A model generated the notes under the pieces. The model worked only from the letters and a program-made list of their open reading frames with translations, did no database searches and was not told the DNA's origin. 64,000 nt of DNA. It comes from Candidatus Centipeda massiliensis (GTDB taxonomy: Bacteria > Bacillota > Negativicutes > Selenomonadales > Selenomonadaceae). The first letter of the stretch is position 1. Each line of letters opens with the position of its first letter. Position numbers and translations under genes: made by a program. The DNA is taken from NCBI RefSeq assembly GCF_900290285.1, contig NZ_LT985754.1, forward strand, positions 334,299 through 398,298. Reading direction: 5' to 3'. This document shows, one piece after another, positions 1-64,000 of the stretch.

Positions 1-502
1 CTGTGCCGGAGGCGTTCTTCAGCTGCAGTACGTTTTCATTGGACGCAGCGGATGCGGTCTTCCCTGCCGCCCTTGTACGGGCAACGGCATGGCCCGCGCG
101 GATGTGGGCGTCATCGAGCGCGGCATCCGTGAGATCGACCGTGTTCTTCGTGAGGGTGGCAGTCGCCGTGCCCGTCTCTGCGAAGACGTATGCCACACCG
201 CCCCGCACGTCGCCCGCAAATGTGCCGCCCGTGCCCGTGACGGCGTTCTCCGTGAGTGTCGCCTGTACGTCCCCTGCATGGTCCGCCGGCAGCTTCACGG
301 AGGCACCCACCGCGTTCTTTACCTTGCCGCCCGTATTCGTGACCGTATTCTTTGCGGCGGTCGCCGTGAAGGACGCGCCGTCCGCAGAGGTAGTTTGCTG
401 CTCGATCTCTGCGCCCGCGACGCTGTTTGTCACCACACCCGCTGCCGCGACGGTGACGGCGTTCTCGGTCGCCGTGTATGCCGCTGCACCGCCAAAGGCG
501 TT
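1..502. repeat. Near-perfect long repeat inside adhesin gene, copy 1
   Basis: Appears identical to 1813-2314 over 502 bp. The offset of 1812 bp is a multiple of three, so the copies are in frame. Because copy 1 is cut by the window edge, the identical block may extend further. Beyond position 502 the two units diverge to moderate protein similarity. Confidence 0.9.
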
Positions 503-3500
503 CGTCGCCATCATGTTCACGCCGCTCACGCTGCCTGCCGTGCCCTCCACGAGCCGCGCCGTGTTCCCCGTCGCCGTGAGCGCGGTATCGCCCGCCGCCG
601 TGGCGCCAGGATCCCGCCGATAGGTGATGTATGCACCGCGGATGCTTTCCACGGCATTCGCCTTCGTCACGGTCGCAGCGTTCCTCTCGGCGATTACCGC
701 CGCTGTGCCGTCTTTCTGGCGGACAGAGGTGTCTATGCCATAGACACCCCCAAGCGTCGTGCCGCTCCCCTCGGCGCTGTTCTCCCGGAAGGTCGCCGTG
801 AGATCCGCCGACGCGTCCGTCTGCATCTCCGCATAGCTGCCCGCAAGATCTGCGATCTCCTTGCCCGCCGCGCTCGCACGGTTCTTCTCTGCGAGGAGCT
901 CCGTCTTGCCCGCATTCGCGTTTTGCGCGAAGATATGGCTGCCGTAGATTTGGCCCGCGCTGAGATCCGCCCCGCGCGCCGTGATCATGTTCTCCTCGGC
1001 GGTGAGCTTCAGATTCCCCGCTGCATTCCGCGCCTCGATGCTGCTGCCGGCGAGGGCTGCCGAGGTGCTGCTCTCGACATCCGTGAGCGCGGCACTGTTC
1101 TTTGCTGCAGTCAGTTCTGCCGCGCCGAACGCCTTGCCCAGACGCAAAATGCCGCCGTAGGCGCTGCCCGCCTTGCCGTTCGTGAGCGTCAGCGTATTCT
1201 CCGTGAGCGACCCCGTGACGGTACGCGTCGTCGCTGCCGTCTGCGCCAATGTGCCATAGGCGCCATCTACCTCTGCAGTGGTACCATGTGTGCCAAGCAC
1301 CTTGTTCTGCGTGACGGTGAGGCTGACATCGCCCGTCGTGCTCCCCGCCGAGGCGTAGCCGCCGTAGCTCTCCCCGTTCGTGACGGCAGCAGCGGCGAGG
1401 TTCAGCGTGTTGCCAGTGGTGACGGCGGCTGCCGTACCCGGCGTGCCGGATCCCGCACTATTTGTGCTTGCGTAGGAATTGCCGCCGTAGAGCTGCCCCA
1501 GGAACGTTCCCGCATCTGCCGTGACTGTATTCCCCTCTGTCCGTGCGGTCGCCGCCGCATTCACGGCAGTGGCATAGGTATCCGCACCGTAGACCGCCTG
1601 CCACGGAGCAGCTGCGGAGAGGGTGACGGTGTTCTCCGTCGCCGCCGCTGTGACGGGGGCGTCGCTGCCGACCGCCTCTGTTTTTCCGCCGTAGACCTTG
1701 TTCGCTGCTGTGAGGGTACCGCCCTCGAGGGTGACGCTGTTGCTGTCTGCCGCAGCCGTTGCGCCCGCGCGCTCTGCCGTGCCGGAGGCGGCGCCGCCGA
1801 TGAGCTCCTGCGCTGTGCCGGAGGCGTTCTTCAGCTGCAGTACGTTTTCATTGGACGCAGCGGATGCGGTCTTCCCTGCCGCCCTTGTACGGGCAACGGC
1901 ATGGCCCGCGCGGATGTGGGCGTCATCGAGCGCGGCATCCGTGAGATCGACCGTGTTCTTCGTGAGGGTGGCAGTCGCCGTGCCCGTCTCTGCGAAGACG
2001 TATGCCACACCGCCCCGCACGTCGCCCGCAAATGTGCCGCCCGTGCCCGTGACGGCGTTCTCCGTGAGTGTCGCCTGTACGTCCCCTGCATGGTCCGCCG
2101 GCAGCTTCACGGAGGCACCCACCGCGTTCTTTACCTTGCCGCCCGTATTCGTGACCGTATTCTTTGCGGCGGTCGCCGTGAAGGACGCGCCGTCCGCAGA
2201 GGTAGTTTGCTGCTCGATCTCTGCGCCCGCGACGCTGTTTGTCACCACACCCGCTGCCGCGACGGTGACGGCGTTCTCGGTCGCCGTGTATGCCGCTGCA
2301 CCGCCAAAGGCGTTGTTGATGCGGATCTCGGCACCAAACAGTTTGGACAGCTTGCCCTCGTTGAGGTCTGCCTTGTTGCTCCCAGCGGTGAGCGTCGTAT
2401 CTCCCGCCGCCGTCGCAGCGCCGTCGCGATTATAGGAAATCTTTGCCCCCGTGAAGCTGCCGCCGTCGTCGGTCAGCTTCGTCACGGTGATGGTGTTGCC
2501 CTCTGCGGTCACCTCTCCCGCGCCGTCTTTCTGCTTTGTCTCGGCAAGCGCACCATACGCATGGTACGAAGTGCCGCTCTGCACCTCTGCCGTATTCCCC
2601 GTGAGCTTTACCGTGAGGGCGGCATTCTCGGATGAGATGATGTCGGTATAGCCGCCGGCAAGGGTATTGGCAGTTTTGCCCCGCATGAGGGCGCGGTTCG
2701 CCGTCACCGTGGTCTCTGTCGTGCCCGCATTGCTGTTCCGCAGCTGGACGTGGCTGCCATACATCTCATTGGCCTTGAGCGCCGCGCCATCTGCCGTGAC
2801 CGTGTTCTCCTCCGCACGGATCTGCAGACTGCCCTTCGCATCGTGCGCCTCTATGTAGGAGCCGCGGAATGCGACATTGCTATCGCTCTCGCTCACGGCG
2901 TTGGTGAGGACGACACTGTTCTTGGCGGCGTGCAGATCTGCCGCGCCGGCCGCCCTGCTCAGGGTCAGCCGACTGCCGTACACCTGGTACGCCTTGCCGC
3001 CTGTGAGCGTGACCGTATTCTCGGCAGCGGATGCCGTGATCGCCTGCCCTCCTGCCGCCGCAAGCTGGTCGAGCTTGCCATCGGCGCCGCGTACCACCGA
3101 CGTAGCGCTCGTGAGCGTCCCGTCGATGCTGTTCTTCTCCGTCGTCAGGCTGAGCTTGCCCGTCTCACTGCTTACGGATGCATCGCCGCCCGTGATGTAG
3201 ACGGTCGTACCATCCGTCGGAAATGCCGCCGCACCGGCGAGATGCAGCTTGTTCTCGGAAGCGGTCGTCGTCGCCGTTCCCGCCTTTGTCGTCGCATTCC
3301 CCCAGCCGGCCAAAATTCTCCTCTGGAACGTGCCCCCGTTCGCCCACAGCTCGTTGCCGCGCGCCGTCGCCGCGGCAGTACCGGTCGCGTCTTCGGTAAT
3401 CGCCGACGTGTTGCCGCCATAGACGGTCTCCTTGAAGGTGCCGCCTGCGATGGTGAGCTGATTCGCATTTGCCGCAGTGGTGACGGCAGCAGCTTTCTTT

Positions 3501-4579
3501 GCACTGATGTCGCTGTATCCGCCTGCACTCACATACTTGAACGTGCCGGAGCCCGCCGCGATCGTGACGATGTTCCCGTTCGTCTCTGCCGTGCTCAGTG
3601 GAACGTGCGTGGCGCCTGCCTGCTGCTCTGCATGGGCGTAGCCGCCGTAGAATTTGTCTGCGCCCGCCTTTGCGGTCAGGTGGTTCTCATTTGCCTGCAG
3701 GGAGATGGAGGTCTTGGTCGGGCGCGCATACGCATATCCGCCATAGAGTTCCGCGACGGTATCGCCCGTGGTGAAGGTGAGGCTGTTGCGCAGCGCCTTC
3801 GCCTCGCTGCGTGCATCCGTTTCTGTTATGGCCGTGCCGCCGTAGAGGAATGTCGATGCGGCAAAGCTGCCGCCCGTGACGGACGCCTCACTGTCTGTCA
3901 CTGCTGCCGTGCTGTTGACGCTCTTGGTCTGTGCATAGGCTGCGCCGCCCGCAACGGTGATCTCACCGCCCTCGGGGACGCTATACGTGCCGCCCTCGAT
4001 GGTGACCTTGCTGTGCGCGACGTCTGCCACGCCCCGCGTCGCGCCGCCGCCGTCGCCCTCCTTGGACACGGCGAGACCGCCGATGATGCCCCGCTGCGCC
4101 TCAGGTGTGGTGGCGTCGAGCTTGAATGTGCAGTTCTTGATGGTGACCTCCGCGCCGGAGATCTTTGCGGTGCCGCCATGCTCCAGCCATGCGTTTGCGC
4201 CGATGGCGCCGCCGATCGTGCCGCTGTTCACGATCGCCTTGCCGCCCGCGTTCGTGCCCGTGAACTGGATCGTACCGTCGGTCGCGCTGATACTCCTCCA
4301 CGCGCCTGCGACGAACGTGGGGCGGTGGTAGCTGCCCGCGAGATAGTAGACCTCGGGCGATGCCCCGCCGCCGTCCGTGCCGACGGTGATGGTCGCCGCC
4401 GTGCCGTCCGTGCTGCCCGCGATGCCTTGGGACGCCACGGTATCCGTTGTGACGGTGCTGCTGACCATGGGGTCGGCAAGGGCGTACGGCATGCCGCCGA
4501 GCGTGAATGCACCCGCCGCGAGCGCGGCGAGGATGCGCGGGGTGAGGGATTTGGATTTGTGGGTGTGGTGTCGTTTCAT
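1..4579 (-). CDS. Giant repetitive surface adhesin, autotransporter-like (3' end outside window)
   Basis: Minus-strand reading frame of about 1,526 codons, open through the left edge, so the C-terminus (perhaps a beta-barrel anchor) is not visible. The ATG at 4579 follows a GAAAGGAGT ribosome site. The N-terminus is a long basic signal peptide (MKRHHTHKSK start, hydrophobic core, likely cleavage after the ALA near residue 35). The rest is low-complexity, rich in Ala, Thr, Gly and Asn. Short units of the form N-x-V/L-T-L-x-GG...YGG recur, typical of beta-helical passenger domains. On a larger scale a unit of 604 residues repeats: residues encoded at 1-1812 align with those at 1813-3624. Long open frames on the plus strand over this region are codon-bias shadows. 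The family is inferred from composition and signal peptide; no TPS or anchor domain is seen. Confidence 0.85.
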   Translation of the reverse strand, partial: MKRHHTHKSKSLTPRILAALAAGAFTLGGMPYALADPMVSSTVTTDTVASQGIAGSTDGTAATITVGTDGGGASPEVYYLAGSYHRPTFVAGAWRSISATDGTIQFTGTNAGGKAIVNSGTIGGAIGANAWLEHGGTAKISGAEVTIKNCTFKLDATTPEAQRGIIGGLAVSKEGDGGGATRGVADVAHSKVTIEGGTYSVPEGGEITVAGGAAYAQTKSVNSTAAVTDSEASVTGGSFAASTFLYGGTAITETDARSEAKALRNSLTFTTGDTVAELYGGYAYARPTKTSISLQANENHLTAKAGADKFYGGYAHAEQQAGATHVPLSTAETNGNIVTIAAGSGTFKYVSAGGYSDISAKKAAAVTTAANANQLTIAGGTFKETVYGGNTSAITEDATGTAAATARGNELWANGGTFQRRILAGWGNATTKAGTATTTASENKLHLAGAAAFPTDGTTVYITGGDASVSSETGKLSLTTEKNSIDGTLTSATSVVRGADGKLDQLAAAGGQAITASAAENTVTLTGGKAYQVYGSRLTLSRAAGAADLHAAKNSVVLTNAVSESDSNVAFRGSYIEAHDAKGSLQIRAEENTVTADGAALKANEMYGSHVQLRNSNAGTTETTVTANRALMRGKTANTLAGGYTDIISSENAALTVKLTGNTAEVQSGTSYHAYGALAETKQKDGAGEVTAEGNTITVTKLTDDGGSFTGAKISYNRDGAATAAGDTTLTAGSNKADLNEGKLSKLFGAEIRINNAFGGAAAYTATENAVTVAAAGVVTNSVAGAEIEQQTTSADGASFTATAAKNTVTNTGGKVKNAVGASVKLPADHAGDVQATLTENAVTGTGGTFAGDVRGGVAYVFAETGTATATLTKNTVDLTDAALDDAHIRAGHAVARTRAAGKTASAASNENVLQLKNASGTAQELIGGAASGTAERAGATAAADSNSVTLEGGTLTAANKVYGGKTEAVGSDAPVTAAATENTVTLSAAAPWQAVYGADTYATAVNAAATARTEGNTVTADAGTFLGQLYGGNSYASTNSAGSGTPGTAAAVTTGNTLNLAAAAVTNGESYGGYASAGSTTGDVSLTVTQNKVLGTHGTTAEVDGAYGTLAQTAATTRTVTGSLTENTLTLTNGKAGSAYGGILRLGKAFGAAELTAAKNSAALTDVESSTSAALAGSSIEARNAAGNLKLTAEENMITARGADLSAGQIYGSHIFAQNANAGKTELLAEKNRASAAGKEIADLAGSYAEMQTDASADLTATFRENSAEGSGTTLGGVYGIDTSVRQKDGTAAVIAERNAATVTKANAVESIRGAYITYRRDPGATAAGDTALTATGNTARLVEGTAGSVSGVNMMATNAFGGAAAYTATENAVTVAAAGVVTNSVAGAEIEQQTTSADGASFTATAAKNTVTNTGGKVKNAVGASVKLPADHAGDVQATLTENAVTGTGGTFAGDVRGGVAYVFAETGTATATLTKNTVDLTDAALDDAHIRAGHAVARTRAAGKTASAASNENVLQLKNASGT
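1813..2314. repeat. Near-perfect long repeat inside adhesin gene, copy 2
   Basis: Partner of 1-502. Identity stops at the codons near 2314, where the flanking parts of the 604-residue units are clearly diverged. This implies recent homogenisation or duplication of only part of the unit. Confidence 0.9.
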
Positions 4580-4605
4580 GGGGGTGACTCCTTTCTGGAT
4601 GCGTT

Positions 4606-4647
4606 TTATTTGTAGGGAGGTGCTTCCTTGTGGCGATGTTGTTTCAT
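4606..4647 (-). CDS. 13-codon leader-like ORF upstream of adhesin
   Basis: ATG at 4647 preceded by GAAAGGAGTCAC, encoding MKQHRHKEAPPYK and a stop, 26 bp before the adhesin start. Both the ribosome site and the first residues resemble the adhesin start (GAAAGGAGTCAC then MKRHHTHK). It may be a duplicated, truncated copy of the adhesin 5' end, or a translated leader. Whether it is translated is not shown. Confidence 0.4.
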   Translation of the reverse strand: MKQHRHKEAPPYK

Positions 4648-4715
4648 GATGTGACTCCTTTCGTGGGTGAAGGCTATTGAGGGGGCGATGGGTGTTTCTT
4701 TCCAATTCTTACTGT

Positions 4716-4745
4716 AGCATATTTCTGAAAAAAGCGTACTGTCAC
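4716..4745 (-). promoter_or_regulatory. Possible promoter for leader ORF and adhesin
   Basis: On the minus strand GTGACA (4745-4740) and TATGCT (4721-4716) are separated by 18 bp, about 70 bp upstream of the leader ORF. The match to a sigma-70 consensus is modest. Confidence 0.35.
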
Positions 4746-4887
4746 AAATAACAGGGGTCAAACGTCCTGATTTTCTGGAAAGCCTTGTATTTCCTAGGGG
4801 AAGGGGATTTTGGGGGAGAAAAATTTTTAGAGAATTTTGTTGGCAATCCCATGGAGAATACGATAGAATGATGACAGGAGGGATTCG

Positions 4888-5852
4888 ATGCTTGATACAG
4901 AGGAAGCGCGGCGTGCGCGCTACCGGGAAATCATTCAGAGCCTTACGCTGATGGACGATATATTTATGACGGCGGTGTTTCAAGACAGCCTCCCGTGCGT
5001 TGATCTTGTCCTGCAAATTATTCTGGATCGCCCGAATCTCAGAGCGACGCGCGTCGTCACGCAGGACACGCTGAAGAATCTGCACGGGCATGACCTGCGG
5101 CTTGACATTCACGCATTTGCGGACGGGCAGGAATTTAAGGAAGCACTGATAAATTCAGCACCGCCATCTTGGCGTATTCTTTTCGCCCTGCCTGTGTCAA
5201 CAAATCCTCCACATAGCGCAACGGCTATGCGTCCGGTTTGTTTCCTTGGCAGGACAAAAATTCTGCACCAATCTGACGGACTTCATTTTATCAGCGATTC
5301 CTTAACATTGAAATCCAGCGTGCAAAGAAGGGCGCGCTACCACAGCAGTATGATGGACGCAAATGCGCTGCCCGAGGGTGCAGACTATGTGAAGCTGCGG
5401 AGTCGTATGTAATCTTCATTACGGAGACGGATGTACTCGGAATGGGGCAGCCGCTCTATGTGATTGAGCGTGTGATTCGGGGCGGCGGCGGTCGATTTGA
5501 CGACGGTACGCATATCATCTATGTGAATGCGTCAATGGCGGATACGACTACGCCGCTTGGGCGGCTGATGCACGATTTTCGGCGTGTGCGGTCTGAGGAG
5601 ATGTACTATGAGGTGCTTGCAAAGCAGGCGGGAGCGTTTAAGAAACATGAGAGAGGAGAGATTCGCATGAATGCGGCATTGGAGAAGCTGATTGAGGAAG
5701 TCAGTGAGGAAAAAGTGGAACGTGCCAGAGAGACGGAGCGCCTTTCGTCTATTCGCCGCATGATGGAAAAACTGTCGGTCACAGCCGAAAAGGCGATGGA
5801 CGTGCTTGCCATTCCGCAATCTGAGTGGGGACGCTACAAGGCGATGCTTTGA
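4888..5852 (+). pseudogene. Rpn family nuclease/putative transposase, broken by MITE and frameshifts
   Basis: The N-terminal part (MLDTEEARRARYREIIQSLT...) and C-terminal part (...YVIERVIRGGGGRFDDGTHI... to a stop at 5852) together look like the Rpn/PD-(D/E)XK transposase-like proteins that are common and multicopy in Negativicutes. A 163-bp MITE at 5139-5301 interrupts it; removing the element plus one TTAA restores the local frame (QEF-NIEIQRAKKG). Two further frame breaks remain. One is near 5330, where a few codons seem deleted before ARYHSSMMDANAL (the frame shifts at the GCGCGC run). The other is near 5400, where KLRSRM* should continue as ESYVIFITETD. The downstream open frame from 5442 is therefore a piece of this gene, not a separate protein. 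The gene must be inactive. Confidence 0.8.
5139..5301 (+). mobile_element. MITE-like element, copy 1 (163 bp, TSD TTAA)
   Basis: Starts GGAAGCACTGATAAATTCAG and ends TTTTATCAGCGATTCC, with TTAA on both sides (5135-5138, 5302-5305). The interior carries the family's second palindrome around CCACATAGC / GCTATGCGTCC. It has no coding capacity. Confidence 0.9.
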
Positions 5853-5867
5853 GCAGTGTTTGACAGG

Positions 5868-5898
5868 AAAGGGACTGTGCCGTGCGCACAGTCCCTTT
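5868..5898 (+). terminator. Terminator-like hairpin after Rpn pseudogene
   Basis: AAAGGGACTGTGC and GCACAGTCCCTTT form a 13-bp stem with a 5-nt loop. Confidence 0.7.
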
Positions 5899-5914
5899 GT
5901 GTCCTGAAAAATTG

Positions 5915-5944
5915 TTGATGTTTCCGTAGGAATGCAGATATAAT
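5915..5944 (+). promoter_or_regulatory. Promoter of lipase gene
   Basis: TTGATG (5915-5920), 18 bp, then a perfect TATAAT (5939-5944), about 33 bp before the preferred start. Confidence 0.6.
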
Positions 5945-5976
5945 AGGGAGAGATTGTGGTAAAGGAGGAGTGGACG

Positions 5977-7293
5977 GTGGTGCTCGTACGTTTTTTGCTC
6001 GTTCTATGCGTCTTTTTGGCGCCGCTGCGTGCTCTTGCCGCTGCACCGAGTGATCTGCCATCGCTCTACTTCGTGTGTGCGGCGGCGTCGGAGGCGGCGT
6101 ACAGCGGGGAACTGCCGGAGCTGCTGCGTGCGCGTCTCGCGGCGGCGGGGTGGCAGATCGCGTCGTATGAGACGCCGGGGTACAAGGGGACGGTTGGGCG
6201 GTTCTTTCACATGGTGCGGAGATCGGAGGACGGGGGCGAGACGCATCTGATCGCCTTTCCGGGGACGGAGCGCGGGAGCGATGTGTGGACGGATCTGCGG
6301 CTCGGGCGTGCCGTGTTCGGTGGGACGACGCCCGCAGAGTTCCTTGCCCTGCGCGATGTGCGTGTGACGGATCGCAAGGAGACGCCTCTTGTGCATCGCG
6401 GATTCCTCGACTACACGCAGGCGGCTCTCTTTACGGATGTGATGCCCGGTTACGGCAGCCGTACGGCGGGCGAGGTGATGGCGGATGAACTGCGCGCGCA
6501 TCCTGCGGCGCAGGTGTTCCTGACGGGGCACAGTCTCGGCGGGGCGGCGGCAGTTCTGGCGGCGGCGCGGCTCTCGGATATGGGGGTGCCGGCGGAGCAG
6601 CTCGTTGTGACGACGTTCGGTGCGCCTGCGGTCGGGAATGCGGCGTTTGCGCGCCGCTATGAGGGGCGGTTTACACTGCATCGCGTGGTGATGAGCGGCG
6701 ATCCGATGAAGGATGTGCTGGCCGCGCCGCTCGGGTTTCAGCAGTTCGGGGAGCGTGAGGCATGGACGCCCGCGCGCTCTGTGGCGAAGTTCCCGCACGC
6801 GATGATCGTCTATGTGGATGCGGCGATCCGCCGTCTCTACGATGCGTATGGCGGGACGGGCGCCCATCTGTTCCTGCTGGGGCAAGCGAGCCGTACGAAG
6901 GGGCGGACGCTCTATGTCCCGCCGATTGAAACGGCACTGGACGAGCCGCTCGCAGAGGATGCACCCTATATGACGGCGGTGCTGCGTGATGCGCTCCATG
7001 TGCGGAATGCAGCGGTCGTGTTCGCGGCGGGCAGCGGCGGGCTGTCGGAGGAGGGGCTTCTCAGCGGGCTGAACGAGCATCTCGCGGCGGCGCGTGCCTC
7101 GGGCGCGGAGGAGATGGTCGCCTATCGGATTGCGGGGGCGAAAATCCGCGATGCGCATGAGACGTATCGTATCACGCTTGAGCGCGCCGTGTACGATATG
7201 GACGGCAATCTGATCGCGGCGGGGTCGCGCTCGGCACGGACGGGGACGCTGACGCCGATTGAGACGGTGCTGTATCTGTTTGCGCAGGATTAG
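5977..7293 (+). CDS. Secreted class 3 lipase
   Basis: Predicted triacylglycerol or phospholipid hydrolase with an alpha/beta-hydrolase fold. GTG 5977 is preferred because GGAGG (5964-5968) lies 8 bases upstream; the earlier GTG at 5956 has no ribosome site. The first ~24 residues (MVLVRFLLVLCVFLAPLRA...) form a signal peptide, so the enzyme is exported. IAFPGTERG is the class 3 N-terminal motif, VHRGFLDY follows, and GHSLGG near residues 183-188 is the nucleophile elbow with the catalytic serine. Downstream, SGDP and later His residues could complete the triad. The C-terminal ~130 residues are less typical. About 438 residues, single gene with its own promoter. The substrate cannot be told from sequence. 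Confidence 0.85.
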   Translation: MVLVRFLLVLCVFLAPLRALAAAPSDLPSLYFVCAAASEAAYSGELPELLRARLAAAGWQIASYETPGYKGTVGRFFHMVRRSEDGGETHLIAFPGTERGSDVWTDLRLGRAVFGGTTPAEFLALRDVRVTDRKETPLVHRGFLDYTQAALFTDVMPGYGSRTAGEVMADELRAHPAAQVFLTGHSLGGAAAVLAAARLSDMGVPAEQLVVTTFGAPAVGNAAFARRYEGRFTLHRVVMSGDPMKDVLAAPLGFQQFGEREAWTPARSVAKFPHAMIVYVDAAIRRLYDAYGGTGAHLFLLGQASRTKGRTLYVPPIETALDEPLAEDAPYMTAVLRDALHVRNAAVVFAAGSGGLSEEGLLSGLNEHLAAARASGAEEMVAYRIAGAKIRDAHETYRITLERAVYDMDGNLIAAGSRSARTGTLTPIETVLYLFAQD

Positions 7294-7296
7294 GAG

Positions 7297-7382
7297 CGCC
7301 CCTATCGCCTCGCCGCAGACTGAAGGCCTCCCCCGTGCGCCACCACGGGGGAGGGAGACCGCGAAGCGGTGGAAGGGGTGCC
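7297..7382. repeat. GC-rich stem-loop repeat (GCGCCCCT...AAGGGG family)
   Basis: Begins GCGCCCCTATCGCCTC, carries the inverted pair CCTCCCCCGTG / CACGGGGGAGG and ends GCGGTGGAAGGGG. The same blocks recur at 7913-8095, 8140-8205 and in the array at 13202-14030. Confidence 0.7.
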
Positions 7383-7453
7383 TGTGGGAGCGGCGACTCT
7401 TTTTCGATGGAGTACAGGTCGAGGCCTTTGAGCGATGGAGGAAAGGCAATCTC

Positions 7454-7852
7454 ATGCGTGACTACAAGTCAAAGTCAAAGCAATACGCAAAAGAGATGCG
7501 GCACAGCATGACGCCTGAAGAACGACGTCTTTGGTATGATTTTTTGTCAAAGCATTCCTGCCATTTTCGCCGACAGCAGCCCATCGGAAAATATATTGTA
7601 GATTTCTATGCGGTTTCACTGCGCCTTGCTGTTGAGGTGGACGGAAGTCAGCATTTCGAGGAAGACGTGCGCCTCTATGATGATGCGCGGACGAAATTTT
7701 TGGGGGAGCACGATATTCGCCTGCTCCGCTTTACGAATGAACAAATTCAAAGAAAATTTTCCGATGTCTGTGCGGCGGTTGAACGGGCGATTGCCGATAT
7801 TCAATTAGGGGATGATGTGTGCGGGGCAGAAGAGGATGGGCACGTGTATTGA
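7454..7852 (+). CDS. DUF559 protein (VSR-like PD-(D/E)XK endonuclease fold)
   Basis: About 132 residues; ATG 7454 has GGAGGAAAGG upstream. The sequence has the DUF559 signature: an N-terminal MTPEERRLWYDFL helix, FRRQQPIGKYIVDFY, then LAVEVDGSQHFE and a C-terminal LLRFTNEQI. The D in VDFY and the E and D in VEVDG are the presumed metal-binding core of a Vsr-like nuclease fold. DUF559 proteins often stand alone near repeats and mobile DNA, and no cognate methylase lies beside this one. The gene is flanked on both sides by copies of the GCGCCCCT stem-loop repeat. Biological role unknown. Confidence 0.8.
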   Translation: MRDYKSKSKQYAKEMRHSMTPEERRLWYDFLSKHSCHFRRQQPIGKYIVDFYAVSLRLAVEVDGSQHFEEDVRLYDDARTKFLGEHDIRLLRFTNEQIQRKFSDVCAAVERAIADIQLGDDVCGAEEDGHVY

Positions 7853-7912
7853 TGTCAGATCGTTGCACGAGTCATAGGCTACTCTATCGACAGAGAGTCG
7901 AATGAGCGAGTG

Positions 7913-8205
7913 GCGCCCCTATCGCCTCACTGCGTTCGGCACTTCCCCCGCATCGGCGGGGGAAGCTAAAAGAGCAGGATGGGCGTACACTAAAAGCCTC
8001 GTACGGACGAGGGAAGCTAATATGCCGCAGACGAAAAGCCTCCCCCGTGCGGCACGGGGGAGGGGGACCGCGAAGCGGTGGAAGGGGCGCCTTGGACGAT
8101 TTGTAATTTTCTGCCGTGAGAGAGCCACATGAGATACAAGCGCCCCTATCGGCTCACTGCGTTCGCCACTTCCCCCGCATCGGCGGGGGAAGCTAAAAGA
8201 GCAGG
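7913..8205. repeat. Cluster of stem-loop repeats between DUF559 and TRIC genes
   Basis: The 408-bp gap 7853-8260 holds no credible gene. It contains two copies of GCGCCCCTATCG(C/G)CTCACTGCGTTCG followed by CTTCCCCCGCATCGGCGGGGGAAG hairpins, plus CCTCCCCCGTGCGGCACGGGGGAGG and GCGGTGGAAGGGGCGC blocks. These are REP-like units of the same family as 13202-14030. Confidence 0.75.
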
Positions 8206-8260
8206 ATGGGCGCCGTGGACGGGGCAAGCGAAATAAGTGTCAAAAGGGAAGGATGAAATT

Positions 8261-8932
8261 ATGCTCGTGGAGGATCTATGGCGGCTGTTCGATATCATCG
8301 GGACGCTCGCCTTTGCTGTGTCGGGGGCGCTCGTGGGGCTTTCACGGCGCATGGACATCTTCGGCATCTCGGTGCTCGCGCTCGCAACGGCGGTCGGCGG
8401 CGGGATGGTGCGCGATATGCTGGTCGGCATCACGCCTCCGATGGCGCTGCGGGATACGACGAATTTTCTCCTCTCGGTGGGGGTTGCGCTCGCGACCTCG
8501 CTGCTCTATCAGTGGACGGCGCTGCACCGTATGCGGCGGCAGCGTCTGCTGACGATCTTCAACGTGTCGGATACGATCGGGCTGGCTGCCTTTACGATTA
8601 CGGGTGCACTGACGGGTGTGCGCGTCGGCGGCGAGGCGAGCTATGTGCTGCCGATCTTACTCGCGGCGACGACGGCGGTGGGCGGCGGCATGATCCGCGA
8701 CGTGCTCGCGCAGCGGATGCCCGTCGTGCTCTACGCCGAGGTCTATGCGGCGGCATCGCTCGTGGGGGCGTTTGTCTTTTGCACGCTGCGCTTTACGCTC
8801 GGAGTGGAGGCGGACTCGTGGCTCGCGTTCCTGCTCGTGCTCCTGATCCGCTTTGCGGCAATCCACTGGAACTGGAGCCTCTATCATCCGCGCCCGCCGA
8901 AGCGGCACCGTGAGGATAAAATGGAGGAGTAA
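8261..8932 (+). CDS. TRIC-type cation channel family membrane protein (UPF0126)
   Basis: 223 residues from ATG 8261, which has GGAAGGA 7 bases upstream; a GTG at 8237 lacks a site. Hydrophobic along most of its length, with about seven membrane segments. It shows the internal two-fold repeat of this family: GTLAFAVSGALVGL...GGGMVRDMLVG in the first half and GLAAFTITGALTGV...GGGMIRDVLAQ in the second. Bacterial homologues are trimeric intracellular-cation-type channels or glycine-related transporters; the substrate is not evident. The C-terminus is basic (RPPKRHREDK). Followed by a strong terminator, so monocistronic or last in its unit. Confidence 0.88.
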   Translation: MLVEDLWRLFDIIGTLAFAVSGALVGLSRRMDIFGISVLALATAVGGGMVRDMLVGITPPMALRDTTNFLLSVGVALATSLLYQWTALHRMRRQRLLTIFNVSDTIGLAAFTITGALTGVRVGGEASYVLPILLAATTAVGGGMIRDVLAQRMPVVLYAEVYAAASLVGAFVFCTLRFTLGVEADSWLAFLLVLLIRFAAIHWNWSLYHPRPPKRHREDKMEE

Positions 8933-8980
8933 CGGAGCGCCTCTTCGGTCATGCCGACGCATACTGCTCCCTAACATTGC

Positions 8981-9023
8981 AAAAAATCCCCGCACGCCGG
9001 AATGTCCGATGTGCGGGGATTTC
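8981..9023. terminator. Bidirectional terminator between convergent genes
   Basis: AAATCCCCGCAC (8984-8995) pairs with GTGCGGGGATTT (9011-9022), with A and T runs outside, between the convergent TRIC and Mop genes. Confidence 0.85.
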
Positions 9024-9043
9024 GTGTGTGAAGCAAGTCAGTC

Positions 9044-9256
9044 TTAGCAGTCGACGGCGACCATAACGGACGTTGCCTTGATGATGGCACAGGCCTCTTT
9101 GCCAACGGCAAGACCAAGCTCCTCAATCGCGCTCAGGCTAATGGTCGCGGTGATGACATCGCCGCCCTTCAGTTCGATGCGGACGATACCGTTGACGGCA
9201 CCCTTCTCGATGGCGACAACCTTGCCGCTGAGCTGGTTACGTGCACTGAGTTTCAT
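9044..9256 (-). CDS. Mop-type molybdate-binding protein (single TOBE domain)
   Basis: 70 residues, a complete molbindin: MKLSARNQLSGKVVAIEKGAVNGIV... with the SARNQL start and KG.VNG pattern typical of Mop/TOBE domains. Such proteins oligomerise and bind molybdate or tungstate in the cytoplasm for storage or buffering. ATG 9256 follows AAGGAGGG. No molybdate transporter or cofactor gene is adjacent, so the metal link rests on family only. Upstream an A/T-rich region (9280-9300) probably holds its promoter. Confidence 0.9.
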   Translation of the reverse strand: MKLSARNQLSGKVVAIEKGAVNGIVRIELKGGDVITATISLSAIEELGLAVGKEACAIIKATSVMVAVDC

Positions 9257-9351
9257 ACAGTTCCCTCCTTTTTATGTGCTAACTAATACAGTATAGCATA
9301 AATCCCCCACAAAGTTTGTGATAAAGGTCACAAGTATTGTGGAGGATTTTA

Positions 9352-9410
9352 GGAATCACTGATAAAATGAAGTCCGTCAAGATGATGGTGCTGAATTTAT
9401 CAGTGCTTCC
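9352..9410 (-). mobile_element. MITE-like element, 59-bp deletion form (TSD TTTA)
   Basis: Both ends are intact (GGAATCACTGATAAAATG ... GAATTTATCAGTGCTTCC) but the ~100-bp interior is missing. TTTA flanks it on both sides (9348-9351, 9411-9414). It sits 8 bp beyond the stop codon of the next gene and adds a hairpin there. Confidence 0.85.
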
Positions 9411-9418
9411 TTTATTGT

Positions 9419-10501
9419 TTAGCGGATAAATACGACGTTCGTTGCGTCGAGGAAGCCGCTCACGCTGTTTTCGAGGAGGAGGCGGTTCGCATCCGCCGCC
9501 GAGAGGACGGGGTTCGCACCGCCGTCGACCGCAACGGCGCGGAGGCGCAGCGGATTTGTACCCGCGCGTGTAGCGTCGGCTGCGCTATGTGCGTAGGATG
9601 CCATACCGCTGGAGACGATCTTATCGGCATCGAGGTTCTTGTAGCCGTAGATGGGGCGGCCGTTCTCTGCCTTGACGACGGGGCTCATGACGGGGCGCAG
9701 TCCAAGCCCCGTACAGTCGATGATGACGCCCGTGTAGCCGCCGACTGCTGTGCCCGTGGGCGCAATCGCGGCGGGAGGCGTGGTCGGAGCCACTGGAGCG
9801 GGAACCGTCGGCGCAGCGGGAACGGTAACCGCAGGTGCCTCCGGCACAGCGGGTGCGGGTACAGTCGGAGCAGTGACGGCGGGTGCCGTGGGTACTGCGG
9901 GGACGATGACGACACCAGCGGATGCTGCGGGTGTCGTTGTCACGGCTGGCGCAGGAGTCGCTGTCTGTGGCCGCTCAATTTTCCGATCACCGCGATCGTA
10001 TGTGCCGCTGCCCGTGGTATCGTAGCTCTGCGGACGATAGGGCGTGTAGACGCTCGCGGGGCTTGTCCACGGCTCGGGCGTCTTGTTTGGCACAAAGATC
10101 GTGCTTGCAAGCGAGCTGGCACCGTAGACGGGGACTTCGAGCGTTACGGTGTAGGAGCCGTCGCGCTGCTGCTTTTCCTCGACCACGGAGGCACCCTTGA
10201 TGAGTGCGCTCACATGGGTGCGTACGGTCGTGTTCGTGAGCATCAAATTTTCCACGGTGGTGGTGGCATCGACGCTGACACCGCCGATCTGCTCGGCGAT
10301 CTGACGATAGGCGTCGGAGATCGCGGCGCGTCGGGCAAGTGCCTCCGCCTGTGCGCCGCTCGCTCCGGCAGGGGCTACGCCGAGTCCTGTGGCGCGGATG
10401 TTGCCGCCGTCCCAGCTGGACGCTGCCTCCGTCATGCCATGCGTACCGATCATAAGTGCGAGCATGAGGATGGCGAGTCCGATGGCTTTTAGAGTCTGCA
10501 T
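9419..10501 (-). CDS. LPP20-like envelope protein with Pro/Ala-rich linker
   Basis: 360 residues from ATG 10501 (AGGAGGAATATCT upstream). The N-terminus is a signal peptide ending near TEAASS. Residues ~35-135 (ATGLGVAP...QAEALARRAAISDAYRQIAEQIGGV...TVRTHVSALIKGA...YTVTLEVPVYG) match the LPP20/DUF400-like fold of secreted envelope proteins. Residues ~175-245 are a Pro/Ala/Thr/Val-rich linker, as in proteins that cross a periplasm or peptidoglycan. The C-terminal ~100 residues (VIIDCTGLGLRPVMSPVVKAENGRPIYG...) look like the conserved domain of secreted Negativicutes proteins. No lipobox Cys is visible, so it is probably periplasmic rather than lipidated. Function unknown. Confidence 0.7.
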   Translation of the reverse strand: MQTLKAIGLAILMLALMIGTHGMTEAASSWDGGNIRATGLGVAPAGASGAQAEALARRAAISDAYRQIAEQIGGVSVDATTTVENLMLTNTTVRTHVSALIKGASVVEEKQQRDGSYTVTLEVPVYGASSLASTIFVPNKTPEPWTSPASVYTPYRPQSYDTTGSGTYDRGDRKIERPQTATPAPAVTTTPAASAGVVIVPAVPTAPAVTAPTVPAPAVPEAPAVTVPAAPTVPAPVAPTTPPAAIAPTGTAVGGYTGVIIDCTGLGLRPVMSPVVKAENGRPIYGYKNLDADKIVSSGMASYAHSAADATRAGTNPLRLRAVAVDGGANPVLSAADANRLLLENSVSGFLDATNVVFIR

Positions 10502-10616
10502 AGATATTCCTCCTTGAAATTGTTTGAAGAATACGTTCATATCGACTATCTCAAATGAAGGATAAAAAAACATGAGAAAAACATTAGTATTAGATAAGAT
10601 GGAGTGTGCAATATAG

Positions 10617-10645
10617 TTGCAAACGGGAATTATTTATACTATAAT
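10617..10645 (+). promoter_or_regulatory. Promoter of DUF4198 gene
   Basis: TTGCAA (10617-10622), 17 bp, perfect TATAAT (10640-10645), about 64 bp upstream of the start codon. Confidence 0.7.
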
Positions 10646-10708
10646 AAATGGGACACGAGTGACAGTGCGTGTCTCGCAAACAGCCTGTTTTTGATGGGAG
10701 GTCATTTG

Positions 10709-11431
10709 ATGAAGAAGAAGTTTTTGGCGGCGGCGCTTGGTGCGGCAATGGGACTCTCTCTGTATGCGGCTCCGACGGATGCACACGGCGTGTTCTACGC
10801 GAACCGCCTCGATCAGAAGGCACTCGTACTCGGCGAGGGTCCTCTGGACAATGCGTACGATCCCGCGTGCGTGCAGCGCATTGATGCGTACGATGTGAAT
10901 TTCCAGCCGACGACGGTGGAGCGTGTCGACACGGACAAGAATGTGCTCATCGTACCCGGAGAGGATCTCGGCGTGACGGCGACGTTCTTCGACTATGGCT
11001 ATTTTGCCAAGACGACGGACGGCAAGGTGATTCCGACGCGTGACTACTCCGATATCGAGAATCTGGTGTCCGTGACGTACGCATACAAGTACAACGTTCA
11101 CTATTGGAATCCGTCGGTAAAGCCGGCGGGGCTTTACAATGTGCCGATCCAGATCGTGCCGTCGGTGAATCCGCTGACGCTGCGCCGCGGCGATACGCTC
11201 CGTCTGCGCATCTACAAGGACGGTCAGCCGTACGCAAACGCGCCCGTGATTGCGGATGTGCTCGGCGACCTGACGACGGAGACGCAGGCGGATGCGAACG
11301 GCTATGTAAACGTGCGCGTTGCGAACAATGGTCTGAACGTCATCGGCGTAGAGGTCGGTTTCCCGACGGACAACCCAAATGTGACGAAGAAGATCTTCAG
11401 CTCTCTCTCGTTCATCATTCCGGCGGAGTAA
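10709..11431 (+). CDS. Periplasmic DUF4198 protein
   Basis: 240 residues; ATG 10709 has GGGAGG at 10696-10701. A classical signal peptide (MKKKFLAAALGAAMGLSLYAAPTDA) precedes a mature protein beginning HGVFYANR, with an exposed His at the N-terminus as in DUF4198/NikK-type periplasmic proteins. The second half (LTLRRGDTLRLRIYKDGQPYANAPVIADVLG...TQADANGYVNVRVANNGLNVIGVEV) is the immunoglobulin-like DUF4198 domain. DUF4198 proteins are often linked to nickel or cobalt uptake. No such transporter is adjacent, so metal binding is only a possibility. Monocistronic: own promoter and strong terminator. Confidence 0.8.
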   Translation: MKKKFLAAALGAAMGLSLYAAPTDAHGVFYANRLDQKALVLGEGPLDNAYDPACVQRIDAYDVNFQPTTVERVDTDKNVLIVPGEDLGVTATFFDYGYFAKTTDGKVIPTRDYSDIENLVSVTYAYKYNVHYWNPSVKPAGLYNVPIQIVPSVNPLTLRRGDTLRLRIYKDGQPYANAPVIADVLGDLTTETQADANGYVNVRVANNGLNVIGVEVGFPTDNPNVTKKIFSSLSFIIPAE

Positions 11432-11449
11432 GGAATCGCTAAAAATAGG

Positions 11450-11482
11450 AAAGCGCAGCTGCGTGACGGCTGCGCTTTTTTT
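11450..11482 (+). terminator. Rho-independent terminator
   Basis: AAAGCGCAGC / GCTGCGCTTTTTTT hairpin right after the DUF4198 gene. The rest of the gap to 11743 is A/T-rich around 11500-11640, with a TATAAT near 11571 that may serve the next gene. No gene is seen there. Confidence 0.85.
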
Positions 11483-11743
11483 GTGCGGGCTATACTTATC
11501 ATAGTTTTTTACTATAAAATAAAACAATAATATAAATGGGACAAAAGTCTAGACGGGGGGTGGAACGTGTTATAATTTTAGCACATGTTAGATTGTGGAT
11601 AAGTGTATTTGATCTGATTTAACATGTGATAAAATGTCGCGCCGCAGACCGTATGGAATGCGGCGAAGCGGAACGAAGTGCGGGGATCGTGTGCGCGTGG
11701 AGGCGGCACAGAGCATCGTGCTTCCGAAAGGACGGTAGAGAGC

Positions 11744-13198
11744 ATGAAGAAGAAAGAGGCAAGGATTCTAGCGGCGGCGCTTCTCACAGGCAGCACCCTG
11801 CTCGCAGCGGGGAACGCAGGGGCAGCACCTGCGGACAGCGACCGCAGCAGCGCATCGCGCGAGATCCAGCGCGTGGGGAGCGATGTTCGTCAGGAGGCGG
11901 AGAAGAACGCAAAGCCCATGGACGTGCGGAACATGAACGTGCGTGTGAGTGCGGTCATTGTCACGGGCGCAGACCGCATGAGCGAAAAGACGGTGCGCGC
12001 CCTGCTGCCCGAACTCTCACGCGACACGGTGAACATCCGCAAACTCTCGCAGGAGATCCAGAGCGTCAACGACACGGGTGCGCTCGTCCTCGGAACGGAG
12101 TTTACGCCCGCAGGAGCAGGAGCCTATCGCGTCACCGTCAGCGTACAGGAGAAAAAGAGCGATCATGTCCGCCTCTCGGTGAGCAATACGGGAACCGACG
12201 AAACGGGCGACTGGCGCACCTCGCTCACCTACCTCAACACGAATTTCTCGGGCAGTGCCGATACGTTCGGCGCGGCATTTGTCACCTCTCCCGGGCACTT
12301 CGGCGATGTAAAGGTCGGGGCACTCTCCTATCGGAAACTCATGCCGCAGTGGAAGGGCGCCGTCTCCGCGAGCGTCAGCCACGGGCGCACGAACATCGAC
12401 AACTATCCCACGGGAACGAGCCTCTATGACCTCAACATCGGCGGCAAGAGCACGAGTGCCGACCTGCACTATCAGCGCTTCCTCTCCTACACCTCGCGCA
12501 ACAAGGACATCCTCGACTTTGGGATCGGGTATCGGCGCACGGAGAGCGACTATGACTTCAAATTTGGCAGACGCGTCAAATTCGAGAACGACTACCGCGT
12601 CCTCCTCGCCACGGCGACCTATCTGCACGCGGAGCGCAAAGCGAACAGCACATTCGCATACAACGTGGGGCTTGCGACCAACATCAATGGGGATGCAGCA
12701 GCCTATGAGCGCATTGCGCCGGGCAGCGACCACCAGTTCACCCTCCTGCGTGCGGGGGTAAACTATCAGGCACGCACGGCAGGCGACTGGATCGGCGCAG
12801 TGCGTCTCACGGGACAGTATACGAAGGATCACATCGTTCCCTCCGAGCAGATCGGAGCGGGCGGACAGATGAGCGTACGCGGCTTCGACGAGCGTGCGAT
12901 CGGTGCGGACAAGGGATTCGTCGGAAGCCTTGAGATCTACACACCGGAGATCATGAAGCACACGCGCCTCCTCGCGTTCACGGACTATGCGCATCTCTCG
13001 AACAACAAGAGCAGCGCGAACCGCAACCTGATCTTTGACAGTGAGAGCATCGCGAGCGCGGGACTTGGTGTGCGCTATGCGGACGGGCATTTCTCGCTCG
13101 CGCTCGACTATGCGCGGATCCTGCGCGACGCGGACAAGGTGAACCTCAATAAGCAGAACAGCCGCCATTGGAACCTGATGGCGAGTGTGAATTTCTAA
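11744..13198 (+). CDS. TpsB transporter of two-partner secretion (ShlB/FhaC/HecB family)
   Basis: 484 residues from ATG 11744, with AAAGGACGG upstream. A signal peptide (MKKKEARILAAALLTGSTLLAAGNAGA) and a ~30-residue linker lead to one clear POTRA-like domain (VRVSAVIVTGADRMSEKTVRALLP...LSQEIQSVND). A 16-strand-like barrel region follows, with alternating aromatic/polar strands. VRGFDE near residues 381-386 is the conserved L6-loop VRG(Y/F) motif, and the protein ends with the outer-membrane type aromatic MASVNF. FhaC-type proteins thread their TpsA partner across the outer membrane; the obvious partner is the gene at 14080. A single POTRA is fewer than the usual two, so the N-terminus is compact. 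This supports a diderm organism. Confidence 0.88.
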   Translation: MKKKEARILAAALLTGSTLLAAGNAGAAPADSDRSSASREIQRVGSDVRQEAEKNAKPMDVRNMNVRVSAVIVTGADRMSEKTVRALLPELSRDTVNIRKLSQEIQSVNDTGALVLGTEFTPAGAGAYRVTVSVQEKKSDHVRLSVSNTGTDETGDWRTSLTYLNTNFSGSADTFGAAFVTSPGHFGDVKVGALSYRKLMPQWKGAVSASVSHGRTNIDNYPTGTSLYDLNIGGKSTSADLHYQRFLSYTSRNKDILDFGIGYRRTESDYDFKFGRRVKFENDYRVLLATATYLHAERKANSTFAYNVGLATNINGDAAAYERIAPGSDHQFTLLRAGVNYQARTAGDWIGAVRLTGQYTKDHIVPSEQIGAGGQMSVRGFDERAIGADKGFVGSLEIYTPEIMKHTRLLAFTDYAHLSNNKSSANRNLIFDSESIASAGLGVRYADGHFSLALDYARILRDADKVNLNKQNSRHWNLMASVNF

Positions 13199-13201
13199 GG
13201 G

Positions 13202-14030
13202 GCGCCCCTATCGCCTCGCATTCGCTCGGCACTTCCCCCGTAGCGACGGGGGAAGCTGATATAGCGTTTCTCCAAGCCCCCGTCGTGACGGGGAAAGCTG
13301 TGAGCCGTACCCCAAAGCCTCCCCTGCCACAGCGGGGGAGGTGGCACGCGACAGCGTGACGGAAGGGGCGCTATGGGCGTTGTGGGCGGTTCTATCGTAC
13401 GAGAGTCGTATGAGGATGGGGCGCCCCTATCGGCTCACTGCGTTCGCCACTTCCCCCGTAGCGAGGGGGGAAGCTGATATAGCGTTTCTCCAAGCCCCCG
13501 TTGTGACGGGGGAAGCTGTGAGCCGTACCCCAAAGCCTCCCCTGCCACAGCGGGGGAGGTGGCACGCGACAGCGTGACGGAAGGGGCGCTATGGGCGTTG
13601 TGGGCGGTTCTATCATACGAGAGTCGTATGAGGACGGGGCGCCCCTATCGGCTCACTGCGTTCGCCACTTCCCCCGTAGCGAGGGGGGAAGCTGATATAG
13701 CGTTTCTCCAAGCCCCCGTCGTGATGGGGAAAGCTGTGAGCCGTACCCCAAAGCCTCCCCTGCCACAGCGGGGGAGGTGGCACGCGACAGCGTGACGGAA
13801 GGGGCGCTATGGGCGTTGTGGGCGGTTCTATCATACGAGAGTCGTATGAGGACGGGGCGCCCCTATCGGCTCACTGCGTTCGCCACTTCCCCCGTAGCGA
13901 CGGGGGAAGCTGATATAGCGTTTCTCCAAGCCCCCGTCGTGATGGGGAAAGCTGTGAGCCGTACCCCAAAGCCTCCCCTGCCACAGCGGGGGAGGCGGCA
14001 CGCGACAGCGTGACGGAAGGGGCGCTTTGA
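13202..14030. repeat. Tandem array of four ~218-bp stem-loop units
   Basis: Units start at 13202, 13421, 13639 and 13857 with GCGCCCCTATCG; the last is cut short at GGAAGGGGCGC. Each unit contains the nested palindromes CTTCCCCCGTAGCGACGGGGGAAG, CCCCGTCGTGACGGGG, CCTCCCCTGCCACAGCGGGGGAGG and ATACGAGAGTCGTAT. GCGCCCCT and AGGGGCGC lie at the unit ends. Copies differ by only a few bases. The array fills the gap between tpsB and tpsA. Short open frames across it are artefacts of the repeat. Confidence 0.92.
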
Positions 14031-14079
14031 ACGAGGGAAAGCCAATAGAAGATCGGAAGGAACGAAAGGAAGGAACGGA

Positions 14080-16536
14080 ATGAATCTCAGGAAGAACATG
14101 CGCCGCAGCAGCCTTGCGGCACTGATTACACTTGCACTCACCAGCTCCGCACTTGCCATGCCGACGGGCGGTGTTGTGCAGTCGGGCGATGTAAACATCG
14201 GCGGCAGTACGGATTTTTCGACGGTAGCAAACGGCGCAACCATCGGAGCGACGACGGACAGTGTGATCAACTGGAACACGTTCAATATTGCAAGCGATGA
14301 GACGCTGAACTTCAACATCGCTGATGGCAAGACACTTGTCAACAATGTGACGGGATCACAGCTCTCCAATATCCTCGGCAAGATGAATCAGCCGGGTGGT
14401 GGCGGTTACGGCGGCGATCTCGTACTCGTCAACCCGAACGGCATCCATGTTGGCGGGAATGCCGTACTGAATGTCGCCAACCTGACCCTCTCCACACTCG
14501 CCATGACGGAGAGCGGCAATCAGCTCAGCTTTGTCAAGGGAGCGACCAACGGGGCGATAAACATTGACGGGAGCGCGACGTTCAACGCTGTAGACAACGT
14601 TTCCATCTTCGCAGGCAAGGTGAATGTGGCGGACGGCGTCACATTCAATCTAGGCGATGGCTCGATGAACAAGACGATACTCGAAATCAAGGCGATGGAT
14701 CGTGCGGACTACACGATGGTGGGGGAAGATGCGAAGGTACAGAACTTTACCCACAATGCGGGCAACGATGTCGTCTTCAACGGCACGGTCAACGTCAAGA
14801 ACAATCAGGAGGGCGAGGTCGAGATCGGCGGCGCGACGGTCTCCGCGACAGGGGCGAAGTTCTACGGCAATCAGCTTGAGACCACACTCTATGCGGAGGG
14901 CAAGATGGGCATTGATGAGCGCGCTGCGAACCGAAATGACCACCGCTACACGGCTGAGACGACGGCGGCAAATACCCTTACGGCAGATGGCATCGAGGCA
15001 AGAGGCTCCTCTGCTGATGCAAAGGGCGAACAGCTCAGCCTTGGCGGCGGCGTCGTCACGGTGAAGAATAGTAATGCCAAGGTGGACACGCTCTCCATCG
15101 AGGCACTCTCCAGTTACACGGGCAAGGGCGACGGGGTGCTCATCGAGACGAAGGCGGCACCCGACCGCACGGTCAGCGTGGAGAAATCGAGGTTTGACGC
15201 GACCGAGGTCTGGGTTCACGGAGGCAAGGTCACGGTCGATGAGAATACGAAGTTCAACGGCGGAGGATCGGAGCGGTCGGTTGAGATCGTTGCGGGCAGT
15301 GTTGACGATCGGAACAACCGCTTTACCACGGAGAAGGGCAACGACCTCGCGTTCCACGGCGATATCGCGGGCTACAAGAGAACGGGGAGAAGCCCTGTCA
15401 CACTTGCCGGCAACACGGTGAACCTCGACCATGCCACGGTCAATGCGGGCAGACTCAACGTCGTAGCCGGCAATGAGCTCGTTGCCAGCGAAGGGGACGG
15501 CTTCGCAGGAAAGGCGACGACGGAGAACACCGTAAGCGCTGCGAATGCCGTCATCAATACCACCGATGATACGTGGCTGGTTGGCGGCAAGGTGACGGTA
15601 AGGGACAGCAAACTCACAAGCGGCGAGGAGGTCGTCCTGGTCGCGGCACAGAATGTCGACCTTGAGAAGCATACGGGAGCAGCCACGGCGGCGAATACCG
15701 TCCGCATGGAGAACGTCGAAGCTAATGTGAAGGGGCTGACCTCGATCAGCGGCAAGACGGATCTGATAGGGACGAAGATTGCTGCGGGAAAAGAGGTTTC
15801 CTTCCTGATTGGCAATGAGGTCAATGGCGACAACGCCACCGTGACGAAGGACAATATGCTTACCCTGCGCAGGACGACCATCAATGCCCCCGTCGCGGAG
15901 CTTGGCGCTGCAGGCGTCGAGGCGTATGAAGGAAGCACGGTCGATGCCTCGCAGGATCTGAAAGAACTTGCCGTCACGCGTACGGACGGTTCTGCGGGGG
16001 TCTATCAGCGCGATGCTGGCTCCCATATTCGCGAGAATGGAAAGGAAGCCTCCGTCTTTAAGGTGGTGAACACAAAACCCGAGCCGAAACCCGAACCGCA
16101 GCCGCAGCCACAGCCCGAGCAACCGAAGCCGGTGCCGACGCCTGAACTGTCCAAGGACGATAAGGCGAACATGGCCTCGGGCAAGAAAGCGGTTGAGGAG
16201 GCACTCTCCAAGAATGCTTCGCAGGAGAACCGCATTGCTGCTCTGACCGATGTGGTGGCCGATCTGAATGCAAAGGCATCGCGCCGCCAGAGTGCGGGTG
16301 TCGTTGTCGGCATCGTGCAGGAGGTTGCCACCTCGGCAGCGCTCTCTGATGGTGAGAAGGTTGCCCTCGTCGAGCGTGTGCTCAGCGCCTACGCACCTGT
16401 GCAGGAGGCAAAAGCAAATCAGGATAACGTTGCCACGAACAGCGTGGATGAGGCAGTCGGTGCGGCTGCAACCGTTTCCGCTGCACCGGTCTATCCCGAC
16501 GAGACCGAGGCGGAGGATGCCATTACGTTCGCGTAA
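14080..16536 (+). CDS. TpsA exoprotein, filamentous haemagglutinin-type
   Basis: 818 residues; ATG 14080 lies behind a purine-rich GGAAGGAACGAAAGGAAGGAACGG. After a signal peptide ending at ALA (near residue 27) comes a TPS secretion domain: GGVVQSGDVNIGG...VINWNTFNI...TLNFNIADGKTLVNNVTGSQLSNILGKM...LVLVNPNGIHVGGNAVLNVANL, holding the hallmark NPNGI motif. Residues ~160-650 are a repetitive beta-helix-like region. Residues ~667-685 are a Pro-rich stretch (KPEPKPEPQPQPQP), followed by a helical C-terminal ~130 residues. At 818 residues it is short for an FHA-like adhesin. Its transporter is probably the TpsB at 11744. No cysteine-pair anchor is obvious, so it may be released or held by its C-terminus. 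Confidence 0.88.
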   Translation: MNLRKNMRRSSLAALITLALTSSALAMPTGGVVQSGDVNIGGSTDFSTVANGATIGATTDSVINWNTFNIASDETLNFNIADGKTLVNNVTGSQLSNILGKMNQPGGGGYGGDLVLVNPNGIHVGGNAVLNVANLTLSTLAMTESGNQLSFVKGATNGAINIDGSATFNAVDNVSIFAGKVNVADGVTFNLGDGSMNKTILEIKAMDRADYTMVGEDAKVQNFTHNAGNDVVFNGTVNVKNNQEGEVEIGGATVSATGAKFYGNQLETTLYAEGKMGIDERAANRNDHRYTAETTAANTLTADGIEARGSSADAKGEQLSLGGGVVTVKNSNAKVDTLSIEALSSYTGKGDGVLIETKAAPDRTVSVEKSRFDATEVWVHGGKVTVDENTKFNGGGSERSVEIVAGSVDDRNNRFTTEKGNDLAFHGDIAGYKRTGRSPVTLAGNTVNLDHATVNAGRLNVVAGNELVASEGDGFAGKATTENTVSAANAVINTTDDTWLVGGKVTVRDSKLTSGEEVVLVAAQNVDLEKHTGAATAANTVRMENVEANVKGLTSISGKTDLIGTKIAAGKEVSFLIGNEVNGDNATVTKDNMLTLRRTTINAPVAELGAAGVEAYEGSTVDASQDLKELAVTRTDGSAGVYQRDAGSHIRENGKEASVFKVVNTKPEPKPEPQPQPQPEQPKPVPTPELSKDDKANMASGKKAVEEALSKNASQENRIAALTDVVADLNAKASRRQSAGVVVGIVQEVATSAALSDGEKVALVERVLSAYAPVQEAKANQDNVATNSVDEAVGAAATVSAAPVYPDETEAEDAITFA

Positions 16537-16554
16537 GAGTTGCTTCTTTGACAG

Positions 16555-16590
16555 AAAAAAGAGCAGTCGCTTTGGCGGTTGCTCTTTTTT
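16555..16590 (+). terminator. Rho-independent terminator after tpsA
   Basis: AAAAAAGAGCAGTCGC / GCGGTTGCTCTTTTTT hairpin 18 bp beyond the stop codon. Confidence 0.85.
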
Positions 16591-16641
16591 CTTGCTTTTT
16601 GTACGAGTTTTGGTACAATAAAACTGAAAGGACGTGATCGT

Positions 16642-16914
16642 ATGGTGGCGGTGAATTTTTCGACGCTGCGGAGTAATTTGAAGTCCTATTGTGATGCGGC
16701 AACGCGCGATGCGGAGACGATTATCGTGACGCGGCGCAATGAAGAGAATGTTGTGCTGATGAGCCTTGAAAACTATAACAATCTGTTGGAGAATGTCTTT
16801 CTGATGAGTGACCGGCGCAACTATGCACACATCGTCGAGGGGGTTGAGCAGCTGCGTGTGGGGCGCGTGACGGCGAAGTCGACGGCGGAGTTGGAGCGGC
16901 TGGTCGATGAATAA
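16642..16914 (+). CDS. yefM: YefM/Phd-type antitoxin
   Basis: 90 residues from ATG 16642 (GAAAGGACG upstream). The N-terminal MVAVNFSTLRSNLKSYCDAA and ETIIVTRRNEENVVLMSLENYNNLLEN are the YefM/Phd DNA-binding fold; the C-terminal RVTAKSTAELERL would wrap the toxin. It overlaps the toxin gene by 8 bp, the usual coupling for this pair. YefM-YoeB complexes repress their own promoter, and the A/T-rich stretch at 16600-16640 would be that site. The partner toxin has lost its active-site tail, so the antitoxin now has no working target here. Confidence 0.9.
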   Translation: MVAVNFSTLRSNLKSYCDAATRDAETIIVTRRNEENVVLMSLENYNNLLENVFLMSDRRNYAHIVEGVEQLRVGRVTAKSTAELERLVDE

Positions 16915-17330
16915 GGTGTTCTCGGAGAATGCGTGGCGGGACTTCATGGCGTGGGTGCAGGAGGATCGCAAGATCGCACGCAAGATCAACGAATTGCTGA
17001 AGGATATCGAGCGAAACGGGCATGAGGGCATCGGCAAGCCCGAACCTCTGCGGCATGATCTATCGGGCTATTGGAGCCGGCGCATCACGCAGGTGGATCG
17101 CCTCATCTACACGTTTGACGAGAAGAATATCGGGGGAATCGCTGATAAAATGAAGTCCGTCAGATTGGCGTAGATTTTTTAGTCCGAACGAGGAGGCAAA
17201 CCGGACGCATAGCAAAAGCTCTGTGGAGGATTTGCCGACGAAGTGCGGGCAAAAAAGATGCGCTAAGATGGCGGTGCTGAATTTATCAGTGCTTCCCCAC
17301 ATCGCCGCCTGCAAGGGGCATTATGAATAA
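16907..17330 (+). pseudogene. yoeB: YoeB-type mRNA interferase, C-terminus removed by MITE
   Basis: The present frame stops at 17173 after 88 codons, and its last ~13 residues (GGIADKMKSVRLA) come from the inserted element. Up to LIYTFDEKNI it matches YoeB: FSENAWRDFMAWVQEDRKIARKINELLKDI...GIGKPEPLRHDLSGYWSRRITQVDRLIYTF. The true tail, HIAACKGHYE and a stop, is still present beyond the element at 17298-17330. In E. coli YoeB the final His83-Tyr84 take part in RNA cleavage. Their homologues here are the HY of KGHYE, so the current product should lack ribosome-dependent RNase activity while keeping the antitoxin-binding body. Confidence 0.85.
17135..17296 (-). mobile_element. MITE-like element, copy in yoeB (162 bp)
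   Basis: GGAATCGCTGATAAAATGAAG at left and TTTATCAGTGCTTCC at right. Flanks (CGGG, CCAC) show no duplication, so the ends may have changed after insertion. Confidence 0.88.
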
Positions 17331-17374
17331 GAGCGGAGCACTTGCCATACGGCAAAGGCTCCGCTCTTATTCAT
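17324..17374. terminator. Strong bidirectional hairpin
   Basis: GAATAAGAGCGGAGC (17325-17339) and GCTCCGCTCTTATTC (17358-17372), with an inner CTTGCC/GGCAAAG stem, between convergent yoeB and hicB. Confidence 0.8.
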
Positions 17375-17390
17375 TCAATTTCGGTGCTGA

Positions 17391-17786
17391 TTATACACCA
17401 ACGCCGCACTCTTTGCAGATCGCATTTTGCAGGAGTTTCGAGAAGTTGATATTGTGCTCGCGTGCGAGTGTGTCCATCCAGCCGGGGAGGGTGACGTTCT
17501 TGCGCACGGTGCGCGTATCATTCATCTGACGTACGGGGAGTGTATCTGCCCGCACGAGAGCAACGGAGGCTCCGTTCGGCACATGGAGTGCGGCCGGGAC
17601 AGATGGCGCAGGGATTGCCGCGTGTTCCTCCTCAAGATGCCAGAGTGCGAGGGCAAGGGCATCCTCTGCGTTCTCGAATGCCTCCTCGATGGTTGCGCCG
17701 TCGGTGTAGCAGTTCGGCAGATCGGGAAAGTCAACGAGAATGCCGTCCTCCCCCTCGGTAAAGATGGCGGGATAGATGTATTTCAT
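17391..17786 (-). CDS. HicB-family antitoxin-like protein
   Basis: 131 residues. The N-terminal MKYIYPAIFTEGEDGILVDFPDLPNCYTDGATIEEAFENAEDALALAL is the HicB partial RNase H-like fold. The C-terminal RKNVTLPGWMDTLAREHNINFSKLLQNAI is a ribbon-helix-helix-like DNA-binding segment. ATG 17786 is preceded by GGAGGG. No HicA toxin gene is adjacent: the downstream side is the terminator and the upstream side is a MITE remnant plus an unrelated short gene. It may be an orphan regulator. A second HicB-like gene lies at 53068-53487. Confidence 0.85.
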   Translation of the reverse strand: MKYIYPAIFTEGEDGILVDFPDLPNCYTDGATIEEAFENAEDALALALWHLEEEHAAIPAPSVPAALHVPNGASVALVRADTLPVRQMNDTRTVRKNVTLPGWMDTLAREHNINFSKLLQNAICKECGVGV

Positions 17787-17810
17787 GGAGAACCCTCCTT
17801 TACGACCTTC

Positions 17811-17827
17811 GTTTTATCAGCGATTCC
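17811..17827 (+). mobile_element. MITE end remnant
   Basis: GTTTTATCAGCGATTCC, a solo right terminal repeat, abuts the stop codon of the gene at 17827-18087, whose original 3' end may therefore be altered. Confidence 0.6.
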
Positions 17828-18087
17828 TACACAATATGATATTTCTTCCACGGGATCTGATTGAGCCGCAAGCCGCTCAAAAAATCCACAATGTCCTTGC
17901 GTCCATAGTATTGGGGCTTGCCGTCGTTCGTTAAACTCATCAGGATGATCGGCATGCCGGGAAAGAAGCGCATGAGGGCGCGGCGGGTCTGCGTTGACTT
18001 GATGGTGTAGCGCGTGACCTCGGGTGCGACGTGAATGATGGCGAAGGTCACGCCCTTCTCGATGATGACGGCTCCCTCGATGGTCAT
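17827..18087 (-). CDS. Small protein of unknown function
   Basis: 86 residues from ATG 18087 (AGAGGAGATG upstream): MTIEGAVIIEKGVTFAIIHV...QTRRALMRFFPGMPIILMSL..GKPQYYGRKDIVDFLSGL. I do not recognise the family. It has no signal peptide or membrane segment. The ending RLNQIPWKKYHIV runs to a stop that coincides with a MITE remnant, so the C-terminus may not be native. Confidence 0.6.
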   Translation of the reverse strand: MTIEGAVIIEKGVTFAIIHVAPEVTRYTIKSTQTRRALMRFFPGMPIILMSLTNDGKPQYYGRKDIVDFLSGLRLNQIPWKKYHIV

Positions 18088-18174
18088 GTGCGCATCTCCT
18101 CTCTATATTTCGCCCATTGTAGCAAAGCGCATCGCACATTACAAATTAAATTGAAAAGAACTATTAAAACAAGG

Positions 18175-18203
18175 TTGCATAAAAGGCGGGAAGCCCGTAT
18201 AAT
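18175..18203 (+). promoter_or_regulatory. Promoter of the atp operon
   Basis: TTGCAT (18175-18180), 17 bp, perfect TATAAT (18198-18203). The next gene on this strand is atpI at 18453, giving a leader of about 240 nt. Confidence 0.7.
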
Positions 18204-18209
18204 AGCGAT

Positions 18210-18452
18210 AAGGGGTATGAATCGCAAATTGGCGCATTCATAGCCATACCTTATGGTATTGACGGAAAATTCAAAAAGCCTTCTTTTGAATGTATACAGT
18301 TGTGGAAGGAGTTTCGTTTTTTGCGTCGAATGACGTAAGGGTACTGATATTCAACGATGGCAGTACGCGGCGCGCGGCTCTGCACTCCATAAGCGGGAGG
18401 CAGGGGCGATTTTCTTGCGTCTTTTGCGCTGCGGGGCTGTCGGAGGAGGAAT
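18210..18452 (+). other. Untranslated atp leader with hairpins and possible 8-codon ORF
   Basis: Contains the palindrome TATGAATCGC / GCGCATTCATA (18216-18242), which also spans a short frame MNRKLAHS (18217-18243), and then CCATACC / GGTAT. A longer open frame begins at 18290 but is out of frame with atpI and resembles nothing. No known riboswitch is recognised. Confidence 0.4.
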
Positions 18453-18836
18453 ATGAGGCAGGTTTTATCGGCGTATCGGAGGCAGATTGTCCTCTCGTTT
18501 GCGGTGGCGACACTCGTTGGCGGCGGCACGCTTCTCCTCATGGGGGAGCTGCGGCTCGTGGGTGCTCTGCTCGCAGGCGCGGGGGCGGCGGCGCTCTACT
18601 TTGCCCAGCTCGCGCAGCGCATCTTGCGTGCAGCGCGACTCGGCGCAGCGGGCACGTCGCAGGTGCAGGTGGGGCTCGTCCTCATGCTCGTCTTGATCGG
18701 TGCTGTTCTCTGGGCAGCGACGACGGCGGGCGTGCACGATTTCTTTGCGGCGGTGGGAGGATTTCTCCTGATGCACGCGATCATGATGGTGCAGCTGATT
18801 GTGCGGACGATACGCGCCGATAGACGGGATCGCTGA
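18453..18836 (+). CDS. atpI: ATP synthase subunit I-like protein
   Basis: 127 residues; ATG 18453 with GGAGGAGG 4-11 bases upstream. Four hydrophobic segments (about residues 11-30, 35-55, 71-92, 97-118) and basic ends, as in AtpI. AtpI-type proteins sit at the head of atp operons and help c-ring assembly or Mg transport. The assignment rests on topology and position, since the sequence is poorly conserved. It is followed by atpB after 51 bp. Confidence 0.7.
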   Translation: MRQVLSAYRRQIVLSFAVATLVGGGTLLLMGELRLVGALLAGAGAAALYFAQLAQRILRAARLGAAGTSQVQVGLVLMLVLIGAVLWAATTAGVHDFFAAVGGFLLMHAIMMVQLIVRTIRADRRDR

Positions 18837-18887
18837 TGGCGGTTTCGGGATGTAAGGTGGGGGATTCCCCCGAGGGAGGTTGAGGTT

Positions 18888-19568
18888 ATGCACGAAATCG
18901 GTGTTCGCGAGGCAGTGCAGATCGCCGGATTTACCTTCAATTCACAGACTCTGGTCATGACGTGGATCTCGATGGTCGTCGTCCTCTTCATCGGCTGGCT
19001 CGCGACGCGCAACCTCAGGGTTGTGCCGACGTCGAACTGGCAGATGATGCTGGAGACGGTGATCGAGGCACTGCACGATCAGGTCGAGGAGAATATGGGC
19101 CCGCGCGGGCGTGGATTCCTGTCCACGTTCATCGTGTCGCTGTTCCTGTTCCTCCTCGTGTCGAATTGGATCGGTCTGATTCCGACGATGGCATCGCCAA
19201 CAAATGATCTGAACACCACATTGGGACTGGCTCTGCTGGTCATCGTCATGATGCACGTGCTGGGACTTGCGGTGAAGGGAATGCACTATGTGGCACATTT
19301 CTTCCAGCCGGTCGCACCGTTCATCATCATCAACATTGTCGAAGAGGTGGCGAAGCCGATCACGCTGTCGTTTCGTCTATTCGGCAACATCTTGGCGGGT
19401 GAGATTCTGATTCACATCCTGCTGCAGCTTCTCGGGAATGGCTCCACCATCCCTTCGGTGATCTGGCTCGCGTTCAGCGTGTTCGTCGGCATTGTGCAGG
19501 CGCTGGTCTTTACGATGCTCTCGACGGCTTACATTGGAGCGGCGATTAAGACGGACGGCGGGCACTGA
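18888..19568 (+). CDS. atpB: ATP synthase F0 subunit a
   Basis: 226 residues, five to six membrane helices. Forms the stator half-channels beside the c-ring. The key arginine is in SFRLFGNILAGE (near residue 163), and the conserved helix with NSTIP-like residues follows. ATG 18888 after GGGAGG. Second gene of the operon; 70 bp before atpE. Confidence 0.95.
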   Translation: MHEIGVREAVQIAGFTFNSQTLVMTWISMVVVLFIGWLATRNLRVVPTSNWQMMLETVIEALHDQVEENMGPRGRGFLSTFIVSLFLFLLVSNWIGLIPTMASPTNDLNTTLGLALLVIVMMHVLGLAVKGMHYVAHFFQPVAPFIIINIVEEVAKPITLSFRLFGNILAGEILIHILLQLLGNGSTIPSVIWLAFSVFVGIVQALVFTMLSTAYIGAAIKTDGGH

Positions 19569-19605
19569 GAAAATCGGTTTTACGTGCAAAATGCACATCA
19601 TCTAG

Positions 19606-19890
<285 letters not shown>

Positions 19891-19929
19891 TTGAGATACA
19901 GCATGGATTTTGCAAAGGGGGCATAGGAA

Positions 19930-20454
19930 TTGAGTGAAATTACGCAAGGGCTGATTGATCTCAACGGGACGCTGCCTGTCCAAATCATCAACTTCCTGAT
20001 TCTCGTTGCACTCCTGCGTGCGGTGGCGTACAAGCCGATTGTCCGCATGATGGATGAGCGCCGGGCAAAGATCGCCGAGAGCATCGAAAAGGCGGACGCG
20101 GATGCGGCTGCTGCCGAGGCGACGCTGAACGAATACAAGGCACAGCTTGCCGCCGCGCGTACGAAGGCACAGGAGATCGTCGATCAGGCGGAAAAGCGTG
20201 CCGGCGAGGAGCGCGAGGCGAGCATCCAGGCGACGAAGCGCGAGATCGAACAGATGAAGAAGGCGGCCGAGGTTCAGATGGAGCGCGAGCGCGCCCATGC
20301 GGTCGAGCAGCTGAAGGCAGAGGTTGTCGCGCTGTCGCTTGCGGCGGCGGGCAAGATCATCCAGAAGAATCTGGAGGCGAAGGACAACGATGCCATCATC
20401 GGCGAGTTTATCGCAAAACTCGACGCAAAAAAGATTGGTGATGCGCCATGCTGA
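19930..20454 (+). CDS. atpF: ATP synthase F0 subunit b
   Basis: 174 residues from TTG 19930, with AAAGGGGGC upstream; no better ATG exists at the N-terminus. One membrane helix (residues ~14-34: VQIINFLILVALLRAVAYKP) and then a long charged right-handed coiled coil (RRAKIAESIEKADADAAAAEATLNEYKAQL...), the peripheral stalk. It overlaps atpH by 7 bp, which suggests coupled translation. Confidence 0.94.
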   Translation: MSEITQGLIDLNGTLPVQIINFLILVALLRAVAYKPIVRMMDERRAKIAESIEKADADAAAAEATLNEYKAQLAAARTKAQEIVDQAEKRAGEEREASIQATKREIEQMKKAAEVQMERERAHAVEQLKAEVVALSLAAAGKIIQKNLEAKDNDAIIGEFIAKLDAKKIGDAPC

Positions 20455-20987
20455 ACATGGAACTTGCACGCAAGTACGCACGCGCAATCTTCGAGCTTGC
20501 CTGTGAGGATCATGCGCTCAAGGAGTACGGTGCAGATCTGGCGAAGGTGCAGCAGCTCTATCATGACTGCCCGGAGCTGAAGGCGTATCTCTGCAACCCG
20601 AACATCCAGCCGGAGGACAAAAAGTCCCTCCTGAAGGAGGTGTTCGAGGGCGGCGTGCGTGAAACGGTGCTGAACTTCCTCCTGCTGCTCGTTGACAAGC
20701 GGCGCATGATGGTGTTCGACGCGATCCACGCGATCTTCGGTCAGCTCTCGAACGAGAAGCTCGGCATCGCCGTGGCGGATGTCACGACGGTGGACGCGCT
20801 CACGTCCGCGCAGCTGAAGGAGCTGACGGAGAAACTCGAACGCATTACGGGCAAGCAGGTATCCCTGCGCGAGCACCGCGATCCCTCGCTCATTGGCGGC
20901 GTGGTGGTGCGCATCGGCGACCGCCGCATCGACGGCAGCATCAAGGGGCGTCTCGCAGCAATGACGGCAGAGTTAATGGCGAACTAG
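20448..20987 (+). CDS. atpH: ATP synthase F1 subunit delta
   Basis: 179 residues. Links the alpha3-beta3 head to the b stalk. N-terminal helical domain (ARKYARAIFELACEDHALKEYGADLAKVQQL) and the conserved C-terminal signature SLIGGVVVRIGDRRIDGSIKGRLAAM. Start ATG 20448 lies inside the end of atpF. Confidence 0.94.
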   Translation: MLNMELARKYARAIFELACEDHALKEYGADLAKVQQLYHDCPELKAYLCNPNIQPEDKKSLLKEVFEGGVRETVLNFLLLLVDKRRMMVFDAIHAIFGQLSNEKLGIAVADVTTVDALTSAQLKELTEKLERITGKQVSLREHRDPSLIGGVVVRIGDRRIDGSIKGRLAAMTAELMAN

Positions 20988-21004
20988 CGGGGTGACAGCG
21001 AAAT

Positions 21005-22522
<1,518 letters not shown>

Positions 22523-22539
22523 AGGAGAGGTGACTGTAT

Positions 22540-23391
22540 ATGGCAAATTTACAGGACATCCGTCGCCGCATCCGCAGTGTCAAGAGCATCCAGCAGATCA
22601 CGAACGCCATGGACATGGTCGCGACCTCGCGTCTGCGCCGTGCCAAGGAGGCTGCGAACAGCAACCGTCCCTACGCCGAAAAGACCGCTGCGGTCATTCG
22701 GAGCGTGGCGGCGGCGGCAAGCGGCATCTCGCATCCGCTGCTTGAAAAACACAGTGAGGGCAAGCGTCTGATCCTCGTCATGGCGGCGGACAAGGGGCTT
22801 GCGGGTGCGTATTCCAGCAACGCGCTCAAGACGGCGATGACGCTCGTCGAGGACAAGGCGAATACGCAGATCGTCGCGGTCGGGCGCAAGGCGCGCGATT
22901 TCTTCAAGAATCGCGGCTTTGACATCGTGCACCAGCGCGTCGGCATCAGCGAGCGCCCGAAGGCACGCCACGCGCAAAAGCTCGCGGCGGAGCTGATCGG
23001 CGCATTCGAGGCGGGCGGCGTGAAGGAAGTCTACATGGTCTACACGCGCTTTATCTCGGCGATCAACTGCGAGCCGCAGATCGTGAAACTCCTGCCCTTT
23101 GAGGCGGAGGGTGAAAACGCGGCGCACGCGCAGGCACAGTACATCTATGAGCCGAATGCCGAGGAGGTGCTCGGGGCACTGCTGCCGCAGTACCTGTTCA
23201 CCACCATCTATGCGGCGCTCCTCCAGTCGGCGGCGAGCGAACTGAGTTCACGCATGAACGCAATGAGCAACGCGACCGACAACGCAGGCGAACTCATCGG
23301 GAAGCTCGACCTCTACTACAACAAGGTACGTCAGGCGGGCATCACGAACGAGATCAACGAGATTGTCGGCGGCGCCGAGGCACTCAAGTGA
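22540..23391 (+). CDS. atpG: ATP synthase F1 subunit gamma
   Basis: 283 residues. N-terminal MANLQDIRRRIRSVKSIQQITNAMDMVATSRLRRAKEAA and C-terminal SSRMNAMSNATDNAGELIGKLDLYYNKVRQAGITNEINEIVGGAEAL are the two long helices of the central shaft. ATG 22540 after AAAGGAGAGG. Confidence 0.97.
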   Translation: MANLQDIRRRIRSVKSIQQITNAMDMVATSRLRRAKEAANSNRPYAEKTAAVIRSVAAAASGISHPLLEKHSEGKRLILVMAADKGLAGAYSSNALKTAMTLVEDKANTQIVAVGRKARDFFKNRGFDIVHQRVGISERPKARHAQKLAAELIGAFEAGGVKEVYMVYTRFISAINCEPQIVKLLPFEAEGENAAHAQAQYIYEPNAEEVLGALLPQYLFTTIYAALLQSAASELSSRMNAMSNATDNAGELIGKLDLYYNKVRQAGITNEINEIVGGAEALK

Positions 23392-23421
23392 CATCCATGC
23401 ACCGTGCGTACATGGAGGTAA

Positions 23422-24846
<1,425 letters not shown>

Positions 24847-24849
24847 CGG

Positions 24850-25284
24850 ATGGCGACCATCAAGCTGGAGATCGTATCTCCCGACCGCATGGTCTACGCC
24901 GCCGATATCGACATGCTCATTGCCCGCTCCACGGGCGGCGAGATCGGCATCCTGCCGAAGCACATCCCCCTCGTCACGGGACTTCAGCCGCATGCCATGA
25001 AGATTCATGTCGACGCCAAGGAACAGCTCATCGCTGTGGCGGGCGGCTTCATGGAGGTCACACCCGAGAAGATCACCGTTCTCGCAACCGCTGCGGAGGA
25101 GCCGATCGACATCGACATCAACCGCGCGCAGCGCGCCTATGAGCGTGCACAGGAGCGTCTGCAGCTCCTGCGCGAGAGCCCGGATACACAGGGCGGCATC
25201 ATCGACGAACATCGTGCCACCCTCGCCCTCAAGCGCGCCATGGCGCGTCTGCAGACGGCAAAGGCTCCGAACCCCGGAGCGTAA
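24850..25284 (+). CDS. atpC: ATP synthase F1 subunit epsilon
   Basis: 144 residues. N-terminal beta-sandwich (KLEIVSPDRMVYAADIDMLIARSTGGEIGILPKHIPLVTGLQP) and a C-terminal helical hairpin with DEHRATLALKRAMARLQTAK, which in this family can inhibit ATP hydrolysis. Starts 3 bp after atpD; last gene of the operon. Confidence 0.95.
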   Translation: MATIKLEIVSPDRMVYAADIDMLIARSTGGEIGILPKHIPLVTGLQPHAMKIHVDAKEQLIAVAGGFMEVTPEKITVLATAAEEPIDIDINRAQRAYERAQERLQLLRESPDTQGGIIDEHRATLALKRAMARLQTAKAPNPGA

Positions 25285-25301
25285 GATTGGCGTGATAAGT
25301 G

Positions 25302-25335
25302 AAACCGCCCCGACCGAAATGGTCGGGGCGGTTTT
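25302..25335 (+). terminator. Terminator of the atp operon
   Basis: AAACCGCCCCGACC / GGTCGGGGCGGTTTT, a 14-bp stem 17 bp after atpC. Confidence 0.93.
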
Positions 25336-25375
25336 GTGCTATGGAAATCATTCCTTGGATAAGGGCTAAAATCAA

Positions 25376-25407
25376 CATATAAGTATTGACTTCTCAATAT
25401 TTATATG
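25376..25407. promoter_or_regulatory. 14-bp dyad, candidate operator of the R-M controller
   Basis: CATATAAGTATTGA and TCAATATTTATATG are inverted repeats with one mismatch around CTTC, 27 bp upstream of the small HTH gene. A TTGACT -35-like hexamer lies within the dyad (25386-25391), so binding would affect transcription. This is the position expected of a C-box in controller-regulated restriction-modification operons. Confidence 0.65.
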
Positions 25408-25434
25408 ATAATTTTGGAATAAGGAGGAACGAAC

Positions 25435-25638
25435 ATGCCGTTTTCTTATAAACCATTGTGGAAATTGCTGATTGATAAAGAAATGAGCAAGAAAAGTCTT
25501 GGTGAATCTACGGGTATTTCAAAATCAACCCTAGATAAAATGTATCGCGGAGAAAATGTTTCCTTAGAGGTGATTGACCGCATCTGTCGTCACTTAAACT
25601 GCGATGTATCTGATGTTATCACTCATCGGAGGACGTGA
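25435..25638 (+). CDS. Small XRE-family regulator, probable R-M controller
   Basis: 67 residues: almost entirely one Cro/C1-type HTH (LIDKEMSKKSLGESTGISKSTLDKMYRGENVSLEVIDRICRHLNCDVSDVI). ATG 25435 after AAGGAGG. Its stop is 2 bp from the methyltransferase start, so the two are co-translated. The size, HTH, upstream dyad and downstream methyltransferase match a C protein that times expression of restriction enzyme and methylase. C proteins usually precede the nuclease gene; here it precedes the methylase, which makes direct control of the nuclease less certain. Confidence 0.78.
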   Translation: MPFSYKPLWKLLIDKEMSKKSLGESTGISKSTLDKMYRGENVSLEVIDRICRHLNCDVSDVITHRRT

Positions 25639-25640
25639 GC

Positions 25641-26591
25641 ATGGGCTATACATTGATTCATGCCGACTGCTTTGATTGGATGAAAGAACAGAAGCCGCAT
25701 AGTGTCACTGCGATTGTGACAGATCCTCCCTATGGAGTGAAGGAGTATTCATCTCAAGAGGTGGAAAAACAGCGTGCAGGAAGAGGCGGGCTTTGGCGTA
25801 TTCCTCCCTCGTTCGACGGACATATCAGGCAAGCAGTACCACGCTTCTCTGTGATCAATGACGATCCGAAAGAGCGGGAGAATGTCTATCAATTTTTCCA
25901 TCAATGGGCACAAGAGGCAGTTCGTATTTTAGTTCCCGGTGGGCATGTTTTGATCGCCTCGACCCCTTTGTTGTCCGATATATTGAGCAGGGCGATGAGA
26001 GATGGGGGATTTGAGCGTCGCGGAGAAATCATACGAACGGTTTCTACACTTCGCGGCGGTGATCGTCCCAAGGGGGCAGAACGGGAGTTTGCTGACCTGT
26101 CCGTAATCCCCAAGGGGCTGTGGGAGCCGTGGGGGGTCTACCGGAAGCCTCTCTCTGAACGAACCGTTGCTGAAAATCTGAAAAAGTGGGGGGCAGGTGC
26201 GTTGCGCCGCGAACATGTTGATGCTCCTGTTGTTGACTTGATCGAAAGCACCAAAACGCCGCAACTGGAACGGAAGATTGTCGCACATCCAAGTCTGAAG
26301 CCCCAAAAATTCCTTCGTAAACTGGTGTATTCATCCTTGCCGCTTGGATGTGGTGTGTTGTTTGACCCCTTTGCAGGGAGTGGGTCTACATTGGCGGCTG
26401 CGGAATATTTTGGATATGATTCGATTGGTACGGAGCGGGATCTCACATTCTATAACGATGCGCAGATGGCAATACCAAAGCTGGCAGGTCTTTATCCGGA
26501 ACAACTGGAGTTCAACCTGCAAAAGGTGAAAAAGACGGAATCGGAAGAAGGTCGGAGGACTTCTTTCGCCTGTGCCGTAGATGTGGTGTGA
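25641..26591 (+). CDS. Type II DNA methyltransferase (beta-class, N6-adenine or N4-cytosine)
   Basis: About 316 residues from ATG 25641 (GGAGG 8 bases upstream; a GTG at 25635 is too close to that site). Catalytic motif IV TDPPYGVKE lies near residue 28 and the AdoMet-binding motif I FDPFAGSGSTLAAAEYF near residue 240. This IV-before-I order defines the beta class. DPPY is more usual for adenine N6 enzymes. The middle ~150 residues would include the target-recognition domain. Its 3' end overlaps the convergent nuclease gene by 80 bp. Together they should form a restriction-modification pair; the recognition site is unknown. Confidence 0.9.
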   Translation: MGYTLIHADCFDWMKEQKPHSVTAIVTDPPYGVKEYSSQEVEKQRAGRGGLWRIPPSFDGHIRQAVPRFSVINDDPKERENVYQFFHQWAQEAVRILVPGGHVLIASTPLLSDILSRAMRDGGFERRGEIIRTVSTLRGGDRPKGAEREFADLSVIPKGLWEPWGVYRKPLSERTVAENLKKWGAGALRREHVDAPVVDLIESTKTPQLERKIVAHPSLKPQKFLRKLVYSSLPLGCGVLFDPFAGSGSTLAAAEYFGYDSIGTERDLTFYNDAQMAIPKLAGLYPEQLEFNLQKVKKTESEEGRRTSFACAVDVV

Positions 26592-27150
26592 TGTTTACAT
26601 ATTCCGGGTTCAGATAAACAGATCCATCCCGCAGCTTTGCTGTACCGATACTGTTTGTCATGTATGTTTCCGTGCGTTGTGAGTCATTTTTGTTTCGCTT
26701 GCTGCCACAGTATTTCCAGTCGCTGTTGGGATGTCCGAATCCGTTTAGTTCGGCAATCTCTACATATGTGAATTCAATGTCGCCAATGGGAAGTATATGA
26801 TAGCAGACAACAATATGCCATCCGCTGTGACCGTTGTGCCCTTCGCCGCCCTTCATAGGTTTGTTCGATGCTTTTACCTCCAGGCCTATGGGGACAGCTT
26901 TGTGCATCAGATCAGGATAACGCTGATCGTGATAGGGCTGGTAAATGCTCGCGTCGCCCAGTTTCTTTGTGAATACATTGGATACCACACCGCTGAAGTT
27001 ATTTGCCTGAATAATTTCGCTGAGATTGGTGCCTGCATTTTTGCGAATTGATGTAAAAAACGACTCTGTTTCGACAAGTGCCGTAAAAATATCATCGTTT
27101 GTTAAATCCTGCGGCAATGGGACTGTCCGCAGATAAGCAGGAGAAAGCAT
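26512..27150 (-). CDS. Probable type II restriction endonuclease
   Basis: 212 residues from ATG 27150 (GGAGTACACTT upstream). I recognise no named enzyme, but YPDLMHKAVPIGLEVKAS near residues 78-95 has the PD-x(10)-ExK spacing of a PD-(D/E)XK nuclease core. The gene also sits tail-to-tail with a methyltransferase. WHIVVCYHILP and FTYVEIAEL follow as beta strands of the fold. Its A/T content is higher than the neighbouring housekeeping genes, as is common for acquired R-M genes. The 80-bp overlap with the methylase 3' end means transcription interference is possible. Confidence 0.75.
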   Translation of the reverse strand: MLSPAYLRTVPLPQDLTNDDIFTALVETESFFTSIRKNAGTNLSEIIQANNFSGVVSNVFTKKLGDASIYQPYHDQRYPDLMHKAVPIGLEVKASNKPMKGGEGHNGHSGWHIVVCYHILPIGDIEFTYVEIAELNGFGHPNSDWKYCGSKRNKNDSQRTETYMTNSIGTAKLRDGSVYLNPEYVNITPHLRHRRKKSSDLLPIPSFSPFAG

Positions 27151-27184
27151 AAGTGTACTCCTTTATGAAAACTTTGGAGGGAAT

Positions 27185-27961
27185 ATGACGGATTACGAAA
27201 AGCTGAAAGAAATATATGATGAGATTGATCGTCTGATTGAGATGCGAGTAAGTTCCTCTACACCACGTTTTCGAGCTTGGAAAGTTAAGGCAAAAAGATT
27301 TCTTATAAAGCGATATGGGGAAGAGAGCTATGAGGTCAGGGAGTTTCAAAAAACAAGTTTTTCATTAGGCGCAGGATATTATGCCTCGGAAGAAGCTTTT
27401 ATCCAGGCTTGTAGAAACGGACTAGCTACAATGAAGGAAATTTTTGATATATACTTAAATGAGATCAGGGAAGGTTCAAAACAACAAACTGAAAGCAAGA
27501 AAGAAATAGGTGTACTGAAACGAGACTTTAGCCGTGTCTTTATCGTACATGGACACAATGGAGAATTAAAGGAAGGTGTTGCCAGACTGTTGGAGCAACA
27601 GGGGATTCAGCCCATTATCTTGCACGAGCAGGTCAATCGCGGTGCGACTATTATTGAAAAGATCGAATCCAACAGCGATGTGCAGGCGGCGGTGTGCCTG
27701 TTCACGGCAGATGATTATGGGCATAGCGCAACAGACCAGGAGAAACAGCCGAGAGCACGCCAAAATGTCGTGTTTGAAGCAGGATATTTTATGGGGAAAC
27801 TTGGCAGGGAGAACATCGTCATTATATCGGACAAGGGGGTAGAGTTGCCATCCGACTTGCAGGGAGTGGTCTATACAGATACGCAATTTTGGAAAATGGA
27901 ACTTTTGAAGGAATTAAAGGCGATTGGGTATAGCATTGACTTCAATAAGGCTATGTCATAG
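27185..27961 (+). CDS. TIR-like domain protein (predicted nucleotide-binding, PF10137-type)
   Basis: 258 residues; ATG 27185 after GGAGGG. Residues 1-~110 are helical and charged. Residues ~118-245 form a TIR-like domain: RVFIVHGHNGELKEGVARLLEQQGIQPIILHEQVNRGATIIEKIE, AAVCLFTADDYG, ARQNVVFEAGYFMGKLGRENIVII. The Glu in FEAGYF is the usual catalytic position for NAD cleavage in TIR enzymes. Related domains act as effectors in CBASS (Cap12) and Pycsar systems. No cyclase is beside it, so a trigger is not evident. It starts 34 bp from the divergent nuclease gene. Role in phage defence is inference from family and location. Confidence 0.82.
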   Translation: MTDYEKLKEIYDEIDRLIEMRVSSSTPRFRAWKVKAKRFLIKRYGEESYEVREFQKTSFSLGAGYYASEEAFIQACRNGLATMKEIFDIYLNEIREGSKQQTESKKEIGVLKRDFSRVFIVHGHNGELKEGVARLLEQQGIQPIILHEQVNRGATIIEKIESNSDVQAAVCLFTADDYGHSATDQEKQPRARQNVVFEAGYFMGKLGRENIVIISDKGVELPSDLQGVVYTDTQFWKMELLKELKAIGYSIDFNKAMS

Positions 27962-28051
27962 TGATACATGGATAATATATTGATTTATGCGTCCACGGGC
28001 AACCAGATGGGCGCGTTATCCGCTGAAGAAAGAAATCGTTTTATAATAGAA

Positions 28052-28087
28052 GCGCCCTTGTACGTTCGTTATACAAGGGCGGTTTTG
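28052..28087. terminator. Bidirectional terminator
   Basis: CGCCCTTGTA / TACAAGGGCG hairpin followed by GTTTTGTT, between the TIR gene and the convergent DUF2442 gene. Confidence 0.8.
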
Positions 28088-28336
28088 TTATACGAACGTC
28101 GGGGCTGGTACAGAATCGTCATAGAGCTCGTGCGGAGCGATGTCTCTGCCGTTTTTCCATTCGACTGTAAAGTCGTTGACAAAGACTTGTTGAAACTGCT
28201 CGACGTTTTTGAGCGGAGTAAAAAAGGGGATGTCCAAATAGGGCTTTACATCGAAGTGCCGGTGCTCCCCGTTGGAGAAAGTCACGCTCAGAATGTAATC
28301 GCTCAAGGGCTTCACGGTAATGGGATGAATTCGCAT
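28088..28336 (-). CDS. DUF2442 protein
   Basis: 82 residues. ATG 28336 (MRIHPITVKPL...) is chosen because GGAGGT lies 5 bases upstream. YILSVTFSNGEHRHFDVKPYLDIPFFTPLKNVEQFQQVFVNDFTVEWKNGRDIAPHELY is a typical DUF2442 domain. These small proteins are commonly paired with DUF4160 genes, as here, and have been suggested as toxin-antitoxin modules; I see no direct proof. Third gene of a minus-strand operon. Confidence 0.85.
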   Translation of the reverse strand: MRIHPITVKPLSDYILSVTFSNGEHRHFDVKPYLDIPFFTPLKNVEQFQQVFVNDFTVEWKNGRDIAPHELYDDSVPAPTFV

Positions 28337-28349
28337 AATGTACCTCCGA

Positions 28350-28761
28350 TCATAACTGTCCAAAGTGCTGATACCAAGCGAATACAATGCTTTCTTTGTT
28401 TGCCGAGATGCCTTTGAGAAGTCGATTCAGATCCTTTGCGGGAATATTTCCGTGGTTGTGTGCAACGACGGGATTGCCGTCTGCCGGAATCCATATTTTC
28501 GTTGTGTTTGGAGAGGGCGCACCCTTGCAGACATGAACGTGAACAGGCTCATTTTCCTCGTGCGACCCAAGGAAGCACTGATAAATTCAGCCGCGCCATC
28601 TTAACGCATCTTTTTTGCCCTGTCTGTGTCGACAAATCCTCCACATAGCTTTGGCTATGCGTCCGGTTTGTCTCCTTGACAGGACGAAAAAATCTGCGCA
28701 AATCTGACGGACTTCATTTTATCAGTGATTCCCCAAAAGATACGATAACCGAACAAATCAC
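28350..28761 (-). pseudogene. DUF4160 protein gene split by a MITE
   Basis: Starts at GTG 28761 overlapping the previous stop (GTGA). It reads MICSVIVSFG, is then interrupted at 28732, and resumes after 28571 as SHEENEPVHVHVCKG...WYQHFGQL with a stop at 28350-28352. EENEPVHVHV is the DUF4160 hallmark. Deleting the element and one copy of TTGG gives one continuous frame of about 81 codons. As it stands the product ends within the element and loses the conserved His-containing motif. Confidence 0.85.
28571..28732 (+). mobile_element. MITE-like element (162 bp, TSD CCAA)
   Basis: GGAAGCACTGATAAATTCAG ... TTTTATCAGTGATTCC, flanked by CCAA at 28567-28570 and 28733-28736. Splits the DUF4160 gene. 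Confidence 0.92.
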
Positions 28762-29036
28762 CCCACGTCGGCAATCCTCTCACCATCCTCCCGCGCAATC
28801 TCCCAGATCAGCGCACTGTTATTCCGTACAAATTCGGTTAGTTTTGCACGCTCGTCCTCAGTGAAGCCACTGTACTTCGTGCAGGTAATACTCGGAAGCA
28901 GGAATTCAGCCGTGTCAAATCCGTGCTCCTGTGCGCGCTCCATGTGTACGAGAATACTCTCGCCTTTTGCGGCGGAACAGTGAATATCCGAAAACGTCGT
29001 GACAATGCCGTCGATCGTGCTGTAGTAGTGCTTCAT
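28758..29036 (-). CDS. Conserved small protein, first gene of DUF4160/DUF2442 operon
   Basis: 92 residues: MKHYYSTIDGIVTTFSDIHCSAAKGESILVHMERAQEHGFDTAEFLLPSITCTKYSGFTEDERAKLTEFVRNNSALIWEIAREDG. ATG 29036 after AAGGAGGTG. I do not recognise a named family. No membrane segment. Its stop overlaps the GTG of the DUF4160 gene, so the three genes form a translationally coupled operon. Confidence 0.75.
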   Translation of the reverse strand: MKHYYSTIDGIVTTFSDIHCSAAKGESILVHMERAQEHGFDTAEFLLPSITCTKYSGFTEDERAKLTEFVRNNSALIWEIAREDGERIADVG

Positions 29037-29094
29037 AGCGACACCTCCTTATCAAAAGTATACGTCAGACCGTGTTTTCGGTCAATAGATTGAG

Positions 29095-29252
29095 GGAAGC
29101 ACTGATAAATTCAGCTTGTGTTTCTTGACGCATCTTTTTTGCCGCACTTCGGTGGAAAAACCTCCGCATAGCACTACTCTGCGTCCGGTTTTCCACCTTG
29201 TTCGGACGAAAAAATCTGCGCAAATCCGAGGGGCTGTTTTATCAGCGATTCC
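29095..29252 (+). mobile_element. MITE-like element (158 bp)
   Basis: GGAAGCACTGATAAATTCAG ... TTTTATCAGCGATTCC. The right-hand part reads GGGGCTGTTTTATCAG in place of the common GACTTCATTTTATCAG, a subtype shared with 57861-58004. Flanks TGAG and TTAA show no duplication. It lies between two divergent transcription units. Confidence 0.88.
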
Positions 29253-29334
29253 TTAATGCGACAGAAGTATGATAGACGGCGCACACGGAATATGCTATCA
29301 TGAGCGCATACACGCCACAGAAAGGAGGCGTCTA

Positions 29335-30366
29335 ATGAATCTTGCCAACTACCGTACGTCGATCATCCTCGCCGTGACCTTTACAATCCTGCTCTCGACG
29401 TTCTGGTTCTATCAGGACTTTGCATTCATCATCTTCCTCTCACTGCTCCTGCAGCTCCTCCTAAAGCCCGTCGTGGACTTCATGGAGGCGCGGCGTATGC
29501 CGCGCGCGGCCGCGTCGGCAATCGCCATCATCGCGTTCATCTTCGTGCTCGCCGCACTCGTGAGCATCATCTCGCGTTCCGTCCTCCCGTCCTTTCAGCG
29601 GTTCGTGGCGGAGCTGCCGACCATCGGACAGAGCATTCAGCAGCTTCCCCTTCTTTCGGACACCGACTTTATCAAAGATGAGTTTGTGAACATCCTTGAC
29701 CGTTTGCGCAGCGTCGGTGCGGAACTCGTGCGTGCGTCGCTCTCCTTCCTGCTCGTCGCGTTCGGGAAGGTGATGGACTTCGTCATTATCATCTTTGTAT
29801 CGTTCTATCTGCTGAAGGACGGCGCGGATATCAAACTCTGGCTGGCGGGACTCTTTCCGCATAACTCCCGTGCGCGCGTCCTCCGCCTCTTCGATACGCT
29901 CCTCATCGCACTGCGCGTCTATATATGCAGCCAGCTTGTTATGTGCTTTATCACAGGGGTGGTCGTGTTCGCCTACTTCAAACTGATGGGACTCCCGTAT
30001 GCCTCCGTCTTTGCGCTGCTCTCGGGGGTCAGCGAGTTCATCCCCGTGCTCGGACCCACCGTAGCCTCGGCGCTCGGCATCCTTATGACTGCCTCTGCGA
30101 TGCGTGAGCTCACCGTGCAGACTGCGCTCTTCTACGTTGCGCTCACGCAGGTCAACCACAACGTTGTCTATCCTGCACTCGTCGGCAAAAGCCTCCACCT
30201 TCACCCCGTCGCCGTCATCCTCGGCGTCGTCTTTGGCGGCGAACTGCTCGGCGCGGCGGGGATGTTCCTCGCCGTCCCCTTCATCGTCATCATCAAGATC
30301 GTCATCACCGACATCTACCGCGACCGGCAGGAGATGAAGGGGGAGGAACAGGCAGAAAATTCATAA
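29335..30366 (+). CDS. AI-2E/PerM family permease-like membrane protein
   Basis: 343 residues from ATG 29335 (AAAGGAGGCG upstream). Two N-terminal hairpin helices, a soluble segment (~residues 80-135), then five to six helices. Contains the family hallmarks: FVSFYLLKDG, a conserved FALLSGVSEFIPVLGPTVA and NHNVVYPALVGKSLHLHPVAVILGVVFGGELLGAAGMFLAVP. Family members include the proposed AI-2 exporter and sodium-proton antiporters, so the substrate is open. Followed by a terminator; single gene. Confidence 0.88.
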   Translation: MNLANYRTSIILAVTFTILLSTFWFYQDFAFIIFLSLLLQLLLKPVVDFMEARRMPRAAASAIAIIAFIFVLAALVSIISRSVLPSFQRFVAELPTIGQSIQQLPLLSDTDFIKDEFVNILDRLRSVGAELVRASLSFLLVAFGKVMDFVIIIFVSFYLLKDGADIKLWLAGLFPHNSRARVLRLFDTLLIALRVYICSQLVMCFITGVVVFAYFKLMGLPYASVFALLSGVSEFIPVLGPTVASALGILMTASAMRELTVQTALFYVALTQVNHNVVYPALVGKSLHLHPVAVILGVVFGGELLGAAGMFLAVPFIVIIKIVITDIYRDRQEMKGEEQAENS

Positions 30367-30374
30367 ACACAAAG

Positions 30375-30410
30375 AACCTCCTTTGCATAACGTCGTGTAA
30401 AGGAGGTTTT
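30375..30410 (+). terminator. Rho-independent terminator
   Basis: AACCTCCTTT / AAAGGAGGTTTT hairpin just after the permease gene. Confidence 0.8.
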
Positions 30411-30477
30411 GTTAAAATATGAAATATAGAAATGTGTAATTTACAATGAAAAATAAAATATGTTTTTGTAAAATATA

Positions 30478-30506
30478 TTGACATAAGGAAAAACATCTGC
30501 TATTAT
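30478..30506 (+). promoter_or_regulatory. Consensus promoter of the PIN/kinase/vWA/PP2C cassette
   Basis: TTGACA (30478-30483), exactly 17 bp, TATTAT (30501-30506), in an A/T-rich stretch 30 bp before the first start codon. Confidence 0.85.
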
Positions 30507-30535
30507 ACAAAAAACAGGACAGAAAGGAGATTACA

Positions 30536-31585
30536 ATGTTGGATAAAGACCAGAGGAATGTGATTGTCGAGAACTTCCAAAGTCTCCTGCGCCCCATCCG
30601 CAACATCATGGACTGCAGCATTGCAGAGATGGCGGAGGCGATCGGTGTCACACGTCAGACGATGAACAATCTCGAGACACGCAAGACGGGGATGTCACAG
30701 ACGCAGTACATCGCACTCGCGGCGTTTATCGACCACTACTTTCGTCAGAACGGGCGGCTGCTGCCTGCCGTTCAGACAATCATCGATCAGGAGGGGACAA
30801 AGAACGCTGCGGACTACGATACGTCGTTTCGCGACGGCTCTCTCATCGAGCGGTGGTTCGAGGGGATGCACGCGTGTGCGGAGGATATGGAGACGGCGGA
30901 CGATGACGGCTTTACCGAGGAGCTGGGGATCATCGCACGGCAGTATAGAATCTTCATGGATACGAACATCCTGATGACGGAGAACGCGGGGAATGTCGTC
31001 GACGATCTCGTGGATGCGCTGCGTACAGCAGAGCGGAGCGTGATCGTCCCGCTGCGTTTGGTGGAGGAGCTGCGCACGCAGCGGGGAAATCCTGCTGCAC
31101 AGACGGCGATCAAATATCTGAAGCAGATGCAGACGCAGGAGGTTTTGGACATTCGCGGCGAGGCGGGGGATCCTGATTTTGCCGATATTATTCTCTCAGT
31201 GTTTACACGTTTCCGCAGTGCCCACCGGCTCTGCCTCCTGACGAATAATCGAGAGCTCGCCCGGGAGGTACTGCGCTTGAATGAAACGGGGCTTGAGAAG
31301 GAGAACAATCCCATTGTTGTCGGCTGGGTTCGCGACGGCAGGCTGCACTCCTACGCGGAACAGCCTATTGCGGTCGAGTCGAAGGAGCAGGAGCTGCTTC
31401 TGGATACGAGCGGACTTGCGGGGTGGGAGGAGATGGAGGAGGAAGTCTCTAAGGATACATATGTGCCCGATGCGGAGGCAGTGAGGATGATTGAGCCCCC
31501 CTGTGCGCCTCCGGATACGTTATATGATACCAAGGCGCGGGCGCTGCCACACACAACAATCCCCAATGGATGGGGAGAGGTCTAG
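30536..31585 (+). CDS. HTH-PIN domain protein
   Basis: 349 residues; ATG 30536 after AAAGGAGATTAC. Residues ~20-75 are an XRE-like helix-turn-helix (IMDCSIAEMAEAIGVTRQTMNNLETRKTGMSQTQYIALAAFI). Residues ~139-260 are a PIN nuclease-like domain: RIFMDTNILM with the first Asp, VIVPLRLVEELRTQ with the Glu, AGDPDFADIILSVFTRFR with further Asp, and CLLTNNRELA. These acidic positions are those of Mg-dependent RNases. The C-terminal ~90 residues are acidic and unassigned. First gene of the cassette, 18 bp before the next. It may bind its own operator and cleave RNA, or sense DNA; this is inference. Confidence 0.82.
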   Translation: MLDKDQRNVIVENFQSLLRPIRNIMDCSIAEMAEAIGVTRQTMNNLETRKTGMSQTQYIALAAFIDHYFRQNGRLLPAVQTIIDQEGTKNAADYDTSFRDGSLIERWFEGMHACAEDMETADDDGFTEELGIIARQYRIFMDTNILMTENAGNVVDDLVDALRTAERSVIVPLRLVEELRTQRGNPAAQTAIKYLKQMQTQEVLDIRGEAGDPDFADIILSVFTRFRSAHRLCLLTNNRELAREVLRLNETGLEKENNPIVVGWVRDGRLHSYAEQPIAVESKEQELLLDTSGLAGWEEMEEEVSKDTYVPDAEAVRMIEPPCAPPDTLYDTKARALPHTTIPNGWGEV

Positions 31586-31603
31586 GAGAGAGGAGCATCT
31601 ACG

Positions 31604-33673
31604 ATGAAGGACGGACCCGTTGGCTATCTCGAAGCCTATGTGAAGAAGTACAAGATTTTCATTGATACCTGCAGCTTGCTCTCGGGCGGTGCGGATCAGT
31701 TCTGGCAGAAGATCGTCCCGATTCTCGAGCGGACGGGGAAGAGCGTCATCGTTCCCAAGAGTGTCTATGACGAACTCGAGAAACTTGCTGATCCCAACTA
31801 CATGCCGAAAACAAAGAAGAAGGAGACGGGAATCGAGAAAAAGGCAGAGCACGCACGCCGCACAGTGGTCAATTTGCAAAAGAGAAATCTTGTTGCGGTC
31901 GTTGGCGATCCAAACGATGATAAACTTGCTGATAATGTCCTGCTGAGCATACTCACGCGTTTTCGTCTCACCTATGATATGCTGCTGATCACGCAGGATT
32001 ACAAGCTTGCTGCCAGAGCACTTCCCATTGGTAAGGACAGTGATGCAGTACGCGGGGTCAAGACGATCCGCGTGAAGCGCCTTGATGGCAGCGGCAGTCT
32101 GCAAGATGTCTTTGTCGGGGGCGCCCAAGGCTGCGGAAAACCTCCTGTGCCAAGTAATGCCCCCGAGACCGAGCTTGACGAAGAGGAAGCGCGCTTTGCG
32201 ACGGTGACGACGGTCACGGATGTGCCGGATACGGTCATCCCTGTCTCGTCGATCCCAACAGCGGGAGACGAGGTGATGATACGCCGTGCGGGGCAGAGCG
32301 GCACATTGCGGCTCGGGACACAGATCGGCGCCGGCGGCGAGGGCATCGCCTATCGGACGAACAAGTCCGGCATCATTGCGAAGATCTATAAGCGGGACAA
32401 GATCACGCGCCGCAAATACGAGAAGCTGCGCCTTATGCTCACACGGGAGATCGACTGCGATGGCGTCTGCTTCCCGATGGCGATGATCTACAATGCACAG
32501 GGCGAGTTCGTCGGCTATCTGATGAAGGAGGCTGCGGGCAAGGAGCTGCAGAAACGCTTTTTTGTCCCGAAGCCTGTCATTCTGAAGAACTTCCCGCAGT
32601 GGACAAAGGTGGACACGGTCCAGCTCTGCATCACGATCCTCGAAAAGCTGAAGTACCTGCATGACCGCAATGTGATCCTCGGTGATATCAACCCTCTTAA
32701 CATTCTTTTTGAGTCTCCGACGAAGGTCTACTTCGTGGATACGGACAGCTATCAGGTGGAGGGCTTCCCGTGCCCCGTCTGCACCGTCCCCTTCACTGCG
32801 CCGGAGATTCAGAAGAATAACCCCGTACTGCGCACGATTGAGCACGAGCGCTTCGCCGTGGCGACCCTCCTTTTTATGATTATGCTGCCCGGAAGACAGC
32901 CATACTCCATGCAGGGGGGCGAGGGGGTGCAGGAGAATATCATCAAGGGGGACTTCTCCTACCCACTTGGAGACAAGAAGAACGGAAAGGTGCCGCCGGG
33001 CTCGTGGCGGTACTGTTGGAGTCATCTCCCGTACGAACTGAAGCAGGCATTCTACGAGACGTTCTGCCGTGGGGAGGCGCACTACGGCGGCCGCAGCCGT
33101 TACACCACAGGGGAGTGGCTGCAGATGTTTCGCCGATACCACTACCTCCTCACGAGCGGTAGAATGGCGGAGCAGGATGAGGAGTCCCTGCTGCTCTTTC
33201 CGACGCGGTTCAAAAGGCAGTTGGGCAGGACTTATGCGAAATGCAAGCTTTGCGGACGGGAGGATGACGAGGAGCGTCTGAAGGAGGGGATCTGCCCAAC
33301 CTGTCTGCGACAGGGTGAGATTTACCGTTGCAATACCTGCGGTGCGGAGATTCGCTATACGAACTACGATAAGTACGTCAAGCACTCGAAGAAGCATATG
33401 AGCTGTAGGACCTGCTACGAGAAGCGAAACATGGTCGCTGAGCGAAGGACGTGCAGCATCTGCGGTGAATCCTTCGGCATCACCAACGGGGAGAAGGAGT
33501 TCTACGCGAAGAAGAGCTTCTCCCTCCCTAGAACCTGCAAGAACTGCCGCGGTGGCGGGCATCATGCCCATACCCTTACGTCAAGCCCGACGCGCGTATG
33601 TGTTCCGCAGAGGGAGAGCGAGAGCAGGAATGCATCCTTCCTTGAGATCGTTCTCAAGAGCCTTTTCGGCTGA
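31604..33673 (+). CDS. PIN - protein kinase - zinc ribbon fusion
   Basis: 689 residues, a three-part protein. Residues ~10-135: PIN domain (KIFIDTCSLLSGG, VIVPKSVYDELEKL, PNDDKLADNVLLSILTRFR, LLITQDYKLA). Residues ~225-480: kinase-like domain with glycine loop IGAGGEGIAYR, lysine in IIAKIYKRD, catalytic-loop equivalent LGDINPLNILF (GDIN instead of HRD) and metal-binding VDTDSYQ instead of DFG. Residues ~545-655: several CxxC pairs (CKLCG, CPTC, CNTCG, CRTC, CSICG, CKNC), consistent with three zinc ribbons. Kinases of this GDINPxN type partner vWA and PP2C proteins in TerY-P-like loci. All key acidic residues seem present, so an active kinase is plausible. The fusion of a PIN domain to it is unusual. 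Confidence 0.85.
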   Translation: MKDGPVGYLEAYVKKYKIFIDTCSLLSGGADQFWQKIVPILERTGKSVIVPKSVYDELEKLADPNYMPKTKKKETGIEKKAEHARRTVVNLQKRNLVAVVGDPNDDKLADNVLLSILTRFRLTYDMLLITQDYKLAARALPIGKDSDAVRGVKTIRVKRLDGSGSLQDVFVGGAQGCGKPPVPSNAPETELDEEEARFATVTTVTDVPDTVIPVSSIPTAGDEVMIRRAGQSGTLRLGTQIGAGGEGIAYRTNKSGIIAKIYKRDKITRRKYEKLRLMLTREIDCDGVCFPMAMIYNAQGEFVGYLMKEAAGKELQKRFFVPKPVILKNFPQWTKVDTVQLCITILEKLKYLHDRNVILGDINPLNILFESPTKVYFVDTDSYQVEGFPCPVCTVPFTAPEIQKNNPVLRTIEHERFAVATLLFMIMLPGRQPYSMQGGEGVQENIIKGDFSYPLGDKKNGKVPPGSWRYCWSHLPYELKQAFYETFCRGEAHYGGRSRYTTGEWLQMFRRYHYLLTSGRMAEQDEESLLLFPTRFKRQLGRTYAKCKLCGREDDEERLKEGICPTCLRQGEIYRCNTCGAEIRYTNYDKYVKHSKKHMSCRTCYEKRNMVAERRTCSICGESFGITNGEKEFYAKKSFSLPRTCKNCRGGGHHAHTLTSSPTRVCVPQRESESRNASFLEIVLKSLFG

Positions 33674-33713
33674 TCATTATGGATAAGAGATTTTGCAAAG
33701 GAGTAGTGTCATC

Positions 33714-34478
33714 ATGAACGATTTGCTGAGACAACAGGATCTGGTCAACAATCCCTCGACGCGTGTTCCCATCTGCCTCTGCCTCGATGTCAGTGGCTCG
33801 ATGAACCGCATTGTCGGCGGCGAGACACGGGATACGGGGCGCACTGTCTTTCGTGACGGGCAGCAGTGGAATGTAGTCGAGGGCGGTGTCACTGCTCTGA
33901 ACGAACTGGTCGCGGGGGTGCGCAGCTTCTATGCGGCACTGAATGCGGACGAGGTCGCACGCTACTCTGCCGAAATCTGCGTTGTTACCTTTGGGGGCAG
34001 CTCCGCGCGTCTCGTCAAGGACTTCGCAAGCCTCGATCTGCAGCCGGACTTTCCTGACCTCACGGCGGACGGTGAGACTCCGATGGGCGAGGGCGTCAAC
34101 CTCGCACTCGACCGCCTTGAGACGCGCAAGCAGGAATACAAGGATGCGGGGGTTGACTACTTCCAGCCGTGGCTCGTCCTTATGACGGACGGCTCACCGA
34201 ACGGCAGCCCCGCAGAGTTCCAGCGTGCCGTTTCCCGCACCCGGGAACTGGACGGCAATCGCAAGCTATCCGTATTCCCCATTGGCATCGGACCGGAGGC
34301 GGATATGGTGAATCTCGGCGCATTCTCGCAGCGCCGCACGCCACTTAAGCTCAAGGGGATGAACTTCGGGGCATTTTTCGAGTGGCTCAGCCAGAGTGTT
34401 GCGCATACCTCGCAGTCCATGCCGGGCGAGGAGATCAAGCTGGATGTCGAGAAAATCAAGGGCTGGGCGGAGCTGTGA
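33714..34478 (+). CDS. TerY-like von Willebrand factor A domain protein
   Basis: 254 residues from ATG 33714 (AAAGGAGTAG upstream). MIDAS motif DVSGSM near residue 24-29, the Thr site at GETPMGEGV, and LMTDGSPNG give a complete metal-ion adhesion site. Overall it matches the cytoplasmic TerY/YegL group (RVPICLCLDVSGSMN...NELVAGVRSFYAALNADE...DLTADGETPMGEGVNLALDRLETRKQEYK). No signal peptide. In TerY-P triads this vWA is thought to scaffold the kinase and phosphatase. Third gene of the cassette. Confidence 0.9.
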   Translation: MNDLLRQQDLVNNPSTRVPICLCLDVSGSMNRIVGGETRDTGRTVFRDGQQWNVVEGGVTALNELVAGVRSFYAALNADEVARYSAEICVVTFGGSSARLVKDFASLDLQPDFPDLTADGETPMGEGVNLALDRLETRKQEYKDAGVDYFQPWLVLMTDGSPNGSPAEFQRAVSRTRELDGNRKLSVFPIGIGPEADMVNLGAFSQRRTPLKLKGMNFGAFFEWLSQSVAHTSQSMPGEEIKLDVEKIKGWAEL

Positions 34479-34505
34479 TGACTTCCGAGGAACGAAGGAG
34501 TATGT

Positions 34506-35477
34506 ATGACGTGGAAATCCATTGGCTGCGCCGTGCAGGGGAGGGGGCATAAAAAGTCCGACGTTCCCTGCCAGGACGTAGTACATTATGACGCGGTGAG
34601 CGGCGTTCATGTGATTGCCCTCTCCGACGGCGCAGGCTCGGCGCGGCTCTCCCTCTATGGGGCGGATGCAGCTGTGTGCAGCGTGGGATCCCTCCTTGCG
34701 GAGGAGTTTCGCGCCTTTATCGGAAACAGCAACGGCGTTGCTGTCAAGCAGCACATCCTAAATACAGTTCTCGCAGCACTGCGCGCAAAGGCGGATGAGC
34801 TCGGGTGTGAGATGCATGATCTTGCTGCAACCCTCCTCGCTGTCGCCGCGGACGATGAAAACTTTCTCGCGGTACATATCGGGGATGGGGTCATCGGCTG
34901 CTACGGTATGGATGGGCTGAAAACACTCTCTGCACCGGATAACGGGGAATTTGCGAATGCGACTACCTTTGTGACCTCGCGGGATGCGCTACAGCGTATG
35001 CGCATCTACAAGGGGAGCGCGGCGCGCCTTTCGGGGTTCGTCCTTATGTCCGATGGGACGGAGCAGAGTCTCTATCACAAGCGCAATCGCGTGCTCGCAC
35101 CTGCTGTGATCCGCCTCATGCACCGCACCTGCCTCATCGCGCACGATGTCCTCCTTCTGCAGCTTGTGGCTGCACTTGAGAATGTCATTGCAATGCAGAC
35201 ACAGGACGATTGCAGCATTGCCCTCATGGCGCGCTGTTCGCACGCACTGCCCCCGATCAGGGCGCTGTCTCCGACGCAGCGGCGGGAGGTCTTCGGCGGC
35301 TTTTCTCTGCCGCTTGCCGTCCCTCTGCGCATTTGCCGAAAGCTAGGGCTGCGCCTTGCACCGTGTCAGATCATGCGCGCCATGCGTGGGAATACCACAC
35401 TGCGGCAGAAGGATGTGCAACGGTTCGTGAAGACCGCTGCTATGACGCGAAAAAAGGAGCGTGATCGGATTCTGTAA
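34506..35477 (+). CDS. PP2C-like serine/threonine phosphatase
   Basis: 323 residues. MTWKSIGCAVQGRGHKKSDVPCQDVVHY, ALSDGAGSA (metal-binding Asp-Gly), HIGDGVIGCY and LMSDGTEQSL match the PP2C motifs, with DDCSIALM near residue 236 as the last acidic motif. ATG 34506 after GAAGGAG. The C-terminal ~75 residues are basic. Expected to reverse the phosphorylation made by the kinase at 31604; both are in one operon with the vWA protein between them. Confidence 0.88.
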   Translation: MTWKSIGCAVQGRGHKKSDVPCQDVVHYDAVSGVHVIALSDGAGSARLSLYGADAAVCSVGSLLAEEFRAFIGNSNGVAVKQHILNTVLAALRAKADELGCEMHDLAATLLAVAADDENFLAVHIGDGVIGCYGMDGLKTLSAPDNGEFANATTFVTSRDALQRMRIYKGSAARLSGFVLMSDGTEQSLYHKRNRVLAPAVIRLMHRTCLIAHDVLLLQLVAALENVIAMQTQDDCSIALMARCSHALPPIRALSPTQRREVFGGFSLPLAVPLRICRKLGLRLAPCQIMRAMRGNTTLRQKDVQRFVKTAAMTRKKERDRIL

Positions 35478-35537
35478 ATCCTGTGGAATCCATGACCGGA
35501 AAATATAACCCTTGTTGGGAGCATTGCAGACACATAA

Positions 35538-35567
35538 AAACCGCCGCACCAATCGGTACGGCGGTTT
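35538..35567. terminator. Bidirectional terminator
   Basis: AAACCGCCG...CGGCGGTTT hairpin (inner CACCAATCGGTA), between the PP2C gene and the convergent dps. Confidence 0.82.
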
Positions 35568-35605
35568 CGTGTATATGGGAAGTAAGGAAGAATGGGGGAA
35601 GGAAT

Positions 35606-36058
35606 TTACGCGAGCATGGAGCGGAGGAACCAGATCTGCTTTGCGTAGTTGGTGACGTGATCCTCCATGAGGTTCGCAACGCCGAAGCAGTCATGTGCAT
35701 CGGCAGCCTTGCGGATCTCGAGCGCCTGATTCTGGAGGAGTTCGAGGTCGGCGAGTACGATCTCAAGCACCTTCTTCTGGTCAATCTTCTCGTCCGGGAG
35801 CTCCTTGATCGTTGCGATTTCCAGGTAGCCTTTGAGGCTCGCGACCGGCTGTGCATCTGCCATCTTGAGGAGCTCCGCCGTCTCGTCGAGCACATCCGCG
35901 AAGGAATCATAGAGAGACTCAAGGTACTCGTGTACCGCCTTGAACTGCGAGCCGACGACGTTCCAGTGGAGGTTGTGCAGCTTGATGTAGCTGACGCCGA
36001 TGTTGGCGATGTAGCCGTTGATTGCATTTGTGAGTTCAGACATATTCGTGTGTTTCAT
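35606..36058 (-). CDS. dps: Dps/ferritin-like DNA-protection protein
   Basis: 150 residues from ATG 36058 (GAAAGGGGATT upstream). Four-helix ferritin fold; the inter-subunit ferroxidase motif is in KLHNLHWNVVGSQFKAVHEYLESLYDSFADVLDETAELL (His, His, Asp and Glu ligands), and a C-terminal helix carries NYAKQIWFLRSMLA. Dps dodecamers oxidise and store iron and protect DNA from peroxide. Single gene with a near-perfect promoter. Confidence 0.92.
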   Translation of the reverse strand: MKHTNMSELTNAINGYIANIGVSYIKLHNLHWNVVGSQFKAVHEYLESLYDSFADVLDETAELLKMADAQPVASLKGYLEIATIKELPDEKIDQKKVLEIVLADLELLQNQALEIRKAADAHDCFGVANLMEDHVTNYAKQIWFLRSMLA

Positions 36059-36131
36059 AGTAGTAAATCCCCTTTCGTTTTGTTGTTCCGCAGATGCCGT
36101 GGCATCTGTTTCATATCTCATTACGTGTGTT

Positions 36132-36160
36132 ATTATATCCCACCGTGTTTTATTTGTCAA
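36132..36160 (-). promoter_or_regulatory. Consensus promoter of dps
   Basis: On the minus strand TTGACA (36160-36155), 17 bp, TATAAT (36137-36132). Just upstream CTATTTAATAATAACTATT is an A/T-rich imperfect dyad overlapping the -35 region, a plausible PerR- or Fur-type operator; that regulator is inferred, not shown. Confidence 0.88.
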
Positions 36161-36244
36161 TAGTTATTATTAAATAGTTTTGCGAAAAAATATCTCTGCG
36201 GTAATTTCTGCCGCAGAGATATGGAAGGTGGGGTATATGTATCT

Positions 36245-37582
36245 TCAATCCTTTACCTTGCGGAATGCAAGCGAGTAAAGGAGGACGACGGCAAAGCAGA
36301 GGACGGGGAGGTAGAAGGCAGTCCGGATGGCGGCGACCTCAGGGGTGAAGCCGCTGACGAGTCCGGAGAGTGTGCCGCCGTCGACGAGTGCGCCCATCAT
36401 CGGGGTGATGATCGCGCCGCCGAGGATTGCCATGATGAGTCCCGCTGCGCCGAATTTGACCTCAGGGCCAAGGCCGCGCAGGGCGATGCCGTAGATGGTG
36501 GGGAACATGAGGGACATGCAGCCTGAGATGCCGACGAGGCAGTAGATGGAGGTCTCAATGGGGAGGTAGATGGTGCCGAGGCAGCAGAGGATGCCGCCGA
36601 GGGCGAAGACTGCCATCATCTTTGCGGGGACGATGTACTTCATGAGCCACGTGCAGATCCAGCGGCAGCCGATGAAGAGGAAGATGGAGTAGATGTAGTA
36701 GTTCGCTGCCTCCGCCTCGACGAGGTTCATGTTCGCCATGACGTATTTGATCGTCCATGTCCAGACGGCGATCTGTACGCCGACGTAGAAGAACTGGCTG
36801 ACGACGCCGAATGCGTAGCGCGGGCGGGCGAGGAGGCGGCGGATTGCCTCACCGACGCTCATGCTGTCGCCTGCGTCGCGGTCACTGAGGGTGCTGCGAT
36901 AGAAGAACATCCATATAATGAAGGCGATGAGGATGAGTCCGACGTAGGGGACGCAGACCCAGAAGAGTTCGGCGTCGCGGACGGCGGTGAGCGCTTCCGT
37001 GCTCATGGTGAGACGGTCGTCGAGGGTGGCGGGGTTCAGATGCGCGAGGATGACGTATTTCGCGAGGAACAGCCCTGCCATTGAGCCGAGCGGGTTGAAC
37101 GCCTGTGCAAAGTTGAGGCGGCGGACGCTGGTCGACTCATCGCCGAGGGAGAGGACGAACGGGTTGCACGTGGTCTCAAGGACGGAGAGTCCGCCCGCGA
37201 GGATGAAGATGGAGACGAGGAAGAGGTTGTAGCTCTGCAGGATCGCCGCCGGGATGTAGCCGAACGCGCCGATCATGTAGAAGCCGAGTCCGACGAGGAC
37301 GCCCATGCGGTAGGAGTAACGCTTGATGATAAAGGCGGCAGGAAGTGCGAGGACGGCATACGCGCCGTAGAACGCGACCTGCACGAGGGAGGAGTCGACG
37401 GCCTTAATCATAAAGATCTTGGCAAAGGACGGGACGAGGTTGTCCGTCATGTTGTTGAGCAGTCCCCAGAGTGCAAAGCAGGAGACGAGCAGGAAGAAGT
37501 ATACGCGGTACTGGTGGGGCACGACGGGGGTATCGTCCACGTCGCGCACGTCCGCTGTGAAGGCGGCGGTATCTTTGGTCAT
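36245..37582 (-). CDS. fucP: L-fucose:H+ symporter
   Basis: 445 residues, 12 membrane helices, MFS fold. ATG 37582 follows GAGGGTGATTCAC; a GTG three codons earlier is weaker. The sequence after the cytoplasmic N-terminus (YRVYFFLLVSCFALWGLLNNMTDNLVPSFAKIFMI) matches FucP, with the conserved Asp/Asn-rich first helix and ETTCNPFVLSLGDE in helix 4. Imports L-fucose across the inner membrane. It is the last gene of the fuc cluster, 250 bp after fucA. That gap holds a 164-bp palindromic element, so fucP may be read from a separate promoter or by read-through. Confidence 0.92.
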   Translation of the reverse strand: MTKDTAAFTADVRDVDDTPVVPHQYRVYFFLLVSCFALWGLLNNMTDNLVPSFAKIFMIKAVDSSLVQVAFYGAYAVLALPAAFIIKRYSYRMGVLVGLGFYMIGAFGYIPAAILQSYNLFLVSIFILAGGLSVLETTCNPFVLSLGDESTSVRRLNFAQAFNPLGSMAGLFLAKYVILAHLNPATLDDRLTMSTEALTAVRDAELFWVCVPYVGLILIAFIIWMFFYRSTLSDRDAGDSMSVGEAIRRLLARPRYAFGVVSQFFYVGVQIAVWTWTIKYVMANMNLVEAEAANYYIYSIFLFIGCRWICTWLMKYIVPAKMMAVFALGGILCCLGTIYLPIETSIYCLVGISGCMSLMFPTIYGIALRGLGPEVKFGAAGLIMAILGGAIITPMMGALVDGGTLSGLVSGFTPEVAAIRTAFYLPVLCFAVVLLYSLAFRKVKD

Positions 37583-37628
37583 GTGAATCACCCTCTGCTT
37601 GAAATAAAGTTCTATTGTCTGCCCGTTC

Positions 37629-37792
37629 TATGCCCCTTTCGCGAACGCTTAGTTGTGCAGGTGATCGCGTGCTCATTCGCCTAAATACCGGCGCACTTCT
37701 TAAACGCGCTTCGCTTGAACGAAAGAAGTACGCCGGGGGCGAGTCGCTCGCTTTTCTCACCTGCTCCACTAGGGTTCGCTCCAAGGGGCATA
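37629..37792. repeat. Long imperfect palindrome between fucA and fucP
   Basis: The whole 164 bp folds back. TATGCCCCTT...GCGAACG.TTAGT...GCAGGTGA...ACCGGCGCACTTCTT on the left pairs with AAGAAGTACGCCGGG...TCACCTGC...ACTAGGGTTCGC...AAGGGGCATA on the right, with a central loop near CGCTTCGCTTGAACG. Unrelated to the GGAAGCACTG element family. Confidence 0.75.
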
Positions 37793-37832
37793 AAATCAGG
37801 CTTCGTAGACCATTTACAAAAATAGATCCTCC

Positions 37833-38531
37833 TTAGTCCTCCGCAGCGTAGTGCTTGTAGCCGGGGTGGCGTCCCTGAACGCCGTAGTAGCTGCGTAGAC
37901 CCACGAGCTTGTCGATGTTCGCACGCGAGATTTCCTTCGGCCCGCCGAGCATGTAGGCGGTGAGGTTGATCTTGGCGAACAGTTCGAGTGTCTCCATCTT
38001 GTAGTAGGCGTCGATGAGGTTCGCTCCGAGGGTGAGTGCGCCGTGGTTCTCAAGGAGTACGGCATCGTGCTCTTGGATGTAGGGCGCAATCGCCTCGGGG
38101 ACTTCGTACGTGGACGGCGTGCCGTACGGCGTGATGGGGATGGAGCCGAGCGAGACGACAGTTTCGATCATGTCGTAGCGGTCAAGCGGGATGTGCGCGA
38201 CGGCAAAGCCGGTCGCCGTGGGCGGATGCGCGTGCACGACGGAGCGTACGTCTGCGCGATCCTTGTAGCAGCGCAGGTGCATCTTGATCTCGGAGGAGGG
38301 ACGATAGCCCTCGTTTGCCTCAAGGATATTGCCCTCGCGGTCGATGCGGACGAGTTTCTCCGGTGTGATGAAGCTCTTGCTGATGCCGGTCGGCGTTGCG
38401 AGCAGGGTGTCGTCGTCCAGAAGGACGGTGACGTTGCCGTCGTTCGCGGCGACCCAGCCGAGCTGCCACATCTTGTGACAGACATCGCAGATCGCGTCTT
38501 TGATTTCCTTTATATTTTCCATTTCTCTCAC
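37833..38531 (-). CDS. fucA: L-fuculose-1-phosphate aldolase
   Basis: 232 residues, class II aldolase/adducin family. Cleaves fuculose-1-phosphate to dihydroxyacetone phosphate and L-lactaldehyde. Zinc ligands in VVHAHPPTATGFA and LENHGALTLG, catalytic Glu in SSEIKMH. ATG 38531 after GGTGAGAGAA. 3 bp downstream of fucU. No lactaldehyde reductase gene is in this cluster. Confidence 0.92.
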   Translation of the reverse strand: MREMENIKEIKDAICDVCHKMWQLGWVAANDGNVTVLLDDDTLLATPTGISKSFITPEKLVRIDREGNILEANEGYRPSSEIKMHLRCYKDRADVRSVVHAHPPTATGFAVAHIPLDRYDMIETVVSLGSIPITPYGTPSTYEVPEAIAPYIQEHDAVLLENHGALTLGANLIDAYYKMETLELFAKINLTAYMLGGPKEISRANIDKLVGLRSYYGVQGRHPGYKHYAAED

Positions 38532-38534
38532 CTT

Positions 38535-38978
38535 TCAGGCGTCTGTGACGACACCCTTTTGCAGTATGATGTTGGCGTACAGCGCGGATTCACCCGTGGT
38601 GACAATGGCGTACGCCGTGCGCGCCTCGTCGTAGAAGCGGAACCGCTCGATCGTGCCGACGGCTGCCGCGCCGCGCGCGTCATGCTTTGCAATGATCTCC
38701 TTGTACGTGTCCCAGATCGGGGTTCTGACGGGATCGCCCGGCATGACTTCCATGAGGCTGACCGGTTTGTCGACGTAGGGGTCGAGCGGGAACAGCGTGA
38801 GGATCGCGTCGAGGAGTTCGGGAACGCCGTGCCCGTCGGCGCGGATGACGATGCAGTCCTTGCCGACCGATTCGGCGGGGAAGTTGCCGTCGCCGATGAC
38901 GATGCGGTCGCTGTGTCCCATCTCGGCGAGTACCTTGAGCAGAGCGGGGGAGATGATTTTCGGGATTCCTTTCAGCAT
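38535..38978 (-). CDS. fucU: L-fucose mutarotase
   Basis: 147 residues from ATG 38978 (AAGGGG 8 bases upstream), starting MLKGIPKIISPALLKVLAEMGHSDRIVIGDGNFP, the RbsD/FucU signature with the catalytic His-Asp pair. Interconverts alpha- and beta-L-fucose for the isomerase. Overlaps the end of fucK by 7 bp. Confidence 0.93.
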   Translation of the reverse strand: MLKGIPKIISPALLKVLAEMGHSDRIVIGDGNFPAESVGKDCIVIRADGHGVPELLDAILTLFPLDPYVDKPVSLMEVMPGDPVRTPIWDTYKEIIAKHDARGAAAVGTIERFRFYDEARTAYAIVTTGESALYANIILQKGVVTDA

Positions 38979-40444
38979 GGGGTCAGCCCCTTCCATTTTT
39001 CAAAATGTGCGTCCCATTGGTCGGTGTTCTTCGGCTCGTACGCCGTGATGTCGGAGGAGGCGCGGATGAGTGCCCGTGCCTCGGCGAGATCCTTGACCTC
39101 GCCCGCCGCAATCAGCTGCAGGGCGATATTGCCGAGGACGGTTGCCTCGATGGGTCCCGCGAGGACGGTGCGTCCGCACGCGTCCGCCGTAAGCTGGGCG
39201 AGGAGCCGGCTCTGGACGCCGCCGCCGATGAGATAGATCTTGTCGTAGTGTTTGCCCGTGCAGGTCTCGATCTCCGCGAGTGCTGCGCGGTAGGAGAGGG
39301 CAAGGCTCTCGTCGATGCAGCGGACGACTTCGCCGACGGTCTCGGGGACGGGCTGTCCCGTGCGCTCACACGCGGCGCGAATGCGGAGCGGCATATCGCC
39401 CGAGGGCAGGAACGCGGGATCGTCGGGGCGGATGAAGGAGCGCTGTGTGGGGGCTGCCGCCGCCATTTGCTCCAGCTCGCCGTAGGCGTATTCGTGCCCT
39501 TCGCGCATCCACTGACGGCGGCTCTCCTGAATGAGCCAGAGTCCGATGAGGTTCTTGAGGAAGGAGATTCGCGCACCGTAGCCGCCCTCGTTCGTGATGT
39601 TGCACGCAGCGGAGGTCTCGTTGATGATCGGCTCCCGCAGCTCTGTGCCGAGGAGTGACCATGTGCCGCAGGAGAGGAAGATGAAGTCCTCCTCTCCCGT
39701 GGGCACGCCCGCCATGGCACTCTGGGTGTCGTGTCCCGCGACGGCGATGATCTGAGGTCTGCCCATGCCGAGCTCGGCGGACAGTTCCTCGGTCATGCGC
39801 CCGATGGGCGTCGCCGTGGGGACAATGTCCGTGAGGATGTGCGCGGGCAGGTCGAGTGCGGTGAGTACCTCACGCGACCATGTACGCCTCTGCGCATCGA
39901 GCATCTGTGTCGTCGTTGCAATCGAATACTCGGTCTTCTTCTCCCCCGAGAGGAAGTAGTTGAGGAGATCTGGCATGAGCAGCAGCGTCTTTGCACGCGC
40001 GAGCAGCTCGGGGCGCTGCTGCCTGAGGGCGAGCAGCTGAAACACGGTGTTGATCTCCATGATCTGATTGCCCGTGATGCGGTAGAGTTCCTCGCGTGAA
40101 ATTTTTTGGAATGCCGTGCTGCTCATGCCGACAGTGCGGCGGTCGCGGTAGTGGACGGGGCTTTCGAGGAGACAGCCGTCAGCGTCCAAAAGCCCGAAGT
40201 CAACGCCCCATGTGTCTGTGCCGATGCTCGCGATGTTATGCCCGCGCGCCTTCAGCAGTCCCTGTTTCATCTCGTGAAAGAGGCGCAGGACATCCCAGTA
40301 CATCGTGCGTCCAAGGTGGACGGGATCGTTTGTGAAGCGGTGCAGTTCCTCCATGCGGATGCGGCTGCCGTCGTACGCGCCCAGGACGGCTCTGCCGCCC
40401 GAGGCACCGAGGTCGAAGGAGAGCACATATTTTTCCGTAGCCAT
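38972..40444 (-). CDS. fucK: L-fuculokinase
   Basis: 490 residues, FGGY kinase fold. N-terminal phosphate motif SFDLGASGGRAVLGAYDG, GTDTWGVDFGLLD, substrate-site VAGHDTQSAMAGVP, and adenosine-motif LIGGGVQSRLLAQLTADACGRTV. Phosphorylates L-fuculose; rhamnulokinase is the closest alternative, but the flanking fucI and fucU settle it. ATG 40444; 14 bp after fucI. Confidence 0.92.
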   Translation of the reverse strand: MATEKYVLSFDLGASGGRAVLGAYDGSRIRMEELHRFTNDPVHLGRTMYWDVLRLFHEMKQGLLKARGHNIASIGTDTWGVDFGLLDADGCLLESPVHYRDRRTVGMSSTAFQKISREELYRITGNQIMEINTVFQLLALRQQRPELLARAKTLLLMPDLLNYFLSGEKKTEYSIATTTQMLDAQRRTWSREVLTALDLPAHILTDIVPTATPIGRMTEELSAELGMGRPQIIAVAGHDTQSAMAGVPTGEEDFIFLSCGTWSLLGTELREPIINETSAACNITNEGGYGARISFLKNLIGLWLIQESRRQWMREGHEYAYGELEQMAAAAPTQRSFIRPDDPAFLPSGDMPLRIRAACERTGQPVPETVGEVVRCIDESLALSYRAALAEIETCTGKHYDKIYLIGGGVQSRLLAQLTADACGRTVLAGPIEATVLGNIALQLIAAGEVKDLAEARALIRASSDITAYEPKNTDQWDAHFEKWKGLTPC

Positions 40445-40458
40445 GGAAGCCTCCGATG

Positions 40459-42249
40459 TTATTTATACATTGGCCCGTAGGCGGCACAGGCGCGATAGTC
40501 CTGTCCCTCTGCGTCCATGCCGAATGCGTTCCATGCCGCCGGGCGGAAGACATCGACGTCCGCGACGTTGTGCATGCAGACGGGGATGCGCAGGATGGAG
40601 CAGAGTGTGATGAGGTCGGCGCCGATGTGTCCGTAGCTGATTGCACCGTGGTTTGCGCCCCAGTTGTTCATGACATCGTAGGCGGAGCGGAATGCGCCCG
40701 CACCCGTCAGGCGCGGGGTGAACCAGGTGCACGGCCAGGTGTAGTCCGTGCGCTTCCAGAGCTTGTCCGAGACCTCGTCGGGTAGATTCACCGTCCAGCC
40801 CTCAACGAGCTGCAAGACGGGGCCAAGACCCTTGACGAGGTTGACGCGCACCATGGTCGCGGGCATCTCGCCGCGCGTGAGGAAGCGGGAGGAGAAGCCG
40901 CCGCCGCGGAAGTAGCCGTTGTCCGCCGGGCACCACTCGGTCGCATCGAGGCACGCCTTCTGATCTTTTTCCGTGAGCTCCCAGAACGGCTTGATGACAG
41001 AATCTGCGCCGTCCTTGACCGCGCCGCACGCATCGAGGCACGCTGCACCGGAGTTGATGAGGTGGATGAAGCCCTTGCCTTCCTTTGCGCGTCCTTCCAG
41101 ATCGTAGCCCGTCGCCTTTTTGACCGCCGCGGGGCTCCAGTAGGTACGCACGTCGGCAAAGATCTGAGCGCGGTTCGTGAGCAGCTTGTTGAAGAGCATC
41201 GCAACGCCGTTCAGCGTGTCGTTCTCCGTGGCGAGGATGTACGGCTCACGCGCACCATTCCAGTCGAACGAGGAGTTCATCATCGCCTCGGCGAAATCGC
41301 CGTTCGGGTAGAAGTCCGTCCACTGGCGCTGCCCCTGGAAGCCGCCCGCAATCGCGTTGTGCCCGAGCACCTCTTCCTCGCAGCCCTTCGGCAGATTCTT
41401 GTTGCCGTTGTAGAGGTCTTTGATGATGCACATCATCTTGACGACGAATTCCCACGCCTCTTTCTTTTCGGCGTCGGACTTGCGTGCAAATTCGGGGTTC
41501 TTGTCAAAGCCCTCCTTGCAGTGCTCCTTCGTCCACGCGAGTGCCTTCTTGTACTCCTCCGGGTCGTAGACTCCCTCCGTCATGCGGCGGATGATCTCGA
41601 CCTCGTCGACGGACTCGACGCGCATGCCGAGGTACTCCTCAAAGAACTCGGGGCTGATGATCGAGCCGCCGATGCCCATGGTGATCGCGCCGATCTGGAG
41701 GTAGGACTTGCCGCGCATCGTGGCGGCAGCAACGGCGGCGCGGCCGAAGCGGAGCAGCTTTTCCACAACGTCGGCGGGAATGCCCTCGGCGTCTGCCTCC
41801 TGCACGTCATGACCGTAGATGCCGAATGCGGGCAGCCCTTTCTGCGCGTGGCTCGCGAGGACGGAGGCGAGGTAGACCGCGCCCGGGCGCTCCGTGCCGT
41901 TGAAGCCCCAGACTCCCTTGATCGTCATCGGATCCATGTCCATCGTCTCCGAGCCGTAGCACCAGCACGGCGTGACCGTCAGCGTGATGTCCACGCCCGC
42001 GCGGCGGAACTGCTCTGCGCACGCCGCCGCCTCAGGGACGCGGCCGATGGTCGAGTCCGCGATGATGACCTTTACGGGATCGCCGTTTGTGTAGCGCAGG
42101 TTCTCCTCGAAGAGCTTCTTCGCTGCGCGTGCCATGCCCATCGTCTGCTCCTCAAGTGCGCCGCGCACATCGAGAACGCCGCGCCGCCCGTCGATCGTCG
42201 GACGAATGCCAATGACGGGATAGCCGCCGATGCACCTTGTTTCTGCCAT
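40459..42249 (-). CDS. fucI: L-fucose isomerase
   Basis: 596 residues, the normal length. Converts L-fucose to L-fuculose using Mn2+. Recognised by [25 protein letters not shown] near the N-terminus, [15 protein letters not shown], and [32 protein letters not shown]. First gene of the fuc operon; ATG 42249 after CGGAGGAAATC. A TATAAT-like -10 on this strand is at 42324-42319, but no convincing -35 is seen. Confidence 0.95.
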
Positions 42250-42500
42250 GATGATTTCCTCCGTTTCATCTGTGATTCATCGTGTTGATGAATATTTACT
42301 TTTTTCTGTCATGCCTGTATTATAGCGTTGAACGGAGGGCGGCGCTTGTGCTATACTATGTAAAAATTGTACGATTTTATCTTTTTGCAAAACTCAATAT
42401 ATCTTGAGAAATACTATCATCAATGGGAGAACGTGAAAAACATAACGATCTTGGCGGAAAATGCGACGATATTATCTTTTGCAATAAGGGGGGACGGACG

Positions 42501-43367
42501 GTGAAACACGAGGGGTACAACGAATTCCGCACGCGCGGGCGCTTTGATTTTCCAATCGAATTCCATCATGTCGACTGCACGCACCCGCGCTTTCACATGC
42601 CCTATCACTGGCACATCGAGTACGAGATTGTCTACATCGTACGCGGCGGTCTGAAGCTCGCGCTGAACGAGGACACGGTGCAGGCGCAGGCGGGGGATAT
42701 CATCTTCATCCGCGACGGCATCGTGCACGGCGGCGCACCGCTCGATGAGGAGACCGTCTACGAGTGCATCGTCTTCGATATGAAAAAGCTCCTGCACGGC
42801 AGTGAGTGCACGGGCGAGGGAGTGCGCAAGGTCTTGGAGCATGAGCTGCTCATCAACAAGCATATCCCGCGCGAGACGCGCGATGTGCCGCAGATCATCG
42901 ACACGCTCTTCGCCGCGATGAAGGCGGCGCAGACGGGCTATGAGCTGATCGTGACGGGCATGCTCTACGCCTTTCTCGGCGTGGTGCTGCAGCACGGACT
43001 CTGTCACGAACCGAATGCGGCTCTGCGCGAGAGCAGCCGGCGGCGCGTCATGCAGCTCAAGAAGACCTTTCAGCTCATCGACGACGCATACGATCAGCCG
43101 CTCACCCTCGGCGATCTCGCGGCTGCGGCGGGTCTTACGCCCAACTACTTTTGCCGCTTCTTTCAAAAGATCACGCACCGCAGCCCCATTGACTACCTCA
43201 ACTACTACCGCATCGAGATGGCGTGTATCCGCCTCGCGCACAGCGATGAGAACATCACGGAGATCGCGCTCGCGACGGGGTTCAACGACATCAGCTACTT
43301 TATCAAGACGTTCCGAAAGTACAAGGGAATCTCGCCGCTGAAGTATCAGAAGACAATTTCCTCTTGA
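42501..43367 (+). CDS. AraC-family regulator, probable fucose-operon activator
   Basis: 288 residues. GTG 42501 is chosen because AAGGGGGGAC lies just upstream; the in-frame ATG at 42423 has no site. N-terminal cupin (FHMPYHWHIEYEIVYIVRGGLKLALNED...GDIIFIRDGIVHGG) would bind sugar or derivative. C-terminal ~100 residues contain two HTHs (LTLGDLAAAAGLTPNYFCRFFQKIT and ITEIALATGFNDISYFIKTFRKYKGISPLKY). It is divergent from fucI with a ~250-bp shared control region, so it most likely regulates the fuc operon. Confidence 0.88.
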   Translation: MKHEGYNEFRTRGRFDFPIEFHHVDCTHPRFHMPYHWHIEYEIVYIVRGGLKLALNEDTVQAQAGDIIFIRDGIVHGGAPLDEETVYECIVFDMKKLLHGSECTGEGVRKVLEHELLINKHIPRETRDVPQIIDTLFAAMKAAQTGYELIVTGMLYAFLGVVLQHGLCHEPNAALRESSRRRVMQLKKTFQLIDDAYDQPLTLGDLAAAAGLTPNYFCRFFQKITHRSPIDYLNYYRIEMACIRLAHSDENITEIALATGFNDISYFIKTFRKYKGISPLKYQKTISS

Positions 43368-43391
43368 CAAAAAATAACTTTTGTATATAAT
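43364..43391 (+). promoter_or_regulatory. Promoter of O-acetylhomoserine sulfhydrylase gene
   Basis: TTGACA (43364-43369), 16 bp, TATAAT (43386-43391). The -35 overlaps the 3' end of the AraC gene. The leader is too short for a SAM riboswitch. Confidence 0.78.
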
Positions 43392-43439
43392 TCATATCAA
43401 CAAAATATGTGTTTTCGGAAATGGAAAAGGGGACTTACC

Positions 43440-44729
43440 ATGAGCGAGAAAAAATACCATTTTGAAACCCTGCAGGTGCGCGTCGGACAGGAGGCGGCGG
43501 ATCCCGTGACGGATGCGCGTGCCGTGCCGATCTACCAGACGACCTCATACGTGTTCCACAATGCGCAGCACGCCGCCGACCGCTTTGCGCTCAAGGATCC
43601 GGGCAATATCTACGGGCGTCTCATGAACCCAACGCAGGATGTCTTCGAGAAGCGCATTGCGGCGCTTGAGGGCGGCGCGGCGGCACTCGCATTTGCCTCG
43701 GGGGCGGCGGCGATCACGGCGACGTTCCAAGGGCTTGCCCATGCGGGCGATCACATCGTCGCGCAGCAGACGATCTATGGCGGCTCGTACAACCTCCTCG
43801 CGCATACGGTGAAGGAGTGGGGCATTGACGTGACCTTCGTCGATCCGAAGGCGGGCGCACAGGGCTTCGCGGACGCGATCCGCCCGAATACGAAGTGCGT
43901 CTTCATCGAGACCGTCGGCAACCCGAACGCCGACCTCATCGACATCGAGGCGGTTGCTGCGGCAGCACACGCGCAGGGCGTGCCCGTCGTCATCGACAAC
44001 ACCTTTGCAACGCCGTACCTCCTGCGCCCGATCGAGCACGGCGCGGACATCGTTGTGCACTCGGCGACCAAGTTCCTCGGCGGACACGGCGCGAGCCTCG
44101 GCGGCGTGATCGTCGACGGCGGTACGTTCGACTGGAAGGCGTCGGGACGTTTCCCGCACCTCACCGATCCGAACCCAAGCTATCACGGTGTGAGCTTTGT
44201 CGATGCGCTCGGCCCCGTCGCATTCGTCGTCTATATTCGTGCACTCATCCTGCGCGACACGGGCGCAGCAATCGCACCACAGAGCGCGTTTTACTTCATT
44301 CACGGGCTTGAGACACTGTCGCTGCGCGTCGAGCGTCACGTCGAGAACGCGCTGAAGATCGTGGACTTCCTTGCAAAGCACCCGAAGGTCGCGAAGGTCA
44401 ACCATCCCTCCCTGCCCAACCATCCCGACCACGAAATCTACAAGCGGTACTTCCCGCACGGCGGCATCTCCATCTTTACCTTTGATATCGTGGGCGGGCG
44501 TGAGGCGGCGTTCCGCTTTATCGACAAGCTGACCCTCTTCTCTCTGCTCGCGAACGTCGCGGACGTGAAGTCGCTCGTCATCCACCCCGCGACCACGACC
44601 CACTCCCAGATGAACGAAGCCGAGCTTGCCGCCTCCGGCATCGGCGAGGGAACGGTGCGCCTCTCCATCGGCATCGAACATGTCGATGATCTGATTGCTG
44701 ATCTTGAGGAGGCACTCGCGGCGGTGTGA
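43440..44729 (+). CDS. metY: O-acetylhomoserine sulfhydrylase (PLP-dependent)
   Basis: 429 residues from ATG 43440 (AAAAGGGGAC upstream). Cys/Met metabolism PLP family: FETLQVRVGQ, PIYQTTSYVF, NIYGRLMNPTQDVFEKRIAALEGG, the aspartate in VIDNTFATPYLLRP, and the PLP lysine in HSATKFLGGHG. The length and the large middle insert match MetY (aminocarboxypropyltransferase) rather than MetB. It makes homocysteine from O-acetylhomoserine and sulfide. Single gene. Confidence 0.9.
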   Translation: MSEKKYHFETLQVRVGQEAADPVTDARAVPIYQTTSYVFHNAQHAADRFALKDPGNIYGRLMNPTQDVFEKRIAALEGGAAALAFASGAAAITATFQGLAHAGDHIVAQQTIYGGSYNLLAHTVKEWGIDVTFVDPKAGAQGFADAIRPNTKCVFIETVGNPNADLIDIEAVAAAAHAQGVPVVIDNTFATPYLLRPIEHGADIVVHSATKFLGGHGASLGGVIVDGGTFDWKASGRFPHLTDPNPSYHGVSFVDALGPVAFVVYIRALILRDTGAAIAPQSAFYFIHGLETLSLRVERHVENALKIVDFLAKHPKVAKVNHPSLPNHPDHEIYKRYFPHGGISIFTFDIVGGREAAFRFIDKLTLFSLLANVADVKSLVIHPATTTHSQMNEAELAASGIGEGTVRLSIGIEHVDDLIADLEEALAAV

Positions 44730-44824
44730 CGGATTGCCGTTTGCCCCACGTCGCAGTATCCTGAAAAAAACCTTGCCAATCTCGCCCCGCCTGTGCTATA
44801 ATGCGTCATGTCGCATAAGCGCAT

Positions 44825-44913
44825 GGAGAGGTGTCCGAGTGGTCGAAGGTGCTTGACTCGAAATCAAGTGTGGTGATGAGCCACCGTGGGTTCGAATCCC
44901 ACCCTCTCTGCCA
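44825..44913 (+). tRNA. tRNA-Ser(CGA)
   Basis: 89 nt including an encoded CCA. Acceptor stem GGAGAGG / CCTCTCT (one G-U), anticodon arm CTTGA-CTCGAAA-TCAAG giving anticodon CGA for UCG, long class II variable arm (GTGGTGATGAGCCAC), and T-arm GTGGGTTCGAATCCCAC. Likely attachment target of the adjacent integrase-bearing element. Confidence 0.96.
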
Positions 44914-44921
44914 GTAAAATC

Positions 44922-44957
44922 AAGGCTTCCGGGGTTTTTACCTTGGAAGCCTTTTCT
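44922..44957 (+). terminator. Terminator after tRNA-Ser
   Basis: AAGGCTTCC / GGAAGCCTT hairpin followed by TTCTG. Confidence 0.75.
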
Positions 44958-44968
44958 GTTCTGTTTTT

Positions 44969-44992
44969 ATTTTTGACATCATTTTTGACATC
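44969..44992. repeat. Perfect 12-bp tandem direct repeat near tRNA
   Basis: ATTTTTGACATC occurs twice back to back, 56 bp beyond the tRNA. This spacing and form suit integrase arm-type sites next to an attachment core, but this is inference. Confidence 0.55.
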
Positions 44993-45024
44993 ATGGCATT
45001 TATCGACCGTATTTCTCTTCACAC

Positions 45025-45053
45025 TTGACCGCTTGAACGGTAAAATGTATAAT
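45025..45053 (+). promoter_or_regulatory. Promoter of three-gene cargo operon
   Basis: TTGACC (45025-45030), 17 bp, TATAAT (45048-45053). Confidence 0.72.
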
Positions 45054-45170
45054 AAACGTAAAAGCTACTATCATATAAGCAATCGCCTCAAATGGTGTAT
45101 GAGAGAACCCGATAACTTATCAGACGGGTCTAGTTGTTTTATTCGTGTACGCTTTTTTAGGGGGGTCACT

Positions 45171-45377
45171 GTGGCAGCAGTAATTAGAAGACTTTCCCGC
45201 ATGGTTGTACATGGCGTCGGAAGTATTGCTCTCACTCAAAAACGGAACTATATGCAGCACATCTCTACGCCTGCAAAAATGACGCAGAAAATCTGGCGAC
45301 GGACAGGCGATATGCTTAGGACGTCGATGGAGTATGTAGGTGACTATGCCGAAGCAAAGCAAGCAAAAGAAGGCTGA
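45171..45377 (+). CDS. Small basic protein of unknown function (cargo gene 1)
   Basis: 68 residues from GTG 45171, with GGGGGG 5 bases upstream: MAAVIRRLSRMVVHGVGSIALTQKRNYMQHISTPAKMTQKIWRRTGDMLRTSMEYVGDYAEAKQ. Basic, predicted helical, no clear membrane segment. Unrecognised. Overlaps the next gene by 32 bp in another frame, so the two are probably coupled. Confidence 0.6.
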   Translation: MAAVIRRLSRMVVHGVGSIALTQKRNYMQHISTPAKMTQKIWRRTGDMLRTSMEYVGDYAEAKQAKEG

Positions 45378-45882
45378 TGAGCAGTCTTTGCCGGATAACC
45401 GTAGGATTCTGATGTTTCCGACTGCTTCCGCAGATACGCCTAATGCCTTTGCACATTTAGGATTCCGATTTTGCTACACGGTTATTGCTTGGTTCGTTTT
45501 AGGGAGAGGTATCAATGAAACCTCGTTCTTTGTTTCTTTGAATTTGTTTGTCGTCCCCATTCTAATGGATTGTTTGAAATTTACACCTACTACAAGAGTT
45601 CGTATGTATATTCGTCGTGCGGAGATTTTTGTATGCGGCTTTTGGTTTTTGTTTTCCGTTTTGGGGATGACGGGAGTGTTCACTGTCATAAAGTTGGGGG
45701 ATCAGTACCTTTTATCGACAGCAGAGGACTTTATCGGCTTTTATCTGTCGGGAATTGACTTGCGTTATGTATGGCGGGCTGTTGTAAGTGTTACTTTTGT
45801 GACACTGATAGATTGGCTTTTCAAGCGAACACGACGCGATGAGGTGTTTGCAGGAACTCACAGAACGGGGGGAGACTCATGA
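45346..45882 (+). CDS. Membrane protein of unknown function (cargo gene 2)
   Basis: 178 residues from ATG 45346. Charged N-terminus (MPKQSKQKKADEQ), then about four hydrophobic segments (FRFCYTVIAWFVLG; FFVSLNLFVVPILM; AEIFVCGFWFLFSVLGMTGVFTVI; AVVSVTFVTLIDWLF). A/T-rich compared with flanking core genes. No family recognised. Overlaps the next gene by 4 bp (ATGA). Confidence 0.7.
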   Translation: MPKQSKQKKADEQSLPDNRRILMFPTASADTPNAFAHLGFRFCYTVIAWFVLGRGINETSFFVSLNLFVVPILMDCLKFTPTTRVRMYIRRAEIFVCGFWFLFSVLGMTGVFTVIKLGDQYLLSTAEDFIGFYLSGIDLRYVWRAVVSVTFVTLIDWLFKRTRRDEVFAGTHRTGGDS

Positions 45883-46265
45883 GATTCGAAGATGTGATAT
45901 TTATTCTGTGTGTCTGTGCTATCGCCTTTTACGTTGCCACTGTTATTAAATTTAAGGAACAGGGAGCAGGTGTGTTTTTTGGTGTGATTCTTTCACCGGT
46001 AATCCCCTTTTTTATGCTATTGGCACTGTATGTCACTTTCCCCAAATTGTATAGTGAGCTTATAAAGGGACTGCCTATGAAAGAGCAGTTTATATGGACG
46101 GTTCGTCTTATACGGGCGATTTTCTCGAGTATACCGATTCAGCACACCGTGTGTATCGCATTTGTGTGTGATGTGTTGAGAGAGAACAGGCGTGATGCTG
46201 CGACACAGAATAATTCATTATCGGGGCGGCTATATGCTGACATTGAAAGCCTCGTTATGGCGTAA
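45879..46265 (+). CDS. Membrane protein of unknown function (cargo gene 3)
   Basis: 128 residues: two N-terminal membrane helices (VIFILCVCAIAFYVATVI and VFFGVILSPVIPFFMLLALYV), then a soluble tail with IQHTVCIAFVCDVLRENRRD. No family recognised. Ends before a strong terminator, closing the operon. A role in superinfection exclusion or host fitness is only a guess from its place in the mobile element. Confidence 0.7.
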   Translation: MRFEDVIFILCVCAIAFYVATVIKFKEQGAGVFFGVILSPVIPFFMLLALYVTFPKLYSELIKGLPMKEQFIWTVRLIRAIFSSIPIQHTVCIAFVCDVLRENRRDAATQNNSLSGRLYADIESLVMA

Positions 46266-46270
46266 AAATT

Positions 46271-46303
46271 AAAAGCACTTTGCAAATAATGCAAAGTGCT
46301 TTT
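46271..46303. terminator. Terminator between cargo operon and integrase
   Basis: AAAAGCACTTTGC / GCAAAGTGCTTTT hairpin, usable from both sides. Confidence 0.85.
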
Positions 46304-46331
46304 CTTGTGCGCGGATTCTATTGCTCCGAGA

Positions 46332-47437
46332 TCAACGCTCGTACCTTTCCTCAACCTGCACGATTCTCTCCGTCACACCCTCCTGCATCTGCTCCGTGTT
46401 GTGCACATATCTATCCATCGTAAAGGATGCTGACGCGTGCCCGAGGCGCACCTGTATCTTCTTTGCGCTGATCCCCTGCTCCGCAAGGAGCGTCGCGTGG
46501 GTATGGCGGAACGAGTGAAAGCGCAGATCTGCGGGGAGATTCAGCCGTCGCTTGAGATCGGCGAAGAGATGTGTCACCGCCGTCAGCGTGATCGGCTGTG
46601 TCTCGTCGCGCAGGGAGCGGAAAACATAGCTGTCCTTTGTGAGAGGGACGCCCTGCCGTAGGAGGATCGCCGTGAGCTTCTTCCTCCATGCGAGGAGATT
46701 CTGCACAGCAGCAGGGGAAAGCGTGACCGGCGGGCACTGTATGCCGTCTTGGTCGTGCCCTCGTACTCCTCTGCAGCGCGTTTCCGAGCCTTTGAGACGC
46801 GGATCGTCGCTGCCTTTGCGTCAAAGTCCGACCAGCGGAGCGCGACGATCTCACCCCGGCGCAACCCTGTGCCCCACGCGAACTTAAAGAGATGTTCTGC
46901 CTGTGATCCACGGATCGCATCAAGGATCGCGTGATAAATCTCCGGTGTGACAATGCCCGCCGCCGTCGCCTTGTGCTTGGGTTTACGGATGTACTCCATC
47001 GGGTTATTCTCGATCATCCGCTCGAATTTTGCTGCCCGAAAGATCGACTGCAGCAACGTATAGACCGCTTGTCTCGTCCGATCGCCATCGATCTTGGCGA
47101 GGATGTGCTTCAGCAGGGCGGGCTTCACATCGGCGATCTTCATCGTCGGCGAGATTTGCGGTAGAATATGGCGCGTGAGAAAGCCTTGATAGGTGGAGAG
47201 CGTCGAAGCCTCTAGTTTATCCACGTCGCGCTTCATGGCGATGAACTCGTCAGCGAAGCGGTGAAACGTCTCGACTAGCAGGAAATCTGAGATGTTCGCG
47301 TTCATGATGCGTCGCCGTTCTGCCTCGAGTTCCTGCAGCGTGTAGGCGTAGAAATAGCGCCGTACCTTCTCGCCCGTGATCGGGTTCTCAAGGATGACGC
47401 TCGACTGGTAGCGCCCGTCCTTGCGTTTGGTTGGCAT
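46332..47437 (-). pseudogene. Tyrosine recombinase (integrase), frameshifted
   Basis: N-terminal part (MPTKRKDGRYQSSVILENPITGEKVRRYFY..., arm-binding AP2-like, then SAM-like core FADEFIAMKRD...STLSTYQGFLTRHILPQI) and the catalytic part up to GLRRGEIVALRWSDF carry the first catalytic Arg. Near 46735 the frame changes. The remainder (VQNLLAWRKKL...LRFHSFRHTHATLLAEQGIS..VRLGHASASFTMDRYVH) lies in another frame and holds HxxR, the second His and the nucleophile Tyr. A single frameshift thus separates the catalytic residues and should inactivate it. A sequencing error is an alternative explanation. It points toward tRNA-Ser, whose 3' end is the likely attachment site. Confidence 0.85.
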
Positions 47438-47589
47438 AATAAAACACATCCGAAGATTCGTTGTGGAATAATCCCCGAAGGTGTGATATACTTTCGCTTG
47501 AGAGTGCGGGCATATCTCCTCGGGGATTGCTTGTATCGCCGCTCATCGTGTTGGCGCACGGTGGGCGGTTTTTATTTTGTGCTGAAATG

Positions 47590-47823
47590 TTATGCTGCGG
47601 GCTTGCTCTTGTAGTTGACGACGGACATTTCCGTTGGGACCTTCCGCAGGGAGTTTACGATTTGCTCGAGCATATGAGCAACCTCGTCGCTGTATGTCGT
47701 GTCTCCGCATTGGGAGCAGACAAACGACGGAACATCTTTGATAATGATGATGTGCTCGCCGATCTCGACCATAAACGTCGTTTTTTTCTCCTCAAGCGAT
47801 CCTTTGCACATGAAGCAGCTCAT
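47590..47823 (-). CDS. YgiT-type zinc-finger protein, probable antitoxin
   Basis: 77 residues from ATG 47823 (GAAAGGAGAAATC upstream). Two CxxC pairs (MSCFMCKG and SFVCSQCGDTTYSDEVAHMLEQIV) make the MqsA/YgiT zinc-binding domain. The short C-terminus lacks an obvious full HTH. Overlaps the upstream DUF4258 gene by 4 bp (ATGA), the usual order toxin-antitoxin. Confidence 0.82.
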   Translation of the reverse strand: MSCFMCKGSLEEKKTTFMVEIGEHIIIIKDVPSFVCSQCGDTTYSDEVAHMLEQIVNSLRKVPTEMSVVNYKSKPAA

Positions 47824-48173
47824 TGTGATTTCTCCTTTCGTGTCTTTCCGTCGGATTCCCAACGCTCGGGATCCGGATAATATGCGGTGATGAGATGAAG
47901 GTAATCTGAACCGATGCCACAAACGATGTGGAGCTGTTCGTTCGCCGCGGTTCGGCCAAGTATCAAATAGCTTGGGTGTGGATAGTCCTCCGGATAGTGC
48001 TCGACGATTTCGCCCGATTCAAGTGCGTGCGTCACATCGTCGATGGCTATGCCACGCTGAAAGAGCCGCAGAAGAATGTGATTCGTCCATTGGAGCCTAT
48101 GCGCAGCGCATCGCTCTTGAATCGTTTTCAGTATGGCAGCATCTTTCGCGCTGTCAAAGTCCAATATCTCCAT
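47820..48173 (-). CDS. DUF4258 protein, probable toxin
   Basis: 117 residues. LQWTNHILLRLFQRGIAIDDVTHALESGEIVEHYPEDYPHPSYLILGRTAANEQLHIVCGIGSDYLHLITAYYPDPERWE is a clear DUF4258 domain, an RelE/MqsR-like fold often paired with YgiT-type antitoxins. No site-specific residue assignment is attempted. Part of the tRNA-Ser element. Confidence 0.85.
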   Translation of the reverse strand: MEILDFDSAKDAAILKTIQERCAAHRLQWTNHILLRLFQRGIAIDDVTHALESGEIVEHYPEDYPHPSYLILGRTAANEQLHIVCGIGSDYLHLITAYYPDPERWESDGKTRKEKSQ

Positions 48174-48544
48174 ATAGCCCCCTTCCTGCTTGATTAGTCC
48201 AGCCCTAGTTTTCGCTCCAAAAGCGTTCTCAGATTTCTTGCGGGATGCGCATTGAGAACGTAAAGTACCTGAAAGGTAGAAGTGTTGTTATAAATTTCCT
48301 CGGCAATTATACGCGCTACGGTACCTACATCCGCAGCACAAGGATTTTCTTCCTCAAACTTGCGTAGTGCCTTATTGAGGTGCTTGACAAAGTCGGGATT
48401 GAATATAATAGCGAGTGCTGCGTTTGTATTTTTGTATGAAGGTGCATCCACCTCTTTGTTCAAATACTGATGTTGTATAAATAAAGTTGACAACTTCTTC
48501 GCAAGGATTTTAGATAAGGTCAAAGAGGAGAAGGAGAGGTCAAA

Positions 48545-48883
48545 ATGGCAGCAAACAGGCAATACGATGACGAATTTAAGGTGCAGGCAATCAAGCTGGC
48601 GCAGGAAATCGGTCAAGCGAAAGCCGCCAAAGAGCTAGGAATTTCCAAGAATACGATGTATACATGGACACGCGCACAACGTCTTGGATATTTGGATCTT
48701 GGGTGTGGCACGCAAACACCGCAGAGTGCCCTGAGCTTGCACGAGGAGCTCGTGCAGCTTCGCGCCCAGCTCAAGGCGCAGGATAAGGAAATTCGACGTT
48801 TGAAGAAAGAGAATGACTTTCTGGAAGAAGCAAGCGCTTTTTTCGCCGCGAGCCGTCTGAAGTCAACAAAAACGAACGTATGA
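48545..48883 (+). CDS. IS3-family transposase orfA
   Basis: 112 residues; helix-turn-helix (FKVQAIKLAQEIGQAKAAKELGISKNTMYTWT) and leucine-zipper-like coiled coil (LSLHEELVQLRAQLKAQDKEIRRLKKENDFLEEASAFFA). Its stop overlaps the orfB start as ATGA. Confidence 0.93.
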   Translation: MAANRQYDDEFKVQAIKLAQEIGQAKAAKELGISKNTMYTWTRAQRLGYLDLGCGTQTPQSALSLHEELVQLRAQLKAQDKEIRRLKKENDFLEEASAFFAASRLKSTKTNV

Positions 48884-49788
48884 AGTTTATTGCGTTCAAG
48901 ACAGCAGACGGCACACACAAAGGGAATATCAGTTTTTATTGCAGACTGCTCCATGTCACAAGACAGGGATTTTATCAGTATCTGGTAAGCAAAGACCGCC
49001 CATGGAAATATCAGGAGCTTGCCGATGCCATGATGCAGATCCATGCAGAGGATGAATGCAACGATACCTACGGAAGAATCCGCATGTATCAGGCACTCAA
49101 GATCAAGCAGCCAGAAGGCATCCATGTTCCGAGTGAACGCACCGTTTACCGCATTATGGAAGAGATCGGCTTGAGTCATCGTCCCAATCATAAGCCGAAC
49201 GGTATCACAAAAGTAGATCGGCAGGCACAGATGTCGGAGGATCTCCTGCACCGTGATTTTCATGCCGACACACCGCTTTCCAAGTGTGTCACTGACCTGA
49301 CAGAGATTCCAGCGTGTGACGGAAAACTCTATATTTCAGCACTCTTTGACTGCTATGACGCCGGCGTGCTCGGACTTTCTGTGGATACGAATATGAGGGC
49401 TTCTCTGTGTGTGCAGATGCTTGATAACGCCATGATTTCCTACCCGATGCTCAGGGGAGCAATCCTGCACTCGGATCGCGGCAGCCAGTACACGAGTCAG
49501 CTGTATCGGGAGGCAATCCAACACTATGGAATCCGTCAAAGTATGAACAGTGCCGGTGGACGCTGTCATGATAACGCGCGTTGTGAGAGCATGTGGGCAC
49601 GCATGAAATCGGAGCTTCTCTATGGACGCTATGACACAAAGAAAATGACAACGGAAGAGTTGAAGGTTCTGGTTTGGCGATACTTCATGAGCTATTGGAA
49701 CAACCGCCGAATTTGTTCAACAAACGGTGGGCTTCCTCCGATGGTGAAGCGTCGACAGTTCTATGACTCCATTGCCGCGACTGCTTAA
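48880..49788 (+). CDS. IS3-family transposase orfB (DDE)
   Basis: 302 residues, rve integrase core with catalytic Asp in CVTDLTEI, Asp in ILHSDRGSQYTS and Glu in DNARCESMWARMKSE, spaced as in IS3. It begins at an ATGA overlap with orfA rather than an obvious frameshift window, so coupled translation may make it. Intact. Confidence 0.94.
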   Translation: MKFIAFKTADGTHKGNISFYCRLLHVTRQGFYQYLVSKDRPWKYQELADAMMQIHAEDECNDTYGRIRMYQALKIKQPEGIHVPSERTVYRIMEEIGLSHRPNHKPNGITKVDRQAQMSEDLLHRDFHADTPLSKCVTDLTEIPACDGKLYISALFDCYDAGVLGLSVDTNMRASLCVQMLDNAMISYPMLRGAILHSDRGSQYTSQLYREAIQHYGIRQSMNSAGGRCHDNARCESMWARMKSELLYGRYDTKKMTTEELKVLVWRYFMSYWNNRRICSTNGGLPPMVKRRQFYDSIAATA

Positions 49789-49943
49789 GCATTCGTTTCC
49801 TTGTGAGAAATTTGTCAACTGTTCTTGACAATATCATACTCTGCCAGAGCAATCAGAACTTGATACGCATTCCCTTCAGCCCTGAGATTAGAATCTAGTG
49901 CTTTTGTTAAAAGATTCGCGACAGGCTTCGGCAGGTTCTCTAA

Positions 49944-50105
49944 GGAATCGCTGATAAAATGAAGTCCGTCAAATTGGCGTAGATTTTTTCGTCCGAACAA
50001 GGAGACAAACCGGACGCATAGCAGGGGCTATGTGGAGGATTTGTCGACACAGTGCGGGCAAAAAAGATGCGTCAAGATGGCATGGCTGAATTTATCAGTG
50101 CTTCC
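49944..50105 (-). mobile_element. MITE-like element (162 bp, TSD CTAA)
   Basis: GGAATCGCTGATAAAATG ... TTTATCAGTGCTTCC with CTAA at 49940-49943 and 50106-50109. Splits the repressor gene and supplies its premature TGA. Confidence 0.93.
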
Positions 50106-50718
50106 CTAAATTGACTGCAAAAGCGTTCGTAACGGGATCTTCAGTAGGCGCTGAGGCCGATGCTATAGTTTTCGGTGGTGCTGTCGATACCTCGCTCTCA
50201 AAGAACAACTTCACGACATCGGTGCCAAAGTATGCGGCGATACGCTCCGCCTCCTCGGGGGTAGTCCATACAGTTTCGCCCTGCATGAGCTTGCCGACAC
50301 GGGGAAAATCCAGACCTGTCTTTTGCATGAAGCCGTTGACATCACCAGAATCCATCAATAGCTTGCTGACGTTTTTCGAGAATGTCACATCCAGCCGATC
50401 AAGGCGAACGAGGATCTCGTCCTGCACGGCTTTCGGATGGCGAAGATACGCCTGTGTCAGATCGTGCATGGGGGAGTCCCCATCAAACGTCATGGTGGTT
50501 GTCACCTTTGGCGGTGGAGCTGCCCAGCCCATAAGCACGGCGGGGGTAGTATCTAATGCAGCTGCGAGTTTTTCTATATTATCTGAAGGGATGTTGCTTA
50601 TTACCCCGGATTCATAGCGTTGGATAGTTTGACGACTTACGCCAACTTTTGCAGCTACTTCGTCAAGAGTAAATCCTTTAGCTGTACGAGCAGCTTTGAG
50701 CCTGTCGTTTAATGCCAT

Positions 50719-50909
50719 TCAGAGCACCGCCCTTCTAAAAGTATTTCTTCGTAGCACCATTATAACAGAAATTACCTAATATGCAACAAAAAATCACATC
50801 TAACAGAAAAACTTATTGACTTGTTACGCAATGGGTGCTATCATAATTCCGTGAGACGCAACAAAAGGACTTGAAGTTTATGATGAATTGGTAGGGGGTG
50901 GTATTGGGC
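50719..50909. promoter_or_regulatory. Divergent repressor/cro control region
   Basis: Plus-strand promoter TTGACT (50815-50820), 17 bp, TATCAT. The motif GCAACAAAA occurs on both sides of it (near 50785 and 50854), with TTGTTACGCAA between: candidate operator sites for the repressor or Cro. Confidence 0.5.
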
Positions 50910-51128
50910 ATGGTAAACACAAATGCGCTTAGAGGGCTCATAGCAGAGAAAGGTTTAAGTCAATCTGAAGTGGCTAAACACTTGGGTATAACGCCTAAAA
51001 CCTTCTATGCGAAGATGAACAGAAGAGTTTTTGATTCTGATGAAATCGAGGTCATGATCAATCTGCTTGAGATTCCTTCGGAAAATTTTGTAAGGGTTTT
51101 TTTGCCTCGAATGTCTCTTGATAAGTAA
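50910..51128 (+). CDS. Cro-like phage regulator
   Basis: 72 residues from ATG 50910: an HTH (LRGLIAEKGLSQSEVAKHLGITPKTFYAKMNRRVFDSDEIEVMINLLEI) typical of phage DUF739/Cro-like proteins. Divergent from the broken repressor. Intact, so the lytic-side regulator is present without its opponent. Confidence 0.8.
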   Translation: MVNTNALRGLIAEKGLSQSEVAKHLGITPKTFYAKMNRRVFDSDEIEVMINLLEIPSENFVRVFLPRMSLDK

Positions 51129-51148
51129 CAAAAGGAGGAAATCAAACA

Positions 51149-51211
51149 TTGAGCAACAAACTTCAGATTTTCGAGAGCACCGACTTCGGCAGTAGCCGAA
51201 AGGCATTTTAG
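51149..51211 (+). pseudogene. 5' remnant of BRO/antirepressor gene
   Basis: TTG 51149 after AAAGGAGGAAATC begins MSNKLQIFESTDFGS, the classic start of a phage BRO-N antirepressor, but reaches a stop after 20 codons. The remaining gene is lost, probably with the IS30 insertion just downstream. Confidence 0.6.
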
Positions 51212-51252
51212 GAGAGACAAACTGAAAGGAGTAAATGGTTCGTTGTAAAATG

Positions 51253-52439
51253 AAGTTGAACAGCTAAACAAAAACAAAATCCATAGTGACATCCCGTGCT
51301 ATAATGGTTCCGCTACAAAACATCAGCAAAGGAGCAATCACTATGGATTACGCCTATTCTACCACAATGGAAGCTGTTCGTAAATCGGGAAAGCACTTTA
51401 CCCTTGACGAAAGGGGGCAAATACAGGCACTTCACCGCGAAGGATTCTCCCTTCGCGCCATAGCCGCACGGGTTGGATGCTCGCACACGGCGATCCACTA
51501 TGAGCTTAAGCGGGGGACACCCGAACGCCAAGCTGCTCGCGGGCGGTCTCCACAATATACGGCAAGGCGTGGGCAACGGGCTTACCTCGAACATCGAAAG
51601 AACTCCAAACGACCGTATAAGGTTGACAGCGCAGGCTGTGCGCCATTCCTGCGTTGGATGACCGAAAGAATCCGTAAGAACAAGCGGTCGATCGACATGT
51701 GCGTCGGGGATGCCAGGGCGAACAAACGGTTCGACGAGGATGGTATCCCATGCACCAAGACGCTTTACAATATGCTGTGGGCGGGTAGGATTCCGCTGAC
51801 GCTGTTCGATGTCCCGCAAGCGCTCGGACGAAAGTGCAAGCGCAAGCGAAACCGCAAGAACAAGCGCCTGAAAGGGCGCAGCATAGAGGATCGTCCTGCC
51901 ATTGTGGACGAAGGCACGGAAATCGGACACTGGGAAGCCGACACCGTTGTCGGATCGCGAAAAGGGCGCGGCGCAGCCGTATTTACCGCTGTGGAAAAGG
52001 TGACGCACGACTACATTGCAATCCGCATCTCGGGTCGCACGTGCGCCGGCATTGAAGAAGCCATCGCCCATTTGAAATCGGAATATGGAGAGGACCGTTT
52101 CAGCCAAGTGTTCAAGACGATTACCGTTGACAACGGGACAGAGTTCGAGACGTTCACGCAGCTTGAGAGCCTCGGCACGAAGGTGTACTTCGCTCACCCC
52201 TACAGCCCATGGGAACGCCCGCAGAACGAGCGTCACAACGGCATCCTCCGCCAATATATCCCCAAAGGAACGGGCATCGACGGATACAGTGACGAGGACA
52301 TCCTAAACATAGCGGATGAGATAAACAGCCGCCCTCGTCGAGTGCTCGACTATCAAACACCAGCAGAACTGTTTAACACCTTCTTGGATGAAGTATACGC
52401 TATTGAAAATGTTTCTTAATTAAATCACTGTTCAACTTG
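51253..52439 (+). mobile_element. IS30-family insertion sequence
   Basis: AAGTTGAACAG (51253-51263) and CTGTTCAACTT (52429-52439) are terminal inverted repeats around one transposase gene. No clear target duplication seen. Confidence 0.85.
51343..52419 (+). CDS. IS30-family transposase
   Basis: 358 residues from ATG 51343 (AAAGGAGCAATC upstream). N-terminal HTH (FTLDERGQIQALHREGFSLRAIAARVGCSHTAIHYELKRG), basic middle, and DDE core: Asp in IGHWEADTVVG, Asp in ITVDNGTEF, Glu in PQNERHNGILRQYIPKG. Full length and apparently intact. Confidence 0.94.
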   Translation: MDYAYSTTMEAVRKSGKHFTLDERGQIQALHREGFSLRAIAARVGCSHTAIHYELKRGTPERQAARGRSPQYTARRGQRAYLEHRKNSKRPYKVDSAGCAPFLRWMTERIRKNKRSIDMCVGDARANKRFDEDGIPCTKTLYNMLWAGRIPLTLFDVPQALGRKCKRKRNRKNKRLKGRSIEDRPAIVDEGTEIGHWEADTVVGSRKGRGAAVFTAVEKVTHDYIAIRISGRTCAGIEEAIAHLKSEYGEDRFSQVFKTITVDNGTEFETFTQLESLGTKVYFAHPYSPWERPQNERHNGILRQYIPKGTGIDGYSDEDILNIADEINSRPRRVLDYQTPAELFNTFLDEVYAIENVS

Positions 52440-52479
52440 CTCTTGCAATTCACGTATAATTGCTGATTTAACAGAATCT

Positions 52480-52683
52480 ATGAGATTGGCTGCAGAAAAT
52501 GCAAGTTTGATCCATACTGCGGATAGAGAAGGTTATTTCGGCTACAATACATCCCGAAATGCATATATAGAGGTGATTTCGTACGACAAGCTTATCAAGG
52601 ATGCTAAGCAACGTAATAATATCTTATTTGATAAGTTGTTTAGACCCAATGTACGAGAAACTCTGAATGGGAGACTTCTATAA
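52480..52683 (+). pseudogene. Fragment of an unidentified gene
   Basis: 67 codons: MRLAAENASLIHTADREGYFGYNTSRNAYIEVISYDKLIKDAKQRNNILFDKLF... The first ATG is not preceded by a ribosome site, and upstream codons also look coding-like. It is therefore probably the C-terminal end of a larger gene cut by the IS30 element. The YIEVISYDKLIKDAK.RN ending resembles the tails of some ATPase- or nuclease-type defence proteins, but I cannot assign it. Confidence 0.45.
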
Positions 52684-52791
52684 GGAGATGAAATGTTGAT
52701 AACTCAATCATCTTCCCAACGGTATTTTTAACCGGGTTTTTGTTCCTTTTTACTTCCTTTTTTTCATCGGAAAACCTGTTATACTGTTATT

Positions 52792-52878
52792 GTGAGTGAC
52801 CTGGAGATGAGTCAGGTCGCCACTACCTCCTTCATCCATTCCCTCTCATAAAGCCGTCTCACATGAGGCGGCTTTTTT
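52792..52878 (+). ncRNA. Candidate small RNA
   Basis: The 384-bp gap 52684-53067 has no gene. A TATACT -10 (52780-52785) is followed by a ~87-nt stretch with a hairpin GACCTG/CAGGTC (52798-52818), a pyrimidine-rich linker and the terminator AAAGCCG/CGGCTTTTTT (52850-52878). The -35 is poor. Antisense or type I antitoxin RNA is one possibility. Confidence 0.4.
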
Positions 52879-53067
52879 GTTGGGGGAGACGTAAGTTTTG
52901 GCGATTTTTTATAGGTCGTCGACGGGAGACATAAATTTTATAGGGGATAGAGCGCGGTACTGAGGGAAACGCTCGGAGGGCGCTGTTGCGGCAGTGTCTT
53001 TTTTGTTGCAGAGGAGGCGGATGTGTGGACGATATGAAAAAACCCGCCGTGTGGCGGGTAGTACGTC

Positions 53068-53487
53068 TTATGCAAGAGCTGTTTTTTTCTCGTAAAGAGC
53101 GGTAAGCGCGTCCTGTAGGACTTTGGAAATGTTGAGTTGCTCGGCTTCGGCGAAGGTGTTGAGCCATGCGGGGATCGTGAGATTCTTACGAACGGATTTG
53201 CTGCCGTACTTTGCGGCGTATGCGTCCATGTCGAGAGAAAGCAGGGAAACAAAGCCCTCGCCGATTTCGGGGTCAGGGTGAATGTCTTTGATGTCGCTTG
53301 CGGGCGGAACTTCGTTGCCGTTCTCAAGTTCACCGAGGATCCACCCCGAGGCGGCATCTTCGCCCATGGCAATCGCATTTGTAAGGCTATCCCCTTCGCT
53401 GATACAGCCGGGCAAATCGGGGACAACGACGGTAAAGCCGGGGTTCACTTCACAAGGATAAAATACGGCGGGATATACGAGGTTCAT
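53068..53487 (-). CDS. HicB-family antitoxin-like protein
   Basis: 139 residues from ATG 53487 (GAAAGGAGGC upstream): YPAVFYPCEVNPGFTVVVPDLPGCISEGDSLTNAIAMGEDAASGWILGEL is the HicB fold, and VRKNLTIPAWLNTFAEAEQLNISKVLQDAL the DNA-binding tail. As with the copy at 17391, no HicA gene is adjacent. Confidence 0.85.
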   Translation of the reverse strand: MNLVYPAVFYPCEVNPGFTVVVPDLPGCISEGDSLTNAIAMGEDAASGWILGELENGNEVPPASDIKDIHPDPEIGEGFVSLLSLDMDAYAAKYGSKSVRKNLTIPAWLNTFAEAEQLNISKVLQDALTALYEKKTALA

Positions 53488-53602
53488 ATAAAAGCCTCCT
53501 TTCGGAGACGGGCTTTATTTTAAGCCCGTCATCCGCAAGACAGATTTGACAGTTTGATATTGTCAAGAACAGTTGACAAATTTCTCACAAGGAAACGAAT
53601 GC

Positions 53603-54676
53603 TTAAGCAGTCGCGGCAATGGAGTCATAGAACTGTCGCCGCTTCACCATCGGAGGAAGTCCGCCGTTTGCGGAACAGATCCGGCGGTTGTTCCAATATC
53701 TCATGAAGTAACGCCAAATCAGAACCTTCAACTCTTGTGTTGTCATCTTCTTTGTGTCATAGCGTCCATAGAGAAGCTCCGATTTCATGCGTGCCCACAT
53801 GCTCTCACAACGCGCGTTATCATGACAGCGTCCACCGGCACTGTTCATACTTTGACGGATTCCATAGTGTTGGATTGCCTCCCGATACAGCTGACTCGTG
53901 TACTGGCTGCCGCGATCCGAGTGCAGGATTGCTCCCCTGAGCATCGGGTAGGAAATCATGGCGTTATCAAGCATCTGCACACACAGAGAAGCCCTCATAT
54001 TCGTATCCACAGAAAGTCCGAGCACGCCGGCGTCATAGCAGTCAAAGAGTGCTGAAATATAGAGTTTTCCGTCACACGCAGGAATCTCTGTCAGGTCAGT
54101 GACACACTTGGAAAGCGGTGTGTCGGCATGAAAATCACGGTGCAGGAGATCCTCCGACATCTGTGCCTGCCGATCTGTTTTTGTCTTACCGTTCGGCTTA
54201 TGATTGGGACGATGACTTAAGGAAGCACTGATAAATTCAGCACTGTCATCTTAGCACATCTTTTCCGCCCTCTCTGTGTCGACAAATCCTCCACATAGCC
54301 TTTGCTATGTGTCCGGTTTGTCTCCTTGACAGGACGAAAAATCTGTACCAATCTGACAGACTTCATTTTATCAGCGATTCCTTAAGCCGATCTCTTCCAT
54401 AATGCGGTAAACGGTGCGTTCACTCGGAACATGGATGCCTTCTGGCTGCTTGATCTTGAGTGCCTGATACATGCGGATTCTTCCGTAGGTATCGTTGCAT
54501 TCATCCTCTGCATGGATCTGCATCATGGCATCGGCAAGTTCCTGATATTTCCATGGGCGGTCTTTGCTTACCAGATACTGATAAAATCCCTGTCTTGTGA
54601 CATGGAGCAGTTTGCAATAAAAACTGATATTTCCTTTGTGTGCGCCGTCTGCTGTCTTGAATGCAATAAACTTCAT
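53603..54676 (-). pseudogene. IS3-family orfB split by MITE
   Basis: Reads normally from ATG 54676 to MEEIGL, is broken at 54381, and resumes after 54221 as SHRPNHKPNG to the stop at 53603. The catalytic DDE part lies wholly after the break, so no active transposase is made. Few substitutions separate it from the intact copy. Confidence 0.92.
54221..54381 (+). mobile_element. MITE-like element inside IS3 copy (161 bp, TSD TTAA)
   Basis: GGAAGCACTGATAAATTCAG ... TTTTATCAGCGATTCC, with TTAA at 54217-54220 and 54382-54385. The intact IS copy has TCAA at this site, which defines the insertion point. Confidence 0.94.
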
Positions 54677-55011
54677 ATGTTCGTTTTTGTTGACTTCAGA
54701 CGGCTCGCGGCGAAAAAAGCGCTTGCTTCTTCCAGAAAGTCATTCTCTTTCTTCAAACGTCGAATTTCCTTATCCTGTGCCTTGAGCTGGGCGCGAAGCT
54801 GCACGAGCTCCTCGTGCAAGCTCAGGGCACTCTGCGGTGTTTGCGTGCCACACCCAAGATCCAAATATCCAAGACGTTGTGCGCGTGTCCATGTATACAT
54901 CGTGTTCTTGGAAATTCCTAGCTCTTTGGCGGCTTTCGCTTGACCGATTTCCTGCGCCAGCTTGATTGCCTGCACCTTAAATTCGTGATCGTATTGCCTG
55001 TTTGCTGCCAT
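54673..55011 (-). CDS. IS3-family transposase orfA, second copy
   Basis: 112 residues, differing from 48545-48883 only at a few positions (for example DHEFKV for DDEFKV, final I for V). Intact frame. Confidence 0.92.
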   Translation of the reverse strand: MAANRQYDHEFKVQAIKLAQEIGQAKAAKELGISKNTMYTWTRAQRLGYLDLGCGTQTPQSALSLHEELVQLRAQLKAQDKEIRRLKKENDFLEEASAFFAASRLKSTKTNI

Positions 55012-55131
55012 TTTGACCGCTCCTTCTCCTCTTTGACTTTATCTAAAATCCTTGCGAAGAAGTTGTCAACTTTATTTATACAACATCACTGACCTATTCC
55101 TATTTTATCGGGAAAGCAAATCTTTGGCAAG

Positions 55132-55158
55132 GGAATCACTGCATTTATCCGTGCTTCC
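55132..55158 (+). mobile_element. 27-bp MITE remnant
   Basis: GGAATCACTG and GTGCTTCC ends fused with only 9 bp (CATTTATCC) between them. Confidence 0.55.
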
Positions 55159-55177
55159 CACATCTTTCCGCATACAG

Positions 55178-55206
55178 AAAAGCGCGGCGTGTCTGCCGCG
55201 CTTTTA
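55178..55206 (-). terminator. Terminator of serC
   Basis: AAAAGCGCGGC / GCCGCGCTTTT hairpin 15 bp beyond the serC stop. Confidence 0.82.
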
Positions 55207-55220
55207 GTGTGCAGTCAAAA

Positions 55221-56309
55221 TCAGTGCTTCTTGCGGAACTCCTCCATAAATGCCGCGAGTTTCTCGACGCCTGCGAGGGGCATAGCGTTGTAGATGGAGG
55301 CGCGCATGCCGCCGACGCTGCGGTGCCCCTTGATGCCGCTAAGTCCGAGCTCTTTTGCCTGCGCGATGAAGTCCGCCTCAAGGGATTCGCTCGGCAGTCG
55401 GAAGGTGACGTTCATGCGCGAGCGGCTGCCCTTCTCTGCGTGTCCGCGATAGAAGCCGTCGGAGCTGTCGATGGCGTCGTAGAGGAGGGCGGCTTTCTTT
55501 GCGTTTGCCTCGCCCATGGCGGCAAGTCCGCCGTGCTCCTTGATCCAGCGGACGGTCTTGCCGACCATGTAGATGGCGAAGACGGGCGGTGTGTTGTAGA
55601 GGGAGTCGTTCTTTTGGAAGGTGCTGTAGCGCAGCATGGTCGGGAGCTCCGCAGGGGTTGCGGCGAGGAGTTCCTTCTTTGCGACGTTCAGCACAACGCC
55701 CGCAGGACCGAGGTTCTTCTGCACGCCCGCATAGATGAAGTCATAGGAGGAGAAATCCCACGGGCGCGAGAGGATGTCGGAGGACATATCGGCAAAGAGG
55801 GGGACGCCGCCCGTCTCGGGCGTATAGTGGTACTCGGTGCCGTAGATGGTGTTGTTGAGGCAGAGGTGGAGGTAGGCGGCATGCGGGAGAACGTTGAGTT
55901 CGTCCTGACGTGGGACGCGGACGTAGTCCTCCTCCTTGGTCGAGGCGGCGACGGTGCCGACGCCGAGTTTTACGGCCTCCTCGTATGCCTTTTCGGAAAA
56001 TGAGCCGGAGAGGGCATAGCTGCCGGGATGTGCGACGGTGGCGAAGTTCAGCGGGATGAGGGCAAAGGTCTGGCTTGCACCGCCGGCGGTGAAGACGACA
56101 TCGTAGTCATCGCCGAGCCCCATAAGCTCCTTGATGTCCGCCTTTGTCTGCTGATGTACCTCGTCGTAGGCGGGCGCGCGGTGGCTGATCTCGAGGATGG
56201 ACATGCCGGTGCCGTTGAAGTTCAGGAGCTCCGCCTGTACCTCTCTCAGAACGTCCTCGGGCAGGACAGCAGGGCCGGGGTTGAAGTTATAAATGCGTTC
56301 ATTCATCAT
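55221..56309 (-). CDS. serC: Phosphoserine aminotransferase
   Basis: 362 residues (two adjacent ATGs; GAGGGAGAAAC upstream). PLP enzyme of serine synthesis converting 3-phosphohydroxypyruvate to phosphoserine. Typical NFNPGPAVLPEDVLREVQAEL start, FTAGGASQTFALIPLN cofactor loop, PLP lysine in YAGVQKNLGPAG and the C-terminal GHRSVGGMRASIYNAMP. The MITE remnant and terminator separate it from the mobile element. Confidence 0.96.
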   Translation of the reverse strand: MMNERIYNFNPGPAVLPEDVLREVQAELLNFNGTGMSILEISHRAPAYDEVHQQTKADIKELMGLGDDYDVVFTAGGASQTFALIPLNFATVAHPGSYALSGSFSEKAYEEAVKLGVGTVAASTKEEDYVRVPRQDELNVLPHAAYLHLCLNNTIYGTEYHYTPETGGVPLFADMSSDILSRPWDFSSYDFIYAGVQKNLGPAGVVLNVAKKELLAATPAELPTMLRYSTFQKNDSLYNTPPVFAIYMVGKTVRWIKEHGGLAAMGEANAKKAALLYDAIDSSDGFYRGHAEKGSRSRMNVTFRLPSESLEADFIAQAKELGLSGIKGHRSVGGMRASIYNAMPLAGVEKLAAFMEEFRKKH

Positions 56310-56332
56310 GTTTCTCCCTCTCTATCGTTCCA

Positions 56333-57649
56333 TTATTCTTCGGGCGGTACTTCCGTCCGTGTCATGCGGATCTGGGCGACGCGCGCACGATCCATGCGCA
56401 GCACCTCAAAGGTGTAGTCGTCCCATACGCAGGTCTCGCCGACGGTCGGTATGCGCCCAATCTGGGCAGTGACGAAGCCGCCGAGCGTGTGAAAGTGGTC
56501 GTGATCCTCGTCAGGCAGCTCATCAATGCCAAACTCCTCCTTGAACTCGTCGATGGGGAACAGTCCGTCAAAGACCCAGTTTGCCGTCTCCTCCGCGCCG
56601 GTACGCGTGCCGGTGGGGGCATCCTCGTCCGCGCTGCCGATGATCTCGTCCACGATGTCACCCATGGTGATAAAGCCGACGACACCGCCGTACTCGTCGA
56701 GGACGACCGCCTCGTGAATCGCGCCCGTGCGGAATTTTTCGAGGACACGCAGCCCCTCCATCGTGCGCGGCACGAAGAGCGGGCGCCGAATGTAGTCTGC
56801 GAGGTTGAGCTGTGCGCCGTCCAAGACCGCGTCGAGGAGCTCCTTTGCGTAGACGACGCCGCGAAAGTCATCGAGGTTCTCGTACGCGACGGGGAATACG
56901 TCGTGCTCTGCCGCGCGGATGACGCGCAGCTGCTCGGCGCGTGTCTCGGCAAGGTCGATCCACGCGATCTGCGTGCGCGGAGTCATGAGGGCGGAGGCGG
57001 TCTGGTCGCTCATGTGAAAGATGCGGTCGACCATGTCCTGCTCCGCCTTTTCAAACGTGCCGTCCTCCGTGCCCTGCTCCATGAGATCCTTGACGGCATC
57101 CTCCGTGACGGAGGCGCGGTTCTCGGGATTGATGCCAACAAGGAGCAGCAGTCCGCGCGAGACGGAGACGAGCGCAGCGCTCGGCAGTGCTGTCAGGCGC
57201 GTGAGCAGACGGATTGTTCGGTGGCTGCGCATGAGAATCCCCTCGGGATCCTGCAGGGCAATCTGCTTTGGCAGGAAGTCACCGAAGAGCAGGGTGAGAG
57301 CTGTCATGACGAGAATGCTGAGGACGAGCGCGGCGGCAAAGACCTCCATGCCGGGCAGGAGCCTCGCAAGAAATCTGCCGAAGGTGGGAGCCGCCAACAG
57401 TCCGATGCCAAGCCCCATGAGGAGGCTGGTGCAGGTGACGCCCGCCTGAGCCATGGCAAGCGGCGGCGCGGGGTGCTCAAGGATGGCGAGTGCTGCCGCT
57501 GCGTCCCTGTCGCCGTCATCGGCGAGGCGCTCAAGCCGGCCGCGGTGCGAGGCGGTGAGTGCGGCCTCAATCTGTGCAAAGTAGGCGTTTGCCAAGAGGC
57601 AGACAATGAGCAGGATGAGTGCAAGCAGGTCGGATAGGGAACTGTCCAA
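56333..57649 (-). CDS. CNNM/CBS-domain membrane protein (CorC/HlyC-type)
   Basis: About 438 residues from TTG 57649 (GGAAAGGAGC 13-22 bases upstream; no closer ATG in frame). The frame stays open into a MITE upstream, but that part is not native. Domains: DUF21/CNNM with four hydrophobic segments (residues ~1-180), two CBS domains (~200-325: MTPRTQIAWIDLAETRAEQLRVI..., IRRPLFVPRTMEGLRVLEKFRTGAIHEAVVLDEYGGVVGFITMGDIVDEIIG) and a C-terminal CorC_HlyC domain (DGLFPIDEFKEEFGIDELPDEDHDHFHTLGGFVTAQIGRIP). Proposed Mg/Co efflux or ion regulation. Confidence 0.88.
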   Translation of the reverse strand: MDSSLSDLLALILLIVCLLANAYFAQIEAALTASHRGRLERLADDGDRDAAAALAILEHPAPPLAMAQAGVTCTSLLMGLGIGLLAAPTFGRFLARLLPGMEVFAAALVLSILVMTALTLLFGDFLPKQIALQDPEGILMRSHRTIRLLTRLTALPSAALVSVSRGLLLLVGINPENRASVTEDAVKDLMEQGTEDGTFEKAEQDMVDRIFHMSDQTASALMTPRTQIAWIDLAETRAEQLRVIRAAEHDVFPVAYENLDDFRGVVYAKELLDAVLDGAQLNLADYIRRPLFVPRTMEGLRVLEKFRTGAIHEAVVLDEYGGVVGFITMGDIVDEIIGSADEDAPTGTRTGAEETANWVFDGLFPIDEFKEEFGIDELPDEDHDHFHTLGGFVTAQIGRIPTVGETCVWDDYTFEVLRMDRARVAQIRMTRTEVPPEE

Positions 57650-57680
57650 GGCTGTATGCCGCTCCTTTCCATAAAGATAC

Positions 57681-58004
57681 GGAAGCACTGATAAAGGAAG
57701 CACTGATAAATTCAGCCACGCCATCTTGACGCATCTTTTTTGCCCGTACTGTGTCGGCAAATCCTCCACATAGCCCTGCTATGCGTCCGGTTTGCCTCCT
57801 TGTTCGGACGAAAAAATCTACGTCAATCTGACGGACTTCATTTTATCAGCGATTCCTAAATTCAGCCGCGCCATCTTAGCGTATCTTTTTTGCCCGCTTT
57901 TCGTTAGCAAATCCTCCACATAGCTTTGGCTATGCGTCCGGTTTGCCTCCTCAATCGGACAGAAAATCTACGCCAATCTGCAGGACTGTTTTATCAGCGA
58001 TTCC
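57681..58004 (+). mobile_element. Nested pair of MITE-like elements
   Basis: Inner element 57696-57856 (161 bp) is inserted in the left terminal repeat of an outer element made of 57681-57695 plus 57861-58004. TAAA flanks the inner one (57692-57695, 57857-57860). The outer belongs to the CTGTTTTATCAG subtype seen at 29095-29252. Confidence 0.9.
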
Positions 58005-58046
58005 ATAAAAATTCCGCTTGTATTGTAGCACAGATGCGATGAAATG

Positions 58047-59696
58047 TCATTTTTCCACGACAATATCCGTCAGCCCAAAATACTCCTTTGCGCCGTCGCT
58101 GGTCACCCTGTTGTCCCAGTCCTCGTAGAAGACGTGGCGCAGGGCGCGGTTCGTGTTCGCAATGGGGGTGAAATGTACGACGGTCTCACCGCGGGCGCGT
58201 GCTGCCTCGATCTGTGCGATGCGCGCCGCATCCTCTGCACTCATCTCATGCGTGATGAGGAGTGCCGCTGCCGCCGTGTAGGCGACGAGCACGCTTGCCG
58301 CCGTGCGCAGGAGCAGCCCCCCGCGCGGCAGAAGTGCGGCACGGATGGTGCTGTCATGCAGGAGGGCAAGCGCCGCCGTGATGAACATGGTCGCCGAGCT
58401 GAATGTCGCACGCCCCGGAAAGGTCGGCGCGGCGAACATGACGAGGTTGTTGCAGACGGCAAGTCCCATCAGGAACGTCGCATAGCGTGCGGCGGGATAG
58501 GCGCGCAGCACTGCGGCAGTGGAGATCTCGGCTGCCGCAGTGCGCATGAAGGCGCGTGTCAGGCCGAGCTGCTGCTTCAGCCGTGCGTAGCAGAGCAGAA
58601 TGAGGAACCAGTAGATCGCCATCTCCTCAAAGCCGTTCATGACATTCGTGAACAGGTGGATCGTCTTGGGCTTGGTCAGCCCCAGCGGTGTCAGCACGCC
58701 CCCGATCAGAGCGTCGCGGAGCGCGGCGGCGAACCAGCCGCCCGTGAAGTAGGAGACGGTGAGCAGCACGAGCACGGCGGTGAGGAGGATCATGCCCTTG
58801 CCCGCCGGTGCGGCGGGCGGCAGCGCACCGCCGGCAAGGCTGCGGCGGCAGAGGCGCAGCACCGTCAGGATGAGGAGCAGGACGGGCAGAAGATAGAGGA
58901 TCATCTCCCCCTGTCCCGCAAACTGATTGCCGAAGTGCAGGAGGATTCCCTTGCCCGCACCCTGCTCATCGTAGCGCACATAGTTGCCGGGGGCGGCGAC
59001 AAGTCCGACGAGTCCCGTGAGCGCACCGAGCGCGCCCGCTGCCATCCACGGCGGCAGAAAGGCGTAGTGCCGCCATGCGTAGAGAGAAGCGCCGCAGGTC
59101 ACCATGACCACCGTCACCGCGAGATTTTCAATCGACCAGCCGCCGAGGATCCCAAGCAGGAACATGGGGAGCACAGCCCACGTGCGGCGCAGACGATGCC
59201 CCTCGCCCAGCTCCCGCAGGCCGATGTTGTACGGCAGGAGACTGAGCAGCCCGAGCACGGCAGACCAGAGGTAGACCGTCGCGCCGCATTTCCATATCGT
59301 CACCTCGGCGAAATGCGGGATGCAGAGCCATGCGAGCACAAAGGCGGCAGCAAACAGCCCCGGCGCCTGCCAAAAGGACGTGCTGCGCCGCGCGTGCATC
59401 GCGAGGAGCACGACGAGCAGCAGGAATACGAACGCGTTTGCAGCATCGAAAGGCACCTTGCCGGCGAGCAGCAGCGTGTCGAGGAAAAAGAAGGTCACCA
59501 TGCGCCCGCCGTGCTCGTAGTAGTGGTGCAGGAGAGAGTCGATCACATCGGGGAACGTCGTGATATGTACCCCCGTGTGCCAGATCATCGAGTAGTCATA
59601 GTCGTCGCGGTGCAGCGGCATAAAATAATTGAGCGCGAACATCAGGGCGAAAATGAGGAGCGCCGTGAGCACCGTCCACATCGTATTTCTATTCAT
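58047..59696 (-). CDS. DUF6056 family polytopic membrane protein
   Basis: 549 residues with about 11 membrane helices. After the first helix comes a periplasmic loop with HRDDYDYSMIWHTG, an Asp-Asp motif like the catalytic loop of GT-C glycosyltransferases, and HYYEHGGRMVTFF. These are hallmarks of DUF6056 proteins, which are found in surface-polysaccharide or lipid-modification loci. The activity is unproven. Overlaps the upstream YdjC gene by 8 bp, so the two form an operon. ATG 59696 after GAGAGAGAGGA. Confidence 0.78.
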   Translation of the reverse strand: MNRNTMWTVLTALLIFALMFALNYFMPLHRDDYDYSMIWHTGVHITTFPDVIDSLLHHYYEHGGRMVTFFFLDTLLLAGKVPFDAANAFVFLLLVVLLAMHARRSTSFWQAPGLFAAAFVLAWLCIPHFAEVTIWKCGATVYLWSAVLGLLSLLPYNIGLRELGEGHRLRRTWAVLPMFLLGILGGWSIENLAVTVVMVTCGASLYAWRHYAFLPPWMAAGALGALTGLVGLVAAPGNYVRYDEQGAGKGILLHFGNQFAGQGEMILYLLPVLLLILTVLRLCRRSLAGGALPPAAPAGKGMILLTAVLVLLTVSYFTGGWFAAALRDALIGGVLTPLGLTKPKTIHLFTNVMNGFEEMAIYWFLILLCYARLKQQLGLTRAFMRTAAAEISTAAVLRAYPAARYATFLMGLAVCNNLVMFAAPTFPGRATFSSATMFITAALALLHDSTIRAALLPRGGLLLRTAASVLVAYTAAAALLITHEMSAEDAARIAQIEAARARGETVVHFTPIANTNRALRHVFYEDWDNRVTSDGAKEYFGLTDIVVEK

Positions 59697-60555
59697 GCAA
59701 TCCTCTCTCTCTTGGTGAGTATGCGCGGAAATTTACGATCTGTGCGCCGTTTACCGCAAGTGCCGCAGCGACCTCCGGCGCGCAGACGGCAGCAAGTTCC
59801 GCCTCGAAGTCGTGATCCCAGAGGCAGTCGCGCACGAGCACGGCATTGTCCGTACCGGGGTGGAGCATGACCTCCGTCGTCCCCTCTCTGAGATTTGCTG
59901 CGACCGCGGAGAGGGCAGACGTATCGACTGCCTCGCCCGCGACGATGCCGGCGAAGTGCTCGGGCGTACGGATGCCGCGTTGCCGTGCCTTCGCCGCTGC
60001 ACGACGGGCGAGAACGGCAAGCCCCGTGCGGCCGATGAGCTGTCCGATGCCGCCGAACTTCCCTGCAAAGAGCCGGGCACGCGGCGCGCGCATCGCAGGA
60101 ATCCCTGCCGCACAGCAGAGATCGAGCACGATGCCCAAGACGCCCGGCAGGACGTGTGTGTGCTGATGGCTGTCCGCGTGCGTCGGGCGGATGCCCGCTG
60201 CCTCCACGCGCCGCAGCTGTGCCGCCAGCTCCGCGCGCACCTCTGCGAGATTTACCGCGCCGCGCAGGACGCGGAGGGTGAACGCCGTGTGATCGTCGAC
60301 GAAGACGCCCGCCTCCGTGACGAGTGACGGGATCTCGGCGGGCGGCAGGACGGGATTGCCGTTGACGAGCGTGAGATGAATGCCGACGCCGAGGGCGGGT
60401 GTACGTGCGGCAAGTGCCGCCGCAGCATCGAACGCTGCGCCGCCCGGCATGATCGTCGCCGAGCGCAGAACACCGTCGCGGACACCCCGTTCGACGGCAT
60501 GGTTGATCTGTGCGTGCCGCCCAAAATCGTCGGCATTCAGAATGATTTGCTTCAC
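59689..60555 (-). CDS. YdjC/ChbG-type carbohydrate deacetylase
   Basis: 288 residues. Metal-dependent deacetylase of N-acetylated sugars: NADDFGRHAQIN (catalytic Asp and metal Asp), GVGIHLTLVNG (His) and ADSHQHTHVLPG (His ligands). Family members act on chitooligosaccharides or, as HpnK-like enzymes, on lipid-linked sugars. With the DUF6056 neighbour, modification of an envelope glycan is plausible. ATG 60555; AGAGGAAAAC upstream. Confidence 0.88.
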   Translation of the reverse strand: MKQIILNADDFGRHAQINHAVERGVRDGVLRSATIMPGGAAFDAAAALAARTPALGVGIHLTLVNGNPVLPPAEIPSLVTEAGVFVDDHTAFTLRVLRGAVNLAEVRAELAAQLRRVEAAGIRPTHADSHQHTHVLPGVLGIVLDLCCAAGIPAMRAPRARLFAGKFGGIGQLIGRTGLAVLARRAAAKARQRGIRTPEHFAGIVAGEAVDTSALSAVAANLREGTTEVMLHPGTDNAVLVRDCLWDHDFEAELAAVCAPEVAAALAVNGAQIVNFRAYSPRERGLHE

Positions 60556-60706
60556 GTTGTTTTCCTCTGTGTTTTCAGGATCCTGTGCTATGATAACCGA
60601 TCATAGCAATATTTTCGACAAAAAACATGAAATTACCTTTTCTCTATAGGTCTTTTGTAGTAAAATAGCATAGAAAATCTCTATATATTTCACAAAGGAG
60701 CATCTT

Positions 60707-61495
60707 ATGATCGTTGAAATCATCAGCGTGGGCACGGAGCTGCTCATGGGCAGCATCGTGAACACGAATGCGCAGCACATTGCACGGAAACTCGCACACA
60801 TGGGACTGGACTCGTACTATCAGACCGTCGTCGGCGACAACCCGGAGCGGCTGCGCGCCGCGCTTGACATTGCGTACACGCGCGCGGACTGCGTCATTAC
60901 GACGGGCGGGCTTGGCCCGACGAAGGATGATCTGACGAAGGAAATGCTCATCTCCTATTTCGGCTGTGTACCCGTGGAGAACGAGGAGACCCTGCGCCGC
61001 CTTGAGGAGCGCGCTGCAAAGCGCGGCGTGGCACTCACGGAGAGCATGCGCAAGCAGGCGACCGTACCGTCGGGGGCGCTGGTGCTGCAGAACGACCACG
61101 GCACGGCGCCCGGCGTCATCATCGAGAAGGACGGACGCGCCTGCATCATGCTCCCCGGTCCGCCGAAGGAGATGGTGCCGATGTTCGAGACGGCGTGTGC
61201 AACATTCCTGCGCAAGAAGAGTGACAAGGTCTTCGTCTCCATGAACATCAAACTCTATTCGATGGCGGAAAAGGGACTCGTCGTCGGAGAGTCACCCGTC
61301 GCCGACCGCCTCGGGAGCCTCGTGGACGGTGAGAATCCCTCCGTTGCGACTTATGCGAAGGACGACGGCTGCCTCGTGCGCGTCACGGCGGCGGCGCCGA
61401 CGGCAGAGGAGGCGCGGGTGCTGCTCGCACCGACACTAGCCGCCACGCGCGAAGCGATTGGGGAAGCGTACATCAGATATGTGGAAGAGGACTAG
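60707..61495 (+). CDS. CinA-like protein, MoCF domain only
   Basis: 262 residues from ATG 60707 (AAAGGAGC upstream). The N-terminal COG1058 domain is clear: EIISVGTELLMGSIVNTNAQHIARKLAHMG...TTGGLGPTKDDLTKE...MLPGPPKEMVPMFE, then the middle KH-like part. The usual C-terminal nicotinamide-nucleotide amidase (PncC) domain of ~150 residues is absent; the frame ends naturally and the next gene follows at once. It may keep ADP-ribose pyrophosphatase activity. Confidence 0.88.
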   Translation: MIVEIISVGTELLMGSIVNTNAQHIARKLAHMGLDSYYQTVVGDNPERLRAALDIAYTRADCVITTGGLGPTKDDLTKEMLISYFGCVPVENEETLRRLEERAAKRGVALTESMRKQATVPSGALVLQNDHGTAPGVIIEKDGRACIMLPGPPKEMVPMFETACATFLRKKSDKVFVSMNIKLYSMAEKGLVVGESPVADRLGSLVDGENPSVATYAKDDGCLVRVTAAAPTAEEARVLLAPTLAATREAIGEAYIRYVEED

Positions 61496-62902
61496 ATGCA
61501 GATGGGGATGCTCGGACGGGGCATGGGAGTGCTCCTTGCCGTTCTTGTCGTATGTGCGGTGCTGCCTGTGGATGCAGCCGCGCGGGAAGTACCGCGCCAT
61601 ACGGCGCAGTCTGCGGGAAAGGCGGAGCGCGCCATGCAGGAAATAACCGCGCAGATCGCAGCCATGCAGGAGGGGACGCCTCAGACCCCGTCCGTCTCTG
61701 CGGTGCCGTCTGCCCAGCAGCCCACGGATGCCGTCCTCCTGCAATGGCAGCCCTACCCTGCGGCGGTGCGCTATGCCGTGCGCGTCCTGCGCGGCACGCC
61801 GGGCGCGTCCATGACCGTACTGGCGGTCATGGAGCAGATCTATACGACAGGGCTGCACCTGCCGCTTGCGGCGTATGGATCTGCCGACGAACTCTATTGG
61901 ACCGTGCAGCCGCTGGGCTATCAGGGGACACCGCTGGCACCGCCGTCGGCGCCGCACCCTGTGCGCGGGGAAAAGGAAAACCCTGCAGCACCCGTGCTGA
62001 CAGCGGAGTACGACAAAATGGCGTATGCGCCGCTCTATCCCGTCTACGCATGGATCCCGCTCGCGGGGCAGCAGCATCACGAGGTCGAAGTCTACCGCCG
62101 CGAAGCGGGGCACGACCGCTGCCTGCATACCCTGCGTGCGGGCGAGTACGACGTCTATGACGACGCGCCGTTCACCGTGCCGGGACATTATTTCTACCGC
62201 GTGCGCGGCGTGACGGAGCTTGGGACACCGATTTCGGACTGGTCGAACTACGGGACATTCACCGTCGCAGATCGTACGCCGATTGCAGCGCTCGGGGACA
62301 GCATCACCCACGGTGGCGGCGCGATTACCGTACCGCCCTCGTACACCCTCTACGACTGGGAGACCTACTGCTCCATCCCCGTGAAAAACCTCGGACACAG
62401 CGGCGATACCACGGCGGAGATGCTCGCGCGGTTTGACCGCGATGTCCTTCCCTTTTCTCCGCGCGTCCTCATCATCATGGGCGGGGTCAACGACTTCCGC
62501 GCCGGCATCTACGGCGCGGAGAGCGTACGCAACCTCGCCGCCCTGCGCGAAAAGTGCAAAGCACGTGGCATCACGCCGATCTTCCTGACGGCAACGCCAA
62601 TCCGCCCCGCCATGATGACCGCGCGCATGACCATCCAGACCCCGCCGTCCGATTGGTGGGCGCACCGTGACTACATCAACAACTGGGTCATGCAGCAGGA
62701 GTACAGCATCGACGTCTCCACCGTCCTCTCGGACGAGGAGGGGCAGCTTGAGGCGGACTATACCACCGATGGGCTGCACCCCGACCTCGCGGGCAAGAAA
62801 TACATCGGCGAGCGCGTCGACGCCTACCTGCGCGAGCATTTTGCCTATGCCGCGGGCGAAGCGCAGCGGCGTGTGCAGATCATGAAACAAACGAACCAAT
62901 AA
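61496..62902 (+). CDS. Secreted SGNH/GDSL hydrolase with fibronectin-like N-terminal region
   Basis: 468 residues, starting directly after the cinA-like stop. Signal peptide (LLAVLVVCAVLPVDAAA). Residues ~70-260 contain two fibronectin type III-like segments (AVLLQWQPYPAAVRYAVRVLRG and APLYPVYAWIPLAGQQHHEVEVYRR). The SGNH domain has the nucleophile in ALGDSITHG (near residue 265-273), Gly in NLGHSGDTT, Asn in MGGVNDF (near 330) and the Asp/His pair in TDGLHPD (near 424). Likely an esterase acting on envelope or extracellular polysaccharide. Coupled to the genes on both sides. Confidence 0.88.
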   Translation: MQMGMLGRGMGVLLAVLVVCAVLPVDAAAREVPRHTAQSAGKAERAMQEITAQIAAMQEGTPQTPSVSAVPSAQQPTDAVLLQWQPYPAAVRYAVRVLRGTPGASMTVLAVMEQIYTTGLHLPLAAYGSADELYWTVQPLGYQGTPLAPPSAPHPVRGEKENPAAPVLTAEYDKMAYAPLYPVYAWIPLAGQQHHEVEVYRREAGHDRCLHTLRAGEYDVYDDAPFTVPGHYFYRVRGVTELGTPISDWSNYGTFTVADRTPIAALGDSITHGGGAITVPPSYTLYDWETYCSIPVKNLGHSGDTTAEMLARFDRDVLPFSPRVLIIMGGVNDFRAGIYGAESVRNLAALREKCKARGITPIFLTATPIRPAMMTARMTIQTPPSDWWAHRDYINNWVMQQEYSIDVSTVLSDEEGQLEADYTTDGLHPDLAGKKYIGERVDAYLREHFAYAAGEAQRRVQIMKQTNQ

Positions 62903-62917
62903 AAGGAGGGGCTTTCC

Positions 62918-63604
62918 ATGAAACCCGCTATGCGCCTTGGCGCGATCCTGCTCCTCGTCCTCACACTCATCGGCGGCGCGTACACGGGCTACTGCTGGCA
63001 GCGTGACCGCACGCCCGAGGCGGCACTCTACCAGATCGCACGCGCCGTGACGAACGAGGATCGCGCACTCTTTGACGAATACGTGGACGAGGATGCCGTA
63101 CTCGCCTCTATGCACACAGATGCGAGCACCCTTCTCGCGGACAACATAGAGGCACTCCACGCGCGGCACCCTTCCGACTGGTTCTTCCGCCACGACACCG
63201 CCTTCATGCGGGACTACATGGCGCAGCACCGCACGGAGTACATCGGTACGGCACGCATGGCACTCGACTTTTATTTCGATGCGCAGCGTGTACCCGTGAC
63301 GAAGGTGGACGGCAATGCACGGTGGGGATCGGACGAGATGCGTGCCTTTGCCGCGCACTATACAGCCAGCCTCGAGCCGGCACAGATCACGGGCGACCAT
63401 GCGGCGGTGAACGTCCGCGTGCGCGGTGACGATAGTGATTATGGGAGACTCCTGCCGGAAGGCTCGCTCACGATGGAACTGGCGCGGCAGGAGGACGGAC
63501 GCTGGAAGCTCGTCCGCATCTACACCGACACTGCGCGCACGAACGGCTTTTATGCCTTTGTCGATGCGGCAGAGCACTACTGGACACTGCAGGGCTGGGA
63601 CTGA
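62918..63604 (+). CDS. Membrane-anchored DUF2939-like protein
   Basis: 228 residues from ATG 62918 (AAAGGAGGGG upstream). One N-terminal membrane anchor (LGAILLLVLTLIGGAYTGYCW), then RDRTPEAALYQIARAVTNEDRALFDEYVDEDAVLASM, a DUF2939-type start, and a C-terminal cystatin-like region (VNVRVRGDDSDYGRLLPEGSLTMELARQEDGRWKLVRIY). Probably faces the periplasm. Function unknown; same operon as the SGNH hydrolase, 15 bp apart. Confidence 0.7.
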   Translation: MKPAMRLGAILLLVLTLIGGAYTGYCWQRDRTPEAALYQIARAVTNEDRALFDEYVDEDAVLASMHTDASTLLADNIEALHARHPSDWFFRHDTAFMRDYMAQHRTEYIGTARMALDFYFDAQRVPVTKVDGNARWGSDEMRAFAAHYTASLEPAQITGDHAAVNVRVRGDDSDYGRLLPEGSLTMELARQEDGRWKLVRIYTDTARTNGFYAFVDAAEHYWTLQGWD

Positions 63605-63634
63605 CCCGCTTTTTATAGGAAAGGAGAGAAAAAT

Positions 63635-64000
63635 ATGAAGTATGAACTCACAAAAGACTACTTGACAGGCATTGATGAGATTGACAAAGAACACGCGAAG
63701 CTCTTTGAGCTTGCCAATGAATGCTACGACCTCGTGATGGACGATGCGGCGGTAGATCGGTTCGACAAGATTGTCGCGCTTCTTGAGGAACTGCGCTCGT
63801 ATGCAGCGACGCACTTCGCCCACGAGGAGGAGTACATGGAGCGCATACAGTACGAGCGGCGCTTCAGCGAACGCTACCAGCACCTGCGCTTCATCCAGAA
63901 GCTCAGTGAGATCGACCTCGACGACATCGACGAGCACCAGCAGGAGCATTTGCTCGGCATCCTCGACTTCCTCGCACGCTGGCTCTACGGACACATCAAA
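63635..64000 (+). CDS. Bacteriohemerythrin (3' end outside window)
   Basis: First 122 codons from ATG 63635 (AAAGGAGAG upstream). Oxygen-binding di-iron four-helix bundle: IDEIDKEHAKLFELAN (His), ATHFAHEEEYM (HxxxE), YQHLRFIQKL and DEHQQEHLLGILDFLARWLYGHI carry the other His/Asp ligands. The stop codon is beyond the right edge, but nearly the whole domain is seen. Confidence 0.93.
   Translation, partial: MKYELTKDYLTGIDEIDKEHAKLFELANECYDLVMDDAAVDRFDKIVALLEELRSYAATHFAHEEEYMERIQYERRFSERYQHLRFIQKLSEIDLDDIDEHQQEHLLGILDFLARWLYGHIK

Follow-up and report, generated by a model that had tools for sequence, protein, structure and literature searches.

The locus described here raises the question of whether a kinase, a phosphatase and a vWA protein encoded beside two PIN-fold proteins form a variant of the TerY-P triad, and what such an assembly would do. 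In the window, meaning the whole 64,000-nucleotide stretch of DNA analyzed, four ORFs follow one another on the plus strand (30536-35477) and encode an HTH-PIN protein, a PIN-kinase-zinc ribbon fusion, a vWA protein and a PP2C phosphatase, with intergenic gaps of 18, 40 and 27 nt. An extended -10 sigma-70 promoter is predicted upstream of them (30478..30506, plus strand; TTGACA-17-TATTAT with TG ahead of the -10, 11/12), which tops five matches where 2.3 were expected by chance; the single promoter and tight spacing proposed in an initial annotation are thus borne out. Immediately 5' of the -35 box and touching it lies an imperfect inverted repeat (AATATGTTTT-TGT-AAAATATATT, 30457..30479, no strand assigned). 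This repeat is a possible, if weak, candidate for an operator of the HTH protein, as it is AT-rich and chance could explain it.

The second gene (31604..33673, plus strand, 689 aa) is, by ORF, domain and model evidence, a fusion of a predicted PIN RNase domain (31649..32083), a Ser/Thr-type kinase domain (32270..33214) and a Cys-rich zinc ribbon/treble-clef tail (33239..33556), all on the plus strand. Domain searches of the protein itself returned Pkinase at 2e-7 and zf_Tbcl at 8.5e-5, just under the cut-off; zf_Tbcl was found in 37 of 65 homologues. The kinase carries a GAGGEG loop, K260, D361, N366 and D379-T-D381, with K260, D361 and D381 conserved in 77/77, 73/77 and 77/77 sequences, respectively, and its catalytic loop reads G-D-I-N-P-L-N, the GDINPxN motif that had been noted initially. 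PIN matches were sub-threshold for the window proteins alone, yet among 65 kinase homologues 38 have a PIN_4 match, the best at 7e-7. The AlphaFold model of the fusion has a mean pLDDT of 89.5; rows from plasmid records were left out of both structure predictions made in this work. Since Foldseek and VIA searches with the 689-aa model gave kinases only among the matches listed, and no PIN, a profile of the domain was used to test for the PIN fold. Against the PDB, the profile retrieved MJ1533 (E 2e-4), SMG6 (4e-3) and Utp24 (7e-3). The domain has a complete acidic tetrad, namely D21 (kept in 78/78 kinase-linked PINs), E57 (76/78), D110 (75/78) and D132 (76/78), plus T130. From these sequences, we infer RNase activity for the kinase-linked PIN. 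Pfam IF2_N precedes the PIN in five alignment members as well as the separate PIN of L106:11970-12764. N-terminal extensions before the PIN occur in L032, L053, L060, L062, L072, L073 and L124, those lacking a Pfam IF2_N match appearing similar by eye. The presence of IF2_N in some relatives hints at a translation-linked target.

The third and fourth genes encode a vWA protein (33714..34478, plus strand, 254 aa, ATG start; VWA 7e-4) and a PP2C phosphatase (34506..35477, plus strand, 323 aa; PP2C_2 3e-42). The vWA protein has an intact MIDAS motif (DVSGS, T122, D159), whose residues are kept in 82-88 of 88 homologues, and the acidic, metal-binding residues of the phosphatase (D24, D41, D127, D183, D235) are conserved in 77-79 of 79.

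The first gene (30536..31585, plus strand, 349 aa) was assigned by ORF, domain and model comparison as an Xre/Cro-type HTH fused to a PIN-fold domain. The HTH (residues about 18-66, 30587..30733, plus strand) matches HTH_3 weakly in the window protein itself; HTH_3 was found in 14 of 19 homologues and the C.BclI/CylR2 profiles match. The AlphaFold model has a mean pLDDT of 78, most of the HTH and PIN regions exceeding 90. Its PIN (residues 134-266, 30935..31333, plus strand) superimposes in VIA on that of Utp24 with Z 11.7 (121 residues, rmsd 2.9) and on that of SMG6 with Z 9.0 (120 residues, rmsd 3.3), both of which are RNA-processing PINs. A quick tree placed the HTH-linked PINs in a single group (support 0.81), and an hhalign comparison (E 4e-32) identifies them as paralogues of the kinase-linked PIN. 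Among 21 of them, however, the acidic site is degraded: the first D is kept in 19/21, the E in 5/21, the third D in 8/21 (one column off) and the fourth D in 8/21. The window protein is one of the better-kept members, with D142, E177/E178 and D217 present and N238 replacing the fourth Asp, and its PIN is likely, though not certainly, inactive. As the site is eroded across the family, gene 1 is probably not a second nuclease; two active PIN nucleases were discarded as unlikely on this ground, and the HTH-PIN protein is probably a regulatory pseudo-nuclease. The initial annotation had spoken of two PIN nuclease-like proteins and had named PIN regions lacking the acidic site as one finding that would overturn it. 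The PIN folds are supported and the kinase-linked tetrad is intact in 75-78 of 78 sequences, whereas the two are probably not equivalent as nucleases.

Relatives were sought with a kinase alignment-based scan of 84,980 GTDB species genomes, in which the best 80 matches gave 79 loci, a sample rather than a census; a single-protein kinase query against genome contigs had found no match. Among these matches, the loci fall into at least nine phyla (Bacillota, Actinomycetota, Pseudomonadota, Campylobacterota, Spirochaetota, Planctomycetota, Fibrobacterota, Saccharimonadota and Myxococcota). One further copy, from Fusobacteriota, came from a plasmid collection, in a Fusobacterium record that is labelled plasmid yet is 2.1 Mb long. 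In 74 of the 79 loci listed, the kinase has genes for both vWA and PP2C no more than 5 kb away. The five exceptions comprise three kinases near a contig end (L058, L086, L105), one rearranged locus (L082) and L069, which was scored on a partial upstream kinase and has the full cassette. Because loci were found by kinase motifs, this high rate is a property of the kinase family. Conserved co-occurrence across phyla, on which the annotation had staked its proposal of a cassette, was thereby confirmed. The PIN is fused to the kinase in 62 of the 79 listed loci and fused or nearby in 71, and the HTH-PIN gene is an optional add-on present in 15. In Slackia, Adlercreutzia and Fibrobacter, a separate PIN gene sits just 5' of a PIN-less kinase; two Campylobacter loci resemble this layout, although one is fragmented and frameshifts may account for it. 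That several lineages encode the PIN next to the kinase as a gene of its own suggests that the two function as a unit. Some loci are more elaborate. In four Bacillaceae loci (L088, L092, L093, L110), the first cassette is followed by a second, divergent PIN-kinase and vWA unit, and a gene without Pfam match and a DnaJ-TPR protein also lie 3' of the first cassette. An island at L106 473-12767 contains several kinases, two PP2C genes, several vWA genes, a PIN1-type gene and the separate PIN.

The initial comparison of kinase, vWA and PP2C with the TerY-P triad is supported by the window ORFs and by the same 74 listed loci. TerY-P triads, for which Anantharaman et al. (2012) is reportedly the founding paper, share with the window cassette a vWA protein, a PP2C phosphatase and a Ser/Thr kinase whose C-terminus bears a zinc ribbon or OB fold, a trait that gene 2 displays in its zinc ribbon form, and they are likewise accessory and linked to nuclease and defence genes. 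The window cassette differs in the intact N-terminal PIN on its kinase, the optional HTH-PIN, the order kinase>vWA>PP2C and a separate kinase clade. In the classical triads (YegL-PphC-YegI plus six from plasmids), the order is vWA>PP2C>kinase and no convincing PIN is present, and their seven kinases group outside the large clade that holds the window PIN-kinase (support 95/86; long branches advise caution). The cassette thus has neither the classical order nor a kinase of the classical clade, which is a feature of its branch; the published TerY-P definition specifies neither trait. The PADLOC TerY model did not match the window vWA protein at E<=0.01, and PDLC02224 matched the Photobacterium and YegL vWAs only at 0.002-0.01. 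Within the PIN-kinase clade, the sequences indicate that the PIN was lost or split off several times: kinases from L103, L107, L115 and L120 have no detectable PIN, and L118 and L121 were scored PIN-less with an N-terminus that looks PIN-like by eye. Directly 5' of the PIN-less kinase in two Treponema loci (L115 7053-8375, L120 7701-8981) lies an unknown protein of ~430 aa, perhaps a replacement effector.

Several observations bear on mobility. Carriage of the PIN-kinase is patchy, at 11 of 151 genomes of the family, 6 of 398 of the phylum and 2 of 14 of the genus, and plasmid copies were found in Lysinibacillus and Paenarthrobacter, the latter with a separate HTH gene followed by PIN-kinase, vWA and PP2C. 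The same genome has a second full HTH-PIN/PIN-kinase/vWA/PP2C cassette (L035 5841-10943), which lies ~46 kb upstream from that in the window and is also present in sister species G107. With 43% identity, the two are distant relatives, which argues for separate acquisitions. The window copy lies between an AI-2E transporter gene and dps, which in three sister genomes are separated by a 79-96 bp gap, the empty site. Elsewhere in the genus, this junction (window 29332-36160; L157-L167) is a variable insertion site, occupied by polysaccharide genes, by an MFS transporter or, in the case of G120, by a set with a kinase and an SF1 helicase. The cargo in sister species is varied, which makes the junction a variable site and not purely a defence hotspot. 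The four genes of the G120 set (L163 1510-8521), which may be another defence system, encode an SF1 helicase (AAA_11/AAA_12), a Ser/Thr kinase and a pair of unknown proteins. A GC hairpin at 35538..35566 (no strand assigned), previously read as the terminator enclosing the cassette, also occurs in cassette-free sister species at the empty sites. This stem-loop is the site's ancestral terminator between the two genes, which dps on the opposite strand shares. The cassette was thus inserted on its upstream side, and the hairpin was rejected as the cassette's own terminator. A search of viral contigs found no relative and one of INPHARED gave distant, partial kinase or vWA matches only; carriage by a prophage was ruled out on the absence of viral-contig relatives and on the neighbors, AI-2E transporter and dps.

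Upstream in the window lie genes for a type II methyltransferase, an REase-like product and a TIR protein, the last of which matches PDC-S35 (PADLOC). The stretch with these genes (25635-27961) has a GC content of 0.42-0.50, compared with about 0.62 before it. Counting models rather than proteins, PADLOC matches at 1e-10 numbered 199 in 140 cassette neighbors and 45 in 139 control proteins, the control being one small set in which most matches listed are models of one kinase family. The neighbor matches include Cas6, CARF-HEPN, PsyrT, DpdF and type I and III R-M. This excess of defence-gene models in the flanks is modest and suggestive only. In P. aeruginosa, TerY-P confers protection from phage and most cells survive (PMC10889362); it also acts on T7-like phages (PMC7699616). 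Further accounts of an anti-phage role are on record (Gao et al. 2020; PMC11090510). From this precedent, together with the patchy, mobile distribution and the modest flank excess of defence-gene models, we infer a defence role.

At the level of sequence, then, the kinase, vWA MIDAS, PP2C and PIN sites are intact, and the genes form one predicted operon that is conserved across phyla and occupies a variable chromosomal site. We consider it reasonably likely that the locus represents a distinct TerY-P branch that is armed with a PIN RNase and moves horizontally as a cassette, probably acting as an anti-phage or stress switch in which phosphorylation gates RNA cleavage. Infection or stress would be sensed by the kinase, or by its zinc tail or vWA partner, and the balance between kinase and PP2C would determine how far the complex is phosphorylated. 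The vWA protein would be a peptide-binding partner that binds or scaffolds a client. The switch would free the fused PIN to cleave mRNA, tRNA or rRNA, halting phage growth or the cell. Gene 1 would act as an optional regulator, its HTH repressing the operon at the level of transcription and its eroded PIN probably pairing with the active one, whether in the manner of an antitoxin or as an activator. In favor of this reading are the recurrence and the gene order of the cassette across the 79 listed, independent loci, and an acidic tetrad that persists in the kinase-linked PIN while the HTH-linked one decays. Counting against this reading are the PIN-less clade members, the stress and tellurite contexts in which classical triads also act, the non-match of the PADLOC TerY model and the modest size of the flank excess.

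A rather unlikely alternative is a housekeeping or stress-signalling triad comparable to YegI-PphC-YegL of E. coli. Its PIN would bind RNA or have a regulatory part in the quality control of mRNA or ribosomes, with no anti-phage role. The E. coli operon, which is ordinarily chromosomal and which we do not know as a defence system, comprises the same three protein classes, to which the cassette proteins are homologous; it differs in lacking a PIN, in gene order and in having a kinase of the classical group. The proximity of the PIN to RNA-processing PINs (Utp24, SMG6) fits this alternative, and the IF2_N fusions and DnaJ/HSP70 neighbors hint at translation or protein quality control. However, the very patchy distribution, plasmid copies, variable site and two distant copies in this genome are rare for housekeeping genes.

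An addiction module of the toxin-antitoxin type, with the PIN-kinase as toxin, the HTH-PIN as antitoxin and autorepressor, and vWA and PP2C tuning them, appears improbable. The HTH does resemble those of antitoxins and C proteins (HipB, HigA, C.BclI), gene 1 comes first in the operon with a PIN paralogous to the active one, and the cassette is mobile. Yet 64 of the 79 loci listed lack the HTH-PIN, which ruled it out as an obligatory antitoxin, though another small antitoxin may exist, and four enzymatic or sensor parts exceed the needs of a toxin-antitoxin pair. That the cassette is a classical TerY-P switch, with phosphorylation as the effector and a PIN that senses phage transcripts by binding without cleavage, is highly improbable: the four PIN-undetected clade kinases speak for it, but catalytic positions kept as widely as those of the tetrad go beyond what binding alone needs.

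For the favored reading of an RNase-armed TerY-P branch, the nearest parallels are partial. CoCoNuT types II and III-A (PMC11090510) likewise place a TerY-P triad beside predicted RNA-targeting nucleases, but these are HEPN/McrC-linked with no PIN, and PINs are nowhere mentioned in that paper. PIN RNases are essential in two validated, non-TerY-P phage defence systems that are not simple toxin-antitoxin pairs, DS-3 and DS-5, which, in the parts of the DefensePredictor report available to us (PMC13092281), differ from the cassette in having no kinase, PP2C or vWA. The eukaryotic proteins IRE1 and RNase L (PMC3710099) offer a functional analogy only, being stress or antiviral switches built on a kinase-RNase fusion; their RNase is C-terminal, of the KEN/HEPN type and not homologous, and they have no PP2C/vWA operon. 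Literature searches, whose scope did not extend to the founding TerY-P paper, found no description of a PIN-kinase triad, so that priority is provisional.

The PADLOC TerY model misses the window cassette, though the family spans many phyla. Tentatively, and with somewhat less confidence than we would need to assert it, the family may represent a widespread, unnamed immune or stress class in which a kinase-RNase (PIN) fusion is restrained by a phosphatase, a vWA protein and, in some lineages, a dead PIN paralogue, a counterpart of IRE1/RNase L in design with phosphorylation directly gating RNA cleavage. TerY-P triads combine kinase, phosphatase and vWA with no evident effector, and the PIN branch places a probable effector on the kinase polypeptide itself. 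The link between phosphorylation and RNA cleavage thereby becomes directly testable, in one protein and with two point mutants.
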